From assembly GCF_019236475.1 (NCBI RefSeq), contig NZ_JAFAIX010000012.1, positions 1-64,000 on the forward strand: a stretch of DNA of 64,000 bases, read 5' to 3'. This document shows, piece after piece, positions 1 to 64,000 of the stretch; the stretch's first letter is position 1, and each line of letters starts with the position of its first letter. The translations under genes were made by a program, and so were the position numbers. The DNA is from Chitinophaga sp. GTDB lineage: Bacteria; Bacteroidota; Bacteroidia; Chitinophagales; Chitinophagaceae. The notes beneath the pieces were generated by a model. The model worked only from the letters and a program-made list of their open reading frames with translations. It did not search any database and was not told where the DNA came from.

Positions 1-64
<64 letters not shown>

Positions 65-327
65 AAAGAAGTTGATACCTGACTAATTTCTCTCGAAATC
101 AATCGGATATTTAATTATGTTTAGCTTAAACATTACCTGTGTTTATTTGAATCAAACTATCACTAATTTGATTCGTGCTGTTGTTTCCAATCTTTCAAAG
201 AACTTCGGTTATTTCTAACCTTTCGTAAATGTAAGAGATCCGATCTCAGTGCCCTACTGGCGTACATTTGAAGTATTATGTTGCAAGAACTTTTGTTTTC
301 CGTTTCGCGTCGTTTGCGTTGGGAGTG

Positions 328-358
328 CAAAGGTAAGCAACTTTTTATTTCCACCAAA
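328..358 (-). promoter_or_regulatory. rRNA operon promoter P1 (TTTG-N19-TAnnTTTG)
   Basis: On the minus strand a -33 box TTTG (355-358) is separated by exactly 19 bases from TACCTTTG (328-335), a perfect match to the Bacteroidota sigma-A consensus. Transcription would start near 320, leaving a leader of about 255 bases before 16S. The surrounding 65-616 stretch carries no convincing gene and is read as the rRNA leader and promoter region. Confidence 0.8.
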
Positions 359-513
359 TTTTTCTTGAAAAAATTTTCAAATTTTATTTTTTGTTTCTCT
401 CCTCTCAAACCCAACGCTATCAAGTGATAGCAAAGATACCTATCGAGAAGAAAAAGGTGAAAATGTGATGTCGTAAAGAACTTTGTTGTTGTGCTTTCTA
501 TCAAAGCGGGACG

Positions 514-544
514 CAAAGGTAAGCGGATTTTTGATTCCACCAAC
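514..544 (-). promoter_or_regulatory. rRNA operon promoter P2 (GTTG-N19-TAnnTTTG)
   Basis: A second minus-strand promoter upstream of P1: GTTG (541-544), 19-base spacer, TACCTTTG (514-521). P1 and P2 share the start of the spacer (GTGGAA) as well as the -7 box, so they look like duplicated rRNA promoters 186 bases apart. A weaker third -7 box (TATCTTTG, 431-438) lies between them but has no good -33 box. Confidence 0.7.
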
Positions 545-616
545 TTTTTATTGAAACTATTTTTGACAGAAATACTGAAACGCCCATCAGTAAAGCGTTT
601 CAGCATAGAAAAAATG

Positions 617-1378
617 TTATCTCCCGAAAGCAAAAGGTGTCAATAATCCCTCCGGATAACGCACTTTCATCAAAAACAACCCATGTCCAGGCACTGCAAA
701 ATCTGCATTTGTGCAATCCTTACTCTCTATCGCCGCTCTGAATTCATCCATCGTCAGCTTTCCTCTACCCACCCGTAACATAGTACCAACAAGGCCTCGC
801 ACCATTCCACGCAGAAAACGGTTGGCAGTAACGTTATAGACTACACGCTCTCCATCTACTTTCCAATACGACTCCTCTATTCTACATATAAATGTCCTCA
901 CCTGCGTATTACGCTTCGAGAAGGTGGTGAAATCCTCATACTCCTTTATAATGGTAGCAGCTTCCTGCAAGGCATCTATATTCAACTTATATGGGAAAAA
1001 ATACCCCCGATCCTGCATAAACGGATCTTTGTGGGTATATAAAGTATACTCATAGGATCTACCCAATGCATCAAACCTACTATGCGCATCCATCGGCACT
1101 TCATAAATCTGTCTTAATACTACGTCTTCCGGCAGAATAGCATTGATCTTATATAAGAACTGCGGATGCAGCGGCAAAGCGGTATCAAAATGTAGAAAGT
1201 TCTGCATAGCATTTACACCCGCATCTGTTCTGCTACTTCCGGTACTGGTAATCGTATCCCGGAATAATATACTCAAAGCCCTGTCTACTTCTGCTTGTAC
1301 GGTATGCGCATTTTCCTGAACCTGGAACCCGCTGAAGCGTGCCCCCTTATATGCTACTTCTATAAAGTATCTCTTCAT
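617..1378 (-). CDS. truA: tRNA pseudouridine synthase A
   Basis: Converts uridines 38-40 in the anticodon stem-loop of tRNAs to pseudouridine. The protein begins MKRYFIEVAYKGARFSGFQ, the typical TruA start, and has the SSRTDAGVNA segment carrying the catalytic aspartate, followed by a conserved RGMVR region near the C-terminus. The length of 253 residues fits the family. An in-frame ATG 13 codons upstream exists, but the conserved N-terminus decides for 1378. The stop lies 550 bases from the 16S gene. A terminator of the preceding gene (1394-1429) separates it from the DUF4476 gene, so truA probably has its own promoter; a TACCTTCG box at 1385-1392 is a candidate. Confidence 0.95.
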   Translation of the reverse strand: MKRYFIEVAYKGARFSGFQVQENAHTVQAEVDRALSILFRDTITSTGSSRTDAGVNAMQNFLHFDTALPLHPQFLYKINAILPEDVVLRQIYEVPMDAHSRFDALGRSYEYTLYTHKDPFMQDRGYFFPYKLNIDALQEAATIIKEYEDFTTFSKRNTQVRTFICRIEESYWKVDGERVVYNVTANRFLRGMVRGLVGTMLRVGRGKLTMDEFRAAIESKDCTNADFAVPGHGLFLMKVRYPEGLLTPFAFGR

Positions 1379-1393
1379 ATGGCGCGAAGGTAA

Positions 1394-1429
1394 TACGAAA
1401 AAAATAAGGGGAGACAATCTCCCCTTATT
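1394..1429 (-). terminator. Rho-independent terminator of the DUF4476 gene
   Basis: Perfect 12-bp stem (1403-1414 with 1418-1429, loop CAA). On the minus strand it is followed by a run of seven Ts. It sits 30 bases past the stop codon of the gene ending at 1460. Confidence 0.8.
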
Positions 1430-1459
1430 CTACATATGTTCCACCTAGTTGGTATTGTA

Positions 1460-3061
1460 TTATTTATGCAACATGGCCTTGAAACGGCCTTTGTAATAAT
1501 TATCTGTCAGCACTGATTCCAGCGTACCGTACTTCTCTGTATCGTACGTTTTGCTGTAAGCCATGTCTAGCAAGCGATAGCGCGCGTCTTCCCCTACTAC
1601 CAACTGTGCCAACGTTTTGATCTGGGATGTTTCCATACAGTAATTCCGGCTTTGCTTACGGAAGATATCCAACATTCCTTCGTCGCTACTGGAGGCTACA
1701 AACTTGCGTAACATCTTACGGAAAGTGCCATCATCCATTATATTACCACAATCACTGTTTACCAGGCGTTTGCTGGTGGCTGTATTAGAATTAGTTGGTT
1801 CAGTGGCATTATCAGCGGCCACCACTTCTTCATCGTTCTTATGCTTTTTCTTCCGCGGAGTAGCCTCTACTGGTACACTCGCTTCAGGAACAGCCGCAGG
1901 AACGGATGCTGCAGCAACATCTACATCAGCGTCTGCTGCTCTTTTCTTTTTCTTTCTGGAAGATGCCGGCTCATCGTAAATGGCCACACCATAACCACTA
2001 GTATCAGTAACGATCTCGCCTGTACGAACTTCATTATGCTCTTTCCGTTTCTTTTTTGAAGGAGCTGGCTGTTCATCTGTATTCACAGGAGTTTCTACCG
2101 GCGCCACTGCTACAGGTGCAGTAGTAGCGTTTGATTTATCATCCTGAAATTCTATGAAATCGGGATTGTTCTCTCTTTTCTTTGCGTGCTTAGACTTCTT
2201 AGGAGCTTCTTCTCCATCCGCCTGATTCGCAGCTTTGGCTACATCTGCTGCCGCGGCTTCACTGGCTGCTGTCTTACTTTCATCAGCCATCACAGATGCT
2301 AGCAATGTTTTTTCATCATCGGTTAGCGTACCTCTGTCTTTTCCAGCTTTCCCTTGAGCAACTTCAGATGACGCTGCTGCTGCCGCGGTTTTCTTCCCGG
2401 ACGTAGGTTTCGTAGTCGGAGCTGGTTTTACCTCTTCCACGTCATCTTCCCGGTCGTCTCCACTGACTACTACCTTATCCAATGCAGAAGCAAAAGTATT
2501 ACCTTGGTTCTTTGGCGCAGGCGATTTTTTAATCTGTCCGCCTGTAATGGTGGCTGAATTCCCCAAAGCATTATTTAAGTCTTCTTTCATTTTACCCAAC
2601 ATTTCCTTTGCACTATCCGGCGCTGCTGCTGGTTGCTCCTCTTCTTTTACTTCTTTTACGGCTGTGGCTTTCTCTTCACCCGCTGATGCCAGCAGGTTAT
2701 CAGACTTCAACTCCCCAAAAGACTGCAGGTTGTATAATGTGTACGCATTGGCACTGGCCTTCTTTAATAGAAAGCCCTGGTCTTTCGCAGCAACTTTCAA
2801 ATCAAAGTGCTGCTCTGGCGCTTGATTGCCAGGGAAACCAATGATAATCGGAACAGTTCCGTTACCTAGTTTCGGAATAATGATATAGCCCCTTTCTGTG
2901 GAACTAAGTACGTCCCCATTGTGCTTTACATAGAAGGGTTGCCCCTTTTCACTCTGGATATAAACGTAATAATGCTGCTTCTGTTGACCCTGTACTTTAA
3001 CAAAAGCACTGAGTAACAGGAACAAACATATAGAAATTACTGTCCTGTAATTAAAATGCAT
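1460..3061 (-). CDS. secreted DUF4476 domain protein with basic low-complexity linker
   Basis: Function unknown. Residues 1-26 form a signal peptide (hydrophobic VISICLFLLLSAFVKVQG, then GQQ). The last ~100 residues (about 431-533) match the Bacteroidetes-specific DUF4476 pattern, with a repeated helical F-x-x-x-L module. Between them lies a long Ala/Pro/Glu/Lys-rich linker with four lysine/arginine clusters (KKSKHAKKR, SKKKRKE, SRKKKKR, RKKKHK) between roughly residues 285 and 410. The clusters alternate with acidic stretches, which suggests an unstructured polyampholyte region. Export and a periplasmic or surface location are inferred from the signal peptide. Followed by a clear terminator. 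Confidence 0.75.
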   Translation of the reverse strand: MHFNYRTVISICLFLLLSAFVKVQGQQKQHYYVYIQSEKGQPFYVKHNGDVLSSTERGYIIIPKLGNGTVPIIIGFPGNQAPEQHFDLKVAAKDQGFLLKKASANAYTLYNLQSFGELKSDNLLASAGEEKATAVKEVKEEEQPAAAPDSAKEMLGKMKEDLNNALGNSATITGGQIKKSPAPKNQGNTFASALDKVVVSGDDREDDVEEVKPAPTTKPTSGKKTAAAAASSEVAQGKAGKDRGTLTDDEKTLLASVMADESKTAASEAAAADVAKAANQADGEEAPKKSKHAKKRENNPDFIEFQDDKSNATTAPVAVAPVETPVNTDEQPAPSKKKRKEHNEVRTGEIVTDTSGYGVAIYDEPASSRKKKKRAADADVDVAAASVPAAVPEASVPVEATPRKKKHKNDEEVVAADNATEPTNSNTATSKRLVNSDCGNIMDDGTFRKMLRKFVASSSDEGMLDIFRKQSRNYCMETSQIKTLAQLVVGEDARYRLLDMAYSKTYDTEKYGTLESVLTDNYYKGRFKAMLHK

Positions 3062-3098
3062 ACTTAATTGATGGTATAAAATCTCTCCTGAACAAATA

Positions 3099-3596
3099 TT
3101 ATTCCAGTACGATGAGCACTTCCCCTTTTTCTACTGCTGTACGCTCTGCGACCTTAACTTCTTTTACGATGGCATCTGATACTGCCTTGAAAACATTCTC
3201 CATTTTCATGGCTTCCAGAATTAATACCGGATCACCTTTACTAATAGCCTGCCCTGGGGTTACCAGCACTTTCAGTACAAGTCCTGGCATGGGCGCTTTG
3301 ATATCATTCACCTTGCGAGCCATGGCATCTTTGATACCCATAGCAGCCAGCAGTTGATCAATTGGTTCTTCTATGGTTACTTCGTACTGCTGTTGATTTA
3401 TTTGCAATAATACGGTTTTTGCTTCTCTATCTACCTTTAAAACCTGGGCCTGGTAGCTGTGGCCATCCATCAAAACGCTGTAATCGCCACTTGGGAGCTG
3501 TACAGCAGACCAATCTACTGGCTGGTCATTACTTGTTACCTGCTGTTCCTTATTTACGGTAAAAGAAGCTTTACCATTCACTATTGCTTTAATCAT
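3099..3596 (-). CDS. biotin carboxyl carrier protein-type subunit (biotin/lipoyl domain)
   Basis: Carries covalently bound biotin for an acyl-CoA carboxylase or decarboxylase. The C-terminal ~75 residues form a biotinyl domain beginning KAPMPGLVLKV, with the biotinylation motif EAMKMEN. The N-terminal half resembles the small beta domain of Bacteroidetes acetyl/propionyl-CoA carboxylase carrier subunits. At 165 residues it is a stand-alone carrier. No carboxylase or carboxyltransferase gene lies nearby, so its partner enzyme is encoded elsewhere and the substrate (acetyl-, propionyl- or methylmalonyl-CoA) cannot be assigned. A TATTTTTG -7-like box lies about 30 bases upstream of the start. 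Confidence 0.85.
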   Translation of the reverse strand: MIKAIVNGKASFTVNKEQQVTSNDQPVDWSAVQLPSGDYSVLMDGHSYQAQVLKVDREAKTVLLQINQQQYEVTIEEPIDQLLAAMGIKDAMARKVNDIKAPMPGLVLKVLVTPGQAISKGDPVLILEAMKMENVFKAVSDAIVKEVKVAERTAVEKGEVLIVLE

Positions 3597-3724
3597 ATTT
3601 CTGTTTTAAGGCCTTACGCTAACAAAAATAGCATTTTTAACCACTTACCTCATTTTTGGTCCATTTGTTTAAATTTGGAATTCTTTACTCATTGTAAAGC
3701 TGATATTTATTTTAAATTAATCAT

Positions 3725-6271
3725 ATGAACGAACACCTGAAGCTGTCCTTATTCGGGCTGCTGCTAAGCGGAGCTGCCTGTCTGGGCACCGTAAACCCGA
3801 CCTTTGCCCAGTCCACCACCTTAACCCCGCAAGATTCTGCCCTAAAAATCTATCGCGCCGCTGCCACCAAAATCAACGACCTGGTACATACCAAACTGGA
3901 TGTACACTTTGATTACGGGAAACGTTACCTCTATGGTAAAGCATGGATTACCCTGAAACCACATTTCTACCACACCGACTCCCTGACCCTCGATGCCAAA
4001 GGCATGGATATTAAGGAAGTGGCGATCGAAGTAAACGGCAAGAATGTTCCCCTGAAATACCGGTACGACAACATGCAGTTGTTTATCGAACTAAATAAAA
4101 CTTATACCCCCAACGATAAATACACTGTCTTTATCAGCTATACCGCCAAACCGAATGAGGTGAAAGTAAAAGGCAGTGCAGCGATTTCTGATGCAAAAGG
4201 CTTGTACTTCATCAATCCAGATGGTACAGAACCGAATAAGCCTACGCAGATCTGGACACAAGGAGAAACAGAAAGCTCCTCTGTATGGTTCCCTACTATC
4301 GATAAAACCAACCAGAAAACTACCGAGGAAATCAGCATGACGGTAGAGAAAAAATATGTGACCCTCTCTAATGGTAAACTCGTTAGCCAGAAACACAATG
4401 CGGATGGCACCCGTACAGATACCTGGAAAATGGATCTCCCGCACGCACCTTATCTGTTTATGATGGCTGTAGGCGACTACGCTATCGTGAAAGATTCCTG
4501 GAAAGGTAAGGAGGTGAATTACTACCTGGAGAAACCATATGAAAAATATGCGAAAGCCATTTTCGGTAATACTCCGGAAATGCTCACTTTCTATTCCAAT
4601 ATCCTGGGTTATGAATATCCATGGGTGAAATATTCCCAGATCACTGCCCGTGACTATGTTTCCGGTGCCATGGAAAACACGACCGCTACCTTGCACGGTG
4701 AGTTCATGCAGAAAACAGACCGGGAGCTACTTGATAACAATAACAAAAACGAAACCGTTATCGCCCACGAACTCTTTCACCATTGGTTCGGCGATCTCGC
4801 TACCGCTAAATCCTGGAGTAACCTGACTGTAAATGAATCATTCGCAGATTACAGTGAATATCTCTGGCTGGAACACAAATACGGTAAAGATGCGGCTGAT
4901 GAGCACTTACTGGACAACGCCAATCAATATATGCAAATGGCGCAGTACAGCGGTGATAAAGATCTCGTAAGATTCCATTATGCCGATAAAGAAGATATGT
5001 TCGACCAGATTACTTACCAAAAAGGCGGCTGCATTCTCCATATGCTTCGCAATGCAGTAGGTGATTCTGCCTTCTTCAAATCGCTCAATCATTACCTGAA
5101 AACAAATGCTTTCAAAGCTACGGAAGCACATCAGTTGCGCCTGGCCTTTGAAGAAGTAACGGGAAGAGATATGAACTGGTTCTTCAACCAATGGTATTTC
5201 GGTCAGGGTATACCACAACTGGACATCAGCTATAAATATGCTCCTGGAAAAGTAACTGTATTGCTGCAACAGATTCAAAAAGGTGATAAAACCTGGCAGT
5301 TACCAATGGCGATTGATGTTTATGTCAATGGCAATAAAACACGTCACAACGTGTTCATGCAGAACAAAATTGATTCATTCACCTTCCAAGTGGCCGCTAA
5401 ACCAGATCTCGTAAACGTAGATGCGGAAAAAGTAATACTTGCGAAGAAAGATGATCACAGAGACTTCAGTACCTATGCTTATCAATATGCCCATGCTCCT
5501 TTGTACATGGACAGACGCTATGCTATTGAAGCAGCACTGGACGCACAAACCACCAATCCGGATGCGTTGAAAGTCCTGCAAGCAGCCCTGAATGATAAGT
5601 TTGCTGGCCTTCGTCAACTGACTGCTGATAGGCTGAAAGTAGGCAATGAATCCGTAAGAAACGCTACCATTGCGGGCCTGGTAAAAATGGCCAAAGAAGA
5701 TAAAAACGCGCTCGCCAAAGCCGCTGCCATCAGAAAACTGGGTACACTGAAAGACAAACAGTATATCCCTATTTTTGAAGCTGCCACTAAAGACCTGTCT
5801 TATGGCGTAGAAGGCGCAGCTCTGGAAGCGTTGGCCGAGTTGGATATCGACAAAGCTTATACGATCGCCAAATCGCTTCAGCAGGATGCTAAAGGCGGGC
5901 TGGTGAATAGTATCACCCAGATTTATGCGAAAAAAGGAAATGAAGCTGATTTGAATTTCGTTGCCAATAAATTCGACGAAACAACTGGGCAGGATAAACT
6001 GAATGCCGCATTTGAATATCTCGGATTCCTGGCCAATATCAACAATACGCCTGCTGTTATTAAAGGTGTAGACCAGATTCAAGCCATGACGGTTGTGTTT
6101 AAAAATGCCATGGTAAACAGATATATCTCCAACTGGATGGAGCAGATTGCTACTAACAAGAATGAAGCCGGAAAGAAAGCTTCTGGAACGCAGCAGCAAG
6201 ACCTCCTCAAACAGGCCGAGTACCTAAACCAGAAGGCTAAAGAGATCAAGAATGGTGCAACCACTGACTAA
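3725..6271 (+). CDS. M1 family zinc aminopeptidase, exported
   Basis: Removes N-terminal amino acids from peptides. The exopeptidase motif GAMEN is at residues 314-318. The zinc site HELFHH at 348-353 has its third ligand E371 18 residues on (NESF), the exact M1 spacing. An N-terminal signal peptide (hydrophobic FGLLLSGAACLG, then TFAQS) implies export to the periplasm or outer surface. After the catalytic domain the C-terminal third (about 590-848) is helical and HEAT-like, as in other large bacterial M1 enzymes. At 848 residues the length is normal. Monocistronic: it is flanked by oppositely oriented genes and ends at a strong hairpin. Confidence 0.95.
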   Translation: MNEHLKLSLFGLLLSGAACLGTVNPTFAQSTTLTPQDSALKIYRAAATKINDLVHTKLDVHFDYGKRYLYGKAWITLKPHFYHTDSLTLDAKGMDIKEVAIEVNGKNVPLKYRYDNMQLFIELNKTYTPNDKYTVFISYTAKPNEVKVKGSAAISDAKGLYFINPDGTEPNKPTQIWTQGETESSSVWFPTIDKTNQKTTEEISMTVEKKYVTLSNGKLVSQKHNADGTRTDTWKMDLPHAPYLFMMAVGDYAIVKDSWKGKEVNYYLEKPYEKYAKAIFGNTPEMLTFYSNILGYEYPWVKYSQITARDYVSGAMENTTATLHGEFMQKTDRELLDNNNKNETVIAHELFHHWFGDLATAKSWSNLTVNESFADYSEYLWLEHKYGKDAADEHLLDNANQYMQMAQYSGDKDLVRFHYADKEDMFDQITYQKGGCILHMLRNAVGDSAFFKSLNHYLKTNAFKATEAHQLRLAFEEVTGRDMNWFFNQWYFGQGIPQLDISYKYAPGKVTVLLQQIQKGDKTWQLPMAIDVYVNGNKTRHNVFMQNKIDSFTFQVAAKPDLVNVDAEKVILAKKDDHRDFSTYAYQYAHAPLYMDRRYAIEAALDAQTTNPDALKVLQAALNDKFAGLRQLTADRLKVGNESVRNATIAGLVKMAKEDKNALAKAAAIRKLGTLKDKQYIPIFEAATKDLSYGVEGAALEALAELDIDKAYTIAKSLQQDAKGGLVNSITQIYAKKGNEADLNFVANKFDETTGQDKLNAAFEYLGFLANINNTPAVIKGVDQIQAMTVVFKNAMVNRYISNWMEQIATNKNEAGKKASGTQQQDLLKQAEYLNQKAKEIKNGATTD

Positions 6272-6305
6272 TTCTTGTTTGCTATACAAGTAAAAGGCTA
6301 TATCA

Positions 6306-6358
6306 AAAAATAAGAAAGGGAAATGACGTCTGCGATGTCATTTCCCTTTCTTATTTTT
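6306..6358. terminator. bidirectional terminator between convergent genes
   Basis: Perfect 22-bp stem (6306-6327 with 6337-6358) with a 9-base loop. A-rich and T-rich flanks give a U tract on both strands. It lies between the M1 aminopeptidase stop (6271) and the DUF1835 gene stop (6373). Confidence 0.9.
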
Positions 6359-6372
6359 TCCTTTGAGCAAAT

Positions 6373-7290
6373 TTAATCGATCGCTACTAACCGCTGTAAT
6401 GTCTTGCTCCAACGCCATGGACTGGTTTTGAGACGAACGCCCCCTATCCAGCGATGTTCCATGGATGCGTAATCCAGGTAATTTTCTTCATTGGCCAATA
6501 TCTCTGAGCCGAGGGAAGTAATACGTAGCATTTGATCCTCTTGTTCCAGCACGCCTGCTTTAATCATTCGATTCACCATAATATCTAGCTGGAAATCTCC
6601 GAAACCATAGATGGGCATAGAATCCCAGAATAATTTATACAGATCATACCAACGGTAGTTACCCAATTCCAGCCGTTGTAGGAAGAATTCCTGGATAATA
6701 CTCAACCCGTTGTTAATATCTGGGAATCTGGGAAGTTGTGCTGCGATAGCGGTATTGAGATGGGTGAGACGACCGGTATTGAATTTGGCAAATAACTCCA
6801 ATGCTTGAGGCGTGTCCAGGCAATAAGCGTCCCAGGCGTCGTCAGCGATTTCGAGGTCGCCGGGAGTGAGTTGGACACGGGAATCCAGCAGTTGATTGAA
6901 GGTATTGGCTTCAGTATGTTTAGGAAGATCTACTAGAGAAATGAGGGGCAGGTCTTTAAACCGTTGCCGGATGAGGTGAATGATGAAGATGAGGTTAAAT
7001 TGGCAGAATACATCATAGTCGAACCAGAGGATGATTTCAGCAGGAAAGGAACTGGAGGGTTTTAATTTCTCCAGTTCCTTCACTACTTGTGTATAATAAG
7101 ATTTTTGATCTATTCCGTAATGGAATTCGAGGTGTTTGGCCCTGCTTGTAAAGAACAGTTCAGGGTCTTTGGTATTTTTGGCTTTGCCTTCGCAGATGAA
7201 TTCCCTGCATACAACAGGTTCGCCGGGCACTTCACTTTGCCTGAAAGCGGTAAGGGAAGCATCTCCATTCAGCACATGCAGGTATGACAT
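6373..7290 (-). CDS. DUF1835 domain-containing protein
   Basis: Function not established. The N-terminus (LHVLNGDASLTAF, then VVCREFICEGK) matches the DUF1835 pattern of an LHxxNGDS-like start followed by WRExLxxG. The rest is about 305 residues with an acidic IILWFDYDVFCQFNL core, and it ends with a winged-helix-like segment. The ATG at 7290 is chosen because the upstream extension is an artefact: it reads the complement of the neighbouring glycine-rich repeat and is almost entirely Arg/Trp. The start lies 26 bases after the stop of the TPM-domain gene at 7317, so it may be the last gene of the lemA transcript. Confidence 0.75.
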   Translation of the reverse strand: MSYLHVLNGDASLTAFRQSEVPGEPVVCREFICEGKAKNTKDPELFFTSRAKHLEFHYGIDQKSYYTQVVKELEKLKPSSSFPAEIILWFDYDVFCQFNLIFIIHLIRQRFKDLPLISLVDLPKHTEANTFNQLLDSRVQLTPGDLEIADDAWDAYCLDTPQALELFAKFNTGRLTHLNTAIAAQLPRFPDINNGLSIIQEFFLQRLELGNYRWYDLYKLFWDSMPIYGFGDFQLDIMVNRMIKAGVLEQEDQMLRITSLGSEILANEENYLDYASMEHRWIGGVRLKTSPWRWSKTLQRLVAID

Positions 7291-7316
7291 AAATAATTCT
7301 GATTTTTTTAAGTAGA

Positions 7317-8096
7317 CTACCAGCTTCCGCTTGCACCACCGCCACCGCCGGAACCGCCTCCGAATCCGCCGAAGCCACCGCCTCCGCCACCACCGGACCA
7401 ACCTCCGCCGCCACCGCCGCCGAAGCCGCCCATACCACCGATCACAGGCCATATCCAGCCTCCTCTGCGATTATAGGTTGTTCCAGAGCCGCCACCGCCG
7501 CCACCTCCACCTCTGGTGAAGAGAGAGATAACGATAACGATCATAATGATGATGATAAACAGTACACCGGGGCTGATTCCTGGTTGACTTTTCCTAGGAT
7601 CGGCTTTGTATTCCCCCGCCATAGCTTTGATAACGCTGGAAGTAGCATCGTCTAAGCCCTGATAGTAATGGCCTTCCCGGAATGCCGGTTGGATATCATT
7701 CCTGATAATCTGGTTTGCTAATGCATCAGGAAGAGGGCCTTCTGCTCCATATCCAGTTTCTATCCTGATCTTTCTGTCATTAACAGCAACAAGAATCAGG
7801 ACTCCATTGTTCTTTCCTTTTGACCCAATTCCCCAGTCTCTCAGTATTTTCAGGGAAACCTGGCTGATATCATAATCGCCTACTGATTTGATGATAACGA
7901 CAGCGATTTGAGTGGAGGTACTGTCGTTATAAGCGACGAGTTTACGTTCCAATGCTTCGTCTTCATCTTTCAGCAATACGCCAGCAAAGTCATTTACCAG
8001 TGTGGGAGGATTAGGCCTTGGCGGGATATTCTGTGCCTTTGCCAGCAATCCCGTCAGTAGAAACAGTATCGGTAAAAACCAACGTAATATCCTCAT
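7317..8096 (-). CDS. TPM domain protein with glycine-rich tail (YgcG-like)
   Basis: Membrane-associated TPM-domain protein; the family is linked in other species to photosystem repair or acid phosphatase activity, but no role is known here. Residues 1-21 are a signal peptide. Residues ~30-160 are the TPM domain (LVNDFAGVLL start, QIAVVIIKSVGDYDI, then NGVLILVAVNDRKIRIETGYG). One transmembrane helix (VLFIIIIMIVIVISLF) follows near residue 185, then a tail almost wholly of Gly with some Ser/Trp (FGGGGGGGWSGG). This order equals E. coli YgcG. It lies in the order lemA, TPM, TPM, a frequent LemA/TPM association. Confidence 0.88.
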   Translation of the reverse strand: MRILRWFLPILFLLTGLLAKAQNIPPRPNPPTLVNDFAGVLLKDEDEALERKLVAYNDSTSTQIAVVIIKSVGDYDISQVSLKILRDWGIGSKGKNNGVLILVAVNDRKIRIETGYGAEGPLPDALANQIIRNDIQPAFREGHYYQGLDDATSSVIKAMAGEYKADPRKSQPGISPGVLFIIIIMIVIVISLFTRGGGGGGGGSGTTYNRRGGWIWPVIGGMGGFGGGGGGGWSGGGGGGGFGGFGGGSGGGGGASGSW

Positions 8097-8134
8097 TGTA
8101 TACAGCTAAAAACGTTTTATAAAGTGTGGCCTAT

Positions 8135-8590
8135 CTATCTGCCGAAGACGATATCATCCGGTAGTTCGTTAGTATCGTCAGCTTCATGAGGGAAATGTGT
8201 ACGGAGGGATTCTCCAATTTCGCGGATACATTCTTCAATGCCTTCGATGACATGTGCATCACGGAAATGTTTGAGGAGGAGATGTGCTTCCTTTACCCAG
8301 AAATCGTCTCCTACTTTATCATGAATGCCTTGATCTCCCAGGATGGCAAACTGCTTGTCTTTGATGGCCACATATACCAAAACGCCATTGCGTTGTTTTG
8401 TTTTCTCCATGCCGAGCGAGAGGAAAGCCTCTCTGGCTCTGTCCATGGGGTCTACATATTTGCAATGACTTTCAACAAATAATCTGATTTCTCCGGAGGT
8501 AAGTCTTTCTGCCCCACGGATCGCCTGCACAAGTCTATTCTTCTCCGACTCAGAAAAAATTTCTTTTCGTTTAAATGGGAAAATCCGCAT
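8135..8590 (-). CDS. TPM domain-containing protein, cytoplasmic type
   Basis: A second, shorter TPM-domain protein of 151 residues without signal peptide or transmembrane segment. The domain spans almost the entire chain: SGEIRLFVESHC, then NGVLVYVAIKDKQFAILGDQGI and a helical C-terminus. It lies 38 bases upstream of the larger TPM gene and 76 bases after lemA, separated from lemA by a GC-rich stem-loop (8618-8640). Probably works with LemA and the YgcG-like protein as one membrane-associated module; biochemical function unknown. Confidence 0.8.
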   Translation of the reverse strand: MRIFPFKRKEIFSESEKNRLVQAIRGAERLTSGEIRLFVESHCKYVDPMDRAREAFLSLGMEKTKQRNGVLVYVAIKDKQFAILGDQGIHDKVGDDFWVKEAHLLLKHFRDAHVIEGIEECIREIGESLRTHFPHEADDTNELPDDIVFGR

Positions 8591-8617
8591 TGATGAAGGA
8601 TTTAAATCGGAGAGATC

Positions 8618-8640
8618 ATCCCCGCCGATTAAGCGGGGAT
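8618..8640 (-). other. intercistronic stem-loop between lemA and TPM genes
   Basis: 8-bp GC-rich stem ATCCCCGC / GCGGGGAT (8618-8625 with 8633-8640). No T-run follows on the minus strand, so it is more likely an mRNA-stabilising or processing hairpin protecting the lemA 3' end than a terminator. Confidence 0.5.
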
Positions 8641-8666
8641 TGCCTCAATAAAAAGGTGAGCTAGTA

Positions 8667-9245
8667 TTAGAATTTCACTTTAGGAGCTTCTTGAGCGGCT
8701 GCATCAGCAGTAAAGTACCCTTTGGCTTTGAATCCGGTAAATCCGGCAACAATGTTATTCGGGAAAGTACGGATAGTACTGTTGTAGCCATTTACCGCAT
8801 CGTTAAAGTCGTTACGAGCTACGTTGATTCTGTTTTCAGTACCTTCTAATTGTACTTGCAGATCGCGGAAGTTCTGATTGGCTTTCAGGTCTGGATATGC
8901 TTCAGATACTGCCAGCAGACGGCCGAGGGCCTGGGATAACTGACCTTGTGCAGCCTGATACTGTTGTATTTTTTCAGGAGACAGATCGTTGACATCCACT
9001 TTAATCTGTGTAGCACTGGCGCGTGCTTCCATTACCTGGGTGAGGGTGGTTTTTTCGAAGTTGGCAGCACCTTGTACTGTGGAAACCAAGTTAGGAATGA
9101 GGTCGGCGCGGCGCTGATAAGCACTTTGAACAGCACCCCATTTGTTTTTCACACTTTCATCAACTTTCACCATGCCGTTGTATTTGTTACAACCGAACAT
9201 AAATAAAAGCGCTACCACAATTAATGCAATAATACCTGTTCTCAT
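8667..9245 (-). CDS. lemA: LemA family protein
   Basis: LemA proteins are helical-bundle proteins anchored to the membrane; their precise function is unknown. The first residues form a lipoprotein-like signal (VALLFMFGC, lipobox cysteine at about residue 19). They are followed by the conserved LemA segment VKNKWGAVQSAYQRRADLIPNLV and the ENRINVARNDFNDAVNGYN signature. At 192 residues it has the standard length. First gene of a group with two TPM-domain proteins, a conserved pairing that suggests a shared membrane complex. Confidence 0.93.
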   Translation of the reverse strand: MRTGIIALIVVALLFMFGCNKYNGMVKVDESVKNKWGAVQSAYQRRADLIPNLVSTVQGAANFEKTTLTQVMEARASATQIKVDVNDLSPEKIQQYQAAQGQLSQALGRLLAVSEAYPDLKANQNFRDLQVQLEGTENRINVARNDFNDAVNGYNSTIRTFPNNIVAGFTGFKAKGYFTADAAAQEAPKVKF

Positions 9246-9636
9246 CTGAGTTTGAATTTAAATGTTTAGGTTCCGAAATATGTACAAAACTTGTTCCTGT
9301 TTTGCCTGAGTCCGGTGTAAGCAGTTGTTATCTCCGGTAAAAGCAATTAAAAAATCGGCAAAACACCTGATTGAGCTTCTACCCCGATGAAGGTAAAGAA
9401 AGTTCCTAAAAGACTCATGCAAACGGAAACGATAAATTTTAAAAAAAGTTCATCCATTGGTTGAAAAATTCGCTCTAATACATTATGTTTATACGTACCT
9501 TTACACTGCGGTGTACTCGTATTTTAGCTGTTAAACCGCCAATGGTTGAATGGGGCAGAATAGATTACTAAATCGTTTTTTAAGTTTCATTGTTTCTAAC
9601 TCATTTATTATTAATAACTTTCGTAAGTCTTCTTAA
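9246..9636. other. divergent intergenic region, no gene seen
   Basis: 391 bases between lemA (minus) and the response regulator (plus). No plausible short gene. It holds an inverted pair TGTTTTGCC / GGCAAAACA near 9300 and 9355 and a candidate plus-strand promoter at 9461-9491. The regulator would have an unusually long leader of about 140 bases. Confidence 0.5.
9461..9491 (+). promoter_or_regulatory. candidate promoter of the response regulator gene
   Basis: TTG (9461-9463), 20 bases, TATGTTTA (9484-9491): close to, but not a perfect match for, TTTG-N19-TAnnTTTG. Confidence 0.35.
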
Positions 9637-10101
9637 ATGAGTGCGCAACACATTCACATACTCTATATTGATGATGAGGTTCATAATTTGAATGCTTTCA
9701 AAGCTTCTTTCAGGAGGCTGTATAATGTATTCACTGCTGCCTCTGCTGAAGAAGCAGAAAAGCTGCTGCAAGAACATGAATTCCATATCATCATTTCAGA
9801 CCAGCGAATGCCCAAAATGACTGGTATTGAATTCTTTGAGTCAATACTAGAACGTTACCCCGAGCCAATTCGCATGCTACTGACTGGCTACGCCGATATT
9901 AATGCGGTGGTAGATGCTATCAATAAAGGTCAGGTATACAAGTACTTCTCCAAACCTTGGAATGAAGAAGAGCTCAAACACAACATTGATAAAGCATTTG
10001 AGGTCTATTCTCTCCGAAAGGAAAACAAGGAATTAACCGCCAAACTCCTGGATGTCAACGAAAAACTGGAGTTCCTGGTAAGACAGAAATTGATTTCCTA
10101 A
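9637..10101 (+). CDS. single-domain response regulator
   Basis: Receiver domain with acidic pocket DDE near residue 11, phosphorylatable D55 (ISDQRMP), a conserved LTGYAD segment and the lysine of SKPW. After the ~120-residue receiver comes a short coiled coil (ENKELTAKLLDVNEKLEFL) and no output domain. Both the receiver and the coiled coil align closely with the N-terminus of the REC-kinase at 58406, which has the same ILYIDDE-(V/I)-HNLNAFKASFRR stretch and also D55. No kinase gene is adjacent; the paralogue's kinase system is a candidate partner. Confidence 0.88.
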   Translation: MSAQHIHILYIDDEVHNLNAFKASFRRLYNVFTAASAEEAEKLLQEHEFHIIISDQRMPKMTGIEFFESILERYPEPIRMLLTGYADINAVVDAINKGQVYKYFSKPWNEEELKHNIDKAFEVYSLRKENKELTAKLLDVNEKLEFLVRQKLIS

Positions 10102-10173
10102 AATCTGGCCTTTGTCGGTCATGTAGCCAAAATCCTTAACTTGCAGCCTTTGTGAAACTTAATTTCCTCCATC

Positions 10174-11544
10174 ATGCAAGTTTGGAAAGACTACCAGGCA
10201 CAGAACAAAGATCGTTTCCTGGATGAATTGCTGGCACTGTTGCGCATTCCTTCCGTGAGTGCTGATTCCCGCTATAATAACGATACCCAGCGTTGTGCTG
10301 AAGAAGTGAAACAACGCCTTATCGAAGCTGGTGCTGATAATGTAGAAGTATGCCCGACCGCAGGACATCCTATCGTATATGGTGAAAAAATCATAGATCC
10401 TTCTCTTCCTACCGTTCTTGTTTACGGCCACTACGACGTACAACCTGCTGATCCACTGGAACTGTGGCACAGCGGTCCGTTCGAACCAGTTATTAAAGAC
10501 GGTAATATCTATGCCCGTGGTAGCGCTGACGATAAAGGTCAGTTCTATATGCACGTGAAGGCATTTGAAACCATGAATAAAACCAATTCTATCCCTTGCA
10601 ATATCAAGTTTATGATTGAAGGGGAAGAAGAAGTGGGATCCTCTAACCTGGGCATCTTCCTGAAAGAAAACAAAGAACGCCTGAAAGCGGATGTGGTACT
10701 GATCTCCGATACTTCTATGATCAGCCTCGAAGAGCCTTCTATTGATACCGGCCTTCGCGGACTGGCATACATGGAAGTAGAAGTAACCGGCCCTAATCGC
10801 GACCTGCACAGTGGCGTATATGGTGGCGCAGTTGCCAACCCGGCTACTATCCTGGCGAAAATGATCGCTAGTCTTCATGATGAAAATAACCACATCACTA
10901 TCCCTGGCTTCTACGATCGCGTACAGGAACTCACCTCCGAAGAAAGAACGGCCCTCAACGCGGCTCCTTTCAGCGAGGAAGAGTACAAGAAAGATCTGGG
11001 TATCAATGACGTTTGGGGTGAAAAAGGCTATACCACTATCGAAAGAACTGGTATTCGTCCTACCCTGGAAGTAAATGGTATGTGGAGCGGATATACCGGC
11101 GAAGGCGCCAAAACGGTGTTGCCTTCTAAAGCATTTGCGAAAATCTCTATGCGCCTGGTGCCTGATCAGGATTGGCACGAGATCTCTGATCTGTTTACCA
11201 AACATTTTGAAGCGATTGCTCCTAAATCCGTAACCGTAAAGGTTAACAAACATCATGGTGGTAGCGCATACGTTACGCCTACTGACTCCGTAGCTTTCAA
11301 GGCAGCACAACAAGCTATCAACGCTACTTTCGGCAAAGAACCTATTCCTGTTCGCGGTGGCGGTAGTATTCCTATCGTAGCGCTGTTCGAATCTGTTCTG
11401 GGGCTGAAAACAGTATTGATGGGCTTTGGTCTGGACAGTGATAACCTGCACTCTCCTAACGAGAAGTACGGCCTGGCGAACTACTACAAAGGGATCGAAA
11501 CAATTCCTTACTTCCACAAATACTTTGCGGAATTAAGCAAATAA
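10174..11544 (+). CDS. M20 family dipeptidase
   Basis: Dinuclear-zinc peptidase of the M20/M25/M40 family that hydrolyses dipeptides in the cytoplasm. Metal and catalytic residues are visible: H86 and D88 in GHYDVQP, the bridging aspartate in ARGSADDKGQ, the general-base glutamate in EGEEEVGS, and the C-terminal histidine in SDNLHSPNE. The dimerisation insert holds the DLHSGVYGG segment. At 456 residues it has the usual length for a Bacteroidetes dipeptidase. No signal peptide. Ends at a clear terminator; 72 bases separate it from the regulator upstream, so co-transcription is possible but not needed. Confidence 0.93.
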   Translation: MQVWKDYQAQNKDRFLDELLALLRIPSVSADSRYNNDTQRCAEEVKQRLIEAGADNVEVCPTAGHPIVYGEKIIDPSLPTVLVYGHYDVQPADPLELWHSGPFEPVIKDGNIYARGSADDKGQFYMHVKAFETMNKTNSIPCNIKFMIEGEEEVGSSNLGIFLKENKERLKADVVLISDTSMISLEEPSIDTGLRGLAYMEVEVTGPNRDLHSGVYGGAVANPATILAKMIASLHDENNHITIPGFYDRVQELTSEERTALNAAPFSEEEYKKDLGINDVWGEKGYTTIERTGIRPTLEVNGMWSGYTGEGAKTVLPSKAFAKISMRLVPDQDWHEISDLFTKHFEAIAPKSVTVKVNKHHGGSAYVTPTDSVAFKAAQQAINATFGKEPIPVRGGGSIPIVALFESVLGLKTVLMGFGLDSDNLHSPNEKYGLANYYKGIETIPYFHKYFAELSK

Positions 11545-11570
11545 GCGCCTCCAGAGGCAATTAGATGATA

Positions 11571-11610
11571 TTGGTCCGATCCGCCTCCTGGCAGATCGGA
11601 CCAACTTTTT
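11571..11610 (+). terminator. Rho-independent terminator after the M20 dipeptidase
   Basis: 11-bp stem TTGGTCCGATC / GATCGGACCAA (11571-11581 with 11594-11604) followed directly by CTTTTTT. Confidence 0.85.
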
Positions 11611-11622
11611 TAAATTCACACT

Positions 11623-12015
11623 ATGAGTACAAATGAAAAAATACGGGTAGATAAATACCTGTGGGCCATCAGAGTGTTTAAAACCCGCAGCCAGGCGTCA
11701 GATGCCTGCGATGGCGGCAAAGTAAAATTAAACGGCAATACCGTAAAGGCAGCCAAACCAGTTGCCATCGGCGATAAATTTGAAGTAAAAACAGAAGCGC
11801 GCAAATGGGTGATTGAGGTAGTAGGCCTGATTGCCAATCGTGTGGCATATACCGAGGCGGTGAAATACTATGTGGATAACACCCCAGATGAGGATAAACT
11901 GGCACCTGCCTTTATTCCTAGCGTATTCCAGACGGGTAAGCGCCAGACTAAAATCGGACGTCCGACGAAGAAGGACCGCCGTAGCCTGGATGACTTCATG
12001 GGACCAGAGGAATAA
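11623..12015 (+). CDS. S4-domain RNA-binding protein (Hsp15-like)
   Basis: Residues 5-65 form an S4 domain (IRVDKYLWAIRVFKTRSQA, then GKVKLNGNTVKAAKPV), as in Hsp15/HslR, which recycles stalled 50S subunits carrying nascent chains. The C-terminal tail is basic (RQTKIGRPTKKDRR), as in family members. At 130 residues it matches Bacteroidetes Hsp15-like proteins. Its start follows a terminator by only 12 bases, so it must have a promoter overlapping the terminator or rely on read-through. Assignment to Hsp15 rather than another small S4 protein is by length and tail only. Confidence 0.85.
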   Translation: MSTNEKIRVDKYLWAIRVFKTRSQASDACDGGKVKLNGNTVKAAKPVAIGDKFEVKTEARKWVIEVVGLIANRVAYTEAVKYYVDNTPDEDKLAPAFIPSVFQTGKRQTKIGRPTKKDRRSLDDFMGPEE

Positions 12016-12124
12016 GCCCTGGATATCCCTTTCTGCCCTTATCCTGGCAGTATTGCTGAGAAAAATATAATTTCTCGCTTTTGCGTAGTAATTTTGCCAA
12101 CTAATTAATAAATCTAAGGATCAA

Positions 12125-13348
12125 ATGTCTAAACAAAGTGACGTTCTTGCCACCGATTTCCTGGTGAAAATTGCAGAAGAATTTGGTACTCCGGTATACA
12201 TCTACCATGCGGAAAAAATCAAAACGCAATATGAGAAGCTGCAGAAGGCTTTCCATAAGTCTGACACCCGTTTCTTCTACGCTTGCAAGGCACTGACCAA
12301 TATCAATATCCTGAAGTATATCAACTCCCTGGGGTGCGGTCTGGATACTGTTTCTATTCAGGAAGTACAACTTGGACTGAAAGCTGGCTTCGATCCGAAG
12401 AACATCATCTTTACCCCTAACTGCGTTGACCTACAAGAAATCATTGCAGCCAAAGACCTGGGCGTAATTATCAATATCGATAATATCTCCATCCTGGAGC
12501 AATTCGGTAATCAATTCGGCGATAGCTACCCTATCAGCATCCGCCTGAATCCACATATCATGGCTGGCGGTAACTTCAAAATCTCTACCGGCCACGTAGA
12601 TAGCAAATTCGGTATCTCCATCCACCAGATGCGTCATATCGAACGTATTGTAAAATCTACTAAACTGAAAGTAACCGGTCTTCATATGCATACCGGCTCT
12701 GAAATCAAGGACGTAGATGTTTTCCTCCGTGGTGTGGAAATCATGTTCGAAATGGCAGCCAACTTCCCTGACCTGCAGTCCATCGATCTGGGCAGCGGTT
12801 TTAAAGTGGCCTACCAACTTGGAGATCCAGAAACTGACATCGATTTACTCGGCAAGAAATTGACCGAAGCGTTCAATAAATTCTGCACCAAAAACGAACG
12901 TCCACTGCAACTCTGGTTCGAACCAGGAAAATTCCTGGTAAGCCAATGCGGTTACTTCGTGGTGAAAGCAAATGTGATTAAACAGACTACTGCTACCGTT
13001 TTCGTAGGGGTGAACTCCGGTTTCAACCACCTGATCCGCCCTATGTTCTACGATGCCTTCCACCTGATACGGAATATCTCCAATCCTAAAGGCACCGAAA
13101 GAATCTATACCGTAGTAGGTAATATCTGCGAAACCGATACCTTCGGATGGGACAGAAAGATCAACGAGGTAAGAGAAGGCGACTTCCTGGTATTCTATAA
13201 CGCCGGCGCCTATGGTTTTGAAATGTCTTCTAACTTCAACTCCCGCTTGAAACCAGCGGAAGTACTGGTGAAAGATGGTAAACCCCAACTGATCCGCAGA
13301 AGAGATGTGCTGGAAGATCTCCTCAAAAACCAAATTGAATTAGCTTAA
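12125..13348 (+). CDS. lysA: diaminopimelate decarboxylase
   Basis: Last step of lysine synthesis: meso-diaminopimelate to L-lysine and CO2, PLP-dependent. The PLP lysine lies in FFYACKALTN, the phosphate-binding motif is LGSGF, and the substrate-binding HTGSE and the C-terminal CETDTFG (catalytic cysteine of the partner subunit) with NAGAYGFEMSSNFN are intact. The alanine-racemase-like barrel (about 25-280) precedes the beta-sandwich. 407 residues is normal. A TAATTTTG box (12089-12096) lies 29 bases before the ATG and is a likely -7 element. Monocistronic, closed by a palindromic terminator. Confidence 0.95.
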   Translation: MSKQSDVLATDFLVKIAEEFGTPVYIYHAEKIKTQYEKLQKAFHKSDTRFFYACKALTNINILKYINSLGCGLDTVSIQEVQLGLKAGFDPKNIIFTPNCVDLQEIIAAKDLGVIINIDNISILEQFGNQFGDSYPISIRLNPHIMAGGNFKISTGHVDSKFGISIHQMRHIERIVKSTKLKVTGLHMHTGSEIKDVDVFLRGVEIMFEMAANFPDLQSIDLGSGFKVAYQLGDPETDIDLLGKKLTEAFNKFCTKNERPLQLWFEPGKFLVSQCGYFVVKANVIKQTTATVFVGVNSGFNHLIRPMFYDAFHLIRNISNPKGTERIYTVVGNICETDTFGWDRKINEVREGDFLVFYNAGAYGFEMSSNFNSRLKPAEVLVKDGKPQLIRRRDVLEDLLKNQIELA

Positions 13349-13356
13349 AATATCGT

Positions 13357-13394
13357 CGCAGGCAGAAAATATTTTCTGCCTGCGCTATTTTTAT
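13357..13394 (+). terminator. Rho-independent terminator of lysA
   Basis: Perfect 28-base palindrome (14-bp arms, 13357-13384) starting CGCAGGCAG and followed by CTATTTTTAT. Confidence 0.85.
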
Positions 13395-13485
13395 ACAATA
13401 TTCCCCTACCCTGTTCGTCTTCATTATTGTCCCCTGCTATAACCTTCACTGTTTTCAACTGTTATTTTACTAGCTTTAGTATGAT

Positions 13486-13504
13486 TGAATCATGATATGA
13501 TTCA
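13486..13504. promoter_or_regulatory. palindrome upstream of GAF-domain gene, possible operator
   Basis: TGAATCAT-GAT-ATGATTCA: 8-bp arms around a 3-base spacer, ending 14 bases before the start codon of the gene at 13519 and just downstream of a -7-like TAGCTTTA (13471-13478). The placement suits a repressor site or a 5' UTR hairpin. Confidence 0.4.
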
Positions 13505-13518
13505 TAATTTGAATATGT

Positions 13519-15867
13519 ATGGAAGTTTTAACTGCACACCAGGATCTTTTTACTGACGAAAACATCATTCAGTCAAATATATCGTTTGCCCCTTTCCTTC
13601 GTTTTCTGAAAGAGAAAGTGGACCGTGAGCAAGATGGCCGCACCATTTTCTACCAGTATATCCTGGATAAATTTGCGGCAAAGCCGGAATTACTACAGCC
13701 CCTCCCGGAAGGTGTTAGTCTGGACCCGTACCGCGATTACCTGGATCTGCTGATAGCTGCTATTTTCCCCGTTACAGTAGATAACAAAAAAGATATTTAC
13801 GGCATCAGCGTGCCTTTCAAGTTCTCTATCTTCTATTATTCAGACATGTTCCGCCATATTTTTGCGGCGGATAATGGTCAACTGTCGACGGTTCCACAGG
13901 GTATCAGTCTGTCCCAAGTGAAGAAAGACAAGAGAGTATGGTTATATAAACTCATCCTGGACCGACATTATCATTTCCCTATCGGTTACCAGAATGACAT
14001 TATCCACACCATACATACTCCGGACGGCGTAAAAAGACAAGTGAAAGTGAATGTGGACGCCCGTTTCGTAGATGTGCGGGTGAAAGGGGACCTACCAGCG
14101 CTGGACTATAACCATTTTTGCACTCGTCAAATGCCACTGGAGGCACTGGAATCCCTCCTGCCATTGGACAATTTCGCGCTGGAAGGGTTTGCCATCTGGA
14201 CCATCGAAGACGTAACACAAGGTGAAGCTGTCAACACCATCAAGAGCCTGGTCATGAATATGAACAACGCTAATGAAATTGATAGCTACCGTACTGTGGA
14301 AAGAATGATCCCAGCGATTCTCGGCATCTTTGATATTACTGCTCACATCGTACCTTTTCCAAAGGTGAACAACAAGCATGTACTGGAGGAGCAATTCACG
14401 CCCGTAGATCCAGTGCTGGGAATAGGCAATAAAAAACAGGAACAACTGCTGTTCTCTCAGATGGTGGAATTTATGTACGACCACCCGGAGCCACTAATTA
14501 TTCCTGAGGTAACAGAAGATAGTGTCTCCCGATATCCTTTTCTGAAATATCTAGTAATTAAGAAAATCAGAAGCTTCGTACTCTTTCCTATCAGGTATAA
14601 AAACGAAGTACTGGGCGTACTGGAACTGGCATCTTCACGACCAAACGCCCTCTCAGAAAGACCTCTCTGGCAACTGCAAAGCATATATCCACTATTGGTA
14701 CTCATGCTGAACCGCAGTATCAGTATACTGGAGAGTCGCATTAATGCGGTCATCAAAGAACAATTCACGGCGTTACAACCTTCAGTAGAATGGAAATTCA
14801 TTGATGCGGCCTGGAAATACCTGCTGACACCAGAAGCAGAACGGAAAGATATCAGCAATATTAGCTTTGAAGAAGTGTATCCGCTCTATGGCGCGGTGGA
14901 TATACGAAATTCCTCCGTGGAACAAGGCAATGCCATTCGCGAAGACTTGCAAGAACAACTGCAACTCGTGGATGAAACCTTAACCGTTATTTCGAAGGAG
15001 ATTAAACTGAACCTCCTGGAAGAATTACAGTTCAAAACCAGAGACATCCTCGAAAACCTCCACCATAGCCTCACGGCAGGCGAAGATGCCAAAATAAATG
15101 AGTTCATCGATCAGGAAGTACAACCAGTACTTGAACACCTCTGCAATAACAACGAGGAATTAAGACCAGTGTTAGAAAGCTACTATTCCCGCGTGGATGA
15201 AAAAGAAGGACATGTTTATCATCACCGGAGAGAATACGAGGAAAGTTTGGCGCAGGTGAATACTGCTATCAATCATTACTTGGAAAAAGAAAGGACTTAT
15301 ATCCAGGAATCGTTCCCTTGCTATTTCGAAAAATACCGCACTGACGGTGTGGAATACACGATTTATATAGGGCAGTCCATTGCGCAGGAAAAGAAATTCG
15401 ATCAGCTATACCTCCGTAATCTCCGACTGTGGCAGCTTTCATCAATGGCTAACATTGCCAGGCTTACGCATAAAATGCAGCCTAAAATGAAAATTCCGCT
15501 GCAAACAACGCAAATGATCTTGATGCATACTTCTCCCATCACTATCAGTTTCCGTAATGATGAACGAAGATTTGATGTAGAAGGGGCCTATAATATCCGT
15601 TATGAGATCATCAAAAAACGGATCGATAAAGTACATGTAAAAGATACCGGGGAAAGACTGACCCAACCAGGAATGATTGCGATTGTATATTCCAACCTGC
15701 GGGAGATGGAAGAATACAAGAAATATATATCCTTCCTGCAAAGCAAAAATATTCTGATGCCAGAGCTGGAAATGCTGGACCTAGAAGAGCTTCAAGGCGT
15801 TAGCGGCCTCAAAGCTCTTCGTGTGAAAGTAAATTTAGAGGAACTGCCGTCAGAATTTAAAGCCTAA
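13519..15867 (+). CDS. large GAF domain-containing protein
   Basis: Function unknown. The 782 residues have no signal peptide or membrane segment. A GAF-type small-molecule sensor fold is apparent at about residues 315-405 (QMVEFMYDHPEPLIIPEV, then SFVLFPIRYKNEVLGVLELAS). The N-terminal 300 residues and the C-terminal half are unassigned; the C-terminus contains helical segments around residues 480-620. There is no kinase, cyclase or DNA-binding domain, so it is a cytosolic sensor or scaffold by inference. A palindrome lies in its 5' region. Its last 18 bases overlap the end of the convergent metallophosphatase gene. Confidence 0.65.
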   Translation: MEVLTAHQDLFTDENIIQSNISFAPFLRFLKEKVDREQDGRTIFYQYILDKFAAKPELLQPLPEGVSLDPYRDYLDLLIAAIFPVTVDNKKDIYGISVPFKFSIFYYSDMFRHIFAADNGQLSTVPQGISLSQVKKDKRVWLYKLILDRHYHFPIGYQNDIIHTIHTPDGVKRQVKVNVDARFVDVRVKGDLPALDYNHFCTRQMPLEALESLLPLDNFALEGFAIWTIEDVTQGEAVNTIKSLVMNMNNANEIDSYRTVERMIPAILGIFDITAHIVPFPKVNNKHVLEEQFTPVDPVLGIGNKKQEQLLFSQMVEFMYDHPEPLIIPEVTEDSVSRYPFLKYLVIKKIRSFVLFPIRYKNEVLGVLELASSRPNALSERPLWQLQSIYPLLVLMLNRSISILESRINAVIKEQFTALQPSVEWKFIDAAWKYLLTPEAERKDISNISFEEVYPLYGAVDIRNSSVEQGNAIREDLQEQLQLVDETLTVISKEIKLNLLEELQFKTRDILENLHHSLTAGEDAKINEFIDQEVQPVLEHLCNNNEELRPVLESYYSRVDEKEGHVYHHRREYEESLAQVNTAINHYLEKERTYIQESFPCYFEKYRTDGVEYTIYIGQSIAQEKKFDQLYLRNLRLWQLSSMANIARLTHKMQPKMKIPLQTTQMILMHTSPITISFRNDERRFDVEGAYNIRYEIIKKRIDKVHVKDTGERLTQPGMIAIVYSNLREMEEYKKYISFLQSKNILMPELEMLDLEELQGVSGLKALRVKVNLEELPSEFKA

Positions 15868-18800
15868 TGAGAAGTACGGCAGGGTACCTTCATTGGAATG
15901 CCCCAAGACCGCTGTCACAATGAGGGCATTTACTGGCGATAAGTAAAAACCGCCGCCATAGCCATCATGCCATACATGCGACTTTTCACCGGAAGCCCAT
16001 ACACGGCCAACATCATTGAATAACAACATACCAACGCTGGCAGGCAGGAGATACGTCTTAACATCGAAGAGTTTCAAACGCACTTCCGTATTATTATATA
16101 CTCCTGCCTCGCCTGCAAAACGGTAATTCCTGTATCCACGCAGGTTCTGAATACCTCCTACTGTATATGCCTGGAAGTAATCAAAGTTACCCCATACCTT
16201 TCCTCCACCAAATCGACTCACCAATACAAAACGATCCGGATTATTAAAACTGAGATAGATACTCATATCCGTTTGCAAAGTGGCGATGTTGTTGCTGTAG
16301 TTATTTAATCCACCGTAACCTGTGAAAGTGGTTGTCCACAGTACGCCTCTAGTGGCAATCAGTTTATTATTTCTTGTATCCAGTTGGGCTACGATCTTTC
16401 CACCTGCATAGCCTTTGTTATGGGTAATGCTGGCTGAGTCGAGGCCATTCTTGGTGAAGTCTGTGATAAAGCGGCCACCATTCTCATTTTTCTCAAAGGA
16501 ATAGAATGAAGCAGCCGGACCATAAGCCAACGTGAACTTATTACCCAGATTGGATTTCAGGAGCAAGTCGGCACTGTATAATGCAAACCGGGCCCTGTAA
16601 TAGCTGATTTTGCCTGGTTTGGATTTATCATAAATGCTTTCGTTACCGTAGCCAAAGAAGTTGATGGTATTGTTTGGTGCTTTGGCAGTAACATGTGTTT
16701 CGATATCAGTTTTCCCGATCACATCTGTAAACTCTCCAATATACCTGAAGTTCCATGCCCGAGTGGCCAGCGAATGTGTAGCAGCAAAGATCTGCCGAGA
16801 AGCAAAAGGTTCTTTTCTCCAGCCTTGTTTAAGGTATTGCGCACCCAAGCCCAGCAGGATACCATCATCTTTGTTGAAACCTACTGCCAGCATAGGCATG
16901 AACTTATCGTATTTATAATAGTTGCGTTTGTAAGCGATGTTTTCTGGGTCGTCAGATAGTTTGAGAGACGCGTGTCCCTTTACGTTGAAGGTATCATTGC
17001 CGCTTCGTTGATCGTATATCCGTATACGTTTGCCTCCAGATGCAGTAGAGCTATCCGTGTAGGTATCAGCATCCGGGCCACCAATCAAGCGAATACGTAT
17101 AGGTGTGGAATAATTGCCATTAATTACCCATTGGTCCTTTCCTCCCAGTCCGTAGACATTTAGTTCCTTCGTCACTCTAGGATCAAAGGTTCTGCTGAAG
17201 ATATTTTGTCGTACGTCTCCTTTCTTACTAATCTTATAGATATTCAGCGCCACCGCTCCGTTTTCCTGTTTATCCAACTGGATCAGCTCATTTTTTGCGG
17301 TAGCCGGAACATATACCACTTTAGACAAGAAGCGATAATATTTCAACATCACATCTTCCATGACTGCTCTGCGGGCTTTCAGCGTGTTCAACATGTATGG
17401 ATTCACCAGATGACGAATCGTATCGGGTAAAGCATTCACAGATGCTTCGAGCACGCTGTCTGTCATGCGGGCAACAAACTTCTTCGTTTGTTTTCTCCAT
17501 TCTGCTTCGTCTGGTTCAATGAGGAAAGTGCGATCGAAGTAACGGGTAGAGAAGTTCCAGCCATTACGCCATGGCCCTGTAGGACGGAAGCCATAGAACT
17601 GTGGCATAAAGGAAGGCATCGCTACAAGGCGCGGCAAAAATCCTTCATTCACGAAGAAAGCCTGATCACGGTCGCGAGGCACAGGATAGTAATATTCTAC
17701 TCCTTTATGCTTTTCGCGATACCATCTCCACTGGTCGTCATGACGATCATAATCGGTGATGTAAGTATCCAGAATTCTCGCGCGCAGCACTGCTTTCTGG
17801 TCTACTACATAGTCATTATCGCCTTGCGTTTTGTCCAGTACTTTCAGGGTATTATAGGATTTATCTTTATCGCCGGTTTCTGGCTCTCTTTCCTCAAACA
17901 AGTATACATCTCCACCGAAGTCATTAGCGTATATGCCCAACATGGTGTCTTTAGGCAGATAGACGAATGTGGGGTGCGTATGTGGCACTTTTGCAGCTTC
18001 CGCTAGTACAGCTACAGACAGTGTTGCATAGGGATTGGAAGCCGAAATTTGGTCTTGTACTACTTCGCGGGCAATCGTTTCTCTGAGTAAAGGAGGAATG
18101 GCCGCCAATGGGTATTTCTTCAGGGAGCGCATGGTATACTCCGTACCAGAGCTATCGGCCACGCGGAGGGAGCGTGTCTGCATACCACCACCTCTCTGCA
18201 AAATGGTTAATCCTCCATTGGCAGTACGTAAGTCTATCACCGGGAAATTCAATGGCGTAGCCCATACCTGGCGGTAGTTATTCCCCAGCAGCCAACGATG
18301 AAACTTCCCTACATTATTATATTGTGGATCCGGCGCAAAACTGATTGTCTTAGGTAGGGTGTCTGGTTGTTGGAAGGTCAGGCCTTTCTCTTTGAATTCA
18401 GAAAAGCGTAATAAGTTATCTGTAAAGGCAGGCGTATTCAGATTATCGGCCAGGAAATATTGCACCCGCACTGTACTATCTGCCATCAGTTCCAATACGC
18501 TGAAACCGTTCTCGCTGGTAGCAAAACTGGATTTACTTCCCTCTTTCACCCGGTTATTTTTAGCCCCACTACCACTCACAATGTAGCTGTTACCAGCGTC
18601 TTTAATCAATTGAAGGGTATGATCATGACCAGATACGAAGATCACCGGACCATGCTGTTTGGTAGCGGCTTCCACTCCTTTCACCATATCTTTGTACAGT
18701 GGATTAGGGAGGTCTTCAGGTGTGCCGAAAACCCCTCTGGTCAAAGGATAGATGGAACCAATAATCGGTAATGGTACATACATCCATGGTTTCATATCTG

Positions 18801-19497
18801 TCAGTGGGAAGATATGCTGCTTGATCGTATAATACCCTCCATGGATACCATAGCTGCGGAAAGGATGGTGAGTAGCGAAGATGATGAGTTTATTACGATT
18901 TTTGGCTACTATCTCTGAGATCTTCACCAGTACTTCATCTTTTGTTTTGCACTCACAGTCGGATTCTATGCCCGGCTTCTCGTAGGGAAACAGCCACCAT
19001 TCACTGTCCATGATAATGAGAGTAACATCTTGGGAGAGCTTCACTTCTTCCGGACCCGGACAGCCGTCCTTTGGAAAAAAGGTAACATTAGCTAGGTGCA
19101 AGGAATCCACATACTGTTGTTGATTGCGGATAGTTTCCCAACCGTCTGGTTTACTTTTTTCCCAGTCGTGGTTACCTGGAATGATGAATCCACGGGCATT
19201 GGTACCGCGTACCAGGTTGATCTGATAGTCCAGGATTTGTTTGGCGGCTGGATATCTTTTAGACAGAGAGTCGGGTAACCCTAGCGGATATACGTTATCT
19301 CCCAGGAAGAGAACGGTATTCCGTTTATCCTGCATATCGAATTTCGCGCGTACGGCATCGATGACAGGATTACGGCCATTCTCATGTAGCTCTCCTGCAT
19401 CGCCGATGAGGATGATGCGTTGTTTTACCTCTCCTGATTGTGCCAGCAGTGTAAATGGTAGTAACAATAATATGGTCAACAGATATCTTGTGCTCAT
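15850..19497 (-). CDS. metallophosphatase fused to an outer-membrane beta-barrel
   Basis: Signal peptide (LLTILLLLPFTLLAQS), then a calcineurin-type metallophosphoesterase domain (about 25-330) with the GDAG, GDNVYP, GNHDWE, THHPF and SGHDH metal-binding motifs. A long central region follows, and the C-terminal ~350 residues resemble a BamA/TamA-type barrel: IQNLRGYRNYRF is like the VRGF/RGY barrel motif, and the chain ends in an aromatic strand (FSLGFKF). It would place a phosphatase on an outer-membrane platform; substrate unknown. The start overlaps the stop of the upstream gene by 4 bases (ATGA), so the two are translationally coupled. The 3' end overlaps a convergent gene by 18 bases. 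Confidence 0.82.
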   Translation of the reverse strand: MSTRYLLTILLLLPFTLLAQSGEVKQRIILIGDAGELHENGRNPVIDAVRAKFDMQDKRNTVLFLGDNVYPLGLPDSLSKRYPAAKQILDYQINLVRGTNARGFIIPGNHDWEKSKPDGWETIRNQQQYVDSLHLANVTFFPKDGCPGPEEVKLSQDVTLIIMDSEWWLFPYEKPGIESDCECKTKDEVLVKISEIVAKNRNKLIIFATHHPFRSYGIHGGYYTIKQHIFPLTDMKPWMYVPLPIIGSIYPLTRGVFGTPEDLPNPLYKDMVKGVEAATKQHGPVIFVSGHDHTLQLIKDAGNSYIVSGSGAKNNRVKEGSKSSFATSENGFSVLELMADSTVRVQYFLADNLNTPAFTDNLLRFSEFKEKGLTFQQPDTLPKTISFAPDPQYNNVGKFHRWLLGNNYRQVWATPLNFPVIDLRTANGGLTILQRGGGMQTRSLRVADSSGTEYTMRSLKKYPLAAIPPLLRETIAREVVQDQISASNPYATLSVAVLAEAAKVPHTHPTFVYLPKDTMLGIYANDFGGDVYLFEEREPETGDKDKSYNTLKVLDKTQGDNDYVVDQKAVLRARILDTYITDYDRHDDQWRWYREKHKGVEYYYPVPRDRDQAFFVNEGFLPRLVAMPSFMPQFYGFRPTGPWRNGWNFSTRYFDRTFLIEPDEAEWRKQTKKFVARMTDSVLEASVNALPDTIRHLVNPYMLNTLKARRAVMEDVMLKYYRFLSKVVYVPATAKNELIQLDKQENGAVALNIYKISKKGDVRQNIFSRTFDPRVTKELNVYGLGGKDQWVINGNYSTPIRIRLIGGPDADTYTDSSTASGGKRIRIYDQRSGNDTFNVKGHASLKLSDDPENIAYKRNYYKYDKFMPMLAVGFNKDDGILLGLGAQYLKQGWRKEPFASRQIFAATHSLATRAWNFRYIGEFTDVIGKTDIETHVTAKAPNNTINFFGYGNESIYDKSKPGKISYYRARFALYSADLLLKSNLGNKFTLAYGPAASFYSFEKNENGGRFITDFTKNGLDSASITHNKGYAGGKIVAQLDTRNNKLIATRGVLWTTTFTGYGGLNNYSNNIATLQTDMSIYLSFNNPDRFVLVSRFGGGKVWGNFDYFQAYTVGGIQNLRGYRNYRFAGEAGVYNNTEVRLKLFDVKTYLLPASVGMLLFNDVGRVWASGEKSHVWHDGYGGGFYLSPVNALIVTAVLGHSNEGTLPYFSLGFKF

Positions 19498-20345
19498 TTT
19501 TTCTTATAGGTAAATTTGAGAATATTGGCTACGCCATCGTAACCACCTTCATTGGAAATATACATATCACCATTGGCGGCAAATGAAATGCCTTCTGGTT
19601 GACGAAATAATCGGTGCTTTAAATTATGCGCTTCCTGTACATGACCGTCTAGGTCTGTGATGACTAACAGTTGGTTGACAGAAGCCACGATATACAATCT
19701 TTTCTCCAACGGGTGAATCGCGGCAGCACTAGGCTTGAAAAAACGCATGTCATTTCCTGCCAGGGCAGCGATTTCTGTGGCACTGAACTTAAAAACAGGC
19801 GTATAGTCGAAAGCCATACTATCCAGGCTAAACCGATAGGCACTCGTGACGCCTGCCTTTTTATCATCCTCACAATTCTTACAAATGATGATAATGCTAT
19901 GCCTGTTCTTGTCGAAGTAAGCGGTTTCAAATTCGGTTTTCCCTTCTTTCTCGAACTTATAGTGCGTGGCTTTGACAGAATCCGTATCGAGGGATGGTAC
20001 GTGATACAGACTCCCACTGCTTTTCAACACAAACCAACCGCTGTCCGAATGGCAGATGTCTTCATAATCCCCATTCTTGGCAAATTTCCAATTGGGGTAA
20101 GGCTTGGTAGCATTGACATCTATCTCATAAATCTTTCCTTCTTCATCGTTGATGGCCATGATACGGTGTTCATCGGGAAATAGGGCAATACCGGAAATTT
20201 CCTGCATGGATTCACGCACCCGATACCGAACGGGCGAACTCAGGTCGTAGCCTTCCGGGGAAGAATAGGTCTTCTGTGTTCTGTCGGGGAAATAATTGCA
20301 GGATATTAAAAAAAACAGGAAAAACATCCCGATACGTACATCCAT
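19494..20345 (-). CDS. SdiA-regulated domain lipoprotein (YjiK-like beta-propeller)
   Basis: Residues 1-16 form a lipoprotein signal with the lipobox FFLISC. The remainder matches the SdiA-regulated/YjiK family, a six-bladed propeller-like fold: EISGIALFPDEHRIMAINDEEGKIYEID at the start and QPEGISFAANGDMYISNEG near the end. The role is unknown, probably cell-surface or periplasmic ligand binding. The first gene of a two-gene operon, it overlaps the metallophosphatase/barrel gene by 4 bases, which suggests that the two products act together at the outer membrane. Its start is 71 bases from the divergent HD-PycTM gene. Confidence 0.8.
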   Translation of the reverse strand: MDVRIGMFFLFFLISCNYFPDRTQKTYSSPEGYDLSSPVRYRVRESMQEISGIALFPDEHRIMAINDEEGKIYEIDVNATKPYPNWKFAKNGDYEDICHSDSGWFVLKSSGSLYHVPSLDTDSVKATHYKFEKEGKTEFETAYFDKNRHSIIIICKNCEDDKKAGVTSAYRFSLDSMAFDYTPVFKFSATEIAALAGNDMRFFKPSAAAIHPLEKRLYIVASVNQLLVITDLDGHVQEAHNLKHRLFRQPEGISFAANGDMYISNEGGYDGVANILKFTYKKK

Positions 20346-20416
20346 AGCGATACTTTATACCTTAAATTTAACTCAAAAATACAGTAACTTCAGATTGGAT
20401 TTAATCATCTTCGAAT

Positions 20417-21664
20417 ATGCAAAATTCAGCCCTCATAGATGCAGCCAGGGATTATGTGCTAGCCAAGTACAGGGAAATTCCGCAACCGGCACTTGTTTAC
20501 CATAATTTAACCCATACGCAAAGCGTAGTAGATGCCGCTGGCCAAATTGCCGCCCATTACCGGTTACAGGATGATGAGCTGACGGCTGTATATGTGGCTG
20601 CCTGGTTCCATGACGAAGGCTATCTGTTGGGAGAAGGGAAGGTACACGAAGAAACCGGCGCCGCTGCTGCGGTTAGTTTCCTACAAGAACAAGGGGCTCC
20701 CGAAACATTGCAGCAAATGGTAAAAGGTTGTATCCTCGCTACCAAGATGCCACAATCTCCCAAAACGCTTATTGAACAAATAGTTTGCGATGCCGATCTG
20801 TTTCACCTTGGCACAAAAGAATATGCGGATAGAAGCAAATTGCTGCGCCAGGAAATAGAAATGGTGACCCAGAAAGAGATAGACAGAATAGCATGGTTAC
20901 AGAGCAATATCCGTTTTCTCACGGAACATCACTACTGGACCGACTATGCACAAACTAGACTCAAACAACAGAAGGAAGAGAACATCCTACAAATGCAGAA
21001 AAAGCTGGATAAAAGGCTCACCGCTCAGACAGAAAATAACGAAAGCACTGTAGCGCCAACTGCCCCCACCGATGGTGTGCATCTGTTGGCCACTGGCAAA
21101 AAGAAAGATAAAGGGAAGAAAGCCAATAAGCCAGAAAGAGGTGTGGAGACGATGTTCCGCATTACTTCTACGAACCATATCCGCCTCAGTTCTATGGCCG
21201 ATAGCAAGGCACATATTATGATTTCAGTGAATTCCATTATTTTGTCTATTATGTTGTCCGTGCTGCTAGGCCGATTGGAAGATTATCCCAATTTCATTAT
21301 TCCTTCGCTGATGTTCATCTTTACCTCGGTGACTACTGTGATCTTCGCAGTACTGGCTACCAGGCCCAATGTCACCAGCGGTACTTTTACCAAAGAGGAT
21401 ATTGCCCGCAAAGACGCGAATCTCTTGTTCTTTGGGAATTTTTACAGAATGAAACTAGACGAATATGAATGGGGAATGAAGCAGATGATGAATGACGCTG
21501 ATTTCCTATATGGCAGCATGACCAAGGATGTATATTCCCTGGGCGTGGTGCTGGGCCAAAAATACCGGCTGCTCCGCATCTCCTATAATGTGTTTATGTT
21601 CGGACTGATTGCATCCGTACTAGCATTCATAGTGGCTGCTATCTTCTTCCCAGTAAAAGCATAA
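20417..21664 (+). CDS. HD phosphohydrolase fused to Pycsar effector-type transmembrane domain (DUF5706)
   Basis: N-terminal ~200 residues form a metal-dependent HD domain of the COG4339 type: YHNLTHTQSV, WFHDEGY (the HD pair) and IVCDADLFHLG supply the metal ligands. A charged, lysine-rich linker follows (about 195-240). The C-terminus from about residue 246 matches the PycTM/DUF5706 family, the membrane effector of Pycsar anti-phage systems: SSMADSKAHIMISVNSIILS, two adjacent transmembrane helices (about 268-290 and 296-317), a conserved LLFFGNF segment and a last helix at about 390-411. No pyrimidine cyclase gene is nearby. Only 6 bases separate it from ppk1, so they form an operon. The HD substrate is unknown; a nucleotide is likely. 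Confidence 0.82.
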   Translation: MQNSALIDAARDYVLAKYREIPQPALVYHNLTHTQSVVDAAGQIAAHYRLQDDELTAVYVAAWFHDEGYLLGEGKVHEETGAAAAVSFLQEQGAPETLQQMVKGCILATKMPQSPKTLIEQIVCDADLFHLGTKEYADRSKLLRQEIEMVTQKEIDRIAWLQSNIRFLTEHHYWTDYAQTRLKQQKEENILQMQKKLDKRLTAQTENNESTVAPTAPTDGVHLLATGKKKDKGKKANKPERGVETMFRITSTNHIRLSSMADSKAHIMISVNSIILSIMLSVLLGRLEDYPNFIIPSLMFIFTSVTTVIFAVLATRPNVTSGTFTKEDIARKDANLLFFGNFYRMKLDEYEWGMKQMMNDADFLYGSMTKDVYSLGVVLGQKYRLLRISYNVFMFGLIASVLAFIVAAIFFPVKA

Positions 21665-21670
21665 GCACAC

Positions 21671-23650
21671 ATGACCATTCCTTTGTTTAACAGGGATCTG
21701 AGCTGGCTGTCGTTCAACTATCGGGTACTGACTATGGCACAAGACCAACAGGTACCCCTATACGAAAGAATCAAATTTCTATCTATATACTCTTCCAATC
21801 TGGATGAGTTTTTCAGGGTGAGAATGCCAGCTATCCTGGCTGTCAATAAACTGCTGGGCAAAGAGCCTTTTGCTGGTGGCGATGAAACGGTGAGTCCGGA
21901 TACGTTACGCCAAGTACTGACGGAAGTTAACCGTCAGCAACAGCACTATGGCCAGATACTCGCGAAGGAAATACTACCAGCCCTACGAGAACAGGGTATC
22001 CATCTATGTTACAATGAGCCCTTTACTGCGGCCCAGCATAGTCTTACCCGTGAGTACTTGCTCTCTACGGTGCTCACCTGGATGCAACCCGTATGGCTAA
22101 AGGATTTCGACAAACCTTACTTTCCAGAGAACAACGCCCTTTACCTGGCCGTTTCCCTTTCATCGAGGGAGCAGCCAGATAACCAGGAGTATGTGTTATT
22201 GAATATTCCTGCTTCCCTACCTCGCTTCCGACAGTTGCCAGCCGAAAACGGCCTGGCACAAATCGTAGTCTTAGACGATATTATCCGGTATCACCTGGAT
22301 TACATCTTCCCAGGATATACTATCAACGGCAGCTACAGTTTCAAACTGACCCGCAATGCCGAAATGGATATGGATGAATTCAAAGGGGATATCCTCGAAG
22401 AAGTAGAAACAGGGATCCGCAAACGGGAACTAGGCGTTCCTACCAGGTTCCTCTATGATGCGGCTATGCCAATGGCATTACGCTACCTGCTGGCCACCCG
22501 TTTTCATCTCAGTGAAGAGGAAATGGTAGCCGGAGGCAGATATCATAACCTGAAAGATCTGGCAGACCTTCCCATGCCAGTGGCCATACCAAACGCACTT
22601 TATCCGGGGTATACGCCAGTACCCATTGCAGATGCCGCCGCCACAGACCATATCCTGGATCTGATCCAACAAAAAGATCTGGTGGTGCATATCCCCTATC
22701 AACGATATGAATACATCCTGCGCTTCTTTAATGAAGCTGCGATAGACAAGGATGTACAGGAGATATACATCACCCTGTACCGCATTGCGTCCGGCTCGCA
22801 GATAGCGCAGGCGCTTATCACGGCCGCCAAAAATGGAAAACAGGTGACGGTGTTCGTAGAGCTGAAAGCCCGCTTCGATGAAGCTAATAACATCCGTTGG
22901 GCCAAACGCATGAAGGAAGCAGGAGTAAAAATCGTATATAGTATCCCAGGGATGAAAGTACATGCTAAAACGGCGCTGGTGAAGCGTAAGCGGGGATATT
23001 ACCATGATTATTCCGGGCTTATTGCCACTGGGAATTTTAATGAATCCACCGCGCGGTTCTATGGGGACCATGTACTCTTTACCTCCCATTCTGGTATCAC
23101 CAGGGAAATGGAATTGCTATTTTTATACCTGCAAAGCCGGGAACAGCCAGTGAACTACGACTTCTTGCAGTTCCAACACTTGCTGATAGCGCAATTCAAT
23201 ATGATGGACCGTTTCCTGGCATTGATAGACCGGGAAATCCAAAATGCCCAAGCCGGCAAACCAGCCAAGATCACCATCAAACTGAATAACCTACAAGAGA
23301 AAACCATGATCGCCAAACTGTATGAAGCCAGCGAAGCCGGTATTCAGATATACCTGATCGTGAGAAGTATTTGTTGCCTCGTGCCGAACGATAATATCCG
23401 TGTGGTAAGAATCGTGGATAGGTACCTGGAACACGCCAGGGTATTCATTTTCCATAATGAAGGCAAGGAAGAGGTATACATGGGCTCCGCAGACTGGATG
23501 AACAGGAATCTCCACAGACGTATAGAAGTTTGTGTGCCGATATATGACCCTGTTATTCAGCAACAGTTGAAAGATATCGTCGGACTCCAATTGGCTGATC
23601 CTACCAATGCTCAGGCAGCCATCACCCAGTATATTCAGAAAATACAGTAA
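21671..23650 (+). CDS. ppk1: polyphosphate kinase 1
   Basis: Reversibly transfers the gamma-phosphate of ATP onto polyphosphate. It starts with the characteristic FNRDLSWLSFNYRVL segment and has a YSSNLDEFFRVRMP motif in the N domain. The autophosphorylated histidine is H431 (MKVHAKTALVKR), and the second conserved histidine is H588 (YLEHARVF). At 659 residues it is a little shorter than E. coli Ppk (688) but complete in all four domains. It is immediately downstream of the HD-PycTM gene, with which it shares a transcript; 23 bases separate its stop from the thioredoxin-like gene. Confidence 0.95.
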   Translation: MTIPLFNRDLSWLSFNYRVLTMAQDQQVPLYERIKFLSIYSSNLDEFFRVRMPAILAVNKLLGKEPFAGGDETVSPDTLRQVLTEVNRQQQHYGQILAKEILPALREQGIHLCYNEPFTAAQHSLTREYLLSTVLTWMQPVWLKDFDKPYFPENNALYLAVSLSSREQPDNQEYVLLNIPASLPRFRQLPAENGLAQIVVLDDIIRYHLDYIFPGYTINGSYSFKLTRNAEMDMDEFKGDILEEVETGIRKRELGVPTRFLYDAAMPMALRYLLATRFHLSEEEMVAGGRYHNLKDLADLPMPVAIPNALYPGYTPVPIADAAATDHILDLIQQKDLVVHIPYQRYEYILRFFNEAAIDKDVQEIYITLYRIASGSQIAQALITAAKNGKQVTVFVELKARFDEANNIRWAKRMKEAGVKIVYSIPGMKVHAKTALVKRKRGYYHDYSGLIATGNFNESTARFYGDHVLFTSHSGITREMELLFLYLQSREQPVNYDFLQFQHLLIAQFNMMDRFLALIDREIQNAQAGKPAKITIKLNNLQEKTMIAKLYEASEAGIQIYLIVRSICCLVPNDNIRVVRIVDRYLEHARVFIFHNEGKEEVYMGSADWMNRNLHRRIEVCVPIYDPVIQQQLKDIVGLQLADPTNAQAAITQYIQKIQ

Positions 23651-23673
23651 ATTACAAGATAGATATATTTTTT

Positions 23674-24177
23674 ATGATGAAGTATGTATGGACGCTGATT
23701 TTAAGTCTGGGATTCGTTATTCCCGCCGCCAACGCTCAAACGCTGGATTTGCAACACATCTACAATCCTGACGCCAACGCCAAAAAAGACATTACCACCG
23801 CTATTGCCACTGCTGCCAAAGAGAAAAAGCACGTGCTGTTGCAAATTGGTGGTAACTGGTGCATCTGGTGCCGCCGCTTTTATAAATTCGTGGAAGAGGA
23901 TACAGAACTGAAAACCACTATGGACAAGAACTATGTGGTATATCACCTCAACTACAGCAAGGAAAATAAAAATCTTCCTGTGTTAAAAGAACTGGGTTAT
24001 CCACAAAGATTTGGTTTCCCAGTATTCGTTATCCTGGATGAAAAAGGGAATCGTATCCACACCCAGAACTCTGGTTTGTTGGAAGCAGCAGATTCCTACG
24101 ATAAAAAGAAAGTCCTGGATATGCTGAAACAATGGAGTCCTGCCGCTCTTCAGCCATCCAATTACATTAATGAATAG
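23674..24177 (+). CDS. exported thioredoxin-fold protein
   Basis: Signal peptide at residues 1-21 (LILSLGFVIPAANAQ), then a thioredoxin-like fold with active-site motif CIWC in GGNWCIWCRRFY and the cis-proline region RFGFPVFVIL. The 167 residues place it with periplasmic thioredoxin-like (DUF255/DsbD-gamma-like) proteins that reduce or oxidise disulfides. CxWC with preceding NW is typical of the Thioredoxin_7 group. Last eight bases overlap the first codons of the DUF4442 gene. May be co-transcribed from ppk1, 23 bases upstream. Confidence 0.85.
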   Translation: MMKYVWTLILSLGFVIPAANAQTLDLQHIYNPDANAKKDITTAIATAAKEKKHVLLQIGGNWCIWCRRFYKFVEEDTELKTTMDKNYVVYHLNYSKENKNLPVLKELGYPQRFGFPVFVILDEKGNRIHTQNSGLLEAADSYDKKKVLDMLKQWSPAALQPSNYINE

Positions 24178-24691
24178 TAAGCCCATGGAAAACGGCACTA
24201 CTTATTTTAAAACGGATGCTGTGCAATCTTTTATAAGATTTGCACAGCATCCGTTTAAGTTTTCAGCATTCATGCTCTGGAAGTTGCCCGCTGCCTGGCT
24301 GGCTGGGGTCCGATTGGTATCTGTATCAGAAGAAAAATGCGTTACCCATGTTCCTTATCGCTGGCTATCGCAGAACCCTTTCCGCTCCACCTACTTCGCC
24401 TGCCTGGCAATGGCCGGTGAACTGAGTACCGGACTTCCTGCAATGATGTATGCACGTAGTGCTTCCCGTAATATATCCATGCTCGTTACTGGTATGCAAG
24501 CGACCTTTGTGAAGAAAGCCACCGGTATGACTTATTTTACCTGTTCGGACATCCCTGCTATGAAAGCAGCCATGACAAAGGCTATGCAGGAGAATGACCC
24601 GACCACCATCACCATGCGCTCAGAAGGTAGAAATAAAGAGGGCATAGTAATTGCCTCCTTCGATATTACCTGGTCTTTTAAAGCCAGGTGA
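24170..24691 (+). CDS. DUF4442 protein (hot-dog thioesterase-like)
   Basis: Matches DUF4442, a hot-dog fold related to acyl-CoA thioesterases, through VPYRWLSQNPFRSTYFACLAMA and the SFDITWSFK end. No catalytic role is proven. The first ATG (24170) overlaps the thioredoxin gene by 8 bases; a second ATG at 24185 and a third at 24272 are possible starts. The stretch encoding residues 14-29 is a near-perfect hairpin (24210-24256). The segment FAQHPFKF after it fits the conserved family N-terminus as I recall it, so the hairpin seems to lie inside the coding region rather than before it, but the start is not certain. Confidence 0.75.
   Translation: MNSKPMENGTTYFKTDAVQSFIRFAQHPFKFSAFMLWKLPAAWLAGVRLVSVSEEKCVTHVPYRWLSQNPFRSTYFACLAMAGELSTGLPAMMYARSASRNISMLVTGMQATFVKKATGMTYFTCSDIPAMKAAMTKAMQENDPTTITMRSEGRNKEGIVIASFDITWSFKAR
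24210..24256. repeat. long near-perfect hairpin inside the start of the DUF4442 gene
   Basis: Arms 24210-24230 (AAACGGATGCTGTGCAATCTT) and 24235-24256 pair over 21 bp with a single bulged T and a 4-base loop TTAT. It is placed 33 bases after the thioredoxin stop codon, where a terminator would be expected, but it is also translated as part of the next gene. Confidence 0.85.
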
Positions 24692-24720
24692 GCTTAATTC
24701 TTACTAAAATACCCTTAATT

Positions 24721-26124
24721 ATGAAGATTGCATTTCATGGTGCTGCCCGCACAGTAACGGGATCTAAGCACCTGATCACTTTGAAGAATGGCAAGAAAAT
24801 CCTGCTCGATTGTGGAATGTTCCAGGGTATGGGAAAAGACACAGATGCCCTCAATAGGGACTTTGGCTTTGAACCGAAAGATGTTACCTACATGGTGCTC
24901 TCTCATGCACACATTGATCACACCGGACTGATTCCCCGCCTTATCAAAATGGGCTACCAAGGCCCGATTTATTGCACTCCGGCTACTCGCGATATGGCCG
25001 AAATCCTCCTGCTGGACTCCGCAGAAATCCAGGAAGATGATATCAAATTCTCCAATAAGAAAAGAGCACAAGAAGGGCAGCCTTACCTGCAACCCCTCTA
25101 CACGATCGAAGATGCAAAAAATGCGATCCGATATCTGAAGCCTATAGGTTATAATACCTGGACTTCCATCGATCCGGATATCCAAATCATGTTCACGGAT
25201 GCTGGACATATAGTAGGCGCCGCCTCTATGCACCTCCGCATCACAGAGAATGGCAAAACCGAACAGGTTACCTTCAGTGGTGATATTGGTCGTTATAATG
25301 ATGCTATTCTGAAATCACCGGCCACCTTCCCTCAAGCGGATTACATCCTGATGGAATCCACTTACGGTAGCACGCTCCATGCAGACGCAAAACCTGCCGA
25401 TGATGAACTGCTCCGATACATTATCCACACCTGCGTGGAGAAAAGAGGTAAACTCATTATCCCTGCTTTTAGCGTTGGCCGTACACAGGAATTACTCTAC
25501 TCTCTGAATAATATGCAACTGGATGGGAAACTGCCAAAGGTGGATATCTTCGTGGACAGTCCACTGTCTACCGAGGCTACCCAGGTAACCAAAGCTCACC
25601 CAGAAGTCTTTAACCGCGCCGTTTCTGATCTATTAAAAAGAGACAGCGATCCATTTGATTTTCCAGGATTACGCTACGTTAAATCTGTAGACGAATCTAA
25701 AAATCTGAACTTTCGCCAGGAGCCATGCGTGATCATCTCCGCATCTGGTATGGCGGAAGCAGGAAGGGTGAAACACCATATTGCAAATAACATCGATGAA
25801 TCAAGGAATACCATCCTGATCGTGGGCTATTGCGAACCTGAATCACTGGGCGGACGCTTGATGAACGGCGCTAAAGAAGTATCCATCTATGGAACCCGCT
25901 TTCAGGTAAATGCAGAAGTAGGCGTGATTCGTTCTATGAGTGCTCACGGCGATTACGAAGATCTTAGCCAATGGCTGTCTTGCCAGAATCCTAAGGATAT
26001 CAAGAAACTCTTCTTGGTGCATGGCGAATATGAAGTGCAAAAAATCTTCAAACAGTGGCTGTTCAAAAAAGGCTTCCTGGATATTGAAATCCCAGAAAGA
26101 CATTATGAAATAGGCTTATCGTAG
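24721..26124 (+). CDS. MBL-fold hydrolase with beta-CASP RNA-specificity domain
   Basis: Metallo-beta-lactamase-fold nuclease family (CPSF73/RNase J-like, COG1236 type). It has the zinc motif SHAHIDHTG, the GAASMHL and FSGDIG motifs, a beta-CASP domain (about 225-340; IIPAFSVGRTQELLY) and the C-terminal RMMBL region with SAHGDYEDL and LVHGE. 467 residues is normal. It probably cleaves RNA; substrate unknown. The ATG at 24721 is chosen over an in-frame ATG at 24688 because homology begins at MKIAFHGAARTVTGSKHL. Only 29 bases follow the DUF4442 stop. Confidence 0.9.
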   Translation: MKIAFHGAARTVTGSKHLITLKNGKKILLDCGMFQGMGKDTDALNRDFGFEPKDVTYMVLSHAHIDHTGLIPRLIKMGYQGPIYCTPATRDMAEILLLDSAEIQEDDIKFSNKKRAQEGQPYLQPLYTIEDAKNAIRYLKPIGYNTWTSIDPDIQIMFTDAGHIVGAASMHLRITENGKTEQVTFSGDIGRYNDAILKSPATFPQADYILMESTYGSTLHADAKPADDELLRYIIHTCVEKRGKLIIPAFSVGRTQELLYSLNNMQLDGKLPKVDIFVDSPLSTEATQVTKAHPEVFNRAVSDLLKRDSDPFDFPGLRYVKSVDESKNLNFRQEPCVIISASGMAEAGRVKHHIANNIDESRNTILIVGYCEPESLGGRLMNGAKEVSIYGTRFQVNAEVGVIRSMSAHGDYEDLSQWLSCQNPKDIKKLFLVHGEYEVQKIFKQWLFKKGFLDIEIPERHYEIGLS

Positions 26125-26126
26125 TA

Positions 26127-26324
26127 TTTCTCGCAAAGGCGCAAAGGAAATAAAGGATTTTGCTTTGTTGTTTTAAGGCCGCAAAGGTTTTTTACAGTAC
26201 TTCCACTCATTCAATATAGGGGTTGTAAAAGTATAGTATAATAGTTGCCAAATCTTTGCGGCCTTCTACAACAAAAAACCATCAGCCAATGTGGGCCTTT
26301 GCTTCTTAGCGCCTTTGCGAGAAA
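26127..26324. repeat. terminal-inverted-repeat element A (MITE-like)
   Basis: 198-bp non-coding element bounded by a perfect 16-bp inverted repeat, TTTCTCGCAAAGGCGC (26127-26142) and its complement (26309-26324). Inside lies a second, perfect 12-bp pair AAGGCCGCAAAG / CTTTGCGGCCTT (26175-26186 with 26254-26265), which can extend outward with mismatches to ~24 bp. GCAAAGG occurs repeatedly. The same ends recur at 46702-46814. It fills the gap between two convergent genes. Confidence 0.8.
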
Positions 26325-26329
26325 AATTG

Positions 26330-29300
26330 TTATTCCAATTCCTGCGGAAACCACAGGGTGACGCGCGTTCCCAAGGGACTACCATCTTCCTGATATAAAT
26401 CTTCTATTTCAAATCCCGCCTCTACATGAAAGCGGCTATTATAAATCGACAATCTATCGCGGGTAATCTGTAAGCCCCTGGAATGGTGTCTCTCTGCCTG
26501 CATTTGCTTAATAGCAGCGGATTTCTCCCTACCTACCCCATTATCTTCTACGGTACATAAAATCCTTCCTGGCGCTTCCCAGAAGCGAATAGTTAGTCGA
26601 CCTTTTTCTTTCTTATGCACCAATCCATGCCAGATAGCATTTTCCACGAAAGGTTGTACCACCATTGTAGGTATTTCTACCAAATCAGCCTCCAACTGCC
26701 GATCTACGATGATCCTATATTCAAACTGATCGGTGAAACGGAGTTTCTCCAGCTCCATATAATTCTCCAACATACTCACCTCTTTCACCACAGAAATGTG
26801 ATTCAACTGGGAATTATCCAACACATTCCGGATGAGTTTTGCGAAGCGACTCAGATAAGCTTGTGCTGATTCTGTTTCATTTTTCATCATGAATATCTGG
26901 ATAGAGTTCAGTGCATTGAAGATAAAATGCGGGTTCATTTGCGCCCGTAATGCTTTCATCTCCAACTGTGCCATCTCTTGCTGGATGCTGGCCCGCTGAC
27001 GCGCGTCTCTCCTAACAATAGCTATTCGTAATCGTATATAAAAGTAAATCAATGCTACCGCCAAAGCCAATGCCAGTAAGCGGAACCAGCCTGTCTGCCA
27101 GAAAGCAGGGCGGATATTGATCTGTAGCGTAGTAATATCATCTGAGAATGTACCAGTCGCATTAGCAGCCTTCACTCGGAAAATATAATGCCCTGGAGGC
27201 AGGTTCGTGTATTTCGCTATCAGTGAGGCATCGGCACTAACCCACTTCTCATCTACACCTTCCAACTGATAATAATATTTGATCTTCTCCTGGTGATATT
27301 GCAAACTTTTGAATTCTATGGAGATGAAATTCTGTCTGTGATGCAGCTCCACCGGCTTATTTTCGGCTATAGCAGCGCCTATCAGCACACTGCTGTCCAT
27401 CACTCGTAAGTTGAGGATAGTAACATCCGGCGGAGGCGGCGCTTTCTTCAGATCTCGCGGATCCAGGCTTAGCACGTAATCGGAGGCCCCTATCAGCAGT
27501 TGCCCATTTTGCAATTGCAGTATCTGTCGGCGCACCTTACGGTTATTATCGATAATGTCATCTCCCTGTACAAAAGTTTCCAGCACCTGGTTACTCATCG
27601 ATAACTTGTAAAATCCGTACTGCGTGGTCAACCAGATATCTCCCGTTTTATCTTTTTCCATTCCTAATACCCACTCATTGAAAAGCTGATTGTGATTGAG
27701 TATTGGATGAGATTGCCGGGTATGAAGATTAAAAACCCACAGCCCCTGATCGGTGCCCGCCAGCAACAGGGAATCATTGTAAGGCAACAGACAGGTTACA
27801 TTCCCGGATTTACGATTCCTCCATTTGAAAGTGTAGCGTTCCGGTAGTTGATTATTTCGTGGATTGAATAACAATAATCCGGAAGTACTGGTAGCTAGCC
27901 ATAACAACGAATCCTGATAGGGTACAATATCCATTACAGAGGTAGGCCGTTGGAGGCTGTCCAGCAAAGCATGGTATTGTGCAAAGCGATTGGTAACAGG
28001 ATTCCAGCTAGCCAATCCTTTTTTATACAATCCAATCCAAACGGTCGTATCATGTTCTGGCAACAACACCAACGGTGTTTGTAGATGTAAAGCCGGATGC
28101 TGAAGATGCTTTTTAAACTGGCGTGTAACAGGATCGAATAGCGAGAGATTGCCATTCTCCTGGCCAATCACGATCGTTCCATCGTGGAGCTCTGCAAATG
28201 TCCATACGAGGCTGCGTTCCTCCGGAATACTGGAGGCGCGCGATCTAGAATTATTGGTAAATGTTCCCAACAAGTCCATATTGGGCGACAAAAAAGCGAA
28301 CCCTTTGCCCCAGTAGCCAATATATACGTCACCGTTAGATCCCTGGAAAATCCCTGTCACCTCAGCAGAAGGGAGTCGGGTTTTCGTTTGTGAAAACCTT
28401 GTGCGCTGATCCAACACACGAAACGACTGGCTGTGTAAACTTAAAATATTCACTCCTTGATCCGTACCGACCCATAAGTGCCCTTCGCGGTCACTCATCA
28501 TACAGTTGGCTTCATAATCGTAATGTAGAGCCTGTGGGTCAGCATTATCCGCTTGGATATGGAGATCAAATCTTTGTTGCTGCGGATTAAAACGAAATAT
28601 TCCTTCCGTTTCTGTGGCTACCCATACGCGTCCTTCTTGGTCTGCACGGATATCGAATACGGCTACACGATTTTTGGTTCCTTTGTTGGTAAAGTAAAAG
28701 GAGTCGAGGCGCGTAGTGGTTGGATTATAGCGATAAGCATAGCCGCCACGTGCTGCCAGCCATACATTGTGAGAGGAGTCAATAAAAAATTGTTTAAAGG
28801 AGCGCCGGATATTCAACACAGGTAAATGTTCGGGGTTATTCCCTTGATGGAATAACTGTTTGCGATCGCTACTCAGGATGAAAAGACCATCTTTCCCACT
28901 CAACCAGATATTTCCTTTTTCATCCTCCATCATGGCGTCCTGTACCTGAATACGATAAGCTGCTGGAATCTGTGAGGCTTTCAGGAAAACCTGTTGGGCA
29001 GAATCATATCTCAGGAGGCCGTCGTTGGTGGAAGCCCAGATAACGCCCTGATGATCTTCAAGGATATTGCTGCAAGACAAACCATCATGGCTGGTACCGC
29101 TATTGGGTACTTTGACCACCCGAACACGAGTTGTAACAGGATCGTATATACGAATATTGTCTGGGGTTCCCATCCAAATCCTTCCTTTCTTGTCTTCACA
29201 CAGACAGATATCGTCGTAATAGATAGAGCCGGGTATTCTATCGAAATTCGCTACTGTAATCAAATTGGAACCATCATATCGTTGTAGGGCTGTGCTGGCT

Positions 29301-29500
29301 ATCCAGATAAACCCTTTACGATCTTGCAAGATGGCGGAAACGTGATTGCTAGCTAACCCATTGTTGATATCCAGATGAGTGAATTTATGCGCAAATGGCG
29401 CCTGTGCTGCAACATTGCTGCAGTACAGCATACCATGTAAAATGGCCAGGGTAGCTGCGAAAAAGCGGATTCGAAATAAGTCAGTGAATAGTCGGTTCAT
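26330..29500 (-). CDS. two-component propeller sensor histidine kinase (LytS/YpdA type), orphan
   Basis: Signal peptide at about 1-32, then some 700 residues of Reg_prop propeller repeats with recurrent GxIWxxT-like motifs (KGFIWIAST, GRIWMGT, GHLWVGTDQG). A Y_Y_Y domain follows (YYYQLEGVDEKWV, PPGHYIFRVKA). After one transmembrane helix near residue 820 comes a His_kinase domain with H858 in QMNPHFIFNALNS, and finally a HATPase with EDNGVGR. No DNA-binding region and no LytTR regulator lie adjacent, so the cognate regulator is elsewhere. The ligand, probably periplasmic and often a carbohydrate in related proteins, cannot be read from the sequence. Confidence 0.9.
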   Translation of the reverse strand: MNRLFTDLFRIRFFAATLAILHGMLYCSNVAAQAPFAHKFTHLDINNGLASNHVSAILQDRKGFIWIASTALQRYDGSNLITVANFDRIPGSIYYDDICLCEDKKGRIWMGTPDNIRIYDPVTTRVRVVKVPNSGTSHDGLSCSNILEDHQGVIWASTNDGLLRYDSAQQVFLKASQIPAAYRIQVQDAMMEDEKGNIWLSGKDGLFILSSDRKQLFHQGNNPEHLPVLNIRRSFKQFFIDSSHNVWLAARGGYAYRYNPTTTRLDSFYFTNKGTKNRVAVFDIRADQEGRVWVATETEGIFRFNPQQQRFDLHIQADNADPQALHYDYEANCMMSDREGHLWVGTDQGVNILSLHSQSFRVLDQRTRFSQTKTRLPSAEVTGIFQGSNGDVYIGYWGKGFAFLSPNMDLLGTFTNNSRSRASSIPEERSLVWTFAELHDGTIVIGQENGNLSLFDPVTRQFKKHLQHPALHLQTPLVLLPEHDTTVWIGLYKKGLASWNPVTNRFAQYHALLDSLQRPTSVMDIVPYQDSLLWLATSTSGLLLFNPRNNQLPERYTFKWRNRKSGNVTCLLPYNDSLLLAGTDQGLWVFNLHTRQSHPILNHNQLFNEWVLGMEKDKTGDIWLTTQYGFYKLSMSNQVLETFVQGDDIIDNNRKVRRQILQLQNGQLLIGASDYVLSLDPRDLKKAPPPPDVTILNLRVMDSSVLIGAAIAENKPVELHHRQNFISIEFKSLQYHQEKIKYYYQLEGVDEKWVSADASLIAKYTNLPPGHYIFRVKAANATGTFSDDITTLQINIRPAFWQTGWFRLLALALAVALIYFYIRLRIAIVRRDARQRASIQQEMAQLEMKALRAQMNPHFIFNALNSIQIFMMKNETESAQAYLSRFAKLIRNVLDNSQLNHISVVKEVSMLENYMELEKLRFTDQFEYRIIVDRQLEADLVEIPTMVVQPFVENAIWHGLVHKKEKGRLTIRFWEAPGRILCTVEDNGVGREKSAAIKQMQAERHHSRGLQITRDRLSIYNSRFHVEAGFEIEDLYQEDGSPLGTRVTLWFPQELE

Positions 29501-29684
29501 GGGATTCTTCAGGGTTCTGACTGTAGGAATATCCTGGTTTGGTACCCTAAAGATAGCAAGGTGAAGGCAATAAAGGAAAAGCAGGTTAAATAAAGATATA
29601 TTGTTATTTTTGGGTATATCGTATCAACCAGTCGAAATAACCAGCCCCTAGTTTAATTTTTTCTCAAACTATAAGACCCCAAAA

Positions 29685-31952
29685 ATGAACACGAAAACCT
29701 TTAAGCTGAAAGCTATCGACTTTTTCAGGGAACTACTTTCCTGTCTCTGGCTCTTTTTCCCCGGTGTGGTCACCATCATCGGGTCTTTTTTCCTGTTTAC
29801 AAAACTGTCTATCGGGCAGGATATCATCATCCAGGTATCAGAATATGCAGGACCTCGATTTTTCTCGTTTATAGCCATTTGCTTCTGGGCTTATGTGATT
29901 TGGTACAGCGCCCGGATAGTTAGCTATAAAAAGGGGAAAGACGCCACTAATAGCCTTAAAAAGGCCTTCCTGACACATTTCCCAAGACTCATGGCATTCA
30001 ATGCATTTGTCAGCATAGAAACCGCGATATTGGGATTACCAGGATTACAAAAATTAATTGGCGTAAGCCTTGGAACAACTGGGTATGTTTGCGAATTGGT
30101 ACTGTTTATTGTAGCCCAGAATTGCATCTACCTGTTGATTAACCTGGTATTCGGTCCTGGGTATTTCCACAAGCAACGTAACAAAACATTGTTGATAATC
30201 CTGATTGCTGCTATTTTAGGCTGGTGGGCCTTATTGCTGTTGAAGGGACTTGAATCTGACAAGAGCGGTGAGCCAGGATATCCAGCCTATCTGAGTTTCT
30301 ACGCCATTTTCCTCTTTCTTTTGCAGCTACTGTTTACTTGGGCTTTTATCATGCGGGAACATTATATCCGCAAAAACCATAAGACACACTCCAGGAAGAT
30401 CCAGGAACTCAATCTAAAGCTGACCAACGGCACACATGGCGTCAATGAAGCCAGGTATTTCATTTGGTTTAATATCTTATCGTTTATCGGTATCGTCATA
30501 TATTTTGCAAGCATCCTAAGTATCTCGTTCGCTAACAAAATGGGACCATTGGCCGTAGTGTTGACCGCTTTCGGGTTTCTAATCGGCATGGCGAGCATTA
30601 TCAGTTATTTATCCATTCGCTATCGTATCAATTTCTTTTTCATTTTGCTGGCTATTCTGTTCATCAGTGGGATTAAATTTGATCCGTATAAAGTCCGAAC
30701 ACTGAATCAAAAGCCAGCTATTGCTTATAACGAACGGAATAAAGTATGTACATATTTCTACCGATGGTTGAACCATCCAGACAGAAAGGCGCTCATCGAT
30801 GCCGCTAGTCCGGAACATCCATTTGATATATACCTGGTGATGTCCGATGGTGGTGCTTCTCGCTCTGGTTACTGGGTATCTTCTGTGTTATCTGCCATGG
30901 AGGATTGTACGCGTAAAGATCCTACTAGGCGTTTTTCCAACCACTTGTTTTGTATGTCTAGTGCCTCCGGCGGATCAGTTGGAAACACTACGTTCTATAG
31001 TATCATTCATCATAATGGCGCAGCGGAGTATACGCCTGCTGTACAGAATTTTCTGAGAACGGATTTTCTCAGTTTCCTGATGGCCAGGTATTTCGGTCCT
31101 GATACGTGGGGACATTTATTCGGCGTATTTGACGACCGCGCCGCTGCCCTGGAACGCGTGATGGAAGGGGCTGCCGACAGCATGTATACCAATGCATACA
31201 AATATCCCTTTGATCATTTTATGGATACTACAGGGAGACTGCCAGTTCTCTTTATCAATACCACTGAAGTGCAGCATGGGATGCCGAGTGTTGTAAGCAC
31301 CGCGCAACTTGATTTCAGCAAGCGTTATGATGTAGTGCAGATAGCCGACACTTCTTCCACCAATCCCTATAATAATTTACGCATGAGCACAGCGGCAGTA
31401 TTGAGTTCCAGGTTTCCATACATCTCTCCTGCTGGAGAATTAGGAGGGTATTACTTTGTAGACGGCGGCTATTTCGATAACTCCGGCGCTGGCGTAGTAC
31501 ATGAAATGATGTTGCGATTGGATTCCTTGATGACCGCAGGTAAGGGAGAAGATTCCATGTTGTATAGTAAGTTGCGTTTCCGGTTGATTCATATTACCAA
31601 TGGGTCCGACAGTTCCAAGCCTAAAGGGCAGATTAATGCATTTGTGAACACGCTGGCGGCGCCGATAGTGGCGGTGTTGGGCACCTATGGTTCACAAACA
31701 GATGTGAATAACGATCGTCTTAATCAATATTTCAGAAGCAAGAATTCCCCCAACTATGTGGTAGATAAAGAAATCAATTTGTATCGCCCACATGAAACAG
31801 AAGAATATCCCATGAACTGGGTGATTTCAAATTATAATCTGCGAAGAATGAATAGCAGGTTAGAAGAAGTGATACAAACGTTTAAAACCACAGGGAGATA
31901 CGGTTTATTGGCAACGGATAGTTTCCACGTGTATGACCTGCATAAAGATTAA
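29685..31952 (+). CDS. membrane-anchored patatin-like phospholipase
   Basis: N-terminal ~340 residues hold several hydrophobic helices (for example LLSCLWLFFPGVVTIIGSFF and FFFILLAILFISGI). The C-terminal ~380 residues carry a patatin-like fold: oxyanion loop VMSDGGASRSGYW, nucleophile elbow SASGG with S428 (the usual GxSxG has Ser for the first Gly), and catalytic D593 in FVDGGYFDNSG. This predicts a membrane-bound acyl hydrolase of phospholipids. 755 residues, longer than simple patatins because of the membrane part. Alone between a divergent kinase and a tRNA on the other strand. Confidence 0.82.
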   Translation: MNTKTFKLKAIDFFRELLSCLWLFFPGVVTIIGSFFLFTKLSIGQDIIIQVSEYAGPRFFSFIAICFWAYVIWYSARIVSYKKGKDATNSLKKAFLTHFPRLMAFNAFVSIETAILGLPGLQKLIGVSLGTTGYVCELVLFIVAQNCIYLLINLVFGPGYFHKQRNKTLLIILIAAILGWWALLLLKGLESDKSGEPGYPAYLSFYAIFLFLLQLLFTWAFIMREHYIRKNHKTHSRKIQELNLKLTNGTHGVNEARYFIWFNILSFIGIVIYFASILSISFANKMGPLAVVLTAFGFLIGMASIISYLSIRYRINFFFILLAILFISGIKFDPYKVRTLNQKPAIAYNERNKVCTYFYRWLNHPDRKALIDAASPEHPFDIYLVMSDGGASRSGYWVSSVLSAMEDCTRKDPTRRFSNHLFCMSSASGGSVGNTTFYSIIHHNGAAEYTPAVQNFLRTDFLSFLMARYFGPDTWGHLFGVFDDRAAALERVMEGAADSMYTNAYKYPFDHFMDTTGRLPVLFINTTEVQHGMPSVVSTAQLDFSKRYDVVQIADTSSTNPYNNLRMSTAAVLSSRFPYISPAGELGGYYFVDGGYFDNSGAGVVHEMMLRLDSLMTAGKGEDSMLYSKLRFRLIHITNGSDSSKPKGQINAFVNTLAAPIVAVLGTYGSQTDVNNDRLNQYFRSKNSPNYVVDKEINLYRPHETEEYPMNWVISNYNLRRMNSRLEEVIQTFKTTGRYGLLATDSFHVYDLHKD

Positions 31953-31970
31953 ACAGACATGATATAAAAT

Positions 31971-31999
31971 AAAAAAAGCTGCAGAATCTGCAGCTTTTT
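31971..31999 (-). terminator. terminator of tRNA-Glu copy 1
   Basis: Stem AAAAAGCTGCAG / CTGCAGCTTTTT (31973-31984 with 31988-31999, loop AAT); on the minus strand it ends in T7 just after the tRNA 3' end. Confidence 0.85.
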
Positions 32000-32004
32000 C
32001 TTTG

Positions 32005-32076
32005 TACCACGTACGGGAATCGAACCCGTGATTCCTCCGTGAAAGGGAGGCGTCTTAACCCCTTGACCAACGCGGC
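32005..32076 (-). tRNA. tRNA-Glu (UUC), copy 1
   Basis: 72-base cloverleaf on the minus strand. The acceptor stem GCCGCGT pairs with ACGTGGT (two G-U pairs), the anticodon stem CCTCC/GGAGG closes the loop CTTTCAC with anticodon UUC, and the T arm is ACGGG-TTCGAAT-CCCGT. CCA is not encoded (CAAA follows the discriminator A). Identical to the copy at 34318-34389. Confidence 0.95.
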
Positions 32077-32094
32077 GTTTCCGTTTTGGGATTG

Positions 32095-32125
32095 CAAAGA
32101 TAGGAAAACATTCATATCCGCCAAA
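32095..32125 (-). promoter_or_regulatory. promoter of tRNA-Glu copy 1
   Basis: TTTG (32122-32125), 19-base spacer, TATCTTTG (32095-32102): perfect Bacteroidota consensus, about 19 bases upstream of the tRNA 5' end. The -7 side lies in sequence shared with copy 2; the spacer and -33 side are unrelated to copy 2. Confidence 0.8.
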
Positions 32126-32201
32126 TTTATTTTCAACTTTTTTGAAAAATCTTTTTAAAGCGCTGTTTTACTATCAAAGAACCGGGGTGCAAATATCGTA
32201 A

Positions 32202-33461
32202 TTAATTTGAATTAACCCGCACTTCTTGTGGATTCTCTTGTAATGCGATGAAAGATTCTTCTCTTTTGTTGATCAATCGAAGTGAATAACCACCTACTAT
32301 CAATGTGAAGATTCCTTCCATCAGCACCGTATCCGGTGTTCCGATGTATTGGGAAATAGCGCCTACGAGGAGTCCGCCCAATGGTTGTAATCCAAAGAAC
32401 ACCATCGCATACAAACTGATTACGCGTCCTCTTACAGCCGGATCAACAGTAGTTTGAATGATGGTATTCGAAATAGTTATTTGAGACATCATCCCAAAGC
32501 CGCACAGTGTGGCAAAGAATAATGCAATCGGATACCAGGTAGTGTGGGAGAATAGCACCAGCCCTACTCCGAAAACAAGGGTATTTATCGCCAATACTTT
32601 ACGTAGGTTACGGCCTGGTTTCAGAGAAGCCAAGTATAAAGCGCCCAATAGTGCGCCCAGTCCTATAGCGCTGTCAATAACCCCGAAGGTGGTTGCAGAG
32701 CCTTTAAAAATATCTTTCGCATAAACGGGAATCAACGTCGTAAAAGGCAGCACGAACAAACTCATCATCCCCAGAATGCTTAATATCTGGGAAATATTCG
32801 GCGTATTGCGTACATAGGCCAATCCTTCTTTCAGTTCGCGCAGTACATCTTTATGCTTGTTAGATGGCTGATAGGCAGGTAATTTCATCATCAGTAAAGA
32901 CACGATTACCGCTACAAAGCTGAAGGTATTCAGGGCAAAGCAGATGTCGTCTCCCAATTTCTCCAAAGCAATACCTGCAATGCCGGGGCCTATCAATCGG
33001 GATAAATTCACCATAGAAGAATTCAGTGCCAATGCATTTGGTAAGTCGGCTTTGTTATCCACCATCTCATACACAAGCGATTGACGGGCGGGCACATCAA
33101 AGGCATTTATCACGCCCAATACAGCGCTTAGTCCGATGATATGCCAAACAGAATAATGTTTGAAATACACCAGCAATGTGAGCGCCAAGGCTTGCAGCAT
33201 GGACGCGAATTGCGTTAGCAGCAGCAACTTATAGCGGTTGTACCTATCGGACGCGATGCCTCCAAGAAACGAAAGTATAAACGAAGGAAACATGCTGGCG
33301 AAGAGGGTTAATCCCAGCATGAATTTCGAATGCGTATGTGCATATACTACCCAACTGACGGCCGTCTTCTGCATCCATGTACCGATGAGGGAAACAGACT
33401 GCCCGCTGAAATACAACCGATAATTCCGGCTCTTAAATGCGCTGAATGTACTAATCTTCAT
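32202..33461 (-). CDS. MFS transporter (MFS_3/EntS-like)
   Basis: Major facilitator with about 12 transmembrane helices in 419 residues. The N-terminus FKSRNYRLYFSGQSVSLIGTWMQ is typical of the MFS_3 group (enterobactin exporter-like), and the loop GGIASDRYNRYKLLL is the MFS motif A between helices 2 and 3. Probably a proton-driven exporter of a small compound; substrate unknown. It lies alone between the two tRNA-Glu copies, with no regulator next to it. Confidence 0.88.
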   Translation of the reverse strand: MKISTFSAFKSRNYRLYFSGQSVSLIGTWMQKTAVSWVVYAHTHSKFMLGLTLFASMFPSFILSFLGGIASDRYNRYKLLLLTQFASMLQALALTLLVYFKHYSVWHIIGLSAVLGVINAFDVPARQSLVYEMVDNKADLPNALALNSSMVNLSRLIGPGIAGIALEKLGDDICFALNTFSFVAVIVSLLMMKLPAYQPSNKHKDVLRELKEGLAYVRNTPNISQILSILGMMSLFVLPFTTLIPVYAKDIFKGSATTFGVIDSAIGLGALLGALYLASLKPGRNLRKVLAINTLVFGVGLVLFSHTTWYPIALFFATLCGFGMMSQITISNTIIQTTVDPAVRGRVISLYAMVFFGLQPLGGLLVGAISQYIGTPDTVLMEGIFTLIVGGYSLRLINKREESFIALQENPQEVRVNSN

Positions 33462-33688
33462 AACTCCACTCCGATTGCTTTACAAAAATAGTAAAGTAAC
33501 TTTATAAATTTACTTTGCTAACTTAAAGTATTATTAAAAAATCAGGCCCAGGAAAACACATATCCGAAACATTATATGGCATCTTCCTGTAATCTCTATG
33601 CGCTGGCTTCATCAAAATGGACAATTTAAAGCCGTTTTACGGGCCAAAACCTTTTTCGACAAAACCTGTTAAGCCTAAAACATTTCTT

Positions 33689-34264
33689 ATGAAAACAAGG
33701 CTTTATATGCTGATTTTCGCAACAGCGGTCTGTTGGCTGCTGACAGCCTGCGGCAGTAAGGGCAATGCGGGCCTACAGGCCAAGGTGGATTCCCTAGAAG
33801 CAGAATTAAAACAATATCGGGCGGAGAAAGCCCTGACAGCCCAGCGGCTTCAGCGTTTCGACACCCTGGATTTCGACTTTTACTCCGGTCAGCAATGGGA
33901 TTCGCTGGCTATCAGCCACGATGCGAACATAAAGGTGTATTATCCTGACGGTTCTGTAACCACCGGACTGTTTCCCCAGCATATAGATATGTTGAAACCG
34001 ATGTTTGTATTTGCGCCGGATACCAAAATCAAAACGCACCCGGTTCGGTTTGGAGAAGGTGATTGGACGGCAGTCATTGGGGAGATGGCCGGTACATTTA
34101 CCCAACCGATGCCCATTGGGGGTGGTAAAACAATTCCGCCCACGGGAAAGCCCTTTAAGCTGAGTATGGTCACTATCGGCCACTGGAAAGATGGAAAAAT
34201 GATAGAAGAATACCTGTTCTGGGATAACCAGTCCTTTATGAAGCAGATCGGGCTAGCAAAATAG
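33689..34264 (+). CDS. SnoaL-like (NTF2-fold) lipoprotein
   Basis: Lipoprotein signal MKTRLYMLIFATAVCWLLTAC with lipobox LTAC, a short coiled coil (LQAKVDSLEAELKQYRAEK), then an NTF2-like SnoaL/ester cyclase domain of ~130 residues (VYYPDGSVTTG, GEGDWTAVIGEMAGTF, and EEYLFWDNQSFMKQIGL). Whether it has enzyme activity is unknown. The ATG at 33689 is preferred to an in-frame ATG at 33617 because it begins directly with the signal peptide. The gene lies inside the interval bounded by the two tRNA-Glu cassettes. Confidence 0.75.
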   Translation: MKTRLYMLIFATAVCWLLTACGSKGNAGLQAKVDSLEAELKQYRAEKALTAQRLQRFDTLDFDFYSGQQWDSLAISHDANIKVYYPDGSVTTGLFPQHIDMLKPMFVFAPDTKIKTHPVRFGEGDWTAVIGEMAGTFTQPMPIGGGKTIPPTGKPFKLSMVTIGHWKDGKMIEEYLFWDNQSFMKQIGLAK

Positions 34265-34283
34265 TTCGGAAGTATATGGCAAT

Positions 34284-34312
34284 AAAAAAAGCTGCAGAAT
34301 CTGCAGCTTTTT
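34284..34312 (-). terminator. terminator of tRNA-Glu copy 2
   Basis: Same hairpin as copy 1 (34286-34297 with 34301-34312), ending in T7 on the minus strand; it also lies 19 bases after the stop of the convergent lipoprotein gene. Confidence 0.85.
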
Positions 34313-34317
34313 CTTTG

Positions 34318-34389
34318 TACCACGTACGGGAATCGAACCCGTGATTCCTCCGTGAAAGGGAGGCGTCTTAACCCCTTGACCAACGCGGC
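34318..34389 (-). tRNA. tRNA-Glu (UUC), copy 2
   Basis: Sequence identical to 32005-32076: anticodon UUC in loop CTTTCAC, complete cloverleaf, no encoded CCA. Confidence 0.95.
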
Positions 34390-34406
34390 GTATCGTTTTG
34401 GGATTG

Positions 34407-34437
34407 CAAAAGTAGGACCTTTTTCTATATTTCCAAA
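34407..34437 (-). promoter_or_regulatory. promoter of tRNA-Glu copy 2
   Basis: TTTG (34434-34437), 19-base spacer, TACTTTTG (34407-34414): again a perfect consensus, with a spacer different from that of copy 1. Confidence 0.8.
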
Positions 34438-34463
34438 AAAAATTTTGATAACCTAAAAATCTA

Positions 34464-34494
34464 TTGAATATTACGGGTATAGCTTGTAAATTCG
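34464..34494 (+). promoter_or_regulatory. candidate promoter of gap
   Basis: TTG (34464-34466), 20 bases, TAAATTCG (34487-34494), one mismatch from TAnnTTTG; leader of about 30 bases to the gap start. Confidence 0.45.
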
Positions 34495-34529
34495 CCTTCG
34501 ATTTTTTCATATTCAAATCACGATGTAAA

Positions 34530-35546
34530 ATGGGAACTACTCTCAAAATTGGTATTAATGGGTTCGGCCGTATCGGTCGTTTGGTATACCGCCAGATTTA
34601 CAAAATGCCCGGTATTGATGTTGTTGCAATCAATGACCTCACCAGTCCTAAGCAACTGGCGCATTTGCTGAAATACGATTCAGCTCAGGGTAGGTTTGAT
34701 GCAGAGGTTAAAAATTCTGACGATGCAATTAACGTAAATGGTGAAGATATCAAGATTTACGCGCAGAAAGATCCTTCTCAAATTCCATGGAAACAGCATG
34801 AAATTGATGTGGTAATCGAGTGTACTGGTTTCTTCGCTGATAAAGATAAAGCTGCTGCTCACCTCACTGCTGGTGCTAAGAGAGTTGTAATCTCTGCTCC
34901 TGCTACTGGTGATCTGAAAACGATCGTATTCAACGTAAACCACGATATCCTGGACGGTTCTGAAACAGTTATCTCTTGCGCTTCTTGCACGACTAACTGT
35001 CTCGCTCCAATGGCAAAAGTACTGCAGGATACTTACGGTATCGTTGCAGGTCTGATGACTACCGTTCACGCTTACACGAACGACCAGAACACCCTGGATG
35101 CTCCACATCCAAAAGGTGACCTGCGCCGTGCTCGCGCTGCTGCTGCGAACATCGTTCCTAACAGCACTGGTGCTGCTAAAGCAATCGGTCTGGTACTGCC
35201 AGCACTGAAAGGTAAACTGGATGGCGGCGCGCAACGCGTTCCAACCATCACTGGTTCCCTCACTGAACTGACTACCATCCTGGGTAAAAAAGTAACTGCA
35301 GAAGAAGTAAATGCAGCTATGAAAGCAGCTTCCAACGAATCTTTCGGTTATACCGAAGATGAAATTGTAAGCTCTGATATCATCGGTATCCACTACGGTT
35401 CCCTGTTCGACGCTACACAGACTAAAGTAATCACTGTTGGCGATCAACAAATGGTGAAAACCGTTTCCTGGTACGATAACGAAATGAGCTACGTATCTCA
35501 GTTGGTTCGTACTGTGAAGTACTTCGCCGGCCTGATCAGCAAATAA
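34530..35546 (+). CDS. gap: glyceraldehyde-3-phosphate dehydrogenase, type I
   Basis: Glycolytic oxidation and phosphorylation of glyceraldehyde-3-phosphate with NAD+. The Rossmann start is [16 protein letters not shown], the catalytic cysteine lies in [12 protein letters not shown], and the NAD/substrate segments TVHAYTNDQ and SWYDNEMSY are intact. 338 residues, full length. The ATG at 34530 is chosen over an in-frame ATG at 34464, which would add 22 residues unlike any GAPDH. Codon choice is biased toward a few codons (for example CTG, GCT and GGT), as expected for a highly expressed gene. pgk follows 162 bases later, after a terminator. Confidence 0.97.
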
Positions 35547-35557
35547 TTACACCCATC

Positions 35558-35584
35558 ACAAAGCCCTCAGACGAGGGCTTTGTT
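35558..35584 (+). terminator. Rho-independent terminator of gap
   Basis: 11-bp stem ACAAAGCCCTC / GAGGGCTTTGT with loop AGAC (35558-35568 with 35573-35583), then TCT; the T-run is within the stem. Confidence 0.7.
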
Positions 35585-35708
35585 CTAAATTCCGCGCAAC
35601 TACACCATAACAGCAGCCAACCGATCACCACGGATGTAAATGCTTTGTGCTGTTGGTTCCGCGGTTTTTTTATTGAAGTACCCTAATGTTATTCTAAACT
35701 GATATCAG

Positions 35709-36902
35709 ATGAGCAAGTTCTCCGAACATAACTTCAATGGCCAGAAAGCCTTGATCCGTGTAGATTTCAACGTGCCGTTGAACGATAATTTCCAAATCAC
35801 GGACGATACCCGCATGCGCGCGGCTGTACCTACCATCAAAAAAATTCTGAAAGATGGCGGTGCTGTTATCCTCATGTCTCACCTCGGTCGCCCGAAAGAT
35901 GGCCCTACCGATAAATACTCTTTAAAACATCTTGTATATCATCTGATCACACTGTTGGGTGGCGTTACTGTGAAATTTGCAAGCGACTGCGTAGGTCCTG
36001 TTGCAGAAAAAGAAGCAGCTAAGCTCCAAATGGGCGAAGTTCTCCTCCTGGAAAACCTGCGCTTCCACAAAGCAGAAGAAAAAGGTGATCCTAGTTTCGC
36101 TGAACAACTGGCCAAACTCGGTAACGTATACGTAAACGACGCTTTCGGTACCGCTCACCGCGCACACGCTTCTACCGCCGTTATCGCGCAATACTTCGCT
36201 CCTGAAAACAGAATGTTCGGTTACCTGATGGAAGCAGAAGTAAGCAACGCAGAGAAAGTACTGAACAACGCAGAACGCCCGTTCACAGCCATTCTCGGCG
36301 GTGCGAAAGTATCTGATAAAATTCTCATCATCGAAACCCTGATGGAACGTGCCAACAACATCATCATCGGTGGTGGTATGGCTTACACTTTCCTGAAAGC
36401 ACAAGGCAAGGAAATTGGTAACTCCCTCGTGGAAAATGATAAACTGGATCTGGCAAATGAACTGCTGGAGAAAGCAAAAATCAATAACGTAAAACTCTTG
36501 CTGCCACTGGATTCCGTTGCTGCTGACAAATTCGCTGCTGATGCAGCTACTCAGTTGGTTTCCAACGATAATATCCCTGCTGGCTGGATGGGTCTGGACA
36601 TTGGTCCTAAATCTGTAGAACTCTTCGCTCAAACTATTCAGGCTTCTAAAACCATTCTCTGGAACGGTCCTATGGGCGTGTTTGAAATGGAAGCATTCCA
36701 AGGTGGTACCAAAGGTGTAGCGGAAGCAATCGTGGAATCTACTGCTAAAGGCGCTTTCTCCCTCGTAGGTGGTGGTGATAGCGTTGCCGCTGTAAATCAG
36801 TTCGGCTTTGCTGATAAAGTAAGCTATGTTTCTACTGGTGGTGGTGCTATGCTGGAATTCTTCGAAGGAAAAGTATTACCTGGTATTGCAGCGATCCAAT
36901 AA
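35709..36902 (+). CDS. pgk: phosphoglycerate kinase
   Basis: Transfers phosphate from 1,3-bisphosphoglycerate to ADP. The N-terminal substrate domain has RVDFNVPL and SHLGRP, then ENLRF and [14 protein letters not shown]. The C-terminal nucleotide domain has [19 protein letters not shown] and GGGDSVAAV. 397 residues, complete. It follows gap in the same direction but is separated by a terminator and 162 bases, so it probably also has its own promoter. Confidence 0.97.
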
Positions 36903-36914
36903 CTTTCTCCCTTT

Positions 36915-36960
36915 ATTTCAACTGTCGTCCCTGCCAGCAGGCAAGGACGACAGTTGAAAT
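36915..36960. terminator. palindromic terminator between pgk and glycosyltransferase
   Basis: Perfect 16-bp stem (36915-36930 with 36945-36960) with an inner CTGCCAGCAGGCA loop. It lies between the convergent stops at 36902 and 36968. Confidence 0.75.
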
Positions 36961-36967
36961 ATAATAT

Positions 36968-37888
36968 TTAGGCTACGTGTTCACGTATCTTGATAAACAT
37001 CTTCAAACAAAACAGGTTCTTTCTGAATTCATTCCTGCGCTTCATGGCCAGGAAATAGGATTTATACTTAAAGAACAATACCATCCTGTTCCAACTGTCT
37101 CTAAAGCCTGTACTAGCATAGCTTTCATAGAGAGAAGTTAGCACTGCCGCTTCTTTCTTATGCTCACTGTCGCAGTGATCAGCAAATATCTTCAATCGCT
37201 CCCTCGCCTCTCGAATCTTTACTTCCTGACTCTTCTTATGTTGTGTTACATTATAACTATGCTGACGCCATTTGACCATGGCTTTATCATAATAAACAAT
37301 GGTACCAAAGAAGGTGGCTTTAAAAGCTAACCAGAGATCATAGGGCATTTCTACCGGAAACGGGATACTCGCCATTACTACTTCTCTTTTCGCGATGAGC
37401 GCATGCCCACCCACACAGTTGTCTGTCGCAAAATAAAGTGGATTATCCAGTGATTGCAGACGTTTTAAGCTATTATGGGTAATACCCAGGCTATTTAACC
37501 CGTCATCCACCATTGCAGAATCGTGGTAGATCATAGGATTATCCCCAATGTGATCCATGGAAAGCTGGATTTTATCCAGGTCCCAGACATCATCTTGGTC
37601 TGAATAGGATATATAATCTCCCTTCGCCAGTTGACTCACCTTTTCAAAGTTCTTGATATATCCCAAGTTAGATTCGTTCTTGTATATTTTCAGTTGTGGA
37701 TAACGAGCGGCATATTCTTCCAGTATAGACCAGGTACCATCTTTGCTACAGTCATCCAGTACAATAATTTCAAGGTTAGGGTAAGTTTGGTTCACCAGTG
37801 AATCCAGTTGAGGTCGTAGAAACCTTTCTCCGTTGTAAGTTGCAGCAACAATTGATACGAGTGGCTTATTTCCGTCGGCAGTAACCAT
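36968..37888 (-). CDS. family 2 glycosyltransferase
   Basis: GT-A fold inverting glycosyltransferase. It has the start VSIVAATYNGERFLRPQLDS, nucleotide-sugar motif VLDDCSKDGT, metal-binding SYSDQDDVWD and an acceptor-side helix before a basic C-terminus. 306 residues with no membrane helix. The LVNQTYPNLEIIVLDD pattern is typical of rhamnosyl/galactosyl transferases of surface polysaccharides, but sugar and acceptor cannot be read. It is alone; no polysaccharide cluster surrounds it. Confidence 0.88.
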   Translation of the reverse strand: MVTADGNKPLVSIVAATYNGERFLRPQLDSLVNQTYPNLEIIVLDDCSKDGTWSILEEYAARYPQLKIYKNESNLGYIKNFEKVSQLAKGDYISYSDQDDVWDLDKIQLSMDHIGDNPMIYHDSAMVDDGLNSLGITHNSLKRLQSLDNPLYFATDNCVGGHALIAKREVVMASIPFPVEMPYDLWLAFKATFFGTIVYYDKAMVKWRQHSYNVTQHKKSQEVKIREARERLKIFADHCDSEHKKEAAVLTSLYESYASTGFRDSWNRMVLFFKYKSYFLAMKRRNEFRKNLFCLKMFIKIREHVA

Positions 37889-37978
37889 ATCAGGTTTATA
37901 TGTATATTAATTGATTTTTGCATAGCAAATGTAGCAAAAGGATTTTCTATCTTTCAGTTTGATCTTAACAACTCGATT

Positions 37979-39394
37979 ATGAATAAACGCCTCATTTGGT
38001 ATCCAGTGATCCTTGGTGTCTTTGGAGCCTTGATTGCTTTTGTACTGAGTAAAGGGCAGGCGCTGCCGGTAAAACAGGCTGTAAATTCCACTGTAAACCC
38101 CGCAGTATTGCTCACCTCCAGCGACTCCTGGCTTAGATACCTGGATAACTTCAAGCATCCGCTGAGTTTGCTGTTATTACAAATTGTTGTCATCATGCTG
38201 GCTGCCCGTCTGTTTGGTAAGCTGGCCAATATGATACGTCAACCGTCTGTAGTAGGCGAAATCATTGCCGGGGTATTATTAGGACCTTCTCTCCTAGGTT
38301 GGATAACTCCATCTTTTTCTGCTTTCCTCTTCCCTGCCGAATCCTTGAAAAGCCTCCAATTCCTCAGCCAGATAGGACTTGCGTTCTTCATGTTTATCGT
38401 AGGTATGGAACTGGATCTGAATAAAATCAAGAATAAAGCGCATGATGCGGTCATGATCAGTCATGCCAGCATTGTAGTGCCTTTCTTCTTGGGCGTAGGA
38501 CTCGCCTATTTCATTTTTGAATCCTTCGCTCCTGCCAATGTAAGTTTCATCGCATTTGCACTGTTTATGGGTATTGCCATGAGTATTACGGCATTCCCAG
38601 TGCTGGCAAGGATTGTACAGGAAAGAAAACTGACAGGTACCCCGCTCGGTATCCTCGCTATCACCTGTGCGGCTGCGGATGATATTACGGCATGGTGTAT
38701 CCTGGCGGTGGTAGTAGCCATTGCTAAAGCCTCTGGTTTAGCCACTGCCGCTATTACTATCGCGCTGGCCATCGTATTCGTTACTGTAATGATTATGTTA
38801 GTGAGACCCTGGCTCAAGAGGGCAATTCAGTCACAATTAGATAAGGGTCATGAAAAAGGTGCAGCAGGTTTTGTTTTCTTCACATTGCTCCTTTCTGCAT
38901 GGATGGCGGAAGTAATTGGTATCCACGCACTATTCGGCGCATTCCTTGCCGGCGCTATCATGCCTGCACAAGAAACAATTCGTAAAATCTTCACTGATAA
39001 ACTGGAAGATGTTTCTGTATTGATTCTCCTGCCAATCTTCTTTGCATTTACTGGTTTGCGTACCCATATAGGTCTGCTCTCCCAAGGCCATCTCTGGGCT
39101 GCTTTTGGTATGATTATGTTGGTGGCTGTAGGTGGCAAATTTGGTGGTAGTGCGGTAACTGCCCGATTAATGGGTCAAACCTGGCGCCAGTCGGTTGCTG
39201 TTGGTGCATTGATGAATACACGTGGACTGATGGAACTGGTGGTATTGAATATTGGTTATGATTTGGGCATCCTTTCTCCAGAAATCTTTGCGATGTTGGT
39301 TTTGATGGCCCTGGCCACTACCTTCATGACAGGTCCGCTGTTAGATCTGGTAGAGATGTCTGAAAGGAGACATCATAAAGCAGTTGCTGCATAG
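37979..39394 (+). CDS. cation:proton antiporter (CPA2 family)
   Basis: Na+ or K+/H+ exchanger of the Kef/GerN type. After an N-terminal extension of ~60 residues with one hydrophobic helix come about 12 transmembrane helices. The family motifs RQPSVVGEIIAGVLLGPSLLG and FMFIVGMELDL, the ion-site pair AADDITAW and the AFPVLARI half-helix are present. The 471 residues lack the cytoplasmic TrkA-N (NAD-binding) domain of KefB/C, as in NapA/GerN-like members. Monocistronic; followed by a hairpin-rich repeat tract. Confidence 0.9.
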   Translation: MNKRLIWYPVILGVFGALIAFVLSKGQALPVKQAVNSTVNPAVLLTSSDSWLRYLDNFKHPLSLLLLQIVVIMLAARLFGKLANMIRQPSVVGEIIAGVLLGPSLLGWITPSFSAFLFPAESLKSLQFLSQIGLAFFMFIVGMELDLNKIKNKAHDAVMISHASIVVPFFLGVGLAYFIFESFAPANVSFIAFALFMGIAMSITAFPVLARIVQERKLTGTPLGILAITCAAADDITAWCILAVVVAIAKASGLATAAITIALAIVFVTVMIMLVRPWLKRAIQSQLDKGHEKGAAGFVFFTLLLSAWMAEVIGIHALFGAFLAGAIMPAQETIRKIFTDKLEDVSVLILLPIFFAFTGLRTHIGLLSQGHLWAAFGMIMLVAVGGKFGGSAVTARLMGQTWRQSVAVGALMNTRGLMELVVLNIGYDLGILSPEIFAMLVLMALATTFMTGPLLDLVEMSERRHHKAVAA

Positions 39395-39416
39395 GTTACT
39401 TTAGAAGTTGTTTATC

Positions 39417-39700
39417 TAATGTTCCAGCCTTGCGGGCTAGAACATTAGAAATGAAAAGGGAGAAGCCGGTGATGGTCACCGGCTTCTCCCTTTTCATTTC
39501 TTACGGTATTGGCTTTAAAGGAATCAGTTTAGCTGCTGGCAATTTTATTTCAGCCTCGCAGACTGGAATAATAGAAATGAAAAAGAAACCCGTCTAGCTA
39601 ATGGCAATTTATTTCAGCCTCGCAGACTGGAACAATAGAAATGAAATAGGAATCAGTTTGGCTACTGACAGTTCTGTTCCAGCCCTGTGGGCTGGAACAG
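39417..39700. repeat. tandem ~64-bp hairpin repeats
   Basis: Four related units whose core is an imperfect palindrome TTYCAGCC(Y)TGCRGRCTGGAA followed by A-x-AGAAATGAAA. Cores begin at 39425, 39551, 39615 and 39680, so spacings are 126, 64 and 65 bases. Preceding each of the last three is a related block AATCAGTTTAGCTGCTGGCA or a variant. No open reading frame; the tract fills the whole interval between the antiporter and the lytic transglycosylase. Confidence 0.8.
39448..39500. terminator. very long bidirectional terminator hairpin
   Basis: Perfect 25-bp stem (39448-39472 with 39476-39500) with a 3-base loop TGG, GC-rich at its centre (AGCCGGTGA) and A/T-rich at its foot, about 55 bases after the antiporter stop. 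Confidence 0.85.
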
Positions 39701-39755
39701 AAGATATAAAAACGAAGAAGCCGACGATTATCGCCGGCTTCTTCATTTTATATCT
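39701..39755. terminator. terminator hairpin between antiporter and transglycosylase
   Basis: GAAGAAGCCG (39714-39723) pairs with CGGCTTCTTC (39735-39744), flanked by AAGATATAAAA / ATTTTATATCTT that extend the stem with a small mismatch. It lies 15 bases from the stop of the minus-strand gene ending at 39770. Confidence 0.75.
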
Positions 39756-39769
39756 TACACTTAAACAGA

Positions 39770-41056
39770 TTAGTGTTTTTTGTGTGATTTCTTTTTACCG
39801 TTAGATTTTTTAGCGCCGTAGTGATGTTTCTTTTTGCTGCTATGTGATGCCTTTTTAGCTACAGGTGCTTTAGATGGAGCAGCTTTAGTTTCTGGCATTT
39901 TAGCAGGAGTAGGAAATTTGGATTTATCCACACCTACTGCTTTATCATCGAGAGACATTTGTACAGACTCTTTCAGGATTTCTTCCTTATCTGCCATGAA
40001 CTGCTTCATTTTATCTTTTGGAATGCGCAGGTCATAAGCATTTGCTGGAGAAGCCATTGCTTTGGCAAATCCAGGATTCAGGCGATCCAGGGAAGGAACA
40101 TCTATATCCAGGGTTTTAGCGATTGCTTCCAGTCGGTATTTACCGGTAACGTTGATTTCAACAGTATTATAGATCTCTTCTTCTGTGAGTGGGCCTCTTG
40201 CAACACCAATAATAGAAGGAGTATTATCTGCAGTGTTATTTACTGATACAGCTTTGTTATCATCCATGCTTACACCGAAGAAGTTGTTGAATCGGTCGAG
40301 GATGTAACCGGTAGCGATGAATTTATATACGTGGTTACGGGATTCAGCAGGCAGGAAATACTGCATGCCCCAGAAGTCTTCACGACCGCTGGCTTTCATA
40401 GCACGTTGTACACCACCAGCGCCGCAGTTATAAGCAGCTACTACCAGCAGCCAGTCGCCGAACTGATCATACAGTTGGTTCAGGTATTGAGCTGCTGCGA
40501 GGGTGGATTTATAGAAGTCTTTTCTTTCGTCTACTTTTTTACCTACGCTCAGACCGAAAATGCGGGCGGTACCGGCCATAAACTGCCATGCACCTACGGC
40601 ACCTACTCTGGAGCGGGCGTTGGTATTAAAGCTAGATTCAATTACCGCGAGGTATTTCATTTCCTCAGGGATACCGTGTTCACGGAAGATTTTCTCCACC
40701 ATGGCGAAGTAGGGTTGACCTCTTTCGATCATGACTTGGAGATGCTGACTATACCGGGTGGCGTAGTTATTCACATAACCAGCAACCAGGTTGTTGTTAA
40801 TTTGTTCATACACTTTCGCATTGCGAATAGTGTTTGGCAAGCTTTGAGCTGCCTTCTTTACCGCAATAGAAGTAGGAGTAGCGTGATCGGCCGTATCTTT
40901 AGGCAACTTCACTTTAACCTTGGCATGCGCCAATACACCAGTGTCGGCCACCGCGACTACTGCGATGCCGTTCTCTTTAGGTATGCCGTTGCTACCTGCT
41001 CTCACTTTCCCCAAACTCAATGCTGGCAACAGCGTAAGTAAAAAGATTTTTTTCAT
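39770..41056 (-). CDS. lytic murein transglycosylase with LysM-like region (MltD-type)
   Basis: Cleaves peptidoglycan glycan strands. Signal peptide at 1-20. The SLT domain (about 110-260) has the catalytic glutamate in LAVIESSFN and the motifs VGAVGAWQFM, AAQYL and VVAAYNCGAGG. A LysM-like domain follows (about 300-350; YRLEAIAKTLDIDVPSLDRLNPG). The last ~60 residues are Pro/Ala/Lys-rich and end in a highly basic Lys/His/Ser tail. The start is 10 bases after the gatA stop, so it is co-transcribed with gatA. Confidence 0.9.
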   Translation of the reverse strand: MKKIFLLTLLPALSLGKVRAGSNGIPKENGIAVVAVADTGVLAHAKVKVKLPKDTADHATPTSIAVKKAAQSLPNTIRNAKVYEQINNNLVAGYVNNYATRYSQHLQVMIERGQPYFAMVEKIFREHGIPEEMKYLAVIESSFNTNARSRVGAVGAWQFMAGTARIFGLSVGKKVDERKDFYKSTLAAAQYLNQLYDQFGDWLLVVAAYNCGAGGVQRAMKASGREDFWGMQYFLPAESRNHVYKFIATGYILDRFNNFFGVSMDDNKAVSVNNTADNTPSIIGVARGPLTEEEIYNTVEINVTGKYRLEAIAKTLDIDVPSLDRLNPGFAKAMASPANAYDLRIPKDKMKQFMADKEEILKESVQMSLDDKAVGVDKSKFPTPAKMPETKAAPSKAPVAKKASHSSKKKHHYGAKKSNGKKKSHKKH

Positions 41057-41066
41057 ACAATTTATT

Positions 41067-42512
41067 TTAAACAGTCGCTACCTGTTTGCTATCCATCAAC
41101 TGATGGGCAATATTTAACAGGTTCGCCTCGTCAAACTTCTTTGTAATGATCTGCACACCAAATGGCATCCCGTTCGAATGCCTACCTATGGGGACGGATA
41201 TTGCCGGAACCCCTACCAAATTCGCTAATACCGTATAAATATCGGCTAGGTACATAGCTATAGGGTCATCTGATTTTTCCCCTAATTTAAATGCCGTTGA
41301 AGGCACAGTTGGCATTAGTATGGCGTCGTACTGATCTAATATCTGGTTCAATTTATCAGCAACCAAACGTCTAACTTGTTGAGCTTTAGTATAGTAGGCG
41401 TCATAATAGCCTGAACTTAGTACAAAAGTCCCGAGTAAGATACGTCTTTTTACCTCTTTACCAAAACCCTCAGATCTACTTTTTTTGTAGAAATCGGTCA
41501 GTTCGAGGTTTTCTTGCTGCGTTCTGTGGCCAAATTTCACACCGTCATAACGCGACAGGTTACTGGATGCTTCGGCCGTTGTCAGGACATAATACGCTGG
41601 TACAATGTAATCGATCAAATCAAATCCACTGCCCGAAACGGTATGGCCTTTATCTACCAATGATTCAAAGAAATCTATATAAGCAGTCCTCATTTCCGGG
41701 TCCAATCCATCATGGTATTGTGCATCTCTTAAATACGCAAAATTCCAGGATTTATTGTTTACCGGACTGATTTGATAATCAGGAACTTCCTTTTGGGAGG
41801 CTGTACTATCGAACTCATCCGGACCCGCTATTGTCTGTAGAACTGCCGCCACATCGGCAATATCCTTGCCAAAAATCCCTATTTGGTCAAAAGATGACGC
41901 GTAGGCGATTAAACCATATCGGGAGATTCTACCGTAGGTTGGTTTAAGTCCTACAATCCCACAGAAATCGGCTGGTTGGCGAACGGAACCTCCGGTATCG
42001 GAGCCGAGACTCACCAGGCAAAGATCTGCTTGTACTGCCACTGCGGAACCTCCAGAGGAACCACCTGGTACACGGGAAGTATCCAGTGCATTCAGCGTGG
42101 GACCGAAAGCCGAGTTTTCATTGGTAGAACCCATAGCAAACTCATCGCAGTTCAGATTACCGATAATAATTGCATCTGCCGCTAACAGTCGTTCTACTGC
42201 TGTGGCAGAGTATAATGATGTAAACCCTTCCAGTATCCTGGAAGCGGCACTTACATTATGGCCTTTGTAGCAAATAACATCTTTAATACCTATCACCACT
42301 CCTGCTAGAGGCCCTACTTCCTGACCGTTTTTGATACGTTCATCCAGTTGACGGGCTGTCTCCAGCGCTTCCTCTTCATAAACCTCCAGAAAGGCATTCA
42401 AGTGTTTTAGCCCCTGTATGCGTTGAAGATACTGACGTACCGTTCCCGCACAGGTTATGCTGCCGGCGTATAATGCTTCATGGAAAGACTTTATACTGCT
42501 GAATTCAGACAA
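41067..42512 (-). CDS. gatA: Asp-tRNA(Asn)/Glu-tRNA(Gln) amidotransferase subunit A
   Basis: Glutaminase-type amidase subunit of GatCAB, which supplies ammonia to convert Glu-tRNA(Gln) into Gln-tRNA(Gln). The amidase triad is visible: lysine in GVVIGIKDV, serine in GSDTGGSVRQPA and the nucleophile-bearing glycine-serine stretch VPGGSSGGSAVA. 481 residues is normal. gatB and gatC are not in the window. It lies between tatA (59 bases upstream) and the lytic transglycosylase (10 bases downstream), so it is probably part of a mixed operon. Confidence 0.95.
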   Translation of the reverse strand: MSEFSSIKSFHEALYAGSITCAGTVRQYLQRIQGLKHLNAFLEVYEEEALETARQLDERIKNGQEVGPLAGVVIGIKDVICYKGHNVSAASRILEGFTSLYSATAVERLLAADAIIIGNLNCDEFAMGSTNENSAFGPTLNALDTSRVPGGSSGGSAVAVQADLCLVSLGSDTGGSVRQPADFCGIVGLKPTYGRISRYGLIAYASSFDQIGIFGKDIADVAAVLQTIAGPDEFDSTASQKEVPDYQISPVNNKSWNFAYLRDAQYHDGLDPEMRTAYIDFFESLVDKGHTVSGSGFDLIDYIVPAYYVLTTAEASSNLSRYDGVKFGHRTQQENLELTDFYKKSRSEGFGKEVKRRILLGTFVLSSGYYDAYYTKAQQVRRLVADKLNQILDQYDAILMPTVPSTAFKLGEKSDDPIAMYLADIYTVLANLVGVPAISVPIGRHSNGMPFGVQIITKKFDEANLLNIAHQLMDSKQVATV

Positions 42513-42571
42513 TGCTAAACCAGTTAAATTATATTATGATTGATAAGCTTGTACGTGTACAACCTCGGCCA

Positions 42572-42829
42572 TTAAGCCTTTACGTTCGTATCGGTTGTAG
42601 AGGATTGAGTTGGAGCGGCAGGCTTTTCTCTCATGCCCTCCTCAATTTCCTGGCGTACGTTGTTTTTGGCGTCATTAAACTCACGGATACCTTTACCCAG
42701 GCCACGCATGAGTTCAGGGATTTTCTTACCACCAAACAGCAGCAATACAACGATAGCAATCAGCAGCAATTCAGAGCCACCAACGTCAGAAAGGAATAAA
42801 AAGGTAGATTTCGCGAATACAGCAGTCAT
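42572..42829 (-). CDS. tatA: Sec-independent protein translocase TatA/TatE
   Basis: Pore-forming component of the twin-arginine export system. One N-terminal transmembrane helix ([22 protein letters not shown]) with the conserved FGxKxIPEL hinge, then an amphipathic helix [13 protein letters not shown] and a charged tail; 85 residues. tatC is not in the window. A TATCTTTG -7 box (42855-42862) lies 26 bases upstream of the start, with no good -33 box. The superoxide dismutase at 53104 has a Tat-like signal. Confidence 0.93.
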
Positions 42830-42933
42830 CTTCGAGTATTTAATTTTAAGTCTACAAAGATAATCGATAAAATCCGCTTTTTCACCCCTGGGTTTGCTCT
42901 CTAGGGATATTTAAGAGCATTTTAATGAAATGC

Positions 42934-42963
42934 AAAAAAAGCGGGACCGGTAAGGCCCCGCTT
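42934..42963 (-). terminator. Rho-independent terminator of rplS
   Basis: Minus strand: AAGCGGGGCC / GGTCCCGCTT stem (one G-U pair) followed by seven Ts, 26 bases after the rplS stop. Confidence 0.85.
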
Positions 42964-42988
42964 ATTACTAATTTCCCTGTATTTTATA

Positions 42989-43336
42989 CTAAACCCTTTT
43001 TTCTTTAATACGGGCAGCTTTACCAGCACGCTCGCGCAGGTAGTACAATTTCGCTCTTCTAACTTTACCCACCTTGTTTAACACGATAGAATCGATGTTA
43101 GGAGAGTAGAGTGGAAACAACCTTTCCACACCAATACCGTCAGAAATTTTTCTAACAGTGAAGGAAGCGGTAAAACCTGTACCCTGGATTTTAACCACAT
43201 CACCTTTAAAGGACTGAATCCTTTCTTTATTACCTTCCACGATTTTATAATTGACAGTGACGTTGTCGCCTGCTTTAAACTTCGGGTACTGTTTTTTTGC
43301 TGTCAGTTGCTCGTGAACAAACGAAATTGCGTTCAT
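42989..43336 (-). CDS. rplS: 50S ribosomal protein L19
   Basis: Ribosomal protein at the 30S-50S interface. The family pattern [16 protein letters not shown], then [35 protein letters not shown] and the basic end [12 protein letters not shown] is complete; 115 residues. It has its own strong promoter (43359-43390) and terminator even though it belongs to the conserved rpsP-rimM-trmD-rplS order, so it can be expressed at ribosomal-protein level independently of trmD. Confidence 0.97.
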
Positions 43337-43358
43337 CTTTCAAATATTTATGGGAGTG

Positions 43359-43390
43359 CAAAAGTAAGTCAAGAAATAGCATTTACCAAA
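43359..43390 (-). promoter_or_regulatory. promoter of rplS
   Basis: TTTG (43387-43390), 20-base spacer, TACTTTTG (43359-43366); about 15 bases from the predicted transcription start to the rplS ATG. Confidence 0.75.
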
Positions 43391-43454
43391 TTAATACTGA
43401 ATAATTTCGGCAAAATCATCAAAATACCTTCTGACTAATATCTAATCAATTAAT

Positions 43455-44126
43455 TTACAACAAATCAGGGCGTCTGGCCTTGGTTCTATCCAATGCCTCT
43501 TGATGACGCCATTCATCAATTTTGCGGTGGTCACCGCTCAATAATACATCCGGAACTTTCCATCCGCGGAACTCCACCGGGCGTGTATACACCGGAGGCG
43601 CCAACAGATTGTCCTGGAAAGAGTCAAATAAAGCGCTGGTTTCATCATTCAGTACCCCCGGCAGTAATCGCCCGATGGCATCCACCAGTACGGCCGCACC
43701 CAGCTCACCGCCAGAAAGCACGTAATCCCCGATGGAAATCTCCTTCGTAATGAAATGATCCCGGATGCGCTGGTCTATGCCTTTGTAATGCCCGCAGAGG
43801 ATCATCAGATTCCCTTTCATGGAAAGCTGGTTCGCCATTCGCTGGTTCAGTGTCTCCCCATCTGGTGTCATATAAATTATTTCATCATACGTCACCTTTG
43901 CCTGTAGGGATTCAATACAATTGACAATAGGTTCCAGCATCATGACCATGCCTGCTCCACCACCAAACTGGTAATCATCCACCTGCTGATGTTTTAGGGA
44001 AGAATATTCCCTCAATGGATGCAGATGCACCTCCAGCAGTTCTTTGGCCTGTGCGCGCTTCATAATACTGTGGGAAAGCGGACTTTCCAGCAGCTCAGGA
44101 AGCACAGTTATAATATCAATTCGCAT
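43455..44126 (-). CDS. trmD: tRNA (guanine-37-N1)-methyltransferase
   Basis: SPOUT-class enzyme methylating G37 next to the anticodon, which prevents +1 frameshifts. It starts [21 protein letters not shown] and has the knot motifs [11 protein letters not shown] and [10 protein letters not shown] plus the C-terminal domain ([18 protein letters not shown]). 223 residues. An in-frame ATG 11 codons upstream is rejected in favour of the family start. It lies 45 bases after rimM, within the conserved ribosomal operon. Confidence 0.96.
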
Positions 44127-44171
44127 AATGCCGGTTTTGTGCCCTTTATCCAGTTGCACCCTGGTTTATTC

Positions 44172-44693
44172 TCAGCCAGTATACAGCTCCACCAAACCTT
44201 CTGGCAGGTCTACGTATACCACCTGGTTTTTCTTGTCCATTTTCACGAGTGATTGCTCGTTGATAGGCAGCAGGGCTTCTTTTCCGCTAATCTGCACTTT
44301 AACCAATACCTGCATAGGCATTTCAATCACTTCTTCAATCTGGCCCAAAGTGCCATGGTGGGCATCCTCTACCGTGTATCCCAGCAGGGCCAACGGAGCA
44401 GAAGAGGCCGTTTGTTCCTTAAAATCTGCCTCCTGGAGATATATTTGTCCTGGAAGCAGTTTCTGTGCCGCCTCCTTGGTATCTATACCATCCAGTTTCA
44501 GGTAGAGATGATCGATGTTCTTGACCTTCACCTCTTTAATAAAGTAAGGAATAAAGCTGTTTTTACGCTCTTCCAGGAACACCGCTTCTACCCCTTTCAG
44601 CGCAGAACGTTTACCCAGACTGTGTTTCACAAGGATTTCCCCCTGCAGGCCGTGAGCGGACAACAGTTTACCTATACTGAAGTAATTACTCAT
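44172..44693 (-). CDS. rimM: ribosome maturation factor RimM
   Basis: Assists 16S processing and assembly of the 30S head, binding S19. The N-terminal RimM beta-barrel (YFSIGKLLSAHGLQGEILVKH) is followed by a PRC-barrel-like C-terminus (LLGYTVEDAHHGTLGQIEEVIEMPMQ, then LLPINEQSLVKMD). 173 residues. A strong hairpin (44703-44741) sits between rpsP and this gene, so much of its mRNA may end before rimM. Confidence 0.95.
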   Translation of the reverse strand: MSNYFSIGKLLSAHGLQGEILVKHSLGKRSALKGVEAVFLEERKNSFIPYFIKEVKVKNIDHLYLKLDGIDTKEAAQKLLPGQIYLQEADFKEQTASSAPLALLGYTVEDAHHGTLGQIEEVIEMPMQVLVKVQISGKEALLPINEQSLVKMDKKNQVVYVDLPEGLVELYTG

Positions 44694-44702
44694 AATTGGA
44701 AA

Positions 44703-44741
44703 TTAAAAAAGGAAATATTTGCAGTGCAAATATTTCCTTTT
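44703..44741 (-). terminator. stem-loop/attenuator between rpsP and rimM
   Basis: 17-bp perfect stem (44707-44723 with 44725-44741) followed on the minus strand by TTTTTTAATT. It lies wholly in the 74-base rpsP-rimM gap and looks like a partial terminator that lowers rimM-trmD expression relative to rpsP. Confidence 0.7.
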
Positions 44742-44767
44742 CAGGTATTTGTTAAAACGTTGCCGTT

Positions 44768-45220
44768 TTATGCTTCTGTACCTTCACCTTCTGCAGTTGG
44801 AGCAGCAGGAGTATCTTCTACTTTTCTAACGATAGGTGCAGCAAGTTTAGACTTTCTGTGACCTTCGCGGCGGGCAGAAACTTTCTGTTCGTGTTCAGCT
44901 TGCCATTGAGCGAATTTTTGGTACGCTGTAGGCTCGTCGAACAGTCCCAGGGTAACACCTCTTAAAAGATGTTTCAAATACAATACACCTTTGAAAGAGA
45001 GGATTCTTCTAACAGTGTCGGTAGGCTGAGCACCTTTCTGTAACCAACGCAATGCTTTTTCAGTATCGATGTTGATTGAAGCAGGTACAGTCAGTGGATT
45101 GTAAGTACCGATTTTCTGGATGAATTTACCATCTCTTGGAGCGCGAGCGTCAGCTACTACGATAAAGTAGAAAGGTCTCTTCTTCGCGCCATGTCTTTGC
45201 AGTCTGATTTTTACTGGCAT
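44768..45220 (-). CDS. rpsP: 30S ribosomal protein S16
   Basis: Small-subunit protein. It starts [34 protein letters not shown], with the S16 fold over residues 1-85 ([25 protein letters not shown]). A ~60-residue C-terminal extension rich in Ala/Glu/Lys gives a total of 150, as in other Bacteroidetes S16 proteins. First gene of the rpsP-rimM-trmD-rplS order, with a perfect promoter just upstream. Confidence 0.96.
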
Positions 45221-45273
45221 AAATAAGTCGAGTTATTTTTTGCGAGTTAGGAAATATTGTTTAATTAGGGATG

Positions 45274-45304
45274 CAAATGTAAACTTCTAATTGATATTTA
45301 CAAA
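45274..45304 (-). promoter_or_regulatory. promoter of rpsP
   Basis: TTTG (45301-45304), exactly 19 bases, TACATTTG (45274-45281): perfect consensus; the predicted start is about 45 bases before the rpsP ATG. Confidence 0.8.
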
Positions 45305-45325
45305 ATTATTTTATATAACTCCAAA

Positions 45326-46654
45326 TTATCGTTTCATCATTCCTTTCAAACCTCTACCACCAGCGCCGAATTTGTTCATCATTTTCATCATTTGGCGCAT
45401 TTGTTCGAACTGTTTCATGAACTGATTCACGTCTTGGATATTTTTACCGCTACCGGCTGCAATACGCTTACGGCGGCTACCATCGATCAAATCTGGATCC
45501 CCTCTTTCGGCTGGGGTCATGGAGTTGATCATGGCTTCAATGCCTTTGAAGGCATCATCGCTGATATCGATATCCTTGATAGCCTTACCAACCCCAGGAA
45601 TCATGCCCATCAGGTCTTTCAGGTTACCCATTTTCTTGATTTGCTGGAGCTGTTCGCGGAAATCGTCGAAATCGAACTGATTTTGGCGGATTTTCTTCTC
45701 CAGTTTTTTGGCTTGTTCCTCATCGAACTGTGCCTGTGCACGTTCTACCAGGGTGGTGATATCACCCATTCCGAGGATACGTTGCGCCATACGTTCAGGG
45801 TAGAAAACATCGAGGGTATCGAGTTTTTCACCCATAGAGACGAACTTAATCGGTTTTTCAACGGTGTACTTGATCGTCAGGGCGGCACCACCACGGGTAT
45901 CACCGTCCAGTTTGGTCAGTACCACACCGCTAAAGTCCAGGCGCTCATTGAACGCTTTGGCTGTGTTTACCGCATCCTGACCGGTCATGGAATCCACTAC
46001 AAAGAGGATTTCATGCGGTTTAACGGCAGCTTTTACGTTGGCTACTTCGGTCATCATCACTTCATCCACGGCCAGACGACCGGCAGTATCGATGATGATG
46101 ATATTGTTTCCTTGTGCTTTTGCGTGTTTAACAGCGTTTTCAGCGATCTGAACAGCATTTTTGTTTTCAGGCTCACTGTAAACTTCCACCTCAATCTGTT
46201 CTCCCAGCACTTTCAGTTGGTCGATCGCTGCTGGACGGTAAATATCCGCTGCTACCAGCAGGGGCTTTTTACCTTTCTTGGTTTTCAGGTAGTTAGCCAG
46301 TTTTCCGGAGAAAGTGGTTTTACCAGAACCTTGCAAACCTGCGATCAGAACGATAGTAGGATTATTTTTAATATCAAATTCAGCTTCGGTGCCGCCCATG
46401 AGGTCGGCGAGTTCGTCTTTAACGATTTTCACCATGAGCTGACCAGGAGAGATAGCTGTAATAACTTTTTCTCCCAGGGCTTTATCTTTTACTCTATCGG
46501 TAAATTCCTTTGCGATCTTGAAGTTCACATCCGCATCCACCAGTGCACGGCGGATTTCCTTAACCGTGGATGCCACATTTATTTCCGAGATACGGCCTTC
46601 ACCCTTAAGTTGTTTAAACGCGGAGTCGAGCCGCTCTGAAAGTGATTCAAACAT
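45326..46654 (-). CDS. ffh: signal recognition particle protein Ffh (SRP54)
   Basis: GTPase that delivers ribosomes making membrane proteins to the translocon. The N domain is residues 1-90. The G domain has P-loop LQGSGKTTFSGKLA, DTAGRL, TKLDGDTRGG and GMGD. The methionine-rich M domain (about 300-442) ends in MRQMMKMMNKFG and GMMKR. 442 residues. The ATG at 46654 (MFESLSERLDSAF) is the family start; upstream in-frame starts read into the repeat element. A TACATTTG -7 box (46677-46684) lies 23 bases upstream, next to repeat element B. Confidence 0.96.
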   Translation of the reverse strand: MFESLSERLDSAFKQLKGEGRISEINVASTVKEIRRALVDADVNFKIAKEFTDRVKDKALGEKVITAISPGQLMVKIVKDELADLMGGTEAEFDIKNNPTIVLIAGLQGSGKTTFSGKLANYLKTKKGKKPLLVAADIYRPAAIDQLKVLGEQIEVEVYSEPENKNAVQIAENAVKHAKAQGNNIIIIDTAGRLAVDEVMMTEVANVKAAVKPHEILFVVDSMTGQDAVNTAKAFNERLDFSGVVLTKLDGDTRGGAALTIKYTVEKPIKFVSMGEKLDTLDVFYPERMAQRILGMGDITTLVERAQAQFDEEQAKKLEKKIRQNQFDFDDFREQLQQIKKMGNLKDLMGMIPGVGKAIKDIDISDDAFKGIEAMINSMTPAERGDPDLIDGSRRKRIAAGSGKNIQDVNQFMKQFEQMRQMMKMMNKFGAGGRGLKGMMKR

Positions 46655-46676
46655 TGTCGGTATTTTAAACGGATGG

Positions 46677-46684
46677 CAAATGTA
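46677..46684 (-). promoter_or_regulatory. candidate -7 box of the ffh promoter
   Basis: TACATTTG matches TAnnTTTG exactly, but no TTTG lies at the expected distance; the -33 region falls at the edge of repeat element B (46702-46814), which may have replaced the original upstream half. Confidence 0.45.
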
Positions 46685-46701
46685 GTGATTTTTGCTTGTA
46701 G

Positions 46702-46814
46702 TTTCTCGCAAAGGCGCAAAGGAAGGCGCAAAGGCGCGATTTCAGCGGTTGAATCTGTAAAACACACGGTAAATGGCTTATTTGCGGCTTTGCTCCTTCG
46801 CGCACTTTGCGAGA
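46702..46814. repeat. terminal-inverted-repeat element B (MITE-like)
   Basis: 113-bp element starting TTTCTCGCAAAGGCGCAAAG, the same as the left end of element A, and ending CTTTGCGAGAAA, its complement. The TIRs match over 12 bases, then with a one-base insertion. An internal direct repeat GGCGCAAAGG follows the left end, and TTGCGGC resembles the internal stem of element A. It lies between the ffh start and the rpoD terminator. Confidence 0.75.
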
Positions 46815-46849
46815 AAAAAAGACCCGTCTGGCTCCTGCCGGACGGGTCT
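46814..46849 (-). terminator. Rho-independent terminator of rpoD
   Basis: Stem AGACCCGTC / GACGGGTCT (46820-46828 with 46841-46849) with an inner GC-rich loop; on the minus strand T7 follows. The T-run coincides with the right end of element B. Confidence 0.85.
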
Positions 46850-46871
46850 GTAGGAAAAAAGTTTATGTAGA

Positions 46872-47741
46872 TCAGCTTCCCAGGTAGTTGCGGAGCAGTT
46901 TACTGCGGGAAGTGGTTCTAAGTTTAGTGATGGCTTTATCCTTGATCTGGCGAACGCGTTCGCGGGTCAGGCCAAATTTTTCTCCGATATCTTCCAGTGA
47001 CATAGGATGTTCTACGGCGATACCGAAATACAGCATAATCACATCTTTTTGTCTGTCTGTCAGTGTAGAGAGGGAGCGTTCAATTTCCCGACGGAGGGAG
47101 TCGTGGTGATCCAGCTCTTCATCTGCGCTCACCGCATTTGGATTTTCCAGTACATCGAGAAGGGAGTTATCTTCCCCATCGATGAAAGGTGCATCCATGG
47201 ATACGTGACGGGCAGCAACGCCGAGGGTGGCTTCTACTTCGTCTGTATTAATTTCCAGGATGGTGGCAAGTTCGTCGGGAGAAGGCTCTCTTTCGAATTC
47301 TTGTTCCAACTGTGAATACGCTTTACTGATTTTGTTGCTCAGGCCCACTTTATTGAGGGGCAGACGCACGATTCTGGACTGTTCAGCCAAAGCCTGCAGG
47401 ATGGACTGACGAATCCACCACACTGCATAGGAGATGAATTTAAAACCGCGCGTTTCATCAAAACGTTGAGCAGCCTTAATTAACCCCAGGTTGCCCTCAT
47501 TGATAAGATCACTGAGAGACAGGCCCTGATTCTGATACTGTTTAGCAACGGACACCACAAAACGCAGGTTTGCTTTGGTAAGCTTCTCCAACGCTCTCTG
47601 ATCGCCCTGCTTGATGCGGATAGCAAGATTAACCTCTTCCTCCGGCGTGATTAAATCCACTTTCCCAATCTCCTGCAGATACTTTTCCAGGGATTGTGAT
47701 TCCCTGTTGGTAATGGATTTAGTGATTTTGAGTTGGCGCAT
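46872..47741 (-). CDS. rpoD: primary RNA polymerase sigma factor (RpoD/SigA, short Bacteroidota form)
   Basis: Housekeeping sigma factor recognising the TTTG/TAnnTTTG promoters seen throughout the window. Region 1.2 is at the N-terminus ([20 protein letters not shown]). Region 2 contains [23 protein letters not shown] and the -10-reading helix [15 protein letters not shown]. Region 3 follows, and region 4 has the helix-turn-helix [19 protein letters not shown]. No region 1.1: 289 residues, the usual Bacteroidota length. MRQLKI at 47741 is the conventional start; an ATG two codons upstream (47747) is also possible. Confidence 0.95.
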
Positions 47742-47800
47742 TGACATAGAGTCGGAACAGTTACAGGTTAAGAAAAAGTTAAGATTTGATGAATGCCTGA

Positions 47801-47831
47801 CAAAAATAAGTTTTTTTAGATACTACCCAAA
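47801..47831 (-). promoter_or_regulatory. promoter of rpoD
   Basis: TTTG (47828-47831), 19-base spacer, TATTTTTG (47801-47808): perfect match, giving a leader of about 50-60 bases. The rest of the 363-base gap to the next gene is A/T-rich with no gene seen. Confidence 0.75.
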
Positions 47832-48038
47832 AAAATATTGTCGTTTTTAAATCATTTCCAAACAAAATCGATTGATGATTAAGTGCTTGCAAAATTTCGA
47901 AAAATTTCACATGGTACAGCTCCTTGTGATTTCACATCCATATATCAAAAAGTTATATTGTTATAATTAGTAATAAATAGAATTTATTTAACGCGTACAA
48001 ATTTTTCTGGACATAGTTAAAAAAAAACCGTAAATTAT

Positions 48039-48068
48039 TTTGACAGAATAAATAATTTTCTATAATTG
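48039..48068 (+). promoter_or_regulatory. promoter of the START-like gene
   Basis: TTTG (48039-48042), 18 bases, TATAATTG (48061-48068), one mismatch from TAnnTTTG; about 30 bases of leader. Confidence 0.6.
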
Positions 48069-48104
48069 CAACCTGATGATATTGATTTACTAATAATTTG
48101 AGAG

Positions 48105-48485
48105 ATGTCAAAGAAAGTGCTATACGAGCTGGAATTCCCGGTTAGATGCTCACCCGGTATATTATACGAATTTCTATCTACGCCGGCTGGCTTACAGGAA
48201 TGGTTTGCAGATAAAGTTGACTTCCGTGATAACGTTTTCTCCTTCTCCTGGAATGGCACTGAAGAAGAAGCTGAAGTGCTGGAACAAGAAGAAGATGAAT
48301 ATATCCGCCTTCACTGGAAACACGCTCCGAAAGAAGAATATTTTGAGTTCCGTATCCAGATTTCAGAAGTAACCAATGAAACTATACTTGTGGTAAAAGA
48401 TTTCGCGGAGAAGAAAGAAATCAAGGACCAGAGTCAATTGTGGGGATATCAAGTAAAAGATCTCTTCCACAGAATCGGGAACTAA
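48105..48485 (+). CDS. START-like domain protein
   Basis: Small (126 residues) helix-grip protein of the START/SRPBCC superfamily: KKVLYELEFPVRCSPGILYEFLSTPAGLQEWFAD is the typical N-terminus of the AHSA1/START-like Bacteroidetes family, with VDFRDNVFSFSW forming the sheet and a C-terminal helix. A hydrophobic ligand is likely but not known. The stop codon is directly followed, without a gap, by the stop of the minus-strand gene. Confidence 0.85.
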   Translation: MSKKVLYELEFPVRCSPGILYEFLSTPAGLQEWFADKVDFRDNVFSFSWNGTEEEAEVLEQEEDEYIRLHWKHAPKEEYFEFRIQISEVTNETILVVKDFAEKKEIKDQSQLWGYQVKDLFHRIGN

Positions 48486-49097
48486 TCAGCCTTTGTTGTC
48501 AAGTAATGCAAGCAGGGCTGCATAAGCCGCCACTACTTCGTTTTTTACTTCACCCCATTGCGCCAGCGAAAACGGCTTCGCTATCTTAAGGAAATCATGA
48601 CGATCTGTAACCAACCTCCAGTCTGCTAAACTTATATTCCCTATGGGTTTATAATTCCCTCCTTCAAAATCATGTTCCCAGGGATCATCTCCCAGGTAAA
48701 CCTGAAAACCATTGGCGGCCAGTACTGACTGGTTATCTGCAATCGTATCCAGAAACCGTTCCTTTACCTTTCCCGCCAAATGAAGGGTACTACTAAAGTA
48801 ATGCCCCCACCAGAACATGGTTCGGAAAGCAAATACATCCTTGCCCGAAAAATACCTCGGGAAATCCAGCATCACCCATGGTAATTGCCGGTATTGTTCT
48901 CCTTTTGATATTTTTGCTGATTGCTGCAACCACGCTGGTTCGAACGCAAAAGCATGATGTGCCTGTGTCTCCTCTAATCCCCGGTGAATGGCTCCCATCA
49001 TATCCACGACCTTCCCCATCACCCGATTTTTTAGTAATAGTAAGTCGGCACTCATCGCCACCTCCGCCTCGGCTGCGGTTAATTCAAAATTTTCCAT
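48486..49097 (-). CDS. conserved hypothetical protein
   Basis: 203 residues, no signal peptide, no membrane helix. I do not recognise a family. The sequence is Trp/Phe-rich in its middle (PRYFSGKDVFAFRTMFWWGHYFSST), has a predicted helical N-terminus and an acidic YLGDDPWEHDFEGG loop. The ATG at 49097 is preferred to an in-frame ATG 9 codons upstream that would lie in the likely promoter region of the divergent lptF/G gene. Convergent and abutting with the START-like gene. Confidence 0.6.
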   Translation of the reverse strand: MENFELTAAEAEVAMSADLLLLKNRVMGKVVDMMGAIHRGLEETQAHHAFAFEPAWLQQSAKISKGEQYRQLPWVMLDFPRYFSGKDVFAFRTMFWWGHYFSSTLHLAGKVKERFLDTIADNQSVLAANGFQVYLGDDPWEHDFEGGNYKPIGNISLADWRLVTDRHDFLKIAKPFSLAQWGEVKNEVVAAYAALLALLDNKG

Positions 49098-49178
49098 ATA
49101 ATTTAACGCGATTTTCAGGTGCAATTGGTGCTCCTTTGTGAATTCGTACTAACTTTACGGTTTAATATAGCATTATCA

Positions 49179-50618
49179 GTGAAAAAACTCGACAAACTCA
49201 TTATAAAAACATTTCTGGGACCTTTCGTTGCCACTTTCTTTGTGACGTTGTTTGTTCTGATTATGCAATTTCTCTGGAAGTACATCGATGACCTGGTTGG
49301 GAAAGGGCTCGATACTACCGTTATTATTCAGTTGATTGCCTATACCAGTGCCACGCTCGTTACGTTGGCGCTCCCATTAGCCGTATTGCTCTCCTCCATT
49401 ATGACCTTCGGAAACCTGGGTGAAAGCTTTGAGCTGGTGGCATTAAAATCTTCCGGGATCTCTCTCCTACGCTTCATGCGCCCGCTGCTGATAATTGCTA
49501 TCTTGATCGCTTACGGAGCGTTTCTTTTTGCTAACTATGTTATTCCCGTAGCCAATCTACAGGCAAAATCCCTCCTTTGGGACATTACCAATGCCAAACC
49601 CGCCTTCAACATCAAAGCTGGCGTTTTCTATACAGATATTCCTGGATACACGATTAAAGTAGCCCAGAAAGACAAGGATAACCAAACCATCCATCAGGTA
49701 CTGATTTTCGACCACTCTACCGGTGGTAGCGGGGATAAAATTATCGCTGCCGAAAAAGGCCAAATGGTACTGACTGCGGATAAACGCTATCTTTATTTCA
49801 TCCTGGAAAACGGTTGGAGATATGAAGAACGAGGTAACCGCGGATTTACCGTTCCCCAGGATATGATCCGGTTGGGATTTCATAAATACAGTAAAGCCTT
49901 TGACCTGAAAGCATTTGCGTTCAGCCGACTGAATATGGATCTGTTCGCTTCTAACCAGCAAATGCTGAATATTCGTCAACTGGATTACGCGATCGACTCC
50001 ATCAAAAAATTGGAAGATGGCTATGGTAAGGCGATTCACTCTTATGTGAGCAGTCGATATACCTTTTTTAAATGGAAGGATTCTGCCTGGGCAGCCACCG
50101 CACCTCCATTGAAAGTGAATGATTTTGAAGATACTATTCCGATGGATCAACGTCGGAATATACTGGAAAGAGCAGAACAGACGACCCGGGATGCCCTTAG
50201 TTCATTGGAAACACCGGCGAAAGACTACGAGGATAAACATGGCTCCGTACTAATGTTCAAAGTGGAATGGCAACGTAAATTCACGTTGGCAGCCGCTTGT
50301 ATAGTAATGTTCTTAATAGGTGCGCCATTGGGGTCAATTATTCGTAAAGGCGGATTGGGTACTCCATTGGTATTTGCGGTTATTTTCTTTGTAATTTTCA
50401 ATGTATTCTTTATGATTGGGGAGAAAATGGCCAGAAGCGGGGTAATGGAAACCTGGTCTGGTATGTGGCTCTCTAATATTGTTTTGTTGCCAATCGCGGC
50501 CTTTTTAATTTATAAAGCCATGAATGATTCGCAGCTTTTCAATAAAGAATTCTATTTTCGCATTATTCAGAAAGTGAAAAAGTTCTTGCAGAGATTTAAG
50601 AAGCAACCTACAAATTAA
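49179..50618 (+). CDS. LptF/LptG family permease
   Basis: Inner-membrane subunit of the lipopolysaccharide transport ABC machine (YjgP/YjgQ family). Transmembrane helices occur near the N-terminus (KTFLGPFVATFFVTLFVLIMQF, ALPLAVLLSSIMTFG) and after a ~230-residue periplasmic beta domain (AACIVMFLIGAPLGSIIRKGG and two more). The start is GTG at 49179 (VKKLDKLIIKTF), matching the family start; the next in-frame upstream ATG (49119) would add residues from the promoter region. 479 residues. Only 11 bases precede the PAP2 gene. Confidence 0.88.
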   Translation: MKKLDKLIIKTFLGPFVATFFVTLFVLIMQFLWKYIDDLVGKGLDTTVIIQLIAYTSATLVTLALPLAVLLSSIMTFGNLGESFELVALKSSGISLLRFMRPLLIIAILIAYGAFLFANYVIPVANLQAKSLLWDITNAKPAFNIKAGVFYTDIPGYTIKVAQKDKDNQTIHQVLIFDHSTGGSGDKIIAAEKGQMVLTADKRYLYFILENGWRYEERGNRGFTVPQDMIRLGFHKYSKAFDLKAFAFSRLNMDLFASNQQMLNIRQLDYAIDSIKKLEDGYGKAIHSYVSSRYTFFKWKDSAWAATAPPLKVNDFEDTIPMDQRRNILERAEQTTRDALSSLETPAKDYEDKHGSVLMFKVEWQRKFTLAAACIVMFLIGAPLGSIIRKGGLGTPLVFAVIFFVIFNVFFMIGEKMARSGVMETWSGMWLSNIVLLPIAAFLIYKAMNDSQLFNKEFYFRIIQKVKKFLQRFKKQPTN

Positions 50619-50629
50619 AACCTACAGAA

Positions 50630-51304
50630 TTGAAAACGCTGTTAACACTGTTCAGAAAGAATATCTACTTCTTTCTGCCATTCGTACTATGGGTTGTCAT
50701 AGGCGGAATTTTACTCGCCAGCTACAGCCAACGTGAATTGTTCCTTAGTATTAACGGGGTACATTCCAACTGGGCGGATGTGCTGGTAACAGGGCTTACC
50801 TACCTCGGTGATGGGATCATGTTTAGTGTGATTCTAGTACTGATGTTGGTAATGCAAAGATTCAGACTCTTTTTTATGGGTCTGGGATCTTTCTTGCTGG
50901 CTGTACTCATTGTACAGGTAGCAAAACATTATTTTAACGCGCCGCGCCCCATCCTCTATTTTGGTGATGAGGCGAGCACACTTGTTCACACAGTGAAATG
51001 GGTAACTGTGCATAGTAGCAACAGTTTCCCATCCGGTCATTCTGCCGGCGCATTTGGAATGTTCTGTTTCCTTGCACTCATTTCTCCGGAAAAGAGGTGG
51101 GGTCTCGGTTTCATTCTCCTTGCCCTGGTAGCCGGATATTCAAGAATCTACCTCGCGCAACATTTCTTTGCAGATGTTTACGTGGGTAGTATAGTTGGTA
51201 CACTCAGTAGTGTTACCGTTTACAGTCTTTTCCGGTTAAGAAACAATACAGTAGCACCGGAACTCTGTCCGGAAGCGGTTCTGAATGCCAACGCACCCGC
51301 ATAG
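50630..51304 (+). CDS. PAP2 family membrane phosphatase
   Basis: Membrane lipid phosphatase (PAP2/undecaprenyl-pyrophosphate or lipid A phosphatase type). Six hydrophobic helices surround the three signature motifs KHYFNAPRP (KxxxxxxRP), PSGHS and SRIYLAQHFFADV (SRxxxxxHxxxD). 224 residues. The start is TTG at 50630. It lies between an LPS-transport permease and a GT39 enzyme, so envelope lipid carrier recycling or lipid A modification is the likely role; the substrate is not determined by sequence. Confidence 0.88.
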   Translation: MKTLLTLFRKNIYFFLPFVLWVVIGGILLASYSQRELFLSINGVHSNWADVLVTGLTYLGDGIMFSVILVLMLVMQRFRLFFMGLGSFLLAVLIVQVAKHYFNAPRPILYFGDEASTLVHTVKWVTVHSSNSFPSGHSAGAFGMFCFLALISPEKRWGLGFILLALVAGYSRIYLAQHFFADVYVGSIVGTLSSVTVYSLFRLRNNTVAPELCPEAVLNANAPA

Positions 51305-51323
51305 AAAAATATAGATTTTTATA

Positions 51324-52952
51324 ATGAAATACCTGTTGATTGCCCTATTTGCGGCTTTGTTGTTTATTCCTTTCCTGGGCGCGGTTCACCTGTTTGACTG
51401 GGACGAAATAAACTTCGCGGAGGCTGCCCGGGAGATGATTGTCACGCATAATTACAGCCAAGTACAGATTGATTTTCGTCCCTTCTGGGAAAAGCCACCA
51501 CTGTTTATCTGGATGCAGGTAGGTAGTATGATGATTTTTGGCGTAAATGATTTCGCAGCCCGTTTTCCGAATGCAATCGTAGGTGTTGTTACCTTGTTAT
51601 CTCTCTATGCCATCGGCAAAAAACATGGCGATTCCAAACTAGGTCTCTGGTGGGTACTCGTTTATGCTGGTTCCTGGTTGCCACACTTTTACTTTAAGTC
51701 TGGTATCATTGATCCTACTTTCAACCTGTTTATATTCCTGGCTATCTACTTTGCTTACCGAATTACCCATACAGATAAACCTTTCCGTATGGCTGCTATC
51801 AGCGGCTTTATGCTCGGACTGGCTGTACTGACAAAAGGACCTGTTGCCATTCTGGTGGCTATGCTCTGTCTGATAGTATATTGGCTGGTGAATAAAGGAC
51901 GGATCGCAATCAAATTCTCTCAACTAGGAATGATTGCCTTACTGGCTTGCTTTACTACACTGTTGTGGTTTGGGTATGAAATCCTGGCCCATGGCTGGTG
52001 GTTTGTCAATGAATTTGTTAAATACCAGATCAGACTGTTGACTACGGAAGATGCCGGTCACGGTGGACCGTTTTTCTACCACTGGATAGTATTGCTGGTG
52101 GGCTGTTTCCCGGCAAGCGTATTCCTCTTTACCTACTTCCAGAAAGGAAAGAAGTCTTCCATCTATAGCAGCGCTCCAGTAGCTCCGGAACTGAAGGATT
52201 TCAAGAAATGGATGTGGGTATTATTCTGGGTGGTATTGATTCTTTTCTCGATTGTAAAAACCAAGATAGTTCACTATTCGTCTCTCTGTTATTTCCCACT
52301 TACCTTCCTAGCAGCGGTGCAGGTGTACAAACTTGCGGAAGGCAAAATCCGCTTCCGTGGTTGGAACCTGGCGATACTGCTAGTCATCGGTATTGTGTTG
52401 GGTATTGCCATCGGTGCGTTGCCACTGGTAGGGATTTATAAAGATCAATTGATTCCTTATATCGGAGATAAATTTGCAGTAGCCAATCTACAAGCAGATG
52501 TTCCATGGTCATTGGCAGAATGTGCTTACGGTATCGGCTATATGATAATGGTGATTATCAGCGGTATTTTGCTGGGAAGAAAGAAAATGCAGGAAGGACT
52601 AATTACTTTGTTCGTCAGCACGATCATCGCTATACAGGTGACAGTTGTACATTTCGTTCCGAAAGTAGAAGCCTATTCTCAGCGAGCAGCTATCGAATTT
52701 TTCGAATCATTCCAAGGCAAGGATGTTTATGTAAAAGCGTTGAGCTATCACAGTTATGCACAGCATTACTACAGTCGTGAAATGCCACATAGTAATCCAA
52801 ACTATTACAATACAGAGTGGCTGCTGAATGGGAATATCGATAAGCCTGCTTATTTTATTTGTAGGATAACAGATGCGGAACCTTATCTGCAGCATCCTCA
52901 CTTAGAGAAGATCGGCGAGAAAAATGGCTTTGTCTTTTTCAAAAGAAAATAA
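51324..52952 (+). CDS. GT39/ArnT-like membrane glycosyltransferase
   Basis: Polyprenyl-phosphate-sugar-dependent GT-C glycosyltransferase with about 11 transmembrane helices in 542 residues. The acidic first-loop motif DWDEINFAEAAREM holds the catalytic Asp/Glu, followed by FWEKPPLFIWMQ, typical of ArnT/PMT-like enzymes. It starts 19 bases after the PAP2 gene. The set LptF/G permease, PAP2, GT39 suggests modification of lipid A or a surface lipid. No arn sugar-synthesis genes are present, so Ara4N is not implied. Confidence 0.88.
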   Translation: MKYLLIALFAALLFIPFLGAVHLFDWDEINFAEAAREMIVTHNYSQVQIDFRPFWEKPPLFIWMQVGSMMIFGVNDFAARFPNAIVGVVTLLSLYAIGKKHGDSKLGLWWVLVYAGSWLPHFYFKSGIIDPTFNLFIFLAIYFAYRITHTDKPFRMAAISGFMLGLAVLTKGPVAILVAMLCLIVYWLVNKGRIAIKFSQLGMIALLACFTTLLWFGYEILAHGWWFVNEFVKYQIRLLTTEDAGHGGPFFYHWIVLLVGCFPASVFLFTYFQKGKKSSIYSSAPVAPELKDFKKWMWVLFWVVLILFSIVKTKIVHYSSLCYFPLTFLAAVQVYKLAEGKIRFRGWNLAILLVIGIVLGIAIGALPLVGIYKDQLIPYIGDKFAVANLQADVPWSLAECAYGIGYMIMVIISGILLGRKKMQEGLITLFVSTIIAIQVTVVHFVPKVEAYSQRAAIEFFESFQGKDVYVKALSYHSYAQHYYSREMPHSNPNYYNTEWLLNGNIDKPAYFICRITDAEPYLQHPHLEKIGEKNGFVFFKRK

Positions 52953-52977
52953 AGGATAAAAAATAAAAAGAGTATCA

Positions 52978-53022
52978 AAAAACCCGGAAGTAACCTCACA
53001 GTGAGGTTACTTCCGGGTTTTT
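52978..53022. terminator. long palindromic terminator after GT39 gene
   Basis: 22-bp perfect stem (52978-52999 with 53001-53022) around a single central A, with A5/T5 at its foot; works on both strands between convergent genes. Confidence 0.85.
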
Positions 53023-53031
53023 ATCTTTTAC

Positions 53032-53060
53032 GTTGTCCCTGCCCTGCGGGCAGGGACAAC
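53032..53060. terminator. second hairpin before superoxide dismutase gene
   Basis: 13-bp perfect stem GTTGTCCCTGCCC / GGGCAGGGACAAC with loop TGC (53032-53044 with 53048-53060). Little T-run; similar GTCCCTGCC hairpin sequence occurs after pgk, so it may be a repetitive palindrome rather than a simple terminator. Confidence 0.65.
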
Positions 53061-53103
53061 AGGAAGGAAGGTTTTACCTTCATTTTATATCTAAGCTGTG
53101 GAA

Positions 53104-53841
53104 CTAAGCCATAGCAGCATGGAATCTTTTCTCCACTTCATTCCAGTTAATCACATTCCAGAAGGCATTGATATAATCTGGACGTTTGTTCTGGTATTTC
53201 AGGTAGTAAGCGTGTTCCCATACATCCAAGGCCAGGATGGGCGCACCTACTTCTTTCACGAGGTTCGTCATCAGTGGATTATCCTGGTTAGGTGTATTGA
53301 GGATCGCCAGTTTTTTACCTGGTGTAACAATTAGCCACGCCCAACCTGAACCGAATACTGTTTTCGCAGCATCATTGAATTTCTGTTGGAAGGCATCCCA
53401 AGAACCGAAATTAGCTGTGATGGCTGCTTTCAATTTCTCTGAAGGAGTTGTTTTGGTAGGGCTGAGCAGGGTCCAGAAGAGAGAGTGATTATAATGGCCT
53501 CCAGCATTATTACGTATAGCCTTTTCAGTGGGAGCAGCGGTTACTTTTTTCAGTATCTGCTCCAGGGTCAGGGACGCAAATGGTGTATTGGGGAGGGCAT
53601 CGTTCAAATTCTTCACATAAGCACCATGGTGCTTGTCGTGATGGATTTCCATGGTCATTTTGTCGATATTAGGCTCCAGTGCATCATAGCCGAAAGGCAG
53701 AGGAGGTAATACAAAAGGTGCTTTGGGATCGGCAAAATTGGTTTTCACGGTAGCTGACGATGCAGCCAGGCTTGCAAGCGGTCCACTTAAAACAGCGGCC
53801 CCGGCAAGGCCGGTAAGCTTGATAAATTCTCTTTTGTTCAT
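53104..53841 (-). CDS. Fe/Mn superoxide dismutase with Tat-like signal
   Basis: Converts superoxide to oxygen and hydrogen peroxide. The N-terminal [18 protein letters not shown] is a Tat-type signal (KR in place of RR), so export as a folded metalloprotein is plausible. The mature part has the Fe/Mn-SOD pattern [25 protein letters not shown] (first metal histidine and neighbours), [10 protein letters not shown] and [13 protein letters not shown] with the last metal Asp/His. 245 residues. The start at 53841 is chosen over an in-frame ATG 24 codons upstream. Its own promoter includes TAGATTTG (53878-53885). Confidence 0.92.
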
Positions 53842-53877
53842 ATGAAAAGATTGAATTTGTTTGTGACTGAGCAGATA

Positions 53878-53885
53878 CAAATCTA
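53878..53885 (-). promoter_or_regulatory. -7 box of the superoxide dismutase promoter
   Basis: TAGATTTG matches TAnnTTTG; a TTTG further upstream lies at 27 rather than 19 bases, so the -33 half is weak, which is compatible with activator control. Confidence 0.45.
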
Positions 53886-54345
53886 CTTGATAGCAGGTTA
53901 AATATTTTATCAAATTTTACACCAGATCATTACAATTTTAAAATCGTTAAAATATTTAAGCGGTCCTATCCTATTGAGAACCAGGGCTCCAGGTGAAATA
54001 ACCCCTCGCTTTCGGGAAAAATACGGGTTGACTTTATGGATAATTCTGGAAATAATACTATTTTACCATTACCTTCATGTGAAGATGATTTTTTTTAATT
54101 TTTTTCAAATAATGATACTATTTATCCCAGGTGCTGCTAACTGCGGAGATAGAAATGTCACCCTTGCTACTATGGCCAACGAAAAAATTATTAAGCATAC
54201 CCAATGCTTGGATTTGTACCGTTGTTAGTAAGACCGTATCAAAGTTGAAAACAGAAATATGAAAACTATTCCGGTATCGTTCATTTAGCAGTAGAACTAA
54301 TCCGGCTTTTTCGGGTTATAATAAATAATAAAGCATCCCAGATCA
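53886..54345. other. intergenic region, no gene seen
   Basis: About 460 bases, A/T-rich in its middle (54030-54120). The open frames crossing it have no recognisable features. A TTTG at 54213-54216 is not followed by a good -7 box, so I could not place the promoter of the operon starting at 54346 with confidence. Confidence 0.4.
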
Positions 54346-55071
54346 ATGCTTAAGGTTAGAGTATTCAAGGCGATAGAGTATCCTGAAGAGTGCCTGCAGT
54401 ACATTGCAGGGCACAGGAAGGTGCTGGAAGCATATGGTGTAACCAAGGTGACTTCTGCGAACGTTGACTGGATGTACGAGCCTTTTACTTACATTATAAC
54501 CGTTAGTAATGATGACTATACGAAAATGTATGGTGGGTGCAGAATTCAGTTGGCTGGAGGAAGCGTTCCACTCCCGATTGAATCCGCCATCAATACGATG
54601 GATCCAAGAATATTTGATATTGTAAAAAATTTAGCAGCCAGTGGAGGCACCGGTGAGTTCTGTGGGTTATGGAACTCTAGAGAGGTGGCCGGCTGGGGAA
54701 TTGGTAGTATTGTGCTTTTTCGTGTAGTGAATGCCGTATTAAATCAGTTGCCAGTAACTACGTTTCTTGGTTTCTGTGCACAAACTACTTTCCGCAACAG
54801 TATCCGTACCGGATACCAGATTATGACTAATATCGGCAACCAGGGCACCTTCTATTACCCCAAAGAAGACCTCATCGCCACCGCTCTCATTCTGCATGAC
54901 CCACTGGAACTGAAAAGTGCACATCCAGAAGATCGGGAAAGAATGATGAGTTTGCGTAATAACCCTGTACAGACAATGATCGAGAAAGGCCCCAAAGGCG
55001 AAATGCAGGTGGACTACGATTTGCGAATCATGTCTGCAGCCACCAGCGATTTGCCGATGGTAAAACAGTAA
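54346..55071 (+). CDS. GNAT-like (N-acyltransferase-type) protein
   Basis: Probable acyl-CoA-using enzyme; I recognise a GNAT-like pattern but not a named family. The middle part (about 95-165) has the layout of a GNAT core, with GTGEFCGLWNSREVAGWGIG followed by a helix and FLGFCAQTTFRNSIRTGYQI, resembling N-acyl amino acid synthase (FeeM-like) proteins and distantly acyl-homoserine lactone synthases. 241 residues, no membrane segment. First gene of a five-gene run: the next gene, an E1/ThiF-like enzyme, starts 7 bases after it, so the two products probably act together. Confidence 0.55.
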   Translation: MLKVRVFKAIEYPEECLQYIAGHRKVLEAYGVTKVTSANVDWMYEPFTYIITVSNDDYTKMYGGCRIQLAGGSVPLPIESAINTMDPRIFDIVKNLAASGGTGEFCGLWNSREVAGWGIGSIVLFRVVNAVLNQLPVTTFLGFCAQTTFRNSIRTGYQIMTNIGNQGTFYYPKEDLIATALILHDPLELKSAHPEDRERMMSLRNNPVQTMIEKGPKGEMQVDYDLRIMSAATSDLPMVKQ

Positions 55072-55078
55072 TAAAATC

Positions 55079-56197
55079 ATGAGCACAACTTTAGCACAGG
55101 CTTTAACAGCAGGCTGCCGGAGACGAAACGACAGACAGGTAGAATTTTTTCGCTTACAAGACCCCAACCAGTCGGCCGGACTGGCATCTCTCTTAAAACA
55201 ACATCCTGAAATACAGGTATTTGATGAATTACCGGCGCAACTTGCCGAACTGATCAAACTTCGACATCCAACAGAACGATTGACAGATGCAGACATCCAA
55301 ACTAAAGTAACGGACCATTTGGGAAATACTCCTTCCGAAAATTATGGGGTATGGGTATATTATCCTTGGGCTGCCAGATTAGTACATATTTTGGATGAGG
55401 TTGAGTTCATTGAATTACGCACTAGCCGTAACCTACAGAAGATTACTCTTGCTGAACGGGAATTACTCCGTCAGAAAAAAATAGGCGTAATTGGGTTGTC
55501 TGTAGGGCAGTCGGTGGCACTAACCTTAGCGATTGAACGACTTTGTGGGGAATTGCGCATAGCGGATTTCGACAGATTGGATCTAAGTAATATGAACCGC
55601 ATCCGGACAGGCGTCCACAATGTGGGGATTTTGAAAACCGTTATTGTAGCGCGGGAAATTGCGGAAATTGATCCATTTTTGCGTGTAATCTGCTTCGATG
55701 AGGGCATCACCGATGATAATATAGACCAATTCTTGACGGAAGGTGGAAAACTGGACATACTGGTAGAGGAATGCGATGGCCTGGATATCAAGATACTGGC
55801 TCGTCAGCACGCACGAGCACTCCAGATACCGGTATTAATGGACACCAGCGACAGAGGTATGGTAGATGTAGAAAGATTTGATCTACATCCCGATTTACCT
55901 ATCTTGCATGGAAGAGTACCAGTAACGCTTACCCCTGCAGATGTGAGAACCATGCAGGGACCAGCAAGAATGGCACTTGTAGATAGTATTGTCAATTTCA
56001 GCGCGTTATCGGCCAAAATGCAACTTTCCCTCCAGGAAATAGGTAAGACTATTACTACCTGGCCTCAGCTCGCATCTGCGGTTATGCTGGGAGGTGCGGC
56101 GATTGGACATGTGTGTCGGGAATTATGTTTGGGTGGCCATATTGAATCAGGCAGATACTACGTAGACCTGGAACAAATTTTCAAACCAACAAAGTGA
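55079..56197 (+). CDS. E1/ThiF-like adenylyltransferase (Rv1355c-like, no nitroreductase domain)
   Basis: A 110-residue N-terminal region precedes a Rossmann ThiF/UBA-type domain. The nucleotide loop is IGVIGLSVGQSVA, the acidic ADFDRLDLSNMNRI (D163, D165) equals the DxDxVxxSNLNRQ signature of E1 enzymes, and a cysteine lies at VEECDGLD. Zinc CxxC pairs are absent. Related Rv1355c proteins carry a nitroreductase domain after ThiF; here the chain ends at residue 372, soon after the E1 core. It may adenylate the carboxyl end of a small molecule or peptide. Only 7 bases after the GNAT-like gene and 14 before the kinase. Confidence 0.75.
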   Translation: MSTTLAQALTAGCRRRNDRQVEFFRLQDPNQSAGLASLLKQHPEIQVFDELPAQLAELIKLRHPTERLTDADIQTKVTDHLGNTPSENYGVWVYYPWAARLVHILDEVEFIELRTSRNLQKITLAERELLRQKKIGVIGLSVGQSVALTLAIERLCGELRIADFDRLDLSNMNRIRTGVHNVGILKTVIVAREIAEIDPFLRVICFDEGITDDNIDQFLTEGGKLDILVEECDGLDIKILARQHARALQIPVLMDTSDRGMVDVERFDLHPDLPILHGRVPVTLTPADVRTMQGPARMALVDSIVNFSALSAKMQLSLQEIGKTITTWPQLASAVMLGGAAIGHVCRELCLGGHIESGRYYVDLEQIFKPTK

Positions 56198-56211
56198 CCT
56201 CTATTTAAACA

Positions 56212-58383
56212 ATGCAACACCTGATCCAACCGGTACATAAGAAAATCGTATATCTGTTACTGTTAGTAACATTTTTTCATTTACCAGCTTGGGCAGATAC
56301 TATCACTATTTCAAATCATTCTCCCATGCAACTGGCCGAATACGGCCAGTTGGAATATTTTCTGGACCCCACTGGTAAGGCCGACTTCAAAGAAATCCTT
56401 CACCAGGGCAACTTCCAGAAACTGCAAAAACAGATTCCTAACTTCGGCCTTACAAAAGATGCCATCTGGCTTCGATTTACCGTCGCCAATAAAACCGGGG
56501 AAAATGGGCTGCTCTTTAATGTCACCTACCCTATCCTCGACCTGATTGATCTTTATTACCCTGATGAAAAAGGATATTTCCAGATGATTCCAGGCGGAGA
56601 GCTACGCCCATGGGAAAAAAGACCTGTCTCGCATCAAAACTTCGTTTACAACATCAGGATACCTAACGGGACCGCACAAACGTTCTATTTCCGGATTCAG
56701 AGCAGGGAAGCGATATTAGTACCTATTTACATTGGAACACCCCGCGAAATTTATAACAAACTGTACAATGATGATCTGCTGCTTTCTATTTACATCGGCA
56801 TCATCCTAGTCATGATCTTCTATAATACCTTCATCTTCTTCTCAGTAAAGGACTGGAGTTACTTCTATTATATCATATACATCGCATTTGTAGGATTGGC
56901 GCAGATATGTCTCCATGGCTTCGGCTATCGTTTCTTCTGGCACGATAACATGTTCATTACAGAACAGAGCGTCTTATGGGCAGGGGCATTGTCTGGCATT
57001 TCGGTATTGGTGTTTGTGCAAAACTTCCTCCACGTAAAGGAGAAAGCGCCTTGGGCGTATCGGATATTTACCTTGTTTATCGTGGTATATTCCAGCACCT
57101 TAGTACTCAGCCTGCTGGGCTATTTCTCCATAGCTTATGCATTGATAGATTTTCTGGCGATTACCGGAGTAAGCTTCATCTTACTGTTTGCCGTATCACA
57201 AGCATTCCGACATTCCAAGCCAGCCAGAATTTTTGTACTGGCATGGACGATTTTCATCATAGCTGTTATCGTCTTTGTATTGAAAGATGTAGGCATCATC
57301 CCGTATAATATCTTTACCAGCCATATTCTGGTAATCGGATCGGGTATGGAAGTCGTACTGCTGTCCTTTGCGCTGGCAGATAAGATCAATACCTTCAAGG
57401 CCGAAAAAGAAGCCTCTCAGGCATTGGCGCTGCAGATATCCAAAGAGAACGAGCAACTGGTAAGGGAACAGAATATTATCTTGGAAGCCAAAGTGCAGGA
57501 AAGAACAGAAGAATTACAGAACAGTAACAAGGATCTGAATATAGCGTTGACCGATCTGAAAGATGCACAGACCCGCCTGGTGGAAAAGGAGAAAATGGCT
57601 TCTTTGGGTCAACTGACAGCGGGTATTGCACATGAAATCAACAACCCGATCAACTTTGTTACTTCCAATATCAAGCCCTTAAAGCTGGATATAGCAGACC
57701 TTCGAACCGTGCTCAATAAATATGAAGCCCTGGCGGAAGCGCCAGATATGAAAGGGGAACTGGCTAATATTGAACAATTCAAGCAGGAAATTGATATAGA
57801 TTATATACACGAAGAAATTTCTTCCCTCATCAAAGGCATTGAAGATGGCGCCGCCAGAACTGCTGAAATTGTGAAAGGGTTACGCACATTCAGTCGCCTG
57901 GATGAGAGCGATGTGAAATCGATCGATATCCATGAAGGATTGGATTCTACATTGGTGCTGTTGAGAAATGGTATACCACCTAACGTGAATATTATCAAGC
58001 ATTATTCAGAGTTGCCGAAAATTGAATGCTATGCAGGCAAGGTCAACCAGGTATTTATGAATATCCTGAGCAATTCTCTGAATGCGATCAAGAGCAAGAA
58101 GGAACAACATAATGAATCAATTACCATTTCAACCAGAAGAGAAGATCCATACGTTGTAATTACTATCCATGATACCGGCATCGGAATGACTGCCGAAGTA
58201 AAAGAAAAAATATTTGACCCGTTTTTTACTACAAAGGATGTGGGAGAAGGTACCGGTCTGGGACTTTCAATAGTCTTCAGCATCATTGAAAAACATCGGG
58301 GTAAAATTATTGTTAATTCAGCACCGGGAGAGGGTGCAGAATTTATTATATATTTACCTCTGGACCTTTCCAGTCACCTGTAG
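56212..58383 (+). CDS. 7TMR-DISM sensor histidine kinase
   Basis: Signal peptide to about residue 28, then a periplasmic 7TMR-DISM extracellular domain 2 (about 35-180; DAIWLRFTVANKTGENGLLF). Seven transmembrane helices follow (about 185-395), then a coiled coil and a HisKA domain with H474 in LTAGIAHEINNPINFV. The HATPase has HDTGIGMTAEVKEKIFDPFFTTK and GTGLGLSIV. 723 residues. The periplasmic fold binds small ligands, often carbohydrates, in this family. In an operon with two possible biosynthetic enzymes upstream and two receiver proteins downstream. Confidence 0.92.
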   Translation: MQHLIQPVHKKIVYLLLLVTFFHLPAWADTITISNHSPMQLAEYGQLEYFLDPTGKADFKEILHQGNFQKLQKQIPNFGLTKDAIWLRFTVANKTGENGLLFNVTYPILDLIDLYYPDEKGYFQMIPGGELRPWEKRPVSHQNFVYNIRIPNGTAQTFYFRIQSREAILVPIYIGTPREIYNKLYNDDLLLSIYIGIILVMIFYNTFIFFSVKDWSYFYYIIYIAFVGLAQICLHGFGYRFFWHDNMFITEQSVLWAGALSGISVLVFVQNFLHVKEKAPWAYRIFTLFIVVYSSTLVLSLLGYFSIAYALIDFLAITGVSFILLFAVSQAFRHSKPARIFVLAWTIFIIAVIVFVLKDVGIIPYNIFTSHILVIGSGMEVVLLSFALADKINTFKAEKEASQALALQISKENEQLVREQNIILEAKVQERTEELQNSNKDLNIALTDLKDAQTRLVEKEKMASLGQLTAGIAHEINNPINFVTSNIKPLKLDIADLRTVLNKYEALAEAPDMKGELANIEQFKQEIDIDYIHEEISSLIKGIEDGAARTAEIVKGLRTFSRLDESDVKSIDIHEGLDSTLVLLRNGIPPNVNIIKHYSELPKIECYAGKVNQVFMNILSNSLNAIKSKKEQHNESITISTRREDPYVVITIHDTGIGMTAEVKEKIFDPFFTTKDVGEGTGLGLSIVFSIIEKHRGKIIVNSAPGEGAEFIIYLPLDLSSHL

Positions 58384-58405
58384 TATTTAACCATAACTAC
58401 CATTG

Positions 58406-59503
58406 ATGAAAGAGAACCGCATAAGAATACTTTACATTGATGATGAAATCCATAACTTGAATGCCTTTAAGGCGAGTTTCAGAAGGAGTTATGAGATTTA
58501 CACCGCCACCTCTGCACAGGAAGGAAAGCAGCTCCTGAAGGAAATAATGGTGCATATCATTATTGCAGACCAAAAGATGCCCGTTTCCACCGGGGTAGAA
58601 TTCTTCAATGAAATCAAGGATGTGCTCCCTGATCCGATTCGTATTCTCCTGACTGGTTATACTGATGTGGATGATATCATTGATGCCATCAACAAAGGCC
58701 ATATCTTTTCTTACATTAAGAAACCTTGGGATGAGCATGAGCTGCATAGAACCATCAATAACGCCTACGAAATATATTCCACTCGCCGTCAGTTGAAAGA
58801 GAAGATTGCTGAACTGGAAAAAACCAATGATGAACTAAATAGGTTCATTTATTCCACGTCTCACGACCTTCGTTCTCCGTTAATGTCTGTGTTGGGCATT
58901 ATCAACCTCTCTCGGCTGGATAACAGTGTAGTAGATCCTAACGGCTATATGAACATGGTGGAAAGCTGTGTGCTGAAGCTAGATGGGTTTATTCAAAAGA
59001 TCATTGAATACTACCGAAATTCCAGACTGGAGATTGAATATGAAAAGATAGATTTCAACAACCTGTTGAACGATTGCATTACCGTATTCCAGCCACAGAA
59101 CACGGATATTCGTTTCCAGACGCTGGTAGACCAGGAATTGGAGTTCCGGGGAGATACTTTCCGTATCAGTGTTATCCTGAACAATCTGATTTCCAATGCT
59201 GTTAAATATCAAAAACCGGACGAAAGCAATCCTATGGTACATTTGTCCGTGAAAGTAGAGCCCCATAAAGCGACTATTTGTATACGTGACAACGGTATCG
59301 GCATATTAAGCGAGCATTTGAATAATATCTTCAAGATGTTCTTCCGTTCGAAGAATAATAATAAACCAGGAAGCGGTATTGGCCTTTATATTGTAAAGGA
59401 AGCACTGAATAAAATCGGCGGCACAATCAACGTCGAATCCAAATATGGTGAAGGCACTCAATTTGAAATAACTATTCCTAACAGAAATGAATTCGATACC
59501 TGA
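58406..59503 (+). CDS. response regulator-histidine kinase hybrid (REC-HisKA-HATPase)
   Basis: Receiver domain (1-120) with D55 in IIADQKMP, then a short coiled coil, HisKA with H153 in STSHDLRSPLMSV and HATPase (DNGIGILSEHLNNIFKMFFRS, GSGIGLYIVKEAL). It is soluble: no membrane helix, 365 residues. The layout suits a phosphorelay step that receives phosphate from the 7TMR-DISM kinase (22 bases upstream) and passes it to the response regulator. ATG at 58406 preferred; a TTG one codon earlier exists. Its receiver is a close paralogue of the protein at 9637. Confidence 0.9.
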   Translation: MKENRIRILYIDDEIHNLNAFKASFRRSYEIYTATSAQEGKQLLKEIMVHIIIADQKMPVSTGVEFFNEIKDVLPDPIRILLTGYTDVDDIIDAINKGHIFSYIKKPWDEHELHRTINNAYEIYSTRRQLKEKIAELEKTNDELNRFIYSTSHDLRSPLMSVLGIINLSRLDNSVVDPNGYMNMVESCVLKLDGFIQKIIEYYRNSRLEIEYEKIDFNNLLNDCITVFQPQNTDIRFQTLVDQELEFRGDTFRISVILNNLISNAVKYQKPDESNPMVHLSVKVEPHKATICIRDNGIGILSEHLNNIFKMFFRSKNNNKPGSGIGLYIVKEALNKIGGTINVESKYGEGTQFEITIPNRNEFDT

Positions 59504-59906
59504 TCTGAGAGTCATATTAATCGATGATAATGAAATAGACCTGATGCTGCATGAAAAATTAATCACCTTTCAGCAGATCAGCAGGACTGTATTGTCATTT
59601 CTGAATCCCAACAAGGCGCTGGAATTCCTTTCCAGTAATATTTCCCTGCCACGTATCCCTCCGACTGTCATACTGCTTGATATCCAGATGCCAGAGATGG
59701 ACGGCTTTGAATTTCTGCAGGCATTTGATAGCTATCCGCAGAAGATTAAATCACAGTGTCATATCATCATGGTATCGTCTACACTGGATTATGGGGATAT
59801 TACGCGTACAAATGCCAATCCACTAGTAGTAAAATTACTCCGTAAACCTTTACTGCTAAAGGAATTGAGAGAAACCGTAGAGGGAATTTTTAAAGATTTT
59901 GTCTAA
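59487..59906 (+). CDS. single-domain response regulator
   Basis: 139-residue CheY-like receiver: acidic pair in LIDDNEID, phosphorylation site D65 (LLDIQMPEMDG) and the conserved lysine in LRKPL. No output domain, so it probably acts by protein binding or as a phosphate carrier. The start overlaps the upstream kinase gene by 17 bases, which indicates translational coupling and that the two partners belong together. This is the last gene of the operon; a tRNA-Ala promoter begins 5 bases after its stop. Confidence 0.9.
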   Translation: MNSIPDLRVILIDDNEIDLMLHEKLITFQQISRTVLSFLNPNKALEFLSSNISLPRIPPTVILLDIQMPEMDGFEFLQAFDSYPQKIKSQCHIIMVSSTLDYGDITRTNANPLVVKLLRKPLLLKELRETVEGIFKDFV

Positions 59907-59910
59907 AATG

Positions 59911-59940
59911 TTTGGATTTCCAGGAAAAAATATATTTTTG
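59911..59940 (+). promoter_or_regulatory. promoter of tRNA-Ala
   Basis: TTTG (59911-59914), 18 bases, TATTTTTG (59933-59940); transcription would start about 25 bases before the tRNA. Confidence 0.75.
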
Positions 59941-59972
59941 CATCCCGCAAGGGAATAAAGATTTCCTGCAAT

Positions 59973-60045
59973 GGGGGATTAGCTCATCTGGTAGAGCGCA
60001 AGCATGGCATGTTTGAGGTGAGCGGTTCGAGCCCGCTATCCTCCA
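59973..60045 (+). tRNA. tRNA-Ala (GGC)
   Basis: 73-base cloverleaf: acceptor GGGGGAT/ATCCTCC, D arm GCTC/GAGC, anticodon stem CAAGC/GTTTG around loop ATGGCAT (anticodon GGC), T arm AGCGG-TTCGAGC-CCGCT. CCA is not encoded (CCC follows the discriminator A). Confidence 0.95.
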
Positions 60046-60054
60046 CCCAATAAG

Positions 60055-60082
60055 AGGTCCGGACAATCCGGACCTTTTTTAT
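60055..60082 (+). terminator. Rho-independent terminator of tRNA-Ala
   Basis: Stem AGGTCCGGA / TCCGGACCT with loop CAA (60055-60063 with 60067-60075) followed by six Ts. Confidence 0.9.
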
Positions 60083-60209
60083 TTTACCCACTTTTACCTT
60101 CCATCATCTCCCTGATTACTTTCCAGCAGTAATTTCTAAAAGAAAGATTTTTTATCCCCATAGATGAGTTTAAAAGTTCCATAGTAACTTTAGGATTAAA
60201 TGTTGAACT

Positions 60210-60794
60210 ATGGAACCCACGTTCTTCTCTACAGCCAAGGAATTCCGCAAATGGCTGGAAAAGAATCACGAAAAAGAAAAGGAACTGTTGGTAGGTTTCT
60301 ATAAGGTTGGTAGTGGTAAACCCAGCATGACCTGGTCCGAATCTGTTGACCAGGCTATCTGTTTTGGCTGGATTGATGCCGTTAGAAAATCACGGGATGA
60401 ACACAGTTATACCATTCGTTTTACACATCGTAAAGTAGGAAGTATCTGGAGTGCTATTAATATTAAGAAAGTCGAAACCCTCCAGGAACAGGGACTAATG
60501 CATCCCGCAGGCCTGGCCATCTTCCAAAAACGTCAGGAACATAAATCCAAAGTTTACTCCTTCGAACAGGATAAGGCCAATATTAAATTAGATCCTGCCA
60601 GTGAAAAGCTGTTCAAAGCCAATAAAGTTGCATGGAAATTTTTTAGTAATCTCGCCCCCTCCTATCAGCGCGTTACCATCTGGCATATCATCAGTGCCAA
60701 ACAAGAGGTTACCCGCCAGAAGCGGCTACAGGAGGCCATCGCCTTCAGCGAGAAAGGAATTAAATTGGATTATTTCAGCAAGAAAAAAGCCTGA
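60210..60794 (+). CDS. YdeI/OmdA family protein
   Basis: Matches the YdeI/OmpD-associated (OmdA) family, small cytoplasmic proteins linked to resistance against antimicrobial peptides; mechanism unknown. Conserved features are FRKWLEKNHEKEKELLVGFYK, the segment SMTWSESVDQAICFGWIDAVRK and FTHRKVGSIWSAINIKKVETL, with a basic C-terminus. 194 residues, no signal peptide. Its stop codon lies in the stem of the terminator at 60783-60807. Alone between tRNA-Ala and the convergent VOC gene. Confidence 0.85.
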   Translation: MEPTFFSTAKEFRKWLEKNHEKEKELLVGFYKVGSGKPSMTWSESVDQAICFGWIDAVRKSRDEHSYTIRFTHRKVGSIWSAINIKKVETLQEQGLMHPAGLAIFQKRQEHKSKVYSFEQDKANIKLDPASEKLFKANKVAWKFFSNLAPSYQRVTIWHIISAKQEVTRQKRLQEAIAFSEKGIKLDYFSKKKA

Positions 60795-60807
60795 CGATTG
60801 TCAGGCT
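60783..60807 (-). terminator. hairpin terminator overlapping the YdeI stop codon
   Basis: Stem AGCCTGAC / GTCAGGCT with loop GATT (60788-60795 with 60800-60807). On the minus strand T6 follows, so it serves the VOC gene ending at 60833; on the plus strand the T-run is weak. Confidence 0.7.
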
Positions 60808-60832
60808 CATTATTTTAATATAGGCATTACCG

Positions 60833-61252
60833 TTATTTCTGCATTGGCTTATCCACATTAATCATCCAGTTGAAACCATACTTGTCTGTCAACATACCAA
60901 AACGTTTTGCCCAGAAAGTTTCACCTAATGGCATGGTTACTTTTCCACCATCAGCGAGTCCGTTAAAGTATTTTTCTGCTTCATCAACATCAGTGGAACT
61001 GAGTGTCAAGCTAACATTGGAGCCAGTGACAACGGGAGCCCCGTTCATCACATCACTAGACATCAGTCTCAGATCACCATTCTGCAACATAGCGTGCATT
61101 ACCTGGTTATGAAACTCTTCCGGCATCTGGTCCTTCATAGGAGAGTCTTTCACAGACATAATATGAAGTTCGCCACCCATGATGCCCTTATAGAAATTCA
61201 TGGCTTCGGCACAATTGCCGTTAAATGTGAGATACGCATTAAGAACTGACAT
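60833..61252 (-). CDS. VOC family protein (PhnB-like)
   Basis: 139-residue vicinal-oxygen-chelate protein of the PhnB/YjdN type: LNAYLTFNGNCAEAMNFYKGIMGGEL at the N-terminus, then the second half with KVTMPLGETFWAKRFGMLTDKYGFNWMIN, which is the family signature. No metal-binding glyoxalase activity is established for PhnB-like members. Simple single gene with its own terminator and no obvious partner; the ROK regulator stop lies 64 bases upstream on the same strand. Confidence 0.88.
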   Translation of the reverse strand: MSVLNAYLTFNGNCAEAMNFYKGIMGGELHIMSVKDSPMKDQMPEEFHNQVMHAMLQNGDLRLMSSDVMNGAPVVTGSNVSLTLSSTDVDEAEKYFNGLADGGKVTMPLGETFWAKRFGMLTDKYGFNWMINVDKPMQK

Positions 61253-61315
61253 AACAATTAAATTTAGGATTACAGGATGGAAACTAAAGTTACCGAAAAA
61301 CCCAATCCGTTCATG

Positions 61316-62539
61316 TTAACTTATCAAGACTTTATTACGCACTAACAAGCAAGCACCAATGATTCCAGCTCGTTCTCCGAGGCGGGAAATCTTCAGCCTG
61401 GTATCGTTGTTGACCAAACTCAGAGAATATTTATTAATCGCACTTTTAATCGGCAACCGGATGTAATCCTCTGTAGCAGCGAGACTACCACCCAGGATCA
61501 CCAATTCAGGGTTGAAGATGTTGATGAGCAAGGCTATCCCACGGCCCAGGTTTTCACCAATCTTAGCTATCAGTTCAATGGCCAATACATCATCATGATT
61601 GGCCGCATGAATGATATCTTGCAGACCTATTTCTGAAGGCTGCATATTTCGGCGACTAAGCAATGAAGAGGATCCTTCGTCCAGTTTCTGTCGGAACATA
61701 CGTACCAATGCCCATCCGGAAGCCTCTGTTTCCAGGCAGCCTTTTTTCCCGCAATGACAGATGATTTCATTATCAAACAAAGGTATGTGACCAAACTCCC
61801 CAGAATAACCAGATTTACCGTAATAGAGCTTGCCATCAATCAATACGCCCATACCTATGCCATGATCCAGATTTAGGAATAATACATTCTTCTCGCCATG
61901 AACAGAATCGGAACAAAACTCCCCATACGCCATCGATCGCGAATCATTCTCCAGGAACACGCGAATACCCACTTTCGATTCAATGATCTTGCTCAACGGC
62001 TCCTCATCAAAGTGGAAGAAACTATAGCTGTAACCTGTGGCATAATTGATACGGCCGCTCAGGTTAATCCCTATCCCCAATATCTTTTCTCTCGGTACCG
62101 GTAAATCAGTGATGAACTGATTTATATGCTGACAGAGTTGTTCTAGTGATTCCTTGTTGTTATCCAGCTTATAAGGCAGATTTTCAACAGTACTAATAAG
62201 GTTTTTCTGTAGATCGGATAGCCCTAGGTTCAGGTGGTTCTGTTTAATATCTACGCCAATAAAAAAAGCAGAATCCGGCACCAGACCATATAGATTAGGT
62301 TTTCTTCCACCTGTTGATTCCACTTTTCCATAATCTTTTACCAGTCCGTCCTGAATAAGATCGTTCAGCAGGGTGGTTACTTTGGGGGCGCTGAGGTTAA
62401 GCTCCTTGCACATATCAGCAATAGTAGCATTGCCGATATTGGCAAAATAGGCCAGGGCAGCCTTTTTTAGGTTGATGTTCTTGTACGCTACTCCGGTGAC
62501 ATTTTCACTGTTTAGCTCTTCAAAGAATGTTTTAGACAT
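61316..62539 (-). CDS. ROK family transcriptional regulator
   Basis: NagC/Mlc-type regulator. An N-terminal winged helix-turn-helix (about 25-80: ANIGNATIADMCKELNLSAPKVTTLLNDLIQDGLV) precedes a ROK sugar-kinase-like domain with DxGxG-type loops and the zinc-binding signature HCGKKGCLETEASG. Sugars or sugar phosphates are typical effectors. 407 residues from the ATG at 62539; a TTG 12 codons upstream (62575) is possible. It is divergent from an FAD oxidoreductase gene, with two palindromes between them that fit regulator binding sites. Confidence 0.88.
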   Translation of the reverse strand: MSKTFFEELNSENVTGVAYKNINLKKAALAYFANIGNATIADMCKELNLSAPKVTTLLNDLIQDGLVKDYGKVESTGGRKPNLYGLVPDSAFFIGVDIKQNHLNLGLSDLQKNLISTVENLPYKLDNNKESLEQLCQHINQFITDLPVPREKILGIGINLSGRINYATGYSYSFFHFDEEPLSKIIESKVGIRVFLENDSRSMAYGEFCSDSVHGEKNVLFLNLDHGIGMGVLIDGKLYYGKSGYSGEFGHIPLFDNEIICHCGKKGCLETEASGWALVRMFRQKLDEGSSSLLSRRNMQPSEIGLQDIIHAANHDDVLAIELIAKIGENLGRGIALLINIFNPELVILGGSLAATEDYIRLPIKSAINKYSLSLVNNDTRLKISRLGERAGIIGACLLVRNKVLIS

Positions 62540-62633
62540 AACCGGTTGATTGCTTTTGCGAATTTTATGATCCAATTTAAGCCCCTGAATTTTAATTTTT
62601 ATTAAAAAATATACGGCAAAAATCTAATAATTA

Positions 62634-62666
62634 ATGAAAATTTCATCTTTTTGAAAATTATTTTCA
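62634..62666. promoter_or_regulatory. candidate ROK operators, two palindromes
   Basis: ATGAAA-A-TTTCAT (62634-62646) and TGAAAAT-T-ATTTTCA (62652-62666) are perfect palindromes with centres 19 bases apart, in the 203-base A/T-rich region between the divergent ROK regulator and the FAD oxidoreductase. Both share the half-site TGAAA. Confidence 0.5.
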
Positions 62667-62742
62667 CAATTACCGTTAATAAAAAAATTATATTAAGTAG
62701 TTTCTATAGTTTTTAAATTTATTTATTTACTTTAGTTCTACT

Positions 62743-64000
62743 ATGAAACATTTATCAACCTTAATCCACGGAACACTGCTATCACTATGCCTTTGCGGTA
62801 CCACGGCCTATGCACAGCAATCACAAACTGATATCCTGATCATAGGAGGCGGCGCATCCGGCACCACCGCCGGCATCCAGGCTGCCCGCATGGGCGTTAA
62901 AACCACCATTCTGGAAGAAAGTACCTGGCTAGGCGGTATGCTCACCGGCGCCGGAGTATCTGCCATTGATGGCAATAATAACCTTCCCTCCGGCCTCTGG
63001 GGCGAATTCAGAAACAGGCTCAGTCAACACTATGGCAGTCTCGGTGCACTATCTACTGGTTGGGTAAGCTATACTTTATTTGAACCTTCTGTAGGCGATA
63101 GTATCCTGAAAAGTATGGCCGCTGCCGAAAAATCACTTTCCATCCAATACGATGCCCACTGGACAAACGTCAAAAGAGAAAATAATAAATGGATTGTTAC
63201 CTATACTAAAGGAAAACGCTCTCAATCCATTATCGCCAACATTCTGATTGACGCCACCGAACTCGGTGATATCATGGCAACAACTGGCACTGCCTACAGA
63301 ACAGGCATGGATAGTCGTACCGAAACAAAGGAAGACGTAGCTCCACTGGAGGCCAATCATTATATCCAAGCATTGACCTACGTGGTGACACTCAAAGATT
63401 ATGGCACCGGTGCCGATAAAACTATTCCTAAACCAGCGGGATACGATCCAACGCCTTTCCTCTGCTGCTGCAGCGCCTCTAACCCTTATGGCAATAGCAA
63501 CAATGGTAAAATCGACTGCGATAAAATGATGGAGTATGGCAAACTTCCCAATCATAAATATATGATAAACTGGCCGGGATGTGGTAACGACTATCCATTG
63601 AATGTGATAGAAATGACGAGGGAACAAAGAACGGAAGCTTTGAAGAAGGCAAAACTGCATACTCTCCAGTACCTCTATTATTTACAGACAGCACTAGGTT
63701 ATAAACATCTCGGTATTGCAGATGACGAGTATCCCACTCCGGATAAACTTCCATTTATTCCTTACTACCGCGAAGCCCGTAGGCTGAAAGGCATTACCAC
63801 ACTGACTATTAACCATATCTCCAAACCATTCGACCAACAAGAAGCATTTTATCGTACAGGCATTGCCGTTGGTGACTATCCTATCGATCATCACCAAAGC
63901 AAAGACCCTGCTGTGCCGAAAATTGATTTCGGTAAAGCGAAAGTGCCTTCTTACAATATTCCACTGGGATCACTCATTCCTCAGCAAACTTCTTCTTTCA
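62743..64000 (+). CDS. exported FAD-dependent oxidoreductase (5' part, cut by window edge)
   Basis: Signal peptide (HGTLLSLCLCGTTAYAQ), then an FAD-binding Rossmann start ILIIGGGASGTTAGIQAARMG and an acidic adenine-ribose motif LEESTWLGGMLTGAGVSAIDG. It belongs to the FAD_oxidored (PF12831-like) family, common in Bacteroidetes carbohydrate loci. 419 codons are read without stop before the window ends. Its promoter region is shared with the divergent ROK regulator, suggesting sugar-dependent control. Substrate unknown. Confidence 0.85.
   Translation, partial: MKHLSTLIHGTLLSLCLCGTTAYAQQSQTDILIIGGGASGTTAGIQAARMGVKTTILEESTWLGGMLTGAGVSAIDGNNNLPSGLWGEFRNRLSQHYGSLGALSTGWVSYTLFEPSVGDSILKSMAAAEKSLSIQYDAHWTNVKRENNKWIVTYTKGKRSQSIIANILIDATELGDIMATTGTAYRTGMDSRTETKEDVAPLEANHYIQALTYVVTLKDYGTGADKTIPKPAGYDPTPFLCCCSASNPYGNSNNGKIDCDKMMEYGKLPNHKYMINWPGCGNDYPLNVIEMTREQRTEALKKAKLHTLQYLYYLQTALGYKHLGIADDEYPTPDKLPFIPYYREARRLKGITTLTINHISKPFDQQEAFYRTGIAVGDYPIDHHQSKDPAVPKIDFGKAKVPSYNIPLGSLIPQQTSSF

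Follow-up and report, generated by a model that had tools for sequence, protein, structure and literature searches.

The acyl-signal synthase LuxM is paired with the membrane receptor kinase LuxN in Vibrio, and the fold of LuxM differs from that of the GNAT-like LuxI enzymes. In the oxazolone pathways OxzAB (Pseudoalteromonas rubra), TyzACB and TrzAS (Mycobacterium tuberculosis and relatives), an acyltransferase of the FeeM/acyl-homoserine-lactone (AHL) synthase fold adjoins a ThiF cyclase with a flavin-dependent, nitroreductase-type oxidase, fused or adjacent. This fold has been reported for TyzA (PMC10404671) and the oxazolone chemistry of TrzS has been described (PMC12856293); the word "kinase" is absent from both papers. 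For FeeM and NasY (stieleriacines, thalassotalic and kyonggic acids), passages of PMC12479983 give ThiF, nitroreductase and methyltransferase as known partner kinds in N-acyl amino acid pathways, the same kinds as in the cassettes described here, and these passages mention no kinase.

We analyzed a five-gene operon in a Chitinophaga genome, using coordinates of the window (the whole stretch of 64,000 nucleotides). Like the oxazolone pathways, the window places a ThiF cyclase next to an acyltransferase with a predicted FeeM/AHL-synthase fold, which is also the fold of FeeM and NasY; the fused oxidase is shared with many relatives of the window locus and is absent from the window itself. Unlike those pathways, the genes in Bacteroidota are linked to a 7TMR-DISM kinase and to receivers. 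As in LuxM-LuxN, a (predicted) acyl-signal synthase stands beside a membrane histidine kinase that would feed a phosphorelay; unlike LuxM-LuxN, the window has another synthase fold, a 7TMR-DISM sensor and exchangeable tailoring enzymes. Compared with RetS-type 7TMR-DISM kinases, the window sensor belongs to a group of its own that is linked to a synthase gene, and its receivers are on separate proteins. No description of a synthase-7TMR-DISM cassette came up in searches of an open-access library.

Gene content of the operon

Open reading frame (ORF) coordinates and spacings were re-derived for the locus. All five genes lie on the + strand in one operon, with intergenic gaps of 7, 14 and 22 bases and a 17-base overlap between genes 4 and 5, exactly as the initial annotation had read them:

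54346-55071, + strand: gene 1, predicted GNAT-like N-acyl amino acid synthase (241 aa; fold comparison)
55079-56197, + strand: gene 2, predicted stand-alone ThiF-type cyclase, equivalent to the cyclase half of TrzS/Rv1355c (372 aa; Pfam, NCBIfam)
56212-58383, + strand: gene 3, 7TMR-DISM sensor histidine kinase (723 aa; Pfam)
56347-56733, + strand: periplasmic 7TMR-DISMED2 sensor domain of gene 3, residues 46-174 (PF07696, 2.5e-36)
56773-57384, + strand: seven-helix 7TMR-DISM membrane domain of gene 3, residues 188-391 (PF07695, 3.8e-45)
58406-59503, + strand: gene 4, REC-histidine kinase (365 aa counted from ATG; Pfam)
59487-59906, + strand: gene 5, single-domain receiver (139 aa; Pfam)

An in-frame TTG is present for gene 4 at 58403. 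A promoter/terminator scan was uninformative (promoter-like sites: 20 observed, 15.8 expected).

The gene 1 protein gave no Pfam or NCBIfam matches, and PDB sequence searches with the protein and with profile A3 returned nothing convincing. Its AlphaFold2 model (mean pLDDT 90.3) had a GNAT-type synthase fold by structure comparison, with FeeM (an N-acyl amino acid synthase) and AHL synthases as best matches at the top of the Foldseek list; plain GNAT acetyltransferases equaled FeeM in VIA Z, but with fewer residues aligned. The likeness of gene 1 to the acyltransferases TyzA, TrzA and OxzA is one of predicted fold. The predicted fold is that of acyl-CoA/ACP-dependent synthases, and the GNAT-like fold without a cofactor pocket, which the initial annotation had named as fatal to its proposal, was not seen.

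Gene 2 matched Pfam ThiF (3.4e-15) and the NCBIfam Rv1355c-family model (1.6e-135) over model positions 9-340 of 722 only, scoring 453 bits, under the 476-bit cut-off of the full-length model. It corresponds to the cyclase portion of the oxazolone enzyme TrzS/Rv1355c, with the oxidase portion missing, so the initial annotation was right that this E1-like enzyme lacks the nitroreductase domain of its Rv1355c-like relatives. The ATP-site residues of TrzS/OxzB/TyzB-type ThiF cyclases (glycine loop from residue 139, N171, N173, R174, K186 and D233) are conserved in 163/164 proteins of the ThiF alignment, window counted, and at 1e-20 gene 2 is the single match of the Rv1355c-family model in the host genome. 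By adjacency and predicted fold, the window has the acyltransferase-cyclase pair of an oxazolone pathway and would work like one; we did not file it as a full pathway because the flavin-dependent oxidase, fused or adjacent, is absent from gene 2 and the operon (Pfam, NCBIfam).

Pfam also recovered the remaining domains that had been read from the translations, namely a 7TMR-DISM sensor kinase, a REC-kinase hybrid and a single receiver. Gene 3 carries 7TMR-DISMED2, 7TMR-DISM_7TM, HisKA (under the Pfam cut-off) and HATPase_c (5.8e-24), which is the extracellular, seven-helix and kinase arrangement of a 7TMR-DISM receptor kinase; gene 4 carries Response_reg, HisKA (under cut-off) and HATPase_c, and gene 5 Response_reg. 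The catalytic residues are conserved: sensor kinase H474 in 194/195 aligned kinases, REC-kinase H153 in 156/157 and D55 in 137/157 (the other 20 being gaps), and single-receiver D65 and K120 in 94/94. The DISMED2 domain shows the RetS periplasmic fold. Structure comparison likened the seven-helix model to GPCR-like bundles and Wntless; we gave this no weight because helix bundles that share a common arrangement may by that alone give such scores. As had been noted from the translations, the Pfam scan of the five proteins found no DNA-binding domain and no exporter, and the last gene of the window locus is a bare receiver rather than a DNA-binding regulator. Elsewhere, LuxR-type regulators terminate the cassette at three loci (L190, L193 and L216) and lie on the opposite strand at a fourth (L194).

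Linkage of synthase and sensor across Bacteroidota

Linkage was counted from a six-frame reading of the loci, which showed kinases to be present in L232 and L235 and synthases in L177, L189, L234, L236 and L237. The family set comprised 58 places (57 fetched and the window) from 60 synthase genomes; G033 and G107 were omitted, their synthase matches being fragments at contig edges with the sensors just beside them. The class/phylum set comprised 73 fetched of 76 genomes (three were already in the family set) with G299 added. A third set, the best 80 of at least 564 confirmed named loci, partly overlaps the others.

The synthase adjoins a 7TMR-DISM kinase at 130/132 sampled places, window counted, the misses being one contig end and one real exception. 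The sensor stands beside the synthase on the same strand at 58/58 family places (window counted), 72/74 class/phylum places and 79/80 of the best named loci, and two of the three misses across these sets are contig ends. The two genes often overlap; by ORF calls, they are directly adjacent in 144/212 loci, 67 of these without a gap. Sixty of 195 family genomes hold the synthase; 59 of them have a sensor match of at least 335 bits and the sixtieth has a contig-cut sensor fragment. Among the 195 genomes, those without a synthase gave no sensor match above 275 bits, and no sensor of this class above 316 bits was found away from a synthase. On the sensor tree, one branch (SH-aLRT 97) separates the linked sensors from 21 unlinked 7TMR-DISM proteins.

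Linkage of the synthase and this sensor class is therefore near-obligate, and the two are encoded and inherited together, as in synthase-receptor-kinase quorum sensing. Chance neighborhood does not explain this, since the host genome has just two 7TMR-DISM_7TM matches in all (gene 3 being the better) while adjacency holds at 130/132 places; random neighborhood was rejected by the linkage counts, the co-occurrence in family genomes and the sensor tree. The proposal that enzymes and kinases form one unit is thus borne out by adjacency, and neither a synthase scattered without kinases nor a kinase set usually placed beside unrelated genes was seen in relatives. Its choice of the GNAT-E1 pair as the conserved core did not hold: the core is the GNAT-like synthase and 7TMR-DISM kinase (with REC-kinase and often REC).

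The variable tailoring slot

ThiF is missing from many synthase-sensor loci, which led us to discard the GNAT-E1 pair as the unit. The E1-like gene fills a tailoring slot whose content varies: a cyclase, a cyclase-oxidase, one of three methyltransferase kinds, an FAD oxidase or none. A tailoring enzyme of the searched kinds is present at 120/132 family and class/phylum places, and a nitroreductase-type oxidase, as ThiF fusion or neighbor, at 65/132. The other 12 keep synthase and sensor without ThiF, oxidase, ICMT, class I methyltransferase or FAD oxidase; of these, L033 and L200 are contig ends and L216 carries a methyltransferase of another kind.

Tailoring type is clustered on both the sensor tree (24 changes, shuffled mean 52.8) and the synthase tree (32 changes, shuffled mean 50.6), and host family is clustered on the sensor tree too (34 changes, shuffled mean 59.3). 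The sensor tree includes eight methyltransferase-type sensors, which come from four host family codes and fall into a single group (SH-aLRT 98; L193 and L201, 2 of 10 such places, were lost through length filters). ICMT-type sensors do not form one group (4 changes). The matching of sensor to tailoring type could stem from whole-operon inheritance alone.

Exceptional loci, which count against the signal-cassette reading proposed below, were listed from the fetched ThiF-family matches. At L240 (G752), ThiF is accompanied by a distant synthase, and the fetched stretch contains no kinase. L272 (G740) and L273 (G758) have ThiF-oxidase genes with no synthase nearby, and in G758 the synthase and sensor are on a different contig (L192). 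L274 (G819) retains a ThiF-like start and a kinase-like end but lacks both synthase and sensor. L275 (G621) is truncated at a contig end, and L276-L278 are weak or partial matches.

Proposed signal cassette and alternative explanations

We propose, with a probability of roughly 0.6, that the cassette both produces and detects an N-acyl amino acid, in the window probably cyclized to an oxazolone. Judging by its fold, the GNAT-like enzyme would N-acylate an amino acid, with acyl-CoA or acyl-ACP as the source of the fatty acyl group. By homology to TrzS, the ThiF-like enzyme would then activate the carboxylate with ATP so that the N-acyl amino acid cyclizes to a saturated oxazolone, which resembles an AHL in having an acyl chain on a five-membered ring; with no oxidase domain, the ring would not be desaturated. 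Relatives may finish this common core by desaturation, methylation or FAD-dependent oxidation, or leave it as is. The initial annotation had suggested an acylated or adenylated signal; the expected product keeps the acylated option, and adenylation would occur only in an intermediate. The DISMED2/7TM part of the co-encoded kinase may bind the product itself or a compound that arises from it, possibly the open N-acyl amino acid, since saturated oxazolones may hydrolyze in water and oxazolones are destroyed by acid and alcohols (PMC12856293). Phosphate would pass from the kinase to the REC-kinase and single receiver and on to targets elsewhere, and in some lineages the terminal LuxR-type DNA-binding regulator would be the output. 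That the window operon encodes neither a DNA-binding output nor an exporter weighs against this reading.

Regulators beside biosynthetic genes are common, and the relay could instead control the enzymes, the alternative offered by the initial annotation: it would sense another cue (envelope state, glycan or stress) and govern synthesis of an end product (surfactant, antibiotic or membrane lipid) of the N-acyl amino acid or oxazolone type and not of a signal. The RetS-like periplasmic fold of the sensor would suit such a role, and N-acyl tyrosines secreted by Stieleria are antimicrobial (PMC12856293). We regard this as unlikely, though to be taken seriously: the regulators of the window operon all lack a DNA-binding domain, linkage is limited to one sensor group, and the sensors of one tailoring type cluster across four host families, which an unrelated cue would not need; none of these points is decisive. 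It is improbable that the signal is the plain N-acyl amino acid, with the tailoring enzyme (here ThiF) modulating, capping or removing it, given the presence of such an enzyme at most places and the clustering of methyltransferase-type sensors, although the 12 places without the searched kinds still keep synthase and sensor.

A role of the GNAT-like and E1-like enzymes in protein modification or conjugation (e.g., of the kinases), or in defense, is very improbable. GNAT protein acetyltransferases are among the structural matches of gene 1, but FeeM and AHL synthases head that list; gene 2 matches E1-E2 defense models (best 1.8e-08), but its best family is the oxazolone enzyme family, and elsewhere the E1-like gene is swapped for methyltransferases and FAD oxidases. 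Defense and ubiquitin-like conjugation were rejected as classes, since the defense-model matches are weak and generic and Pfam found no E2, JAB or ubiquitin-like partner domain in the five operon proteins.

The signal-synthesis-and-reception reading suggests an undescribed route for making and sensing a small fatty signal in many Bacteroidota. The physiological role of oxazolones has been called a major unresolved question, with only their likeness to signal molecules noted (PMC12856293); with related enzymes linked to a single receptor group in many Bacteroidota, that question becomes directly testable. We give an even chance to the broader idea of a Bacteroidota-wide acyl-amino-acid communication, in which one synthase family and one receptor-kinase group are almost always paired, exchangeable tailoring enzymes set the signal dialect and receptors follow. 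If so, oxazolones and related N-acyl amino acids would gain a signaling role and the phylum its own AHL-like system; confirmation would provide a new acyl-signal system and a natural experiment in the joint diversification of signal and receptor.

The window operon and its flanks

The initial annotation had described a five-gene operon at 54346..59906, and its plus-strand genes, spacings and domain types were borne out by translation of the window and by Pfam/NCBIfam domain scans; catalytic residues were likewise observed. The window belongs to a Chitinophaga genome, and the product of the first operon gene (P0001, predicted GNAT-like N-acyl amino acid synthase) shares 99% identity with a C. 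dinghuensis protein. The following features lie within or beside the operon:

53104-53913, minus strand: superoxide-dismutase-like gene, so named on inspecting its translation by eye, whose product has an export-like start; upstream of the operon and divergent from it
56329-56352: 10-pair palindrome with a T-rich tail, in the initial part of the sensor gene (from the terminator-like scan)
59972-60049, plus strand: tRNA-Ala (anticodon GGC), immediately downstream of the operon
60052-60078: terminator-like hairpin downstream of the tRNA-Ala (terminator-like scan)

Several other Chitinophaga loci carry an ORF of 240-245 residues at the same divergent position as the 53104-53913 ORF. In the sensor model, the seven-helix region (56773-57384) resembles GPCR-like bundles and Wntless, though similarity between bundles at this level is weak evidence.

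Linkage of the synthase to a distinct sensor group

Relatives of the synthase occur in 60 of 195 family genomes (35 of 101 genera), 76 of 395 class genomes (44 of 197 genera) and 13 of 395 phylum genomes, one of the 13 from another class. Linkage was counted by six-frame search of 57 family places plus the window (58 in all), 74 class/phylum places and the best 80 of at least 564 named loci. A 7TMR-DISM sensor adjoined the synthase on the same strand in 58/58 family places, 72/74 class/phylum places and 79 of the best 80 named loci. Two of the three loci without it (L164 and L200) are contig ends, and the sole real exception, L240, has a synthase that is a weak match (2e-4, class search); at L240:5782-7652 a ThiF-like gene stands next to this distant synthase relative, with no kinase within the stretch. 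A kinase resembling the window REC-kinase lay downstream in 54/58, 69/74 and 75 of the best 80, respectively, and REC-PAS-HisKA_3 kinases occur in L190, L193, L194, L218 and L241. An opposite-strand receiver resembling that of L035 (154 residues) was present somewhere in the stretch in 47/58 family places, 62/74 class/phylum places and 61 of the best 80 named loci, often divergent from the cassette operon; none adjoins the window operon.

The sensor profile, built from 49 linked sensor domains, was run against the same 195 family genomes as the synthase search and matched 94 of them at 1e-10. Matches of ≥335 bits fell in 59 genomes, every one a synthase genome; in the sixtieth synthase genome (G105) a contig end truncates the sensor to a fragment. 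Genomes without a synthase never exceeded 275 bits, and the top two unlinked sensor proteins (316 and 291 bits) both occur in synthase genomes. Linked sensors made up the training rows of the profile, but those linked sensors that were not among these rows (e.g., that of G117, 335 bits) still outscore all unlinked ones, contig-cut fragments excepted. The chance of identical 60-genome sets among 195 is ~10^-51 assuming independent genomes, which related genomes are not. On a tree of linked and unlinked sensors, one branch (SH-aLRT 97) parts 46 linked sensors from 21 unlinked 7TMR-DISM proteins, and no synthase-like ORF adjoined the unlinked sensors in 20 stretches around them. The window's own genome has two 7TMR-DISM matches.

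In genome G758 the ThiF-oxidase gene (L273) and the synthase-sensor genes (L192) are on separate contigs. At L274:5683-7363 a ThiF-like start abuts a kinase-like end; a divergent receiver is present, synthase and sensor are absent, and the arrangement looks like a cassette remnant. L040 and L188 each hold a tandem pair of synthase-like genes within one cassette. A metagenome bin recorded as Azovibrio restrictus carries a cassette matching that of a Bacteroidetes bin in layout and gene sizes (L103 and L104), and is probably mis-binned.

Tailoring enzymes and the proposed signal

Tailoring-enzyme domain names were assigned on representatives, and the remaining loci were typed by similarity to these.

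Tailoring kinds beside the synthase, in the 132 family and class/phylum places and in the best 80 of at least 564 named loci
ThiF alone: 34 of 132; ThiF, 46 of 80
ThiF with nitroreductase-type oxidase: 65; 20
Oxidase part only: 3; 1
Class I methyltransferase: 10 of 132
ICMT-type methyltransferase: 6; 5
FAD_binding_4 oxidase: 2; FAD oxidase, 5
None of the kinds searched: 12; 3

Among the 12 places, L033 and L200 are contig-cut and L216 has a Methyltransf_2 enzyme. The ThiF-type enzyme lies upstream of the synthase in 90/99 places, and in 18/18 places with a methyltransferase or FAD oxidase this enzyme follows the synthase and precedes the kinase, so that gene order is altered and the set retained. 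A single open frame of ~1006 residues at L135:4022-7042 comprises synthase, ThiF and oxidase, with the sensor kinase next; this fusion supports placing the three in one pathway. ThiF, nitroreductase and methyltransferase are also partners reported in N-acyl tyrosine clusters (PMC12479983).

All eight methyltransferase-type sensors included in the sensor tree group together (SH-aLRT 98) and span four host family codes; the ICMT type is not a single group. Tailoring type required 24 changes on the sensor tree (shuffled mean 52.8) and host family 34 (shuffled mean 59.3). Such clustering fits receptors that follow product chemistry, and whole-operon inheritance or transfer also fits it.

Among the open-access matches listed, which do not cover de Rond et al. 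2021 (the first oxazolone report, according to citing papers), no title or opening abstract describes synthase-sensor coupling. The word 'kinase' has 0 occurrences in the main texts of PMC12856293, PMC10404671 and PMC12479983; section 8 of PMC12856293 notes that c-di-GMP genes adjoin trzAS and raises a signalling role.

We propose that the cassette makes an N-acyl amino acid, here probably an oxazolone, and senses it. The observations establish the operon with its domains and catalytic residues, synthase-sensor linkage and co-occurrence, a distinct sensor group and the exchangeability of tailoring enzymes; we infer the substrates and product, export or diffusion, ligand binding, the direction of phosphate flow and the targets. 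The signal could also be the plain N-acyl amino acid, given that tailoring enzymes of the searched kinds are lacking at some places.
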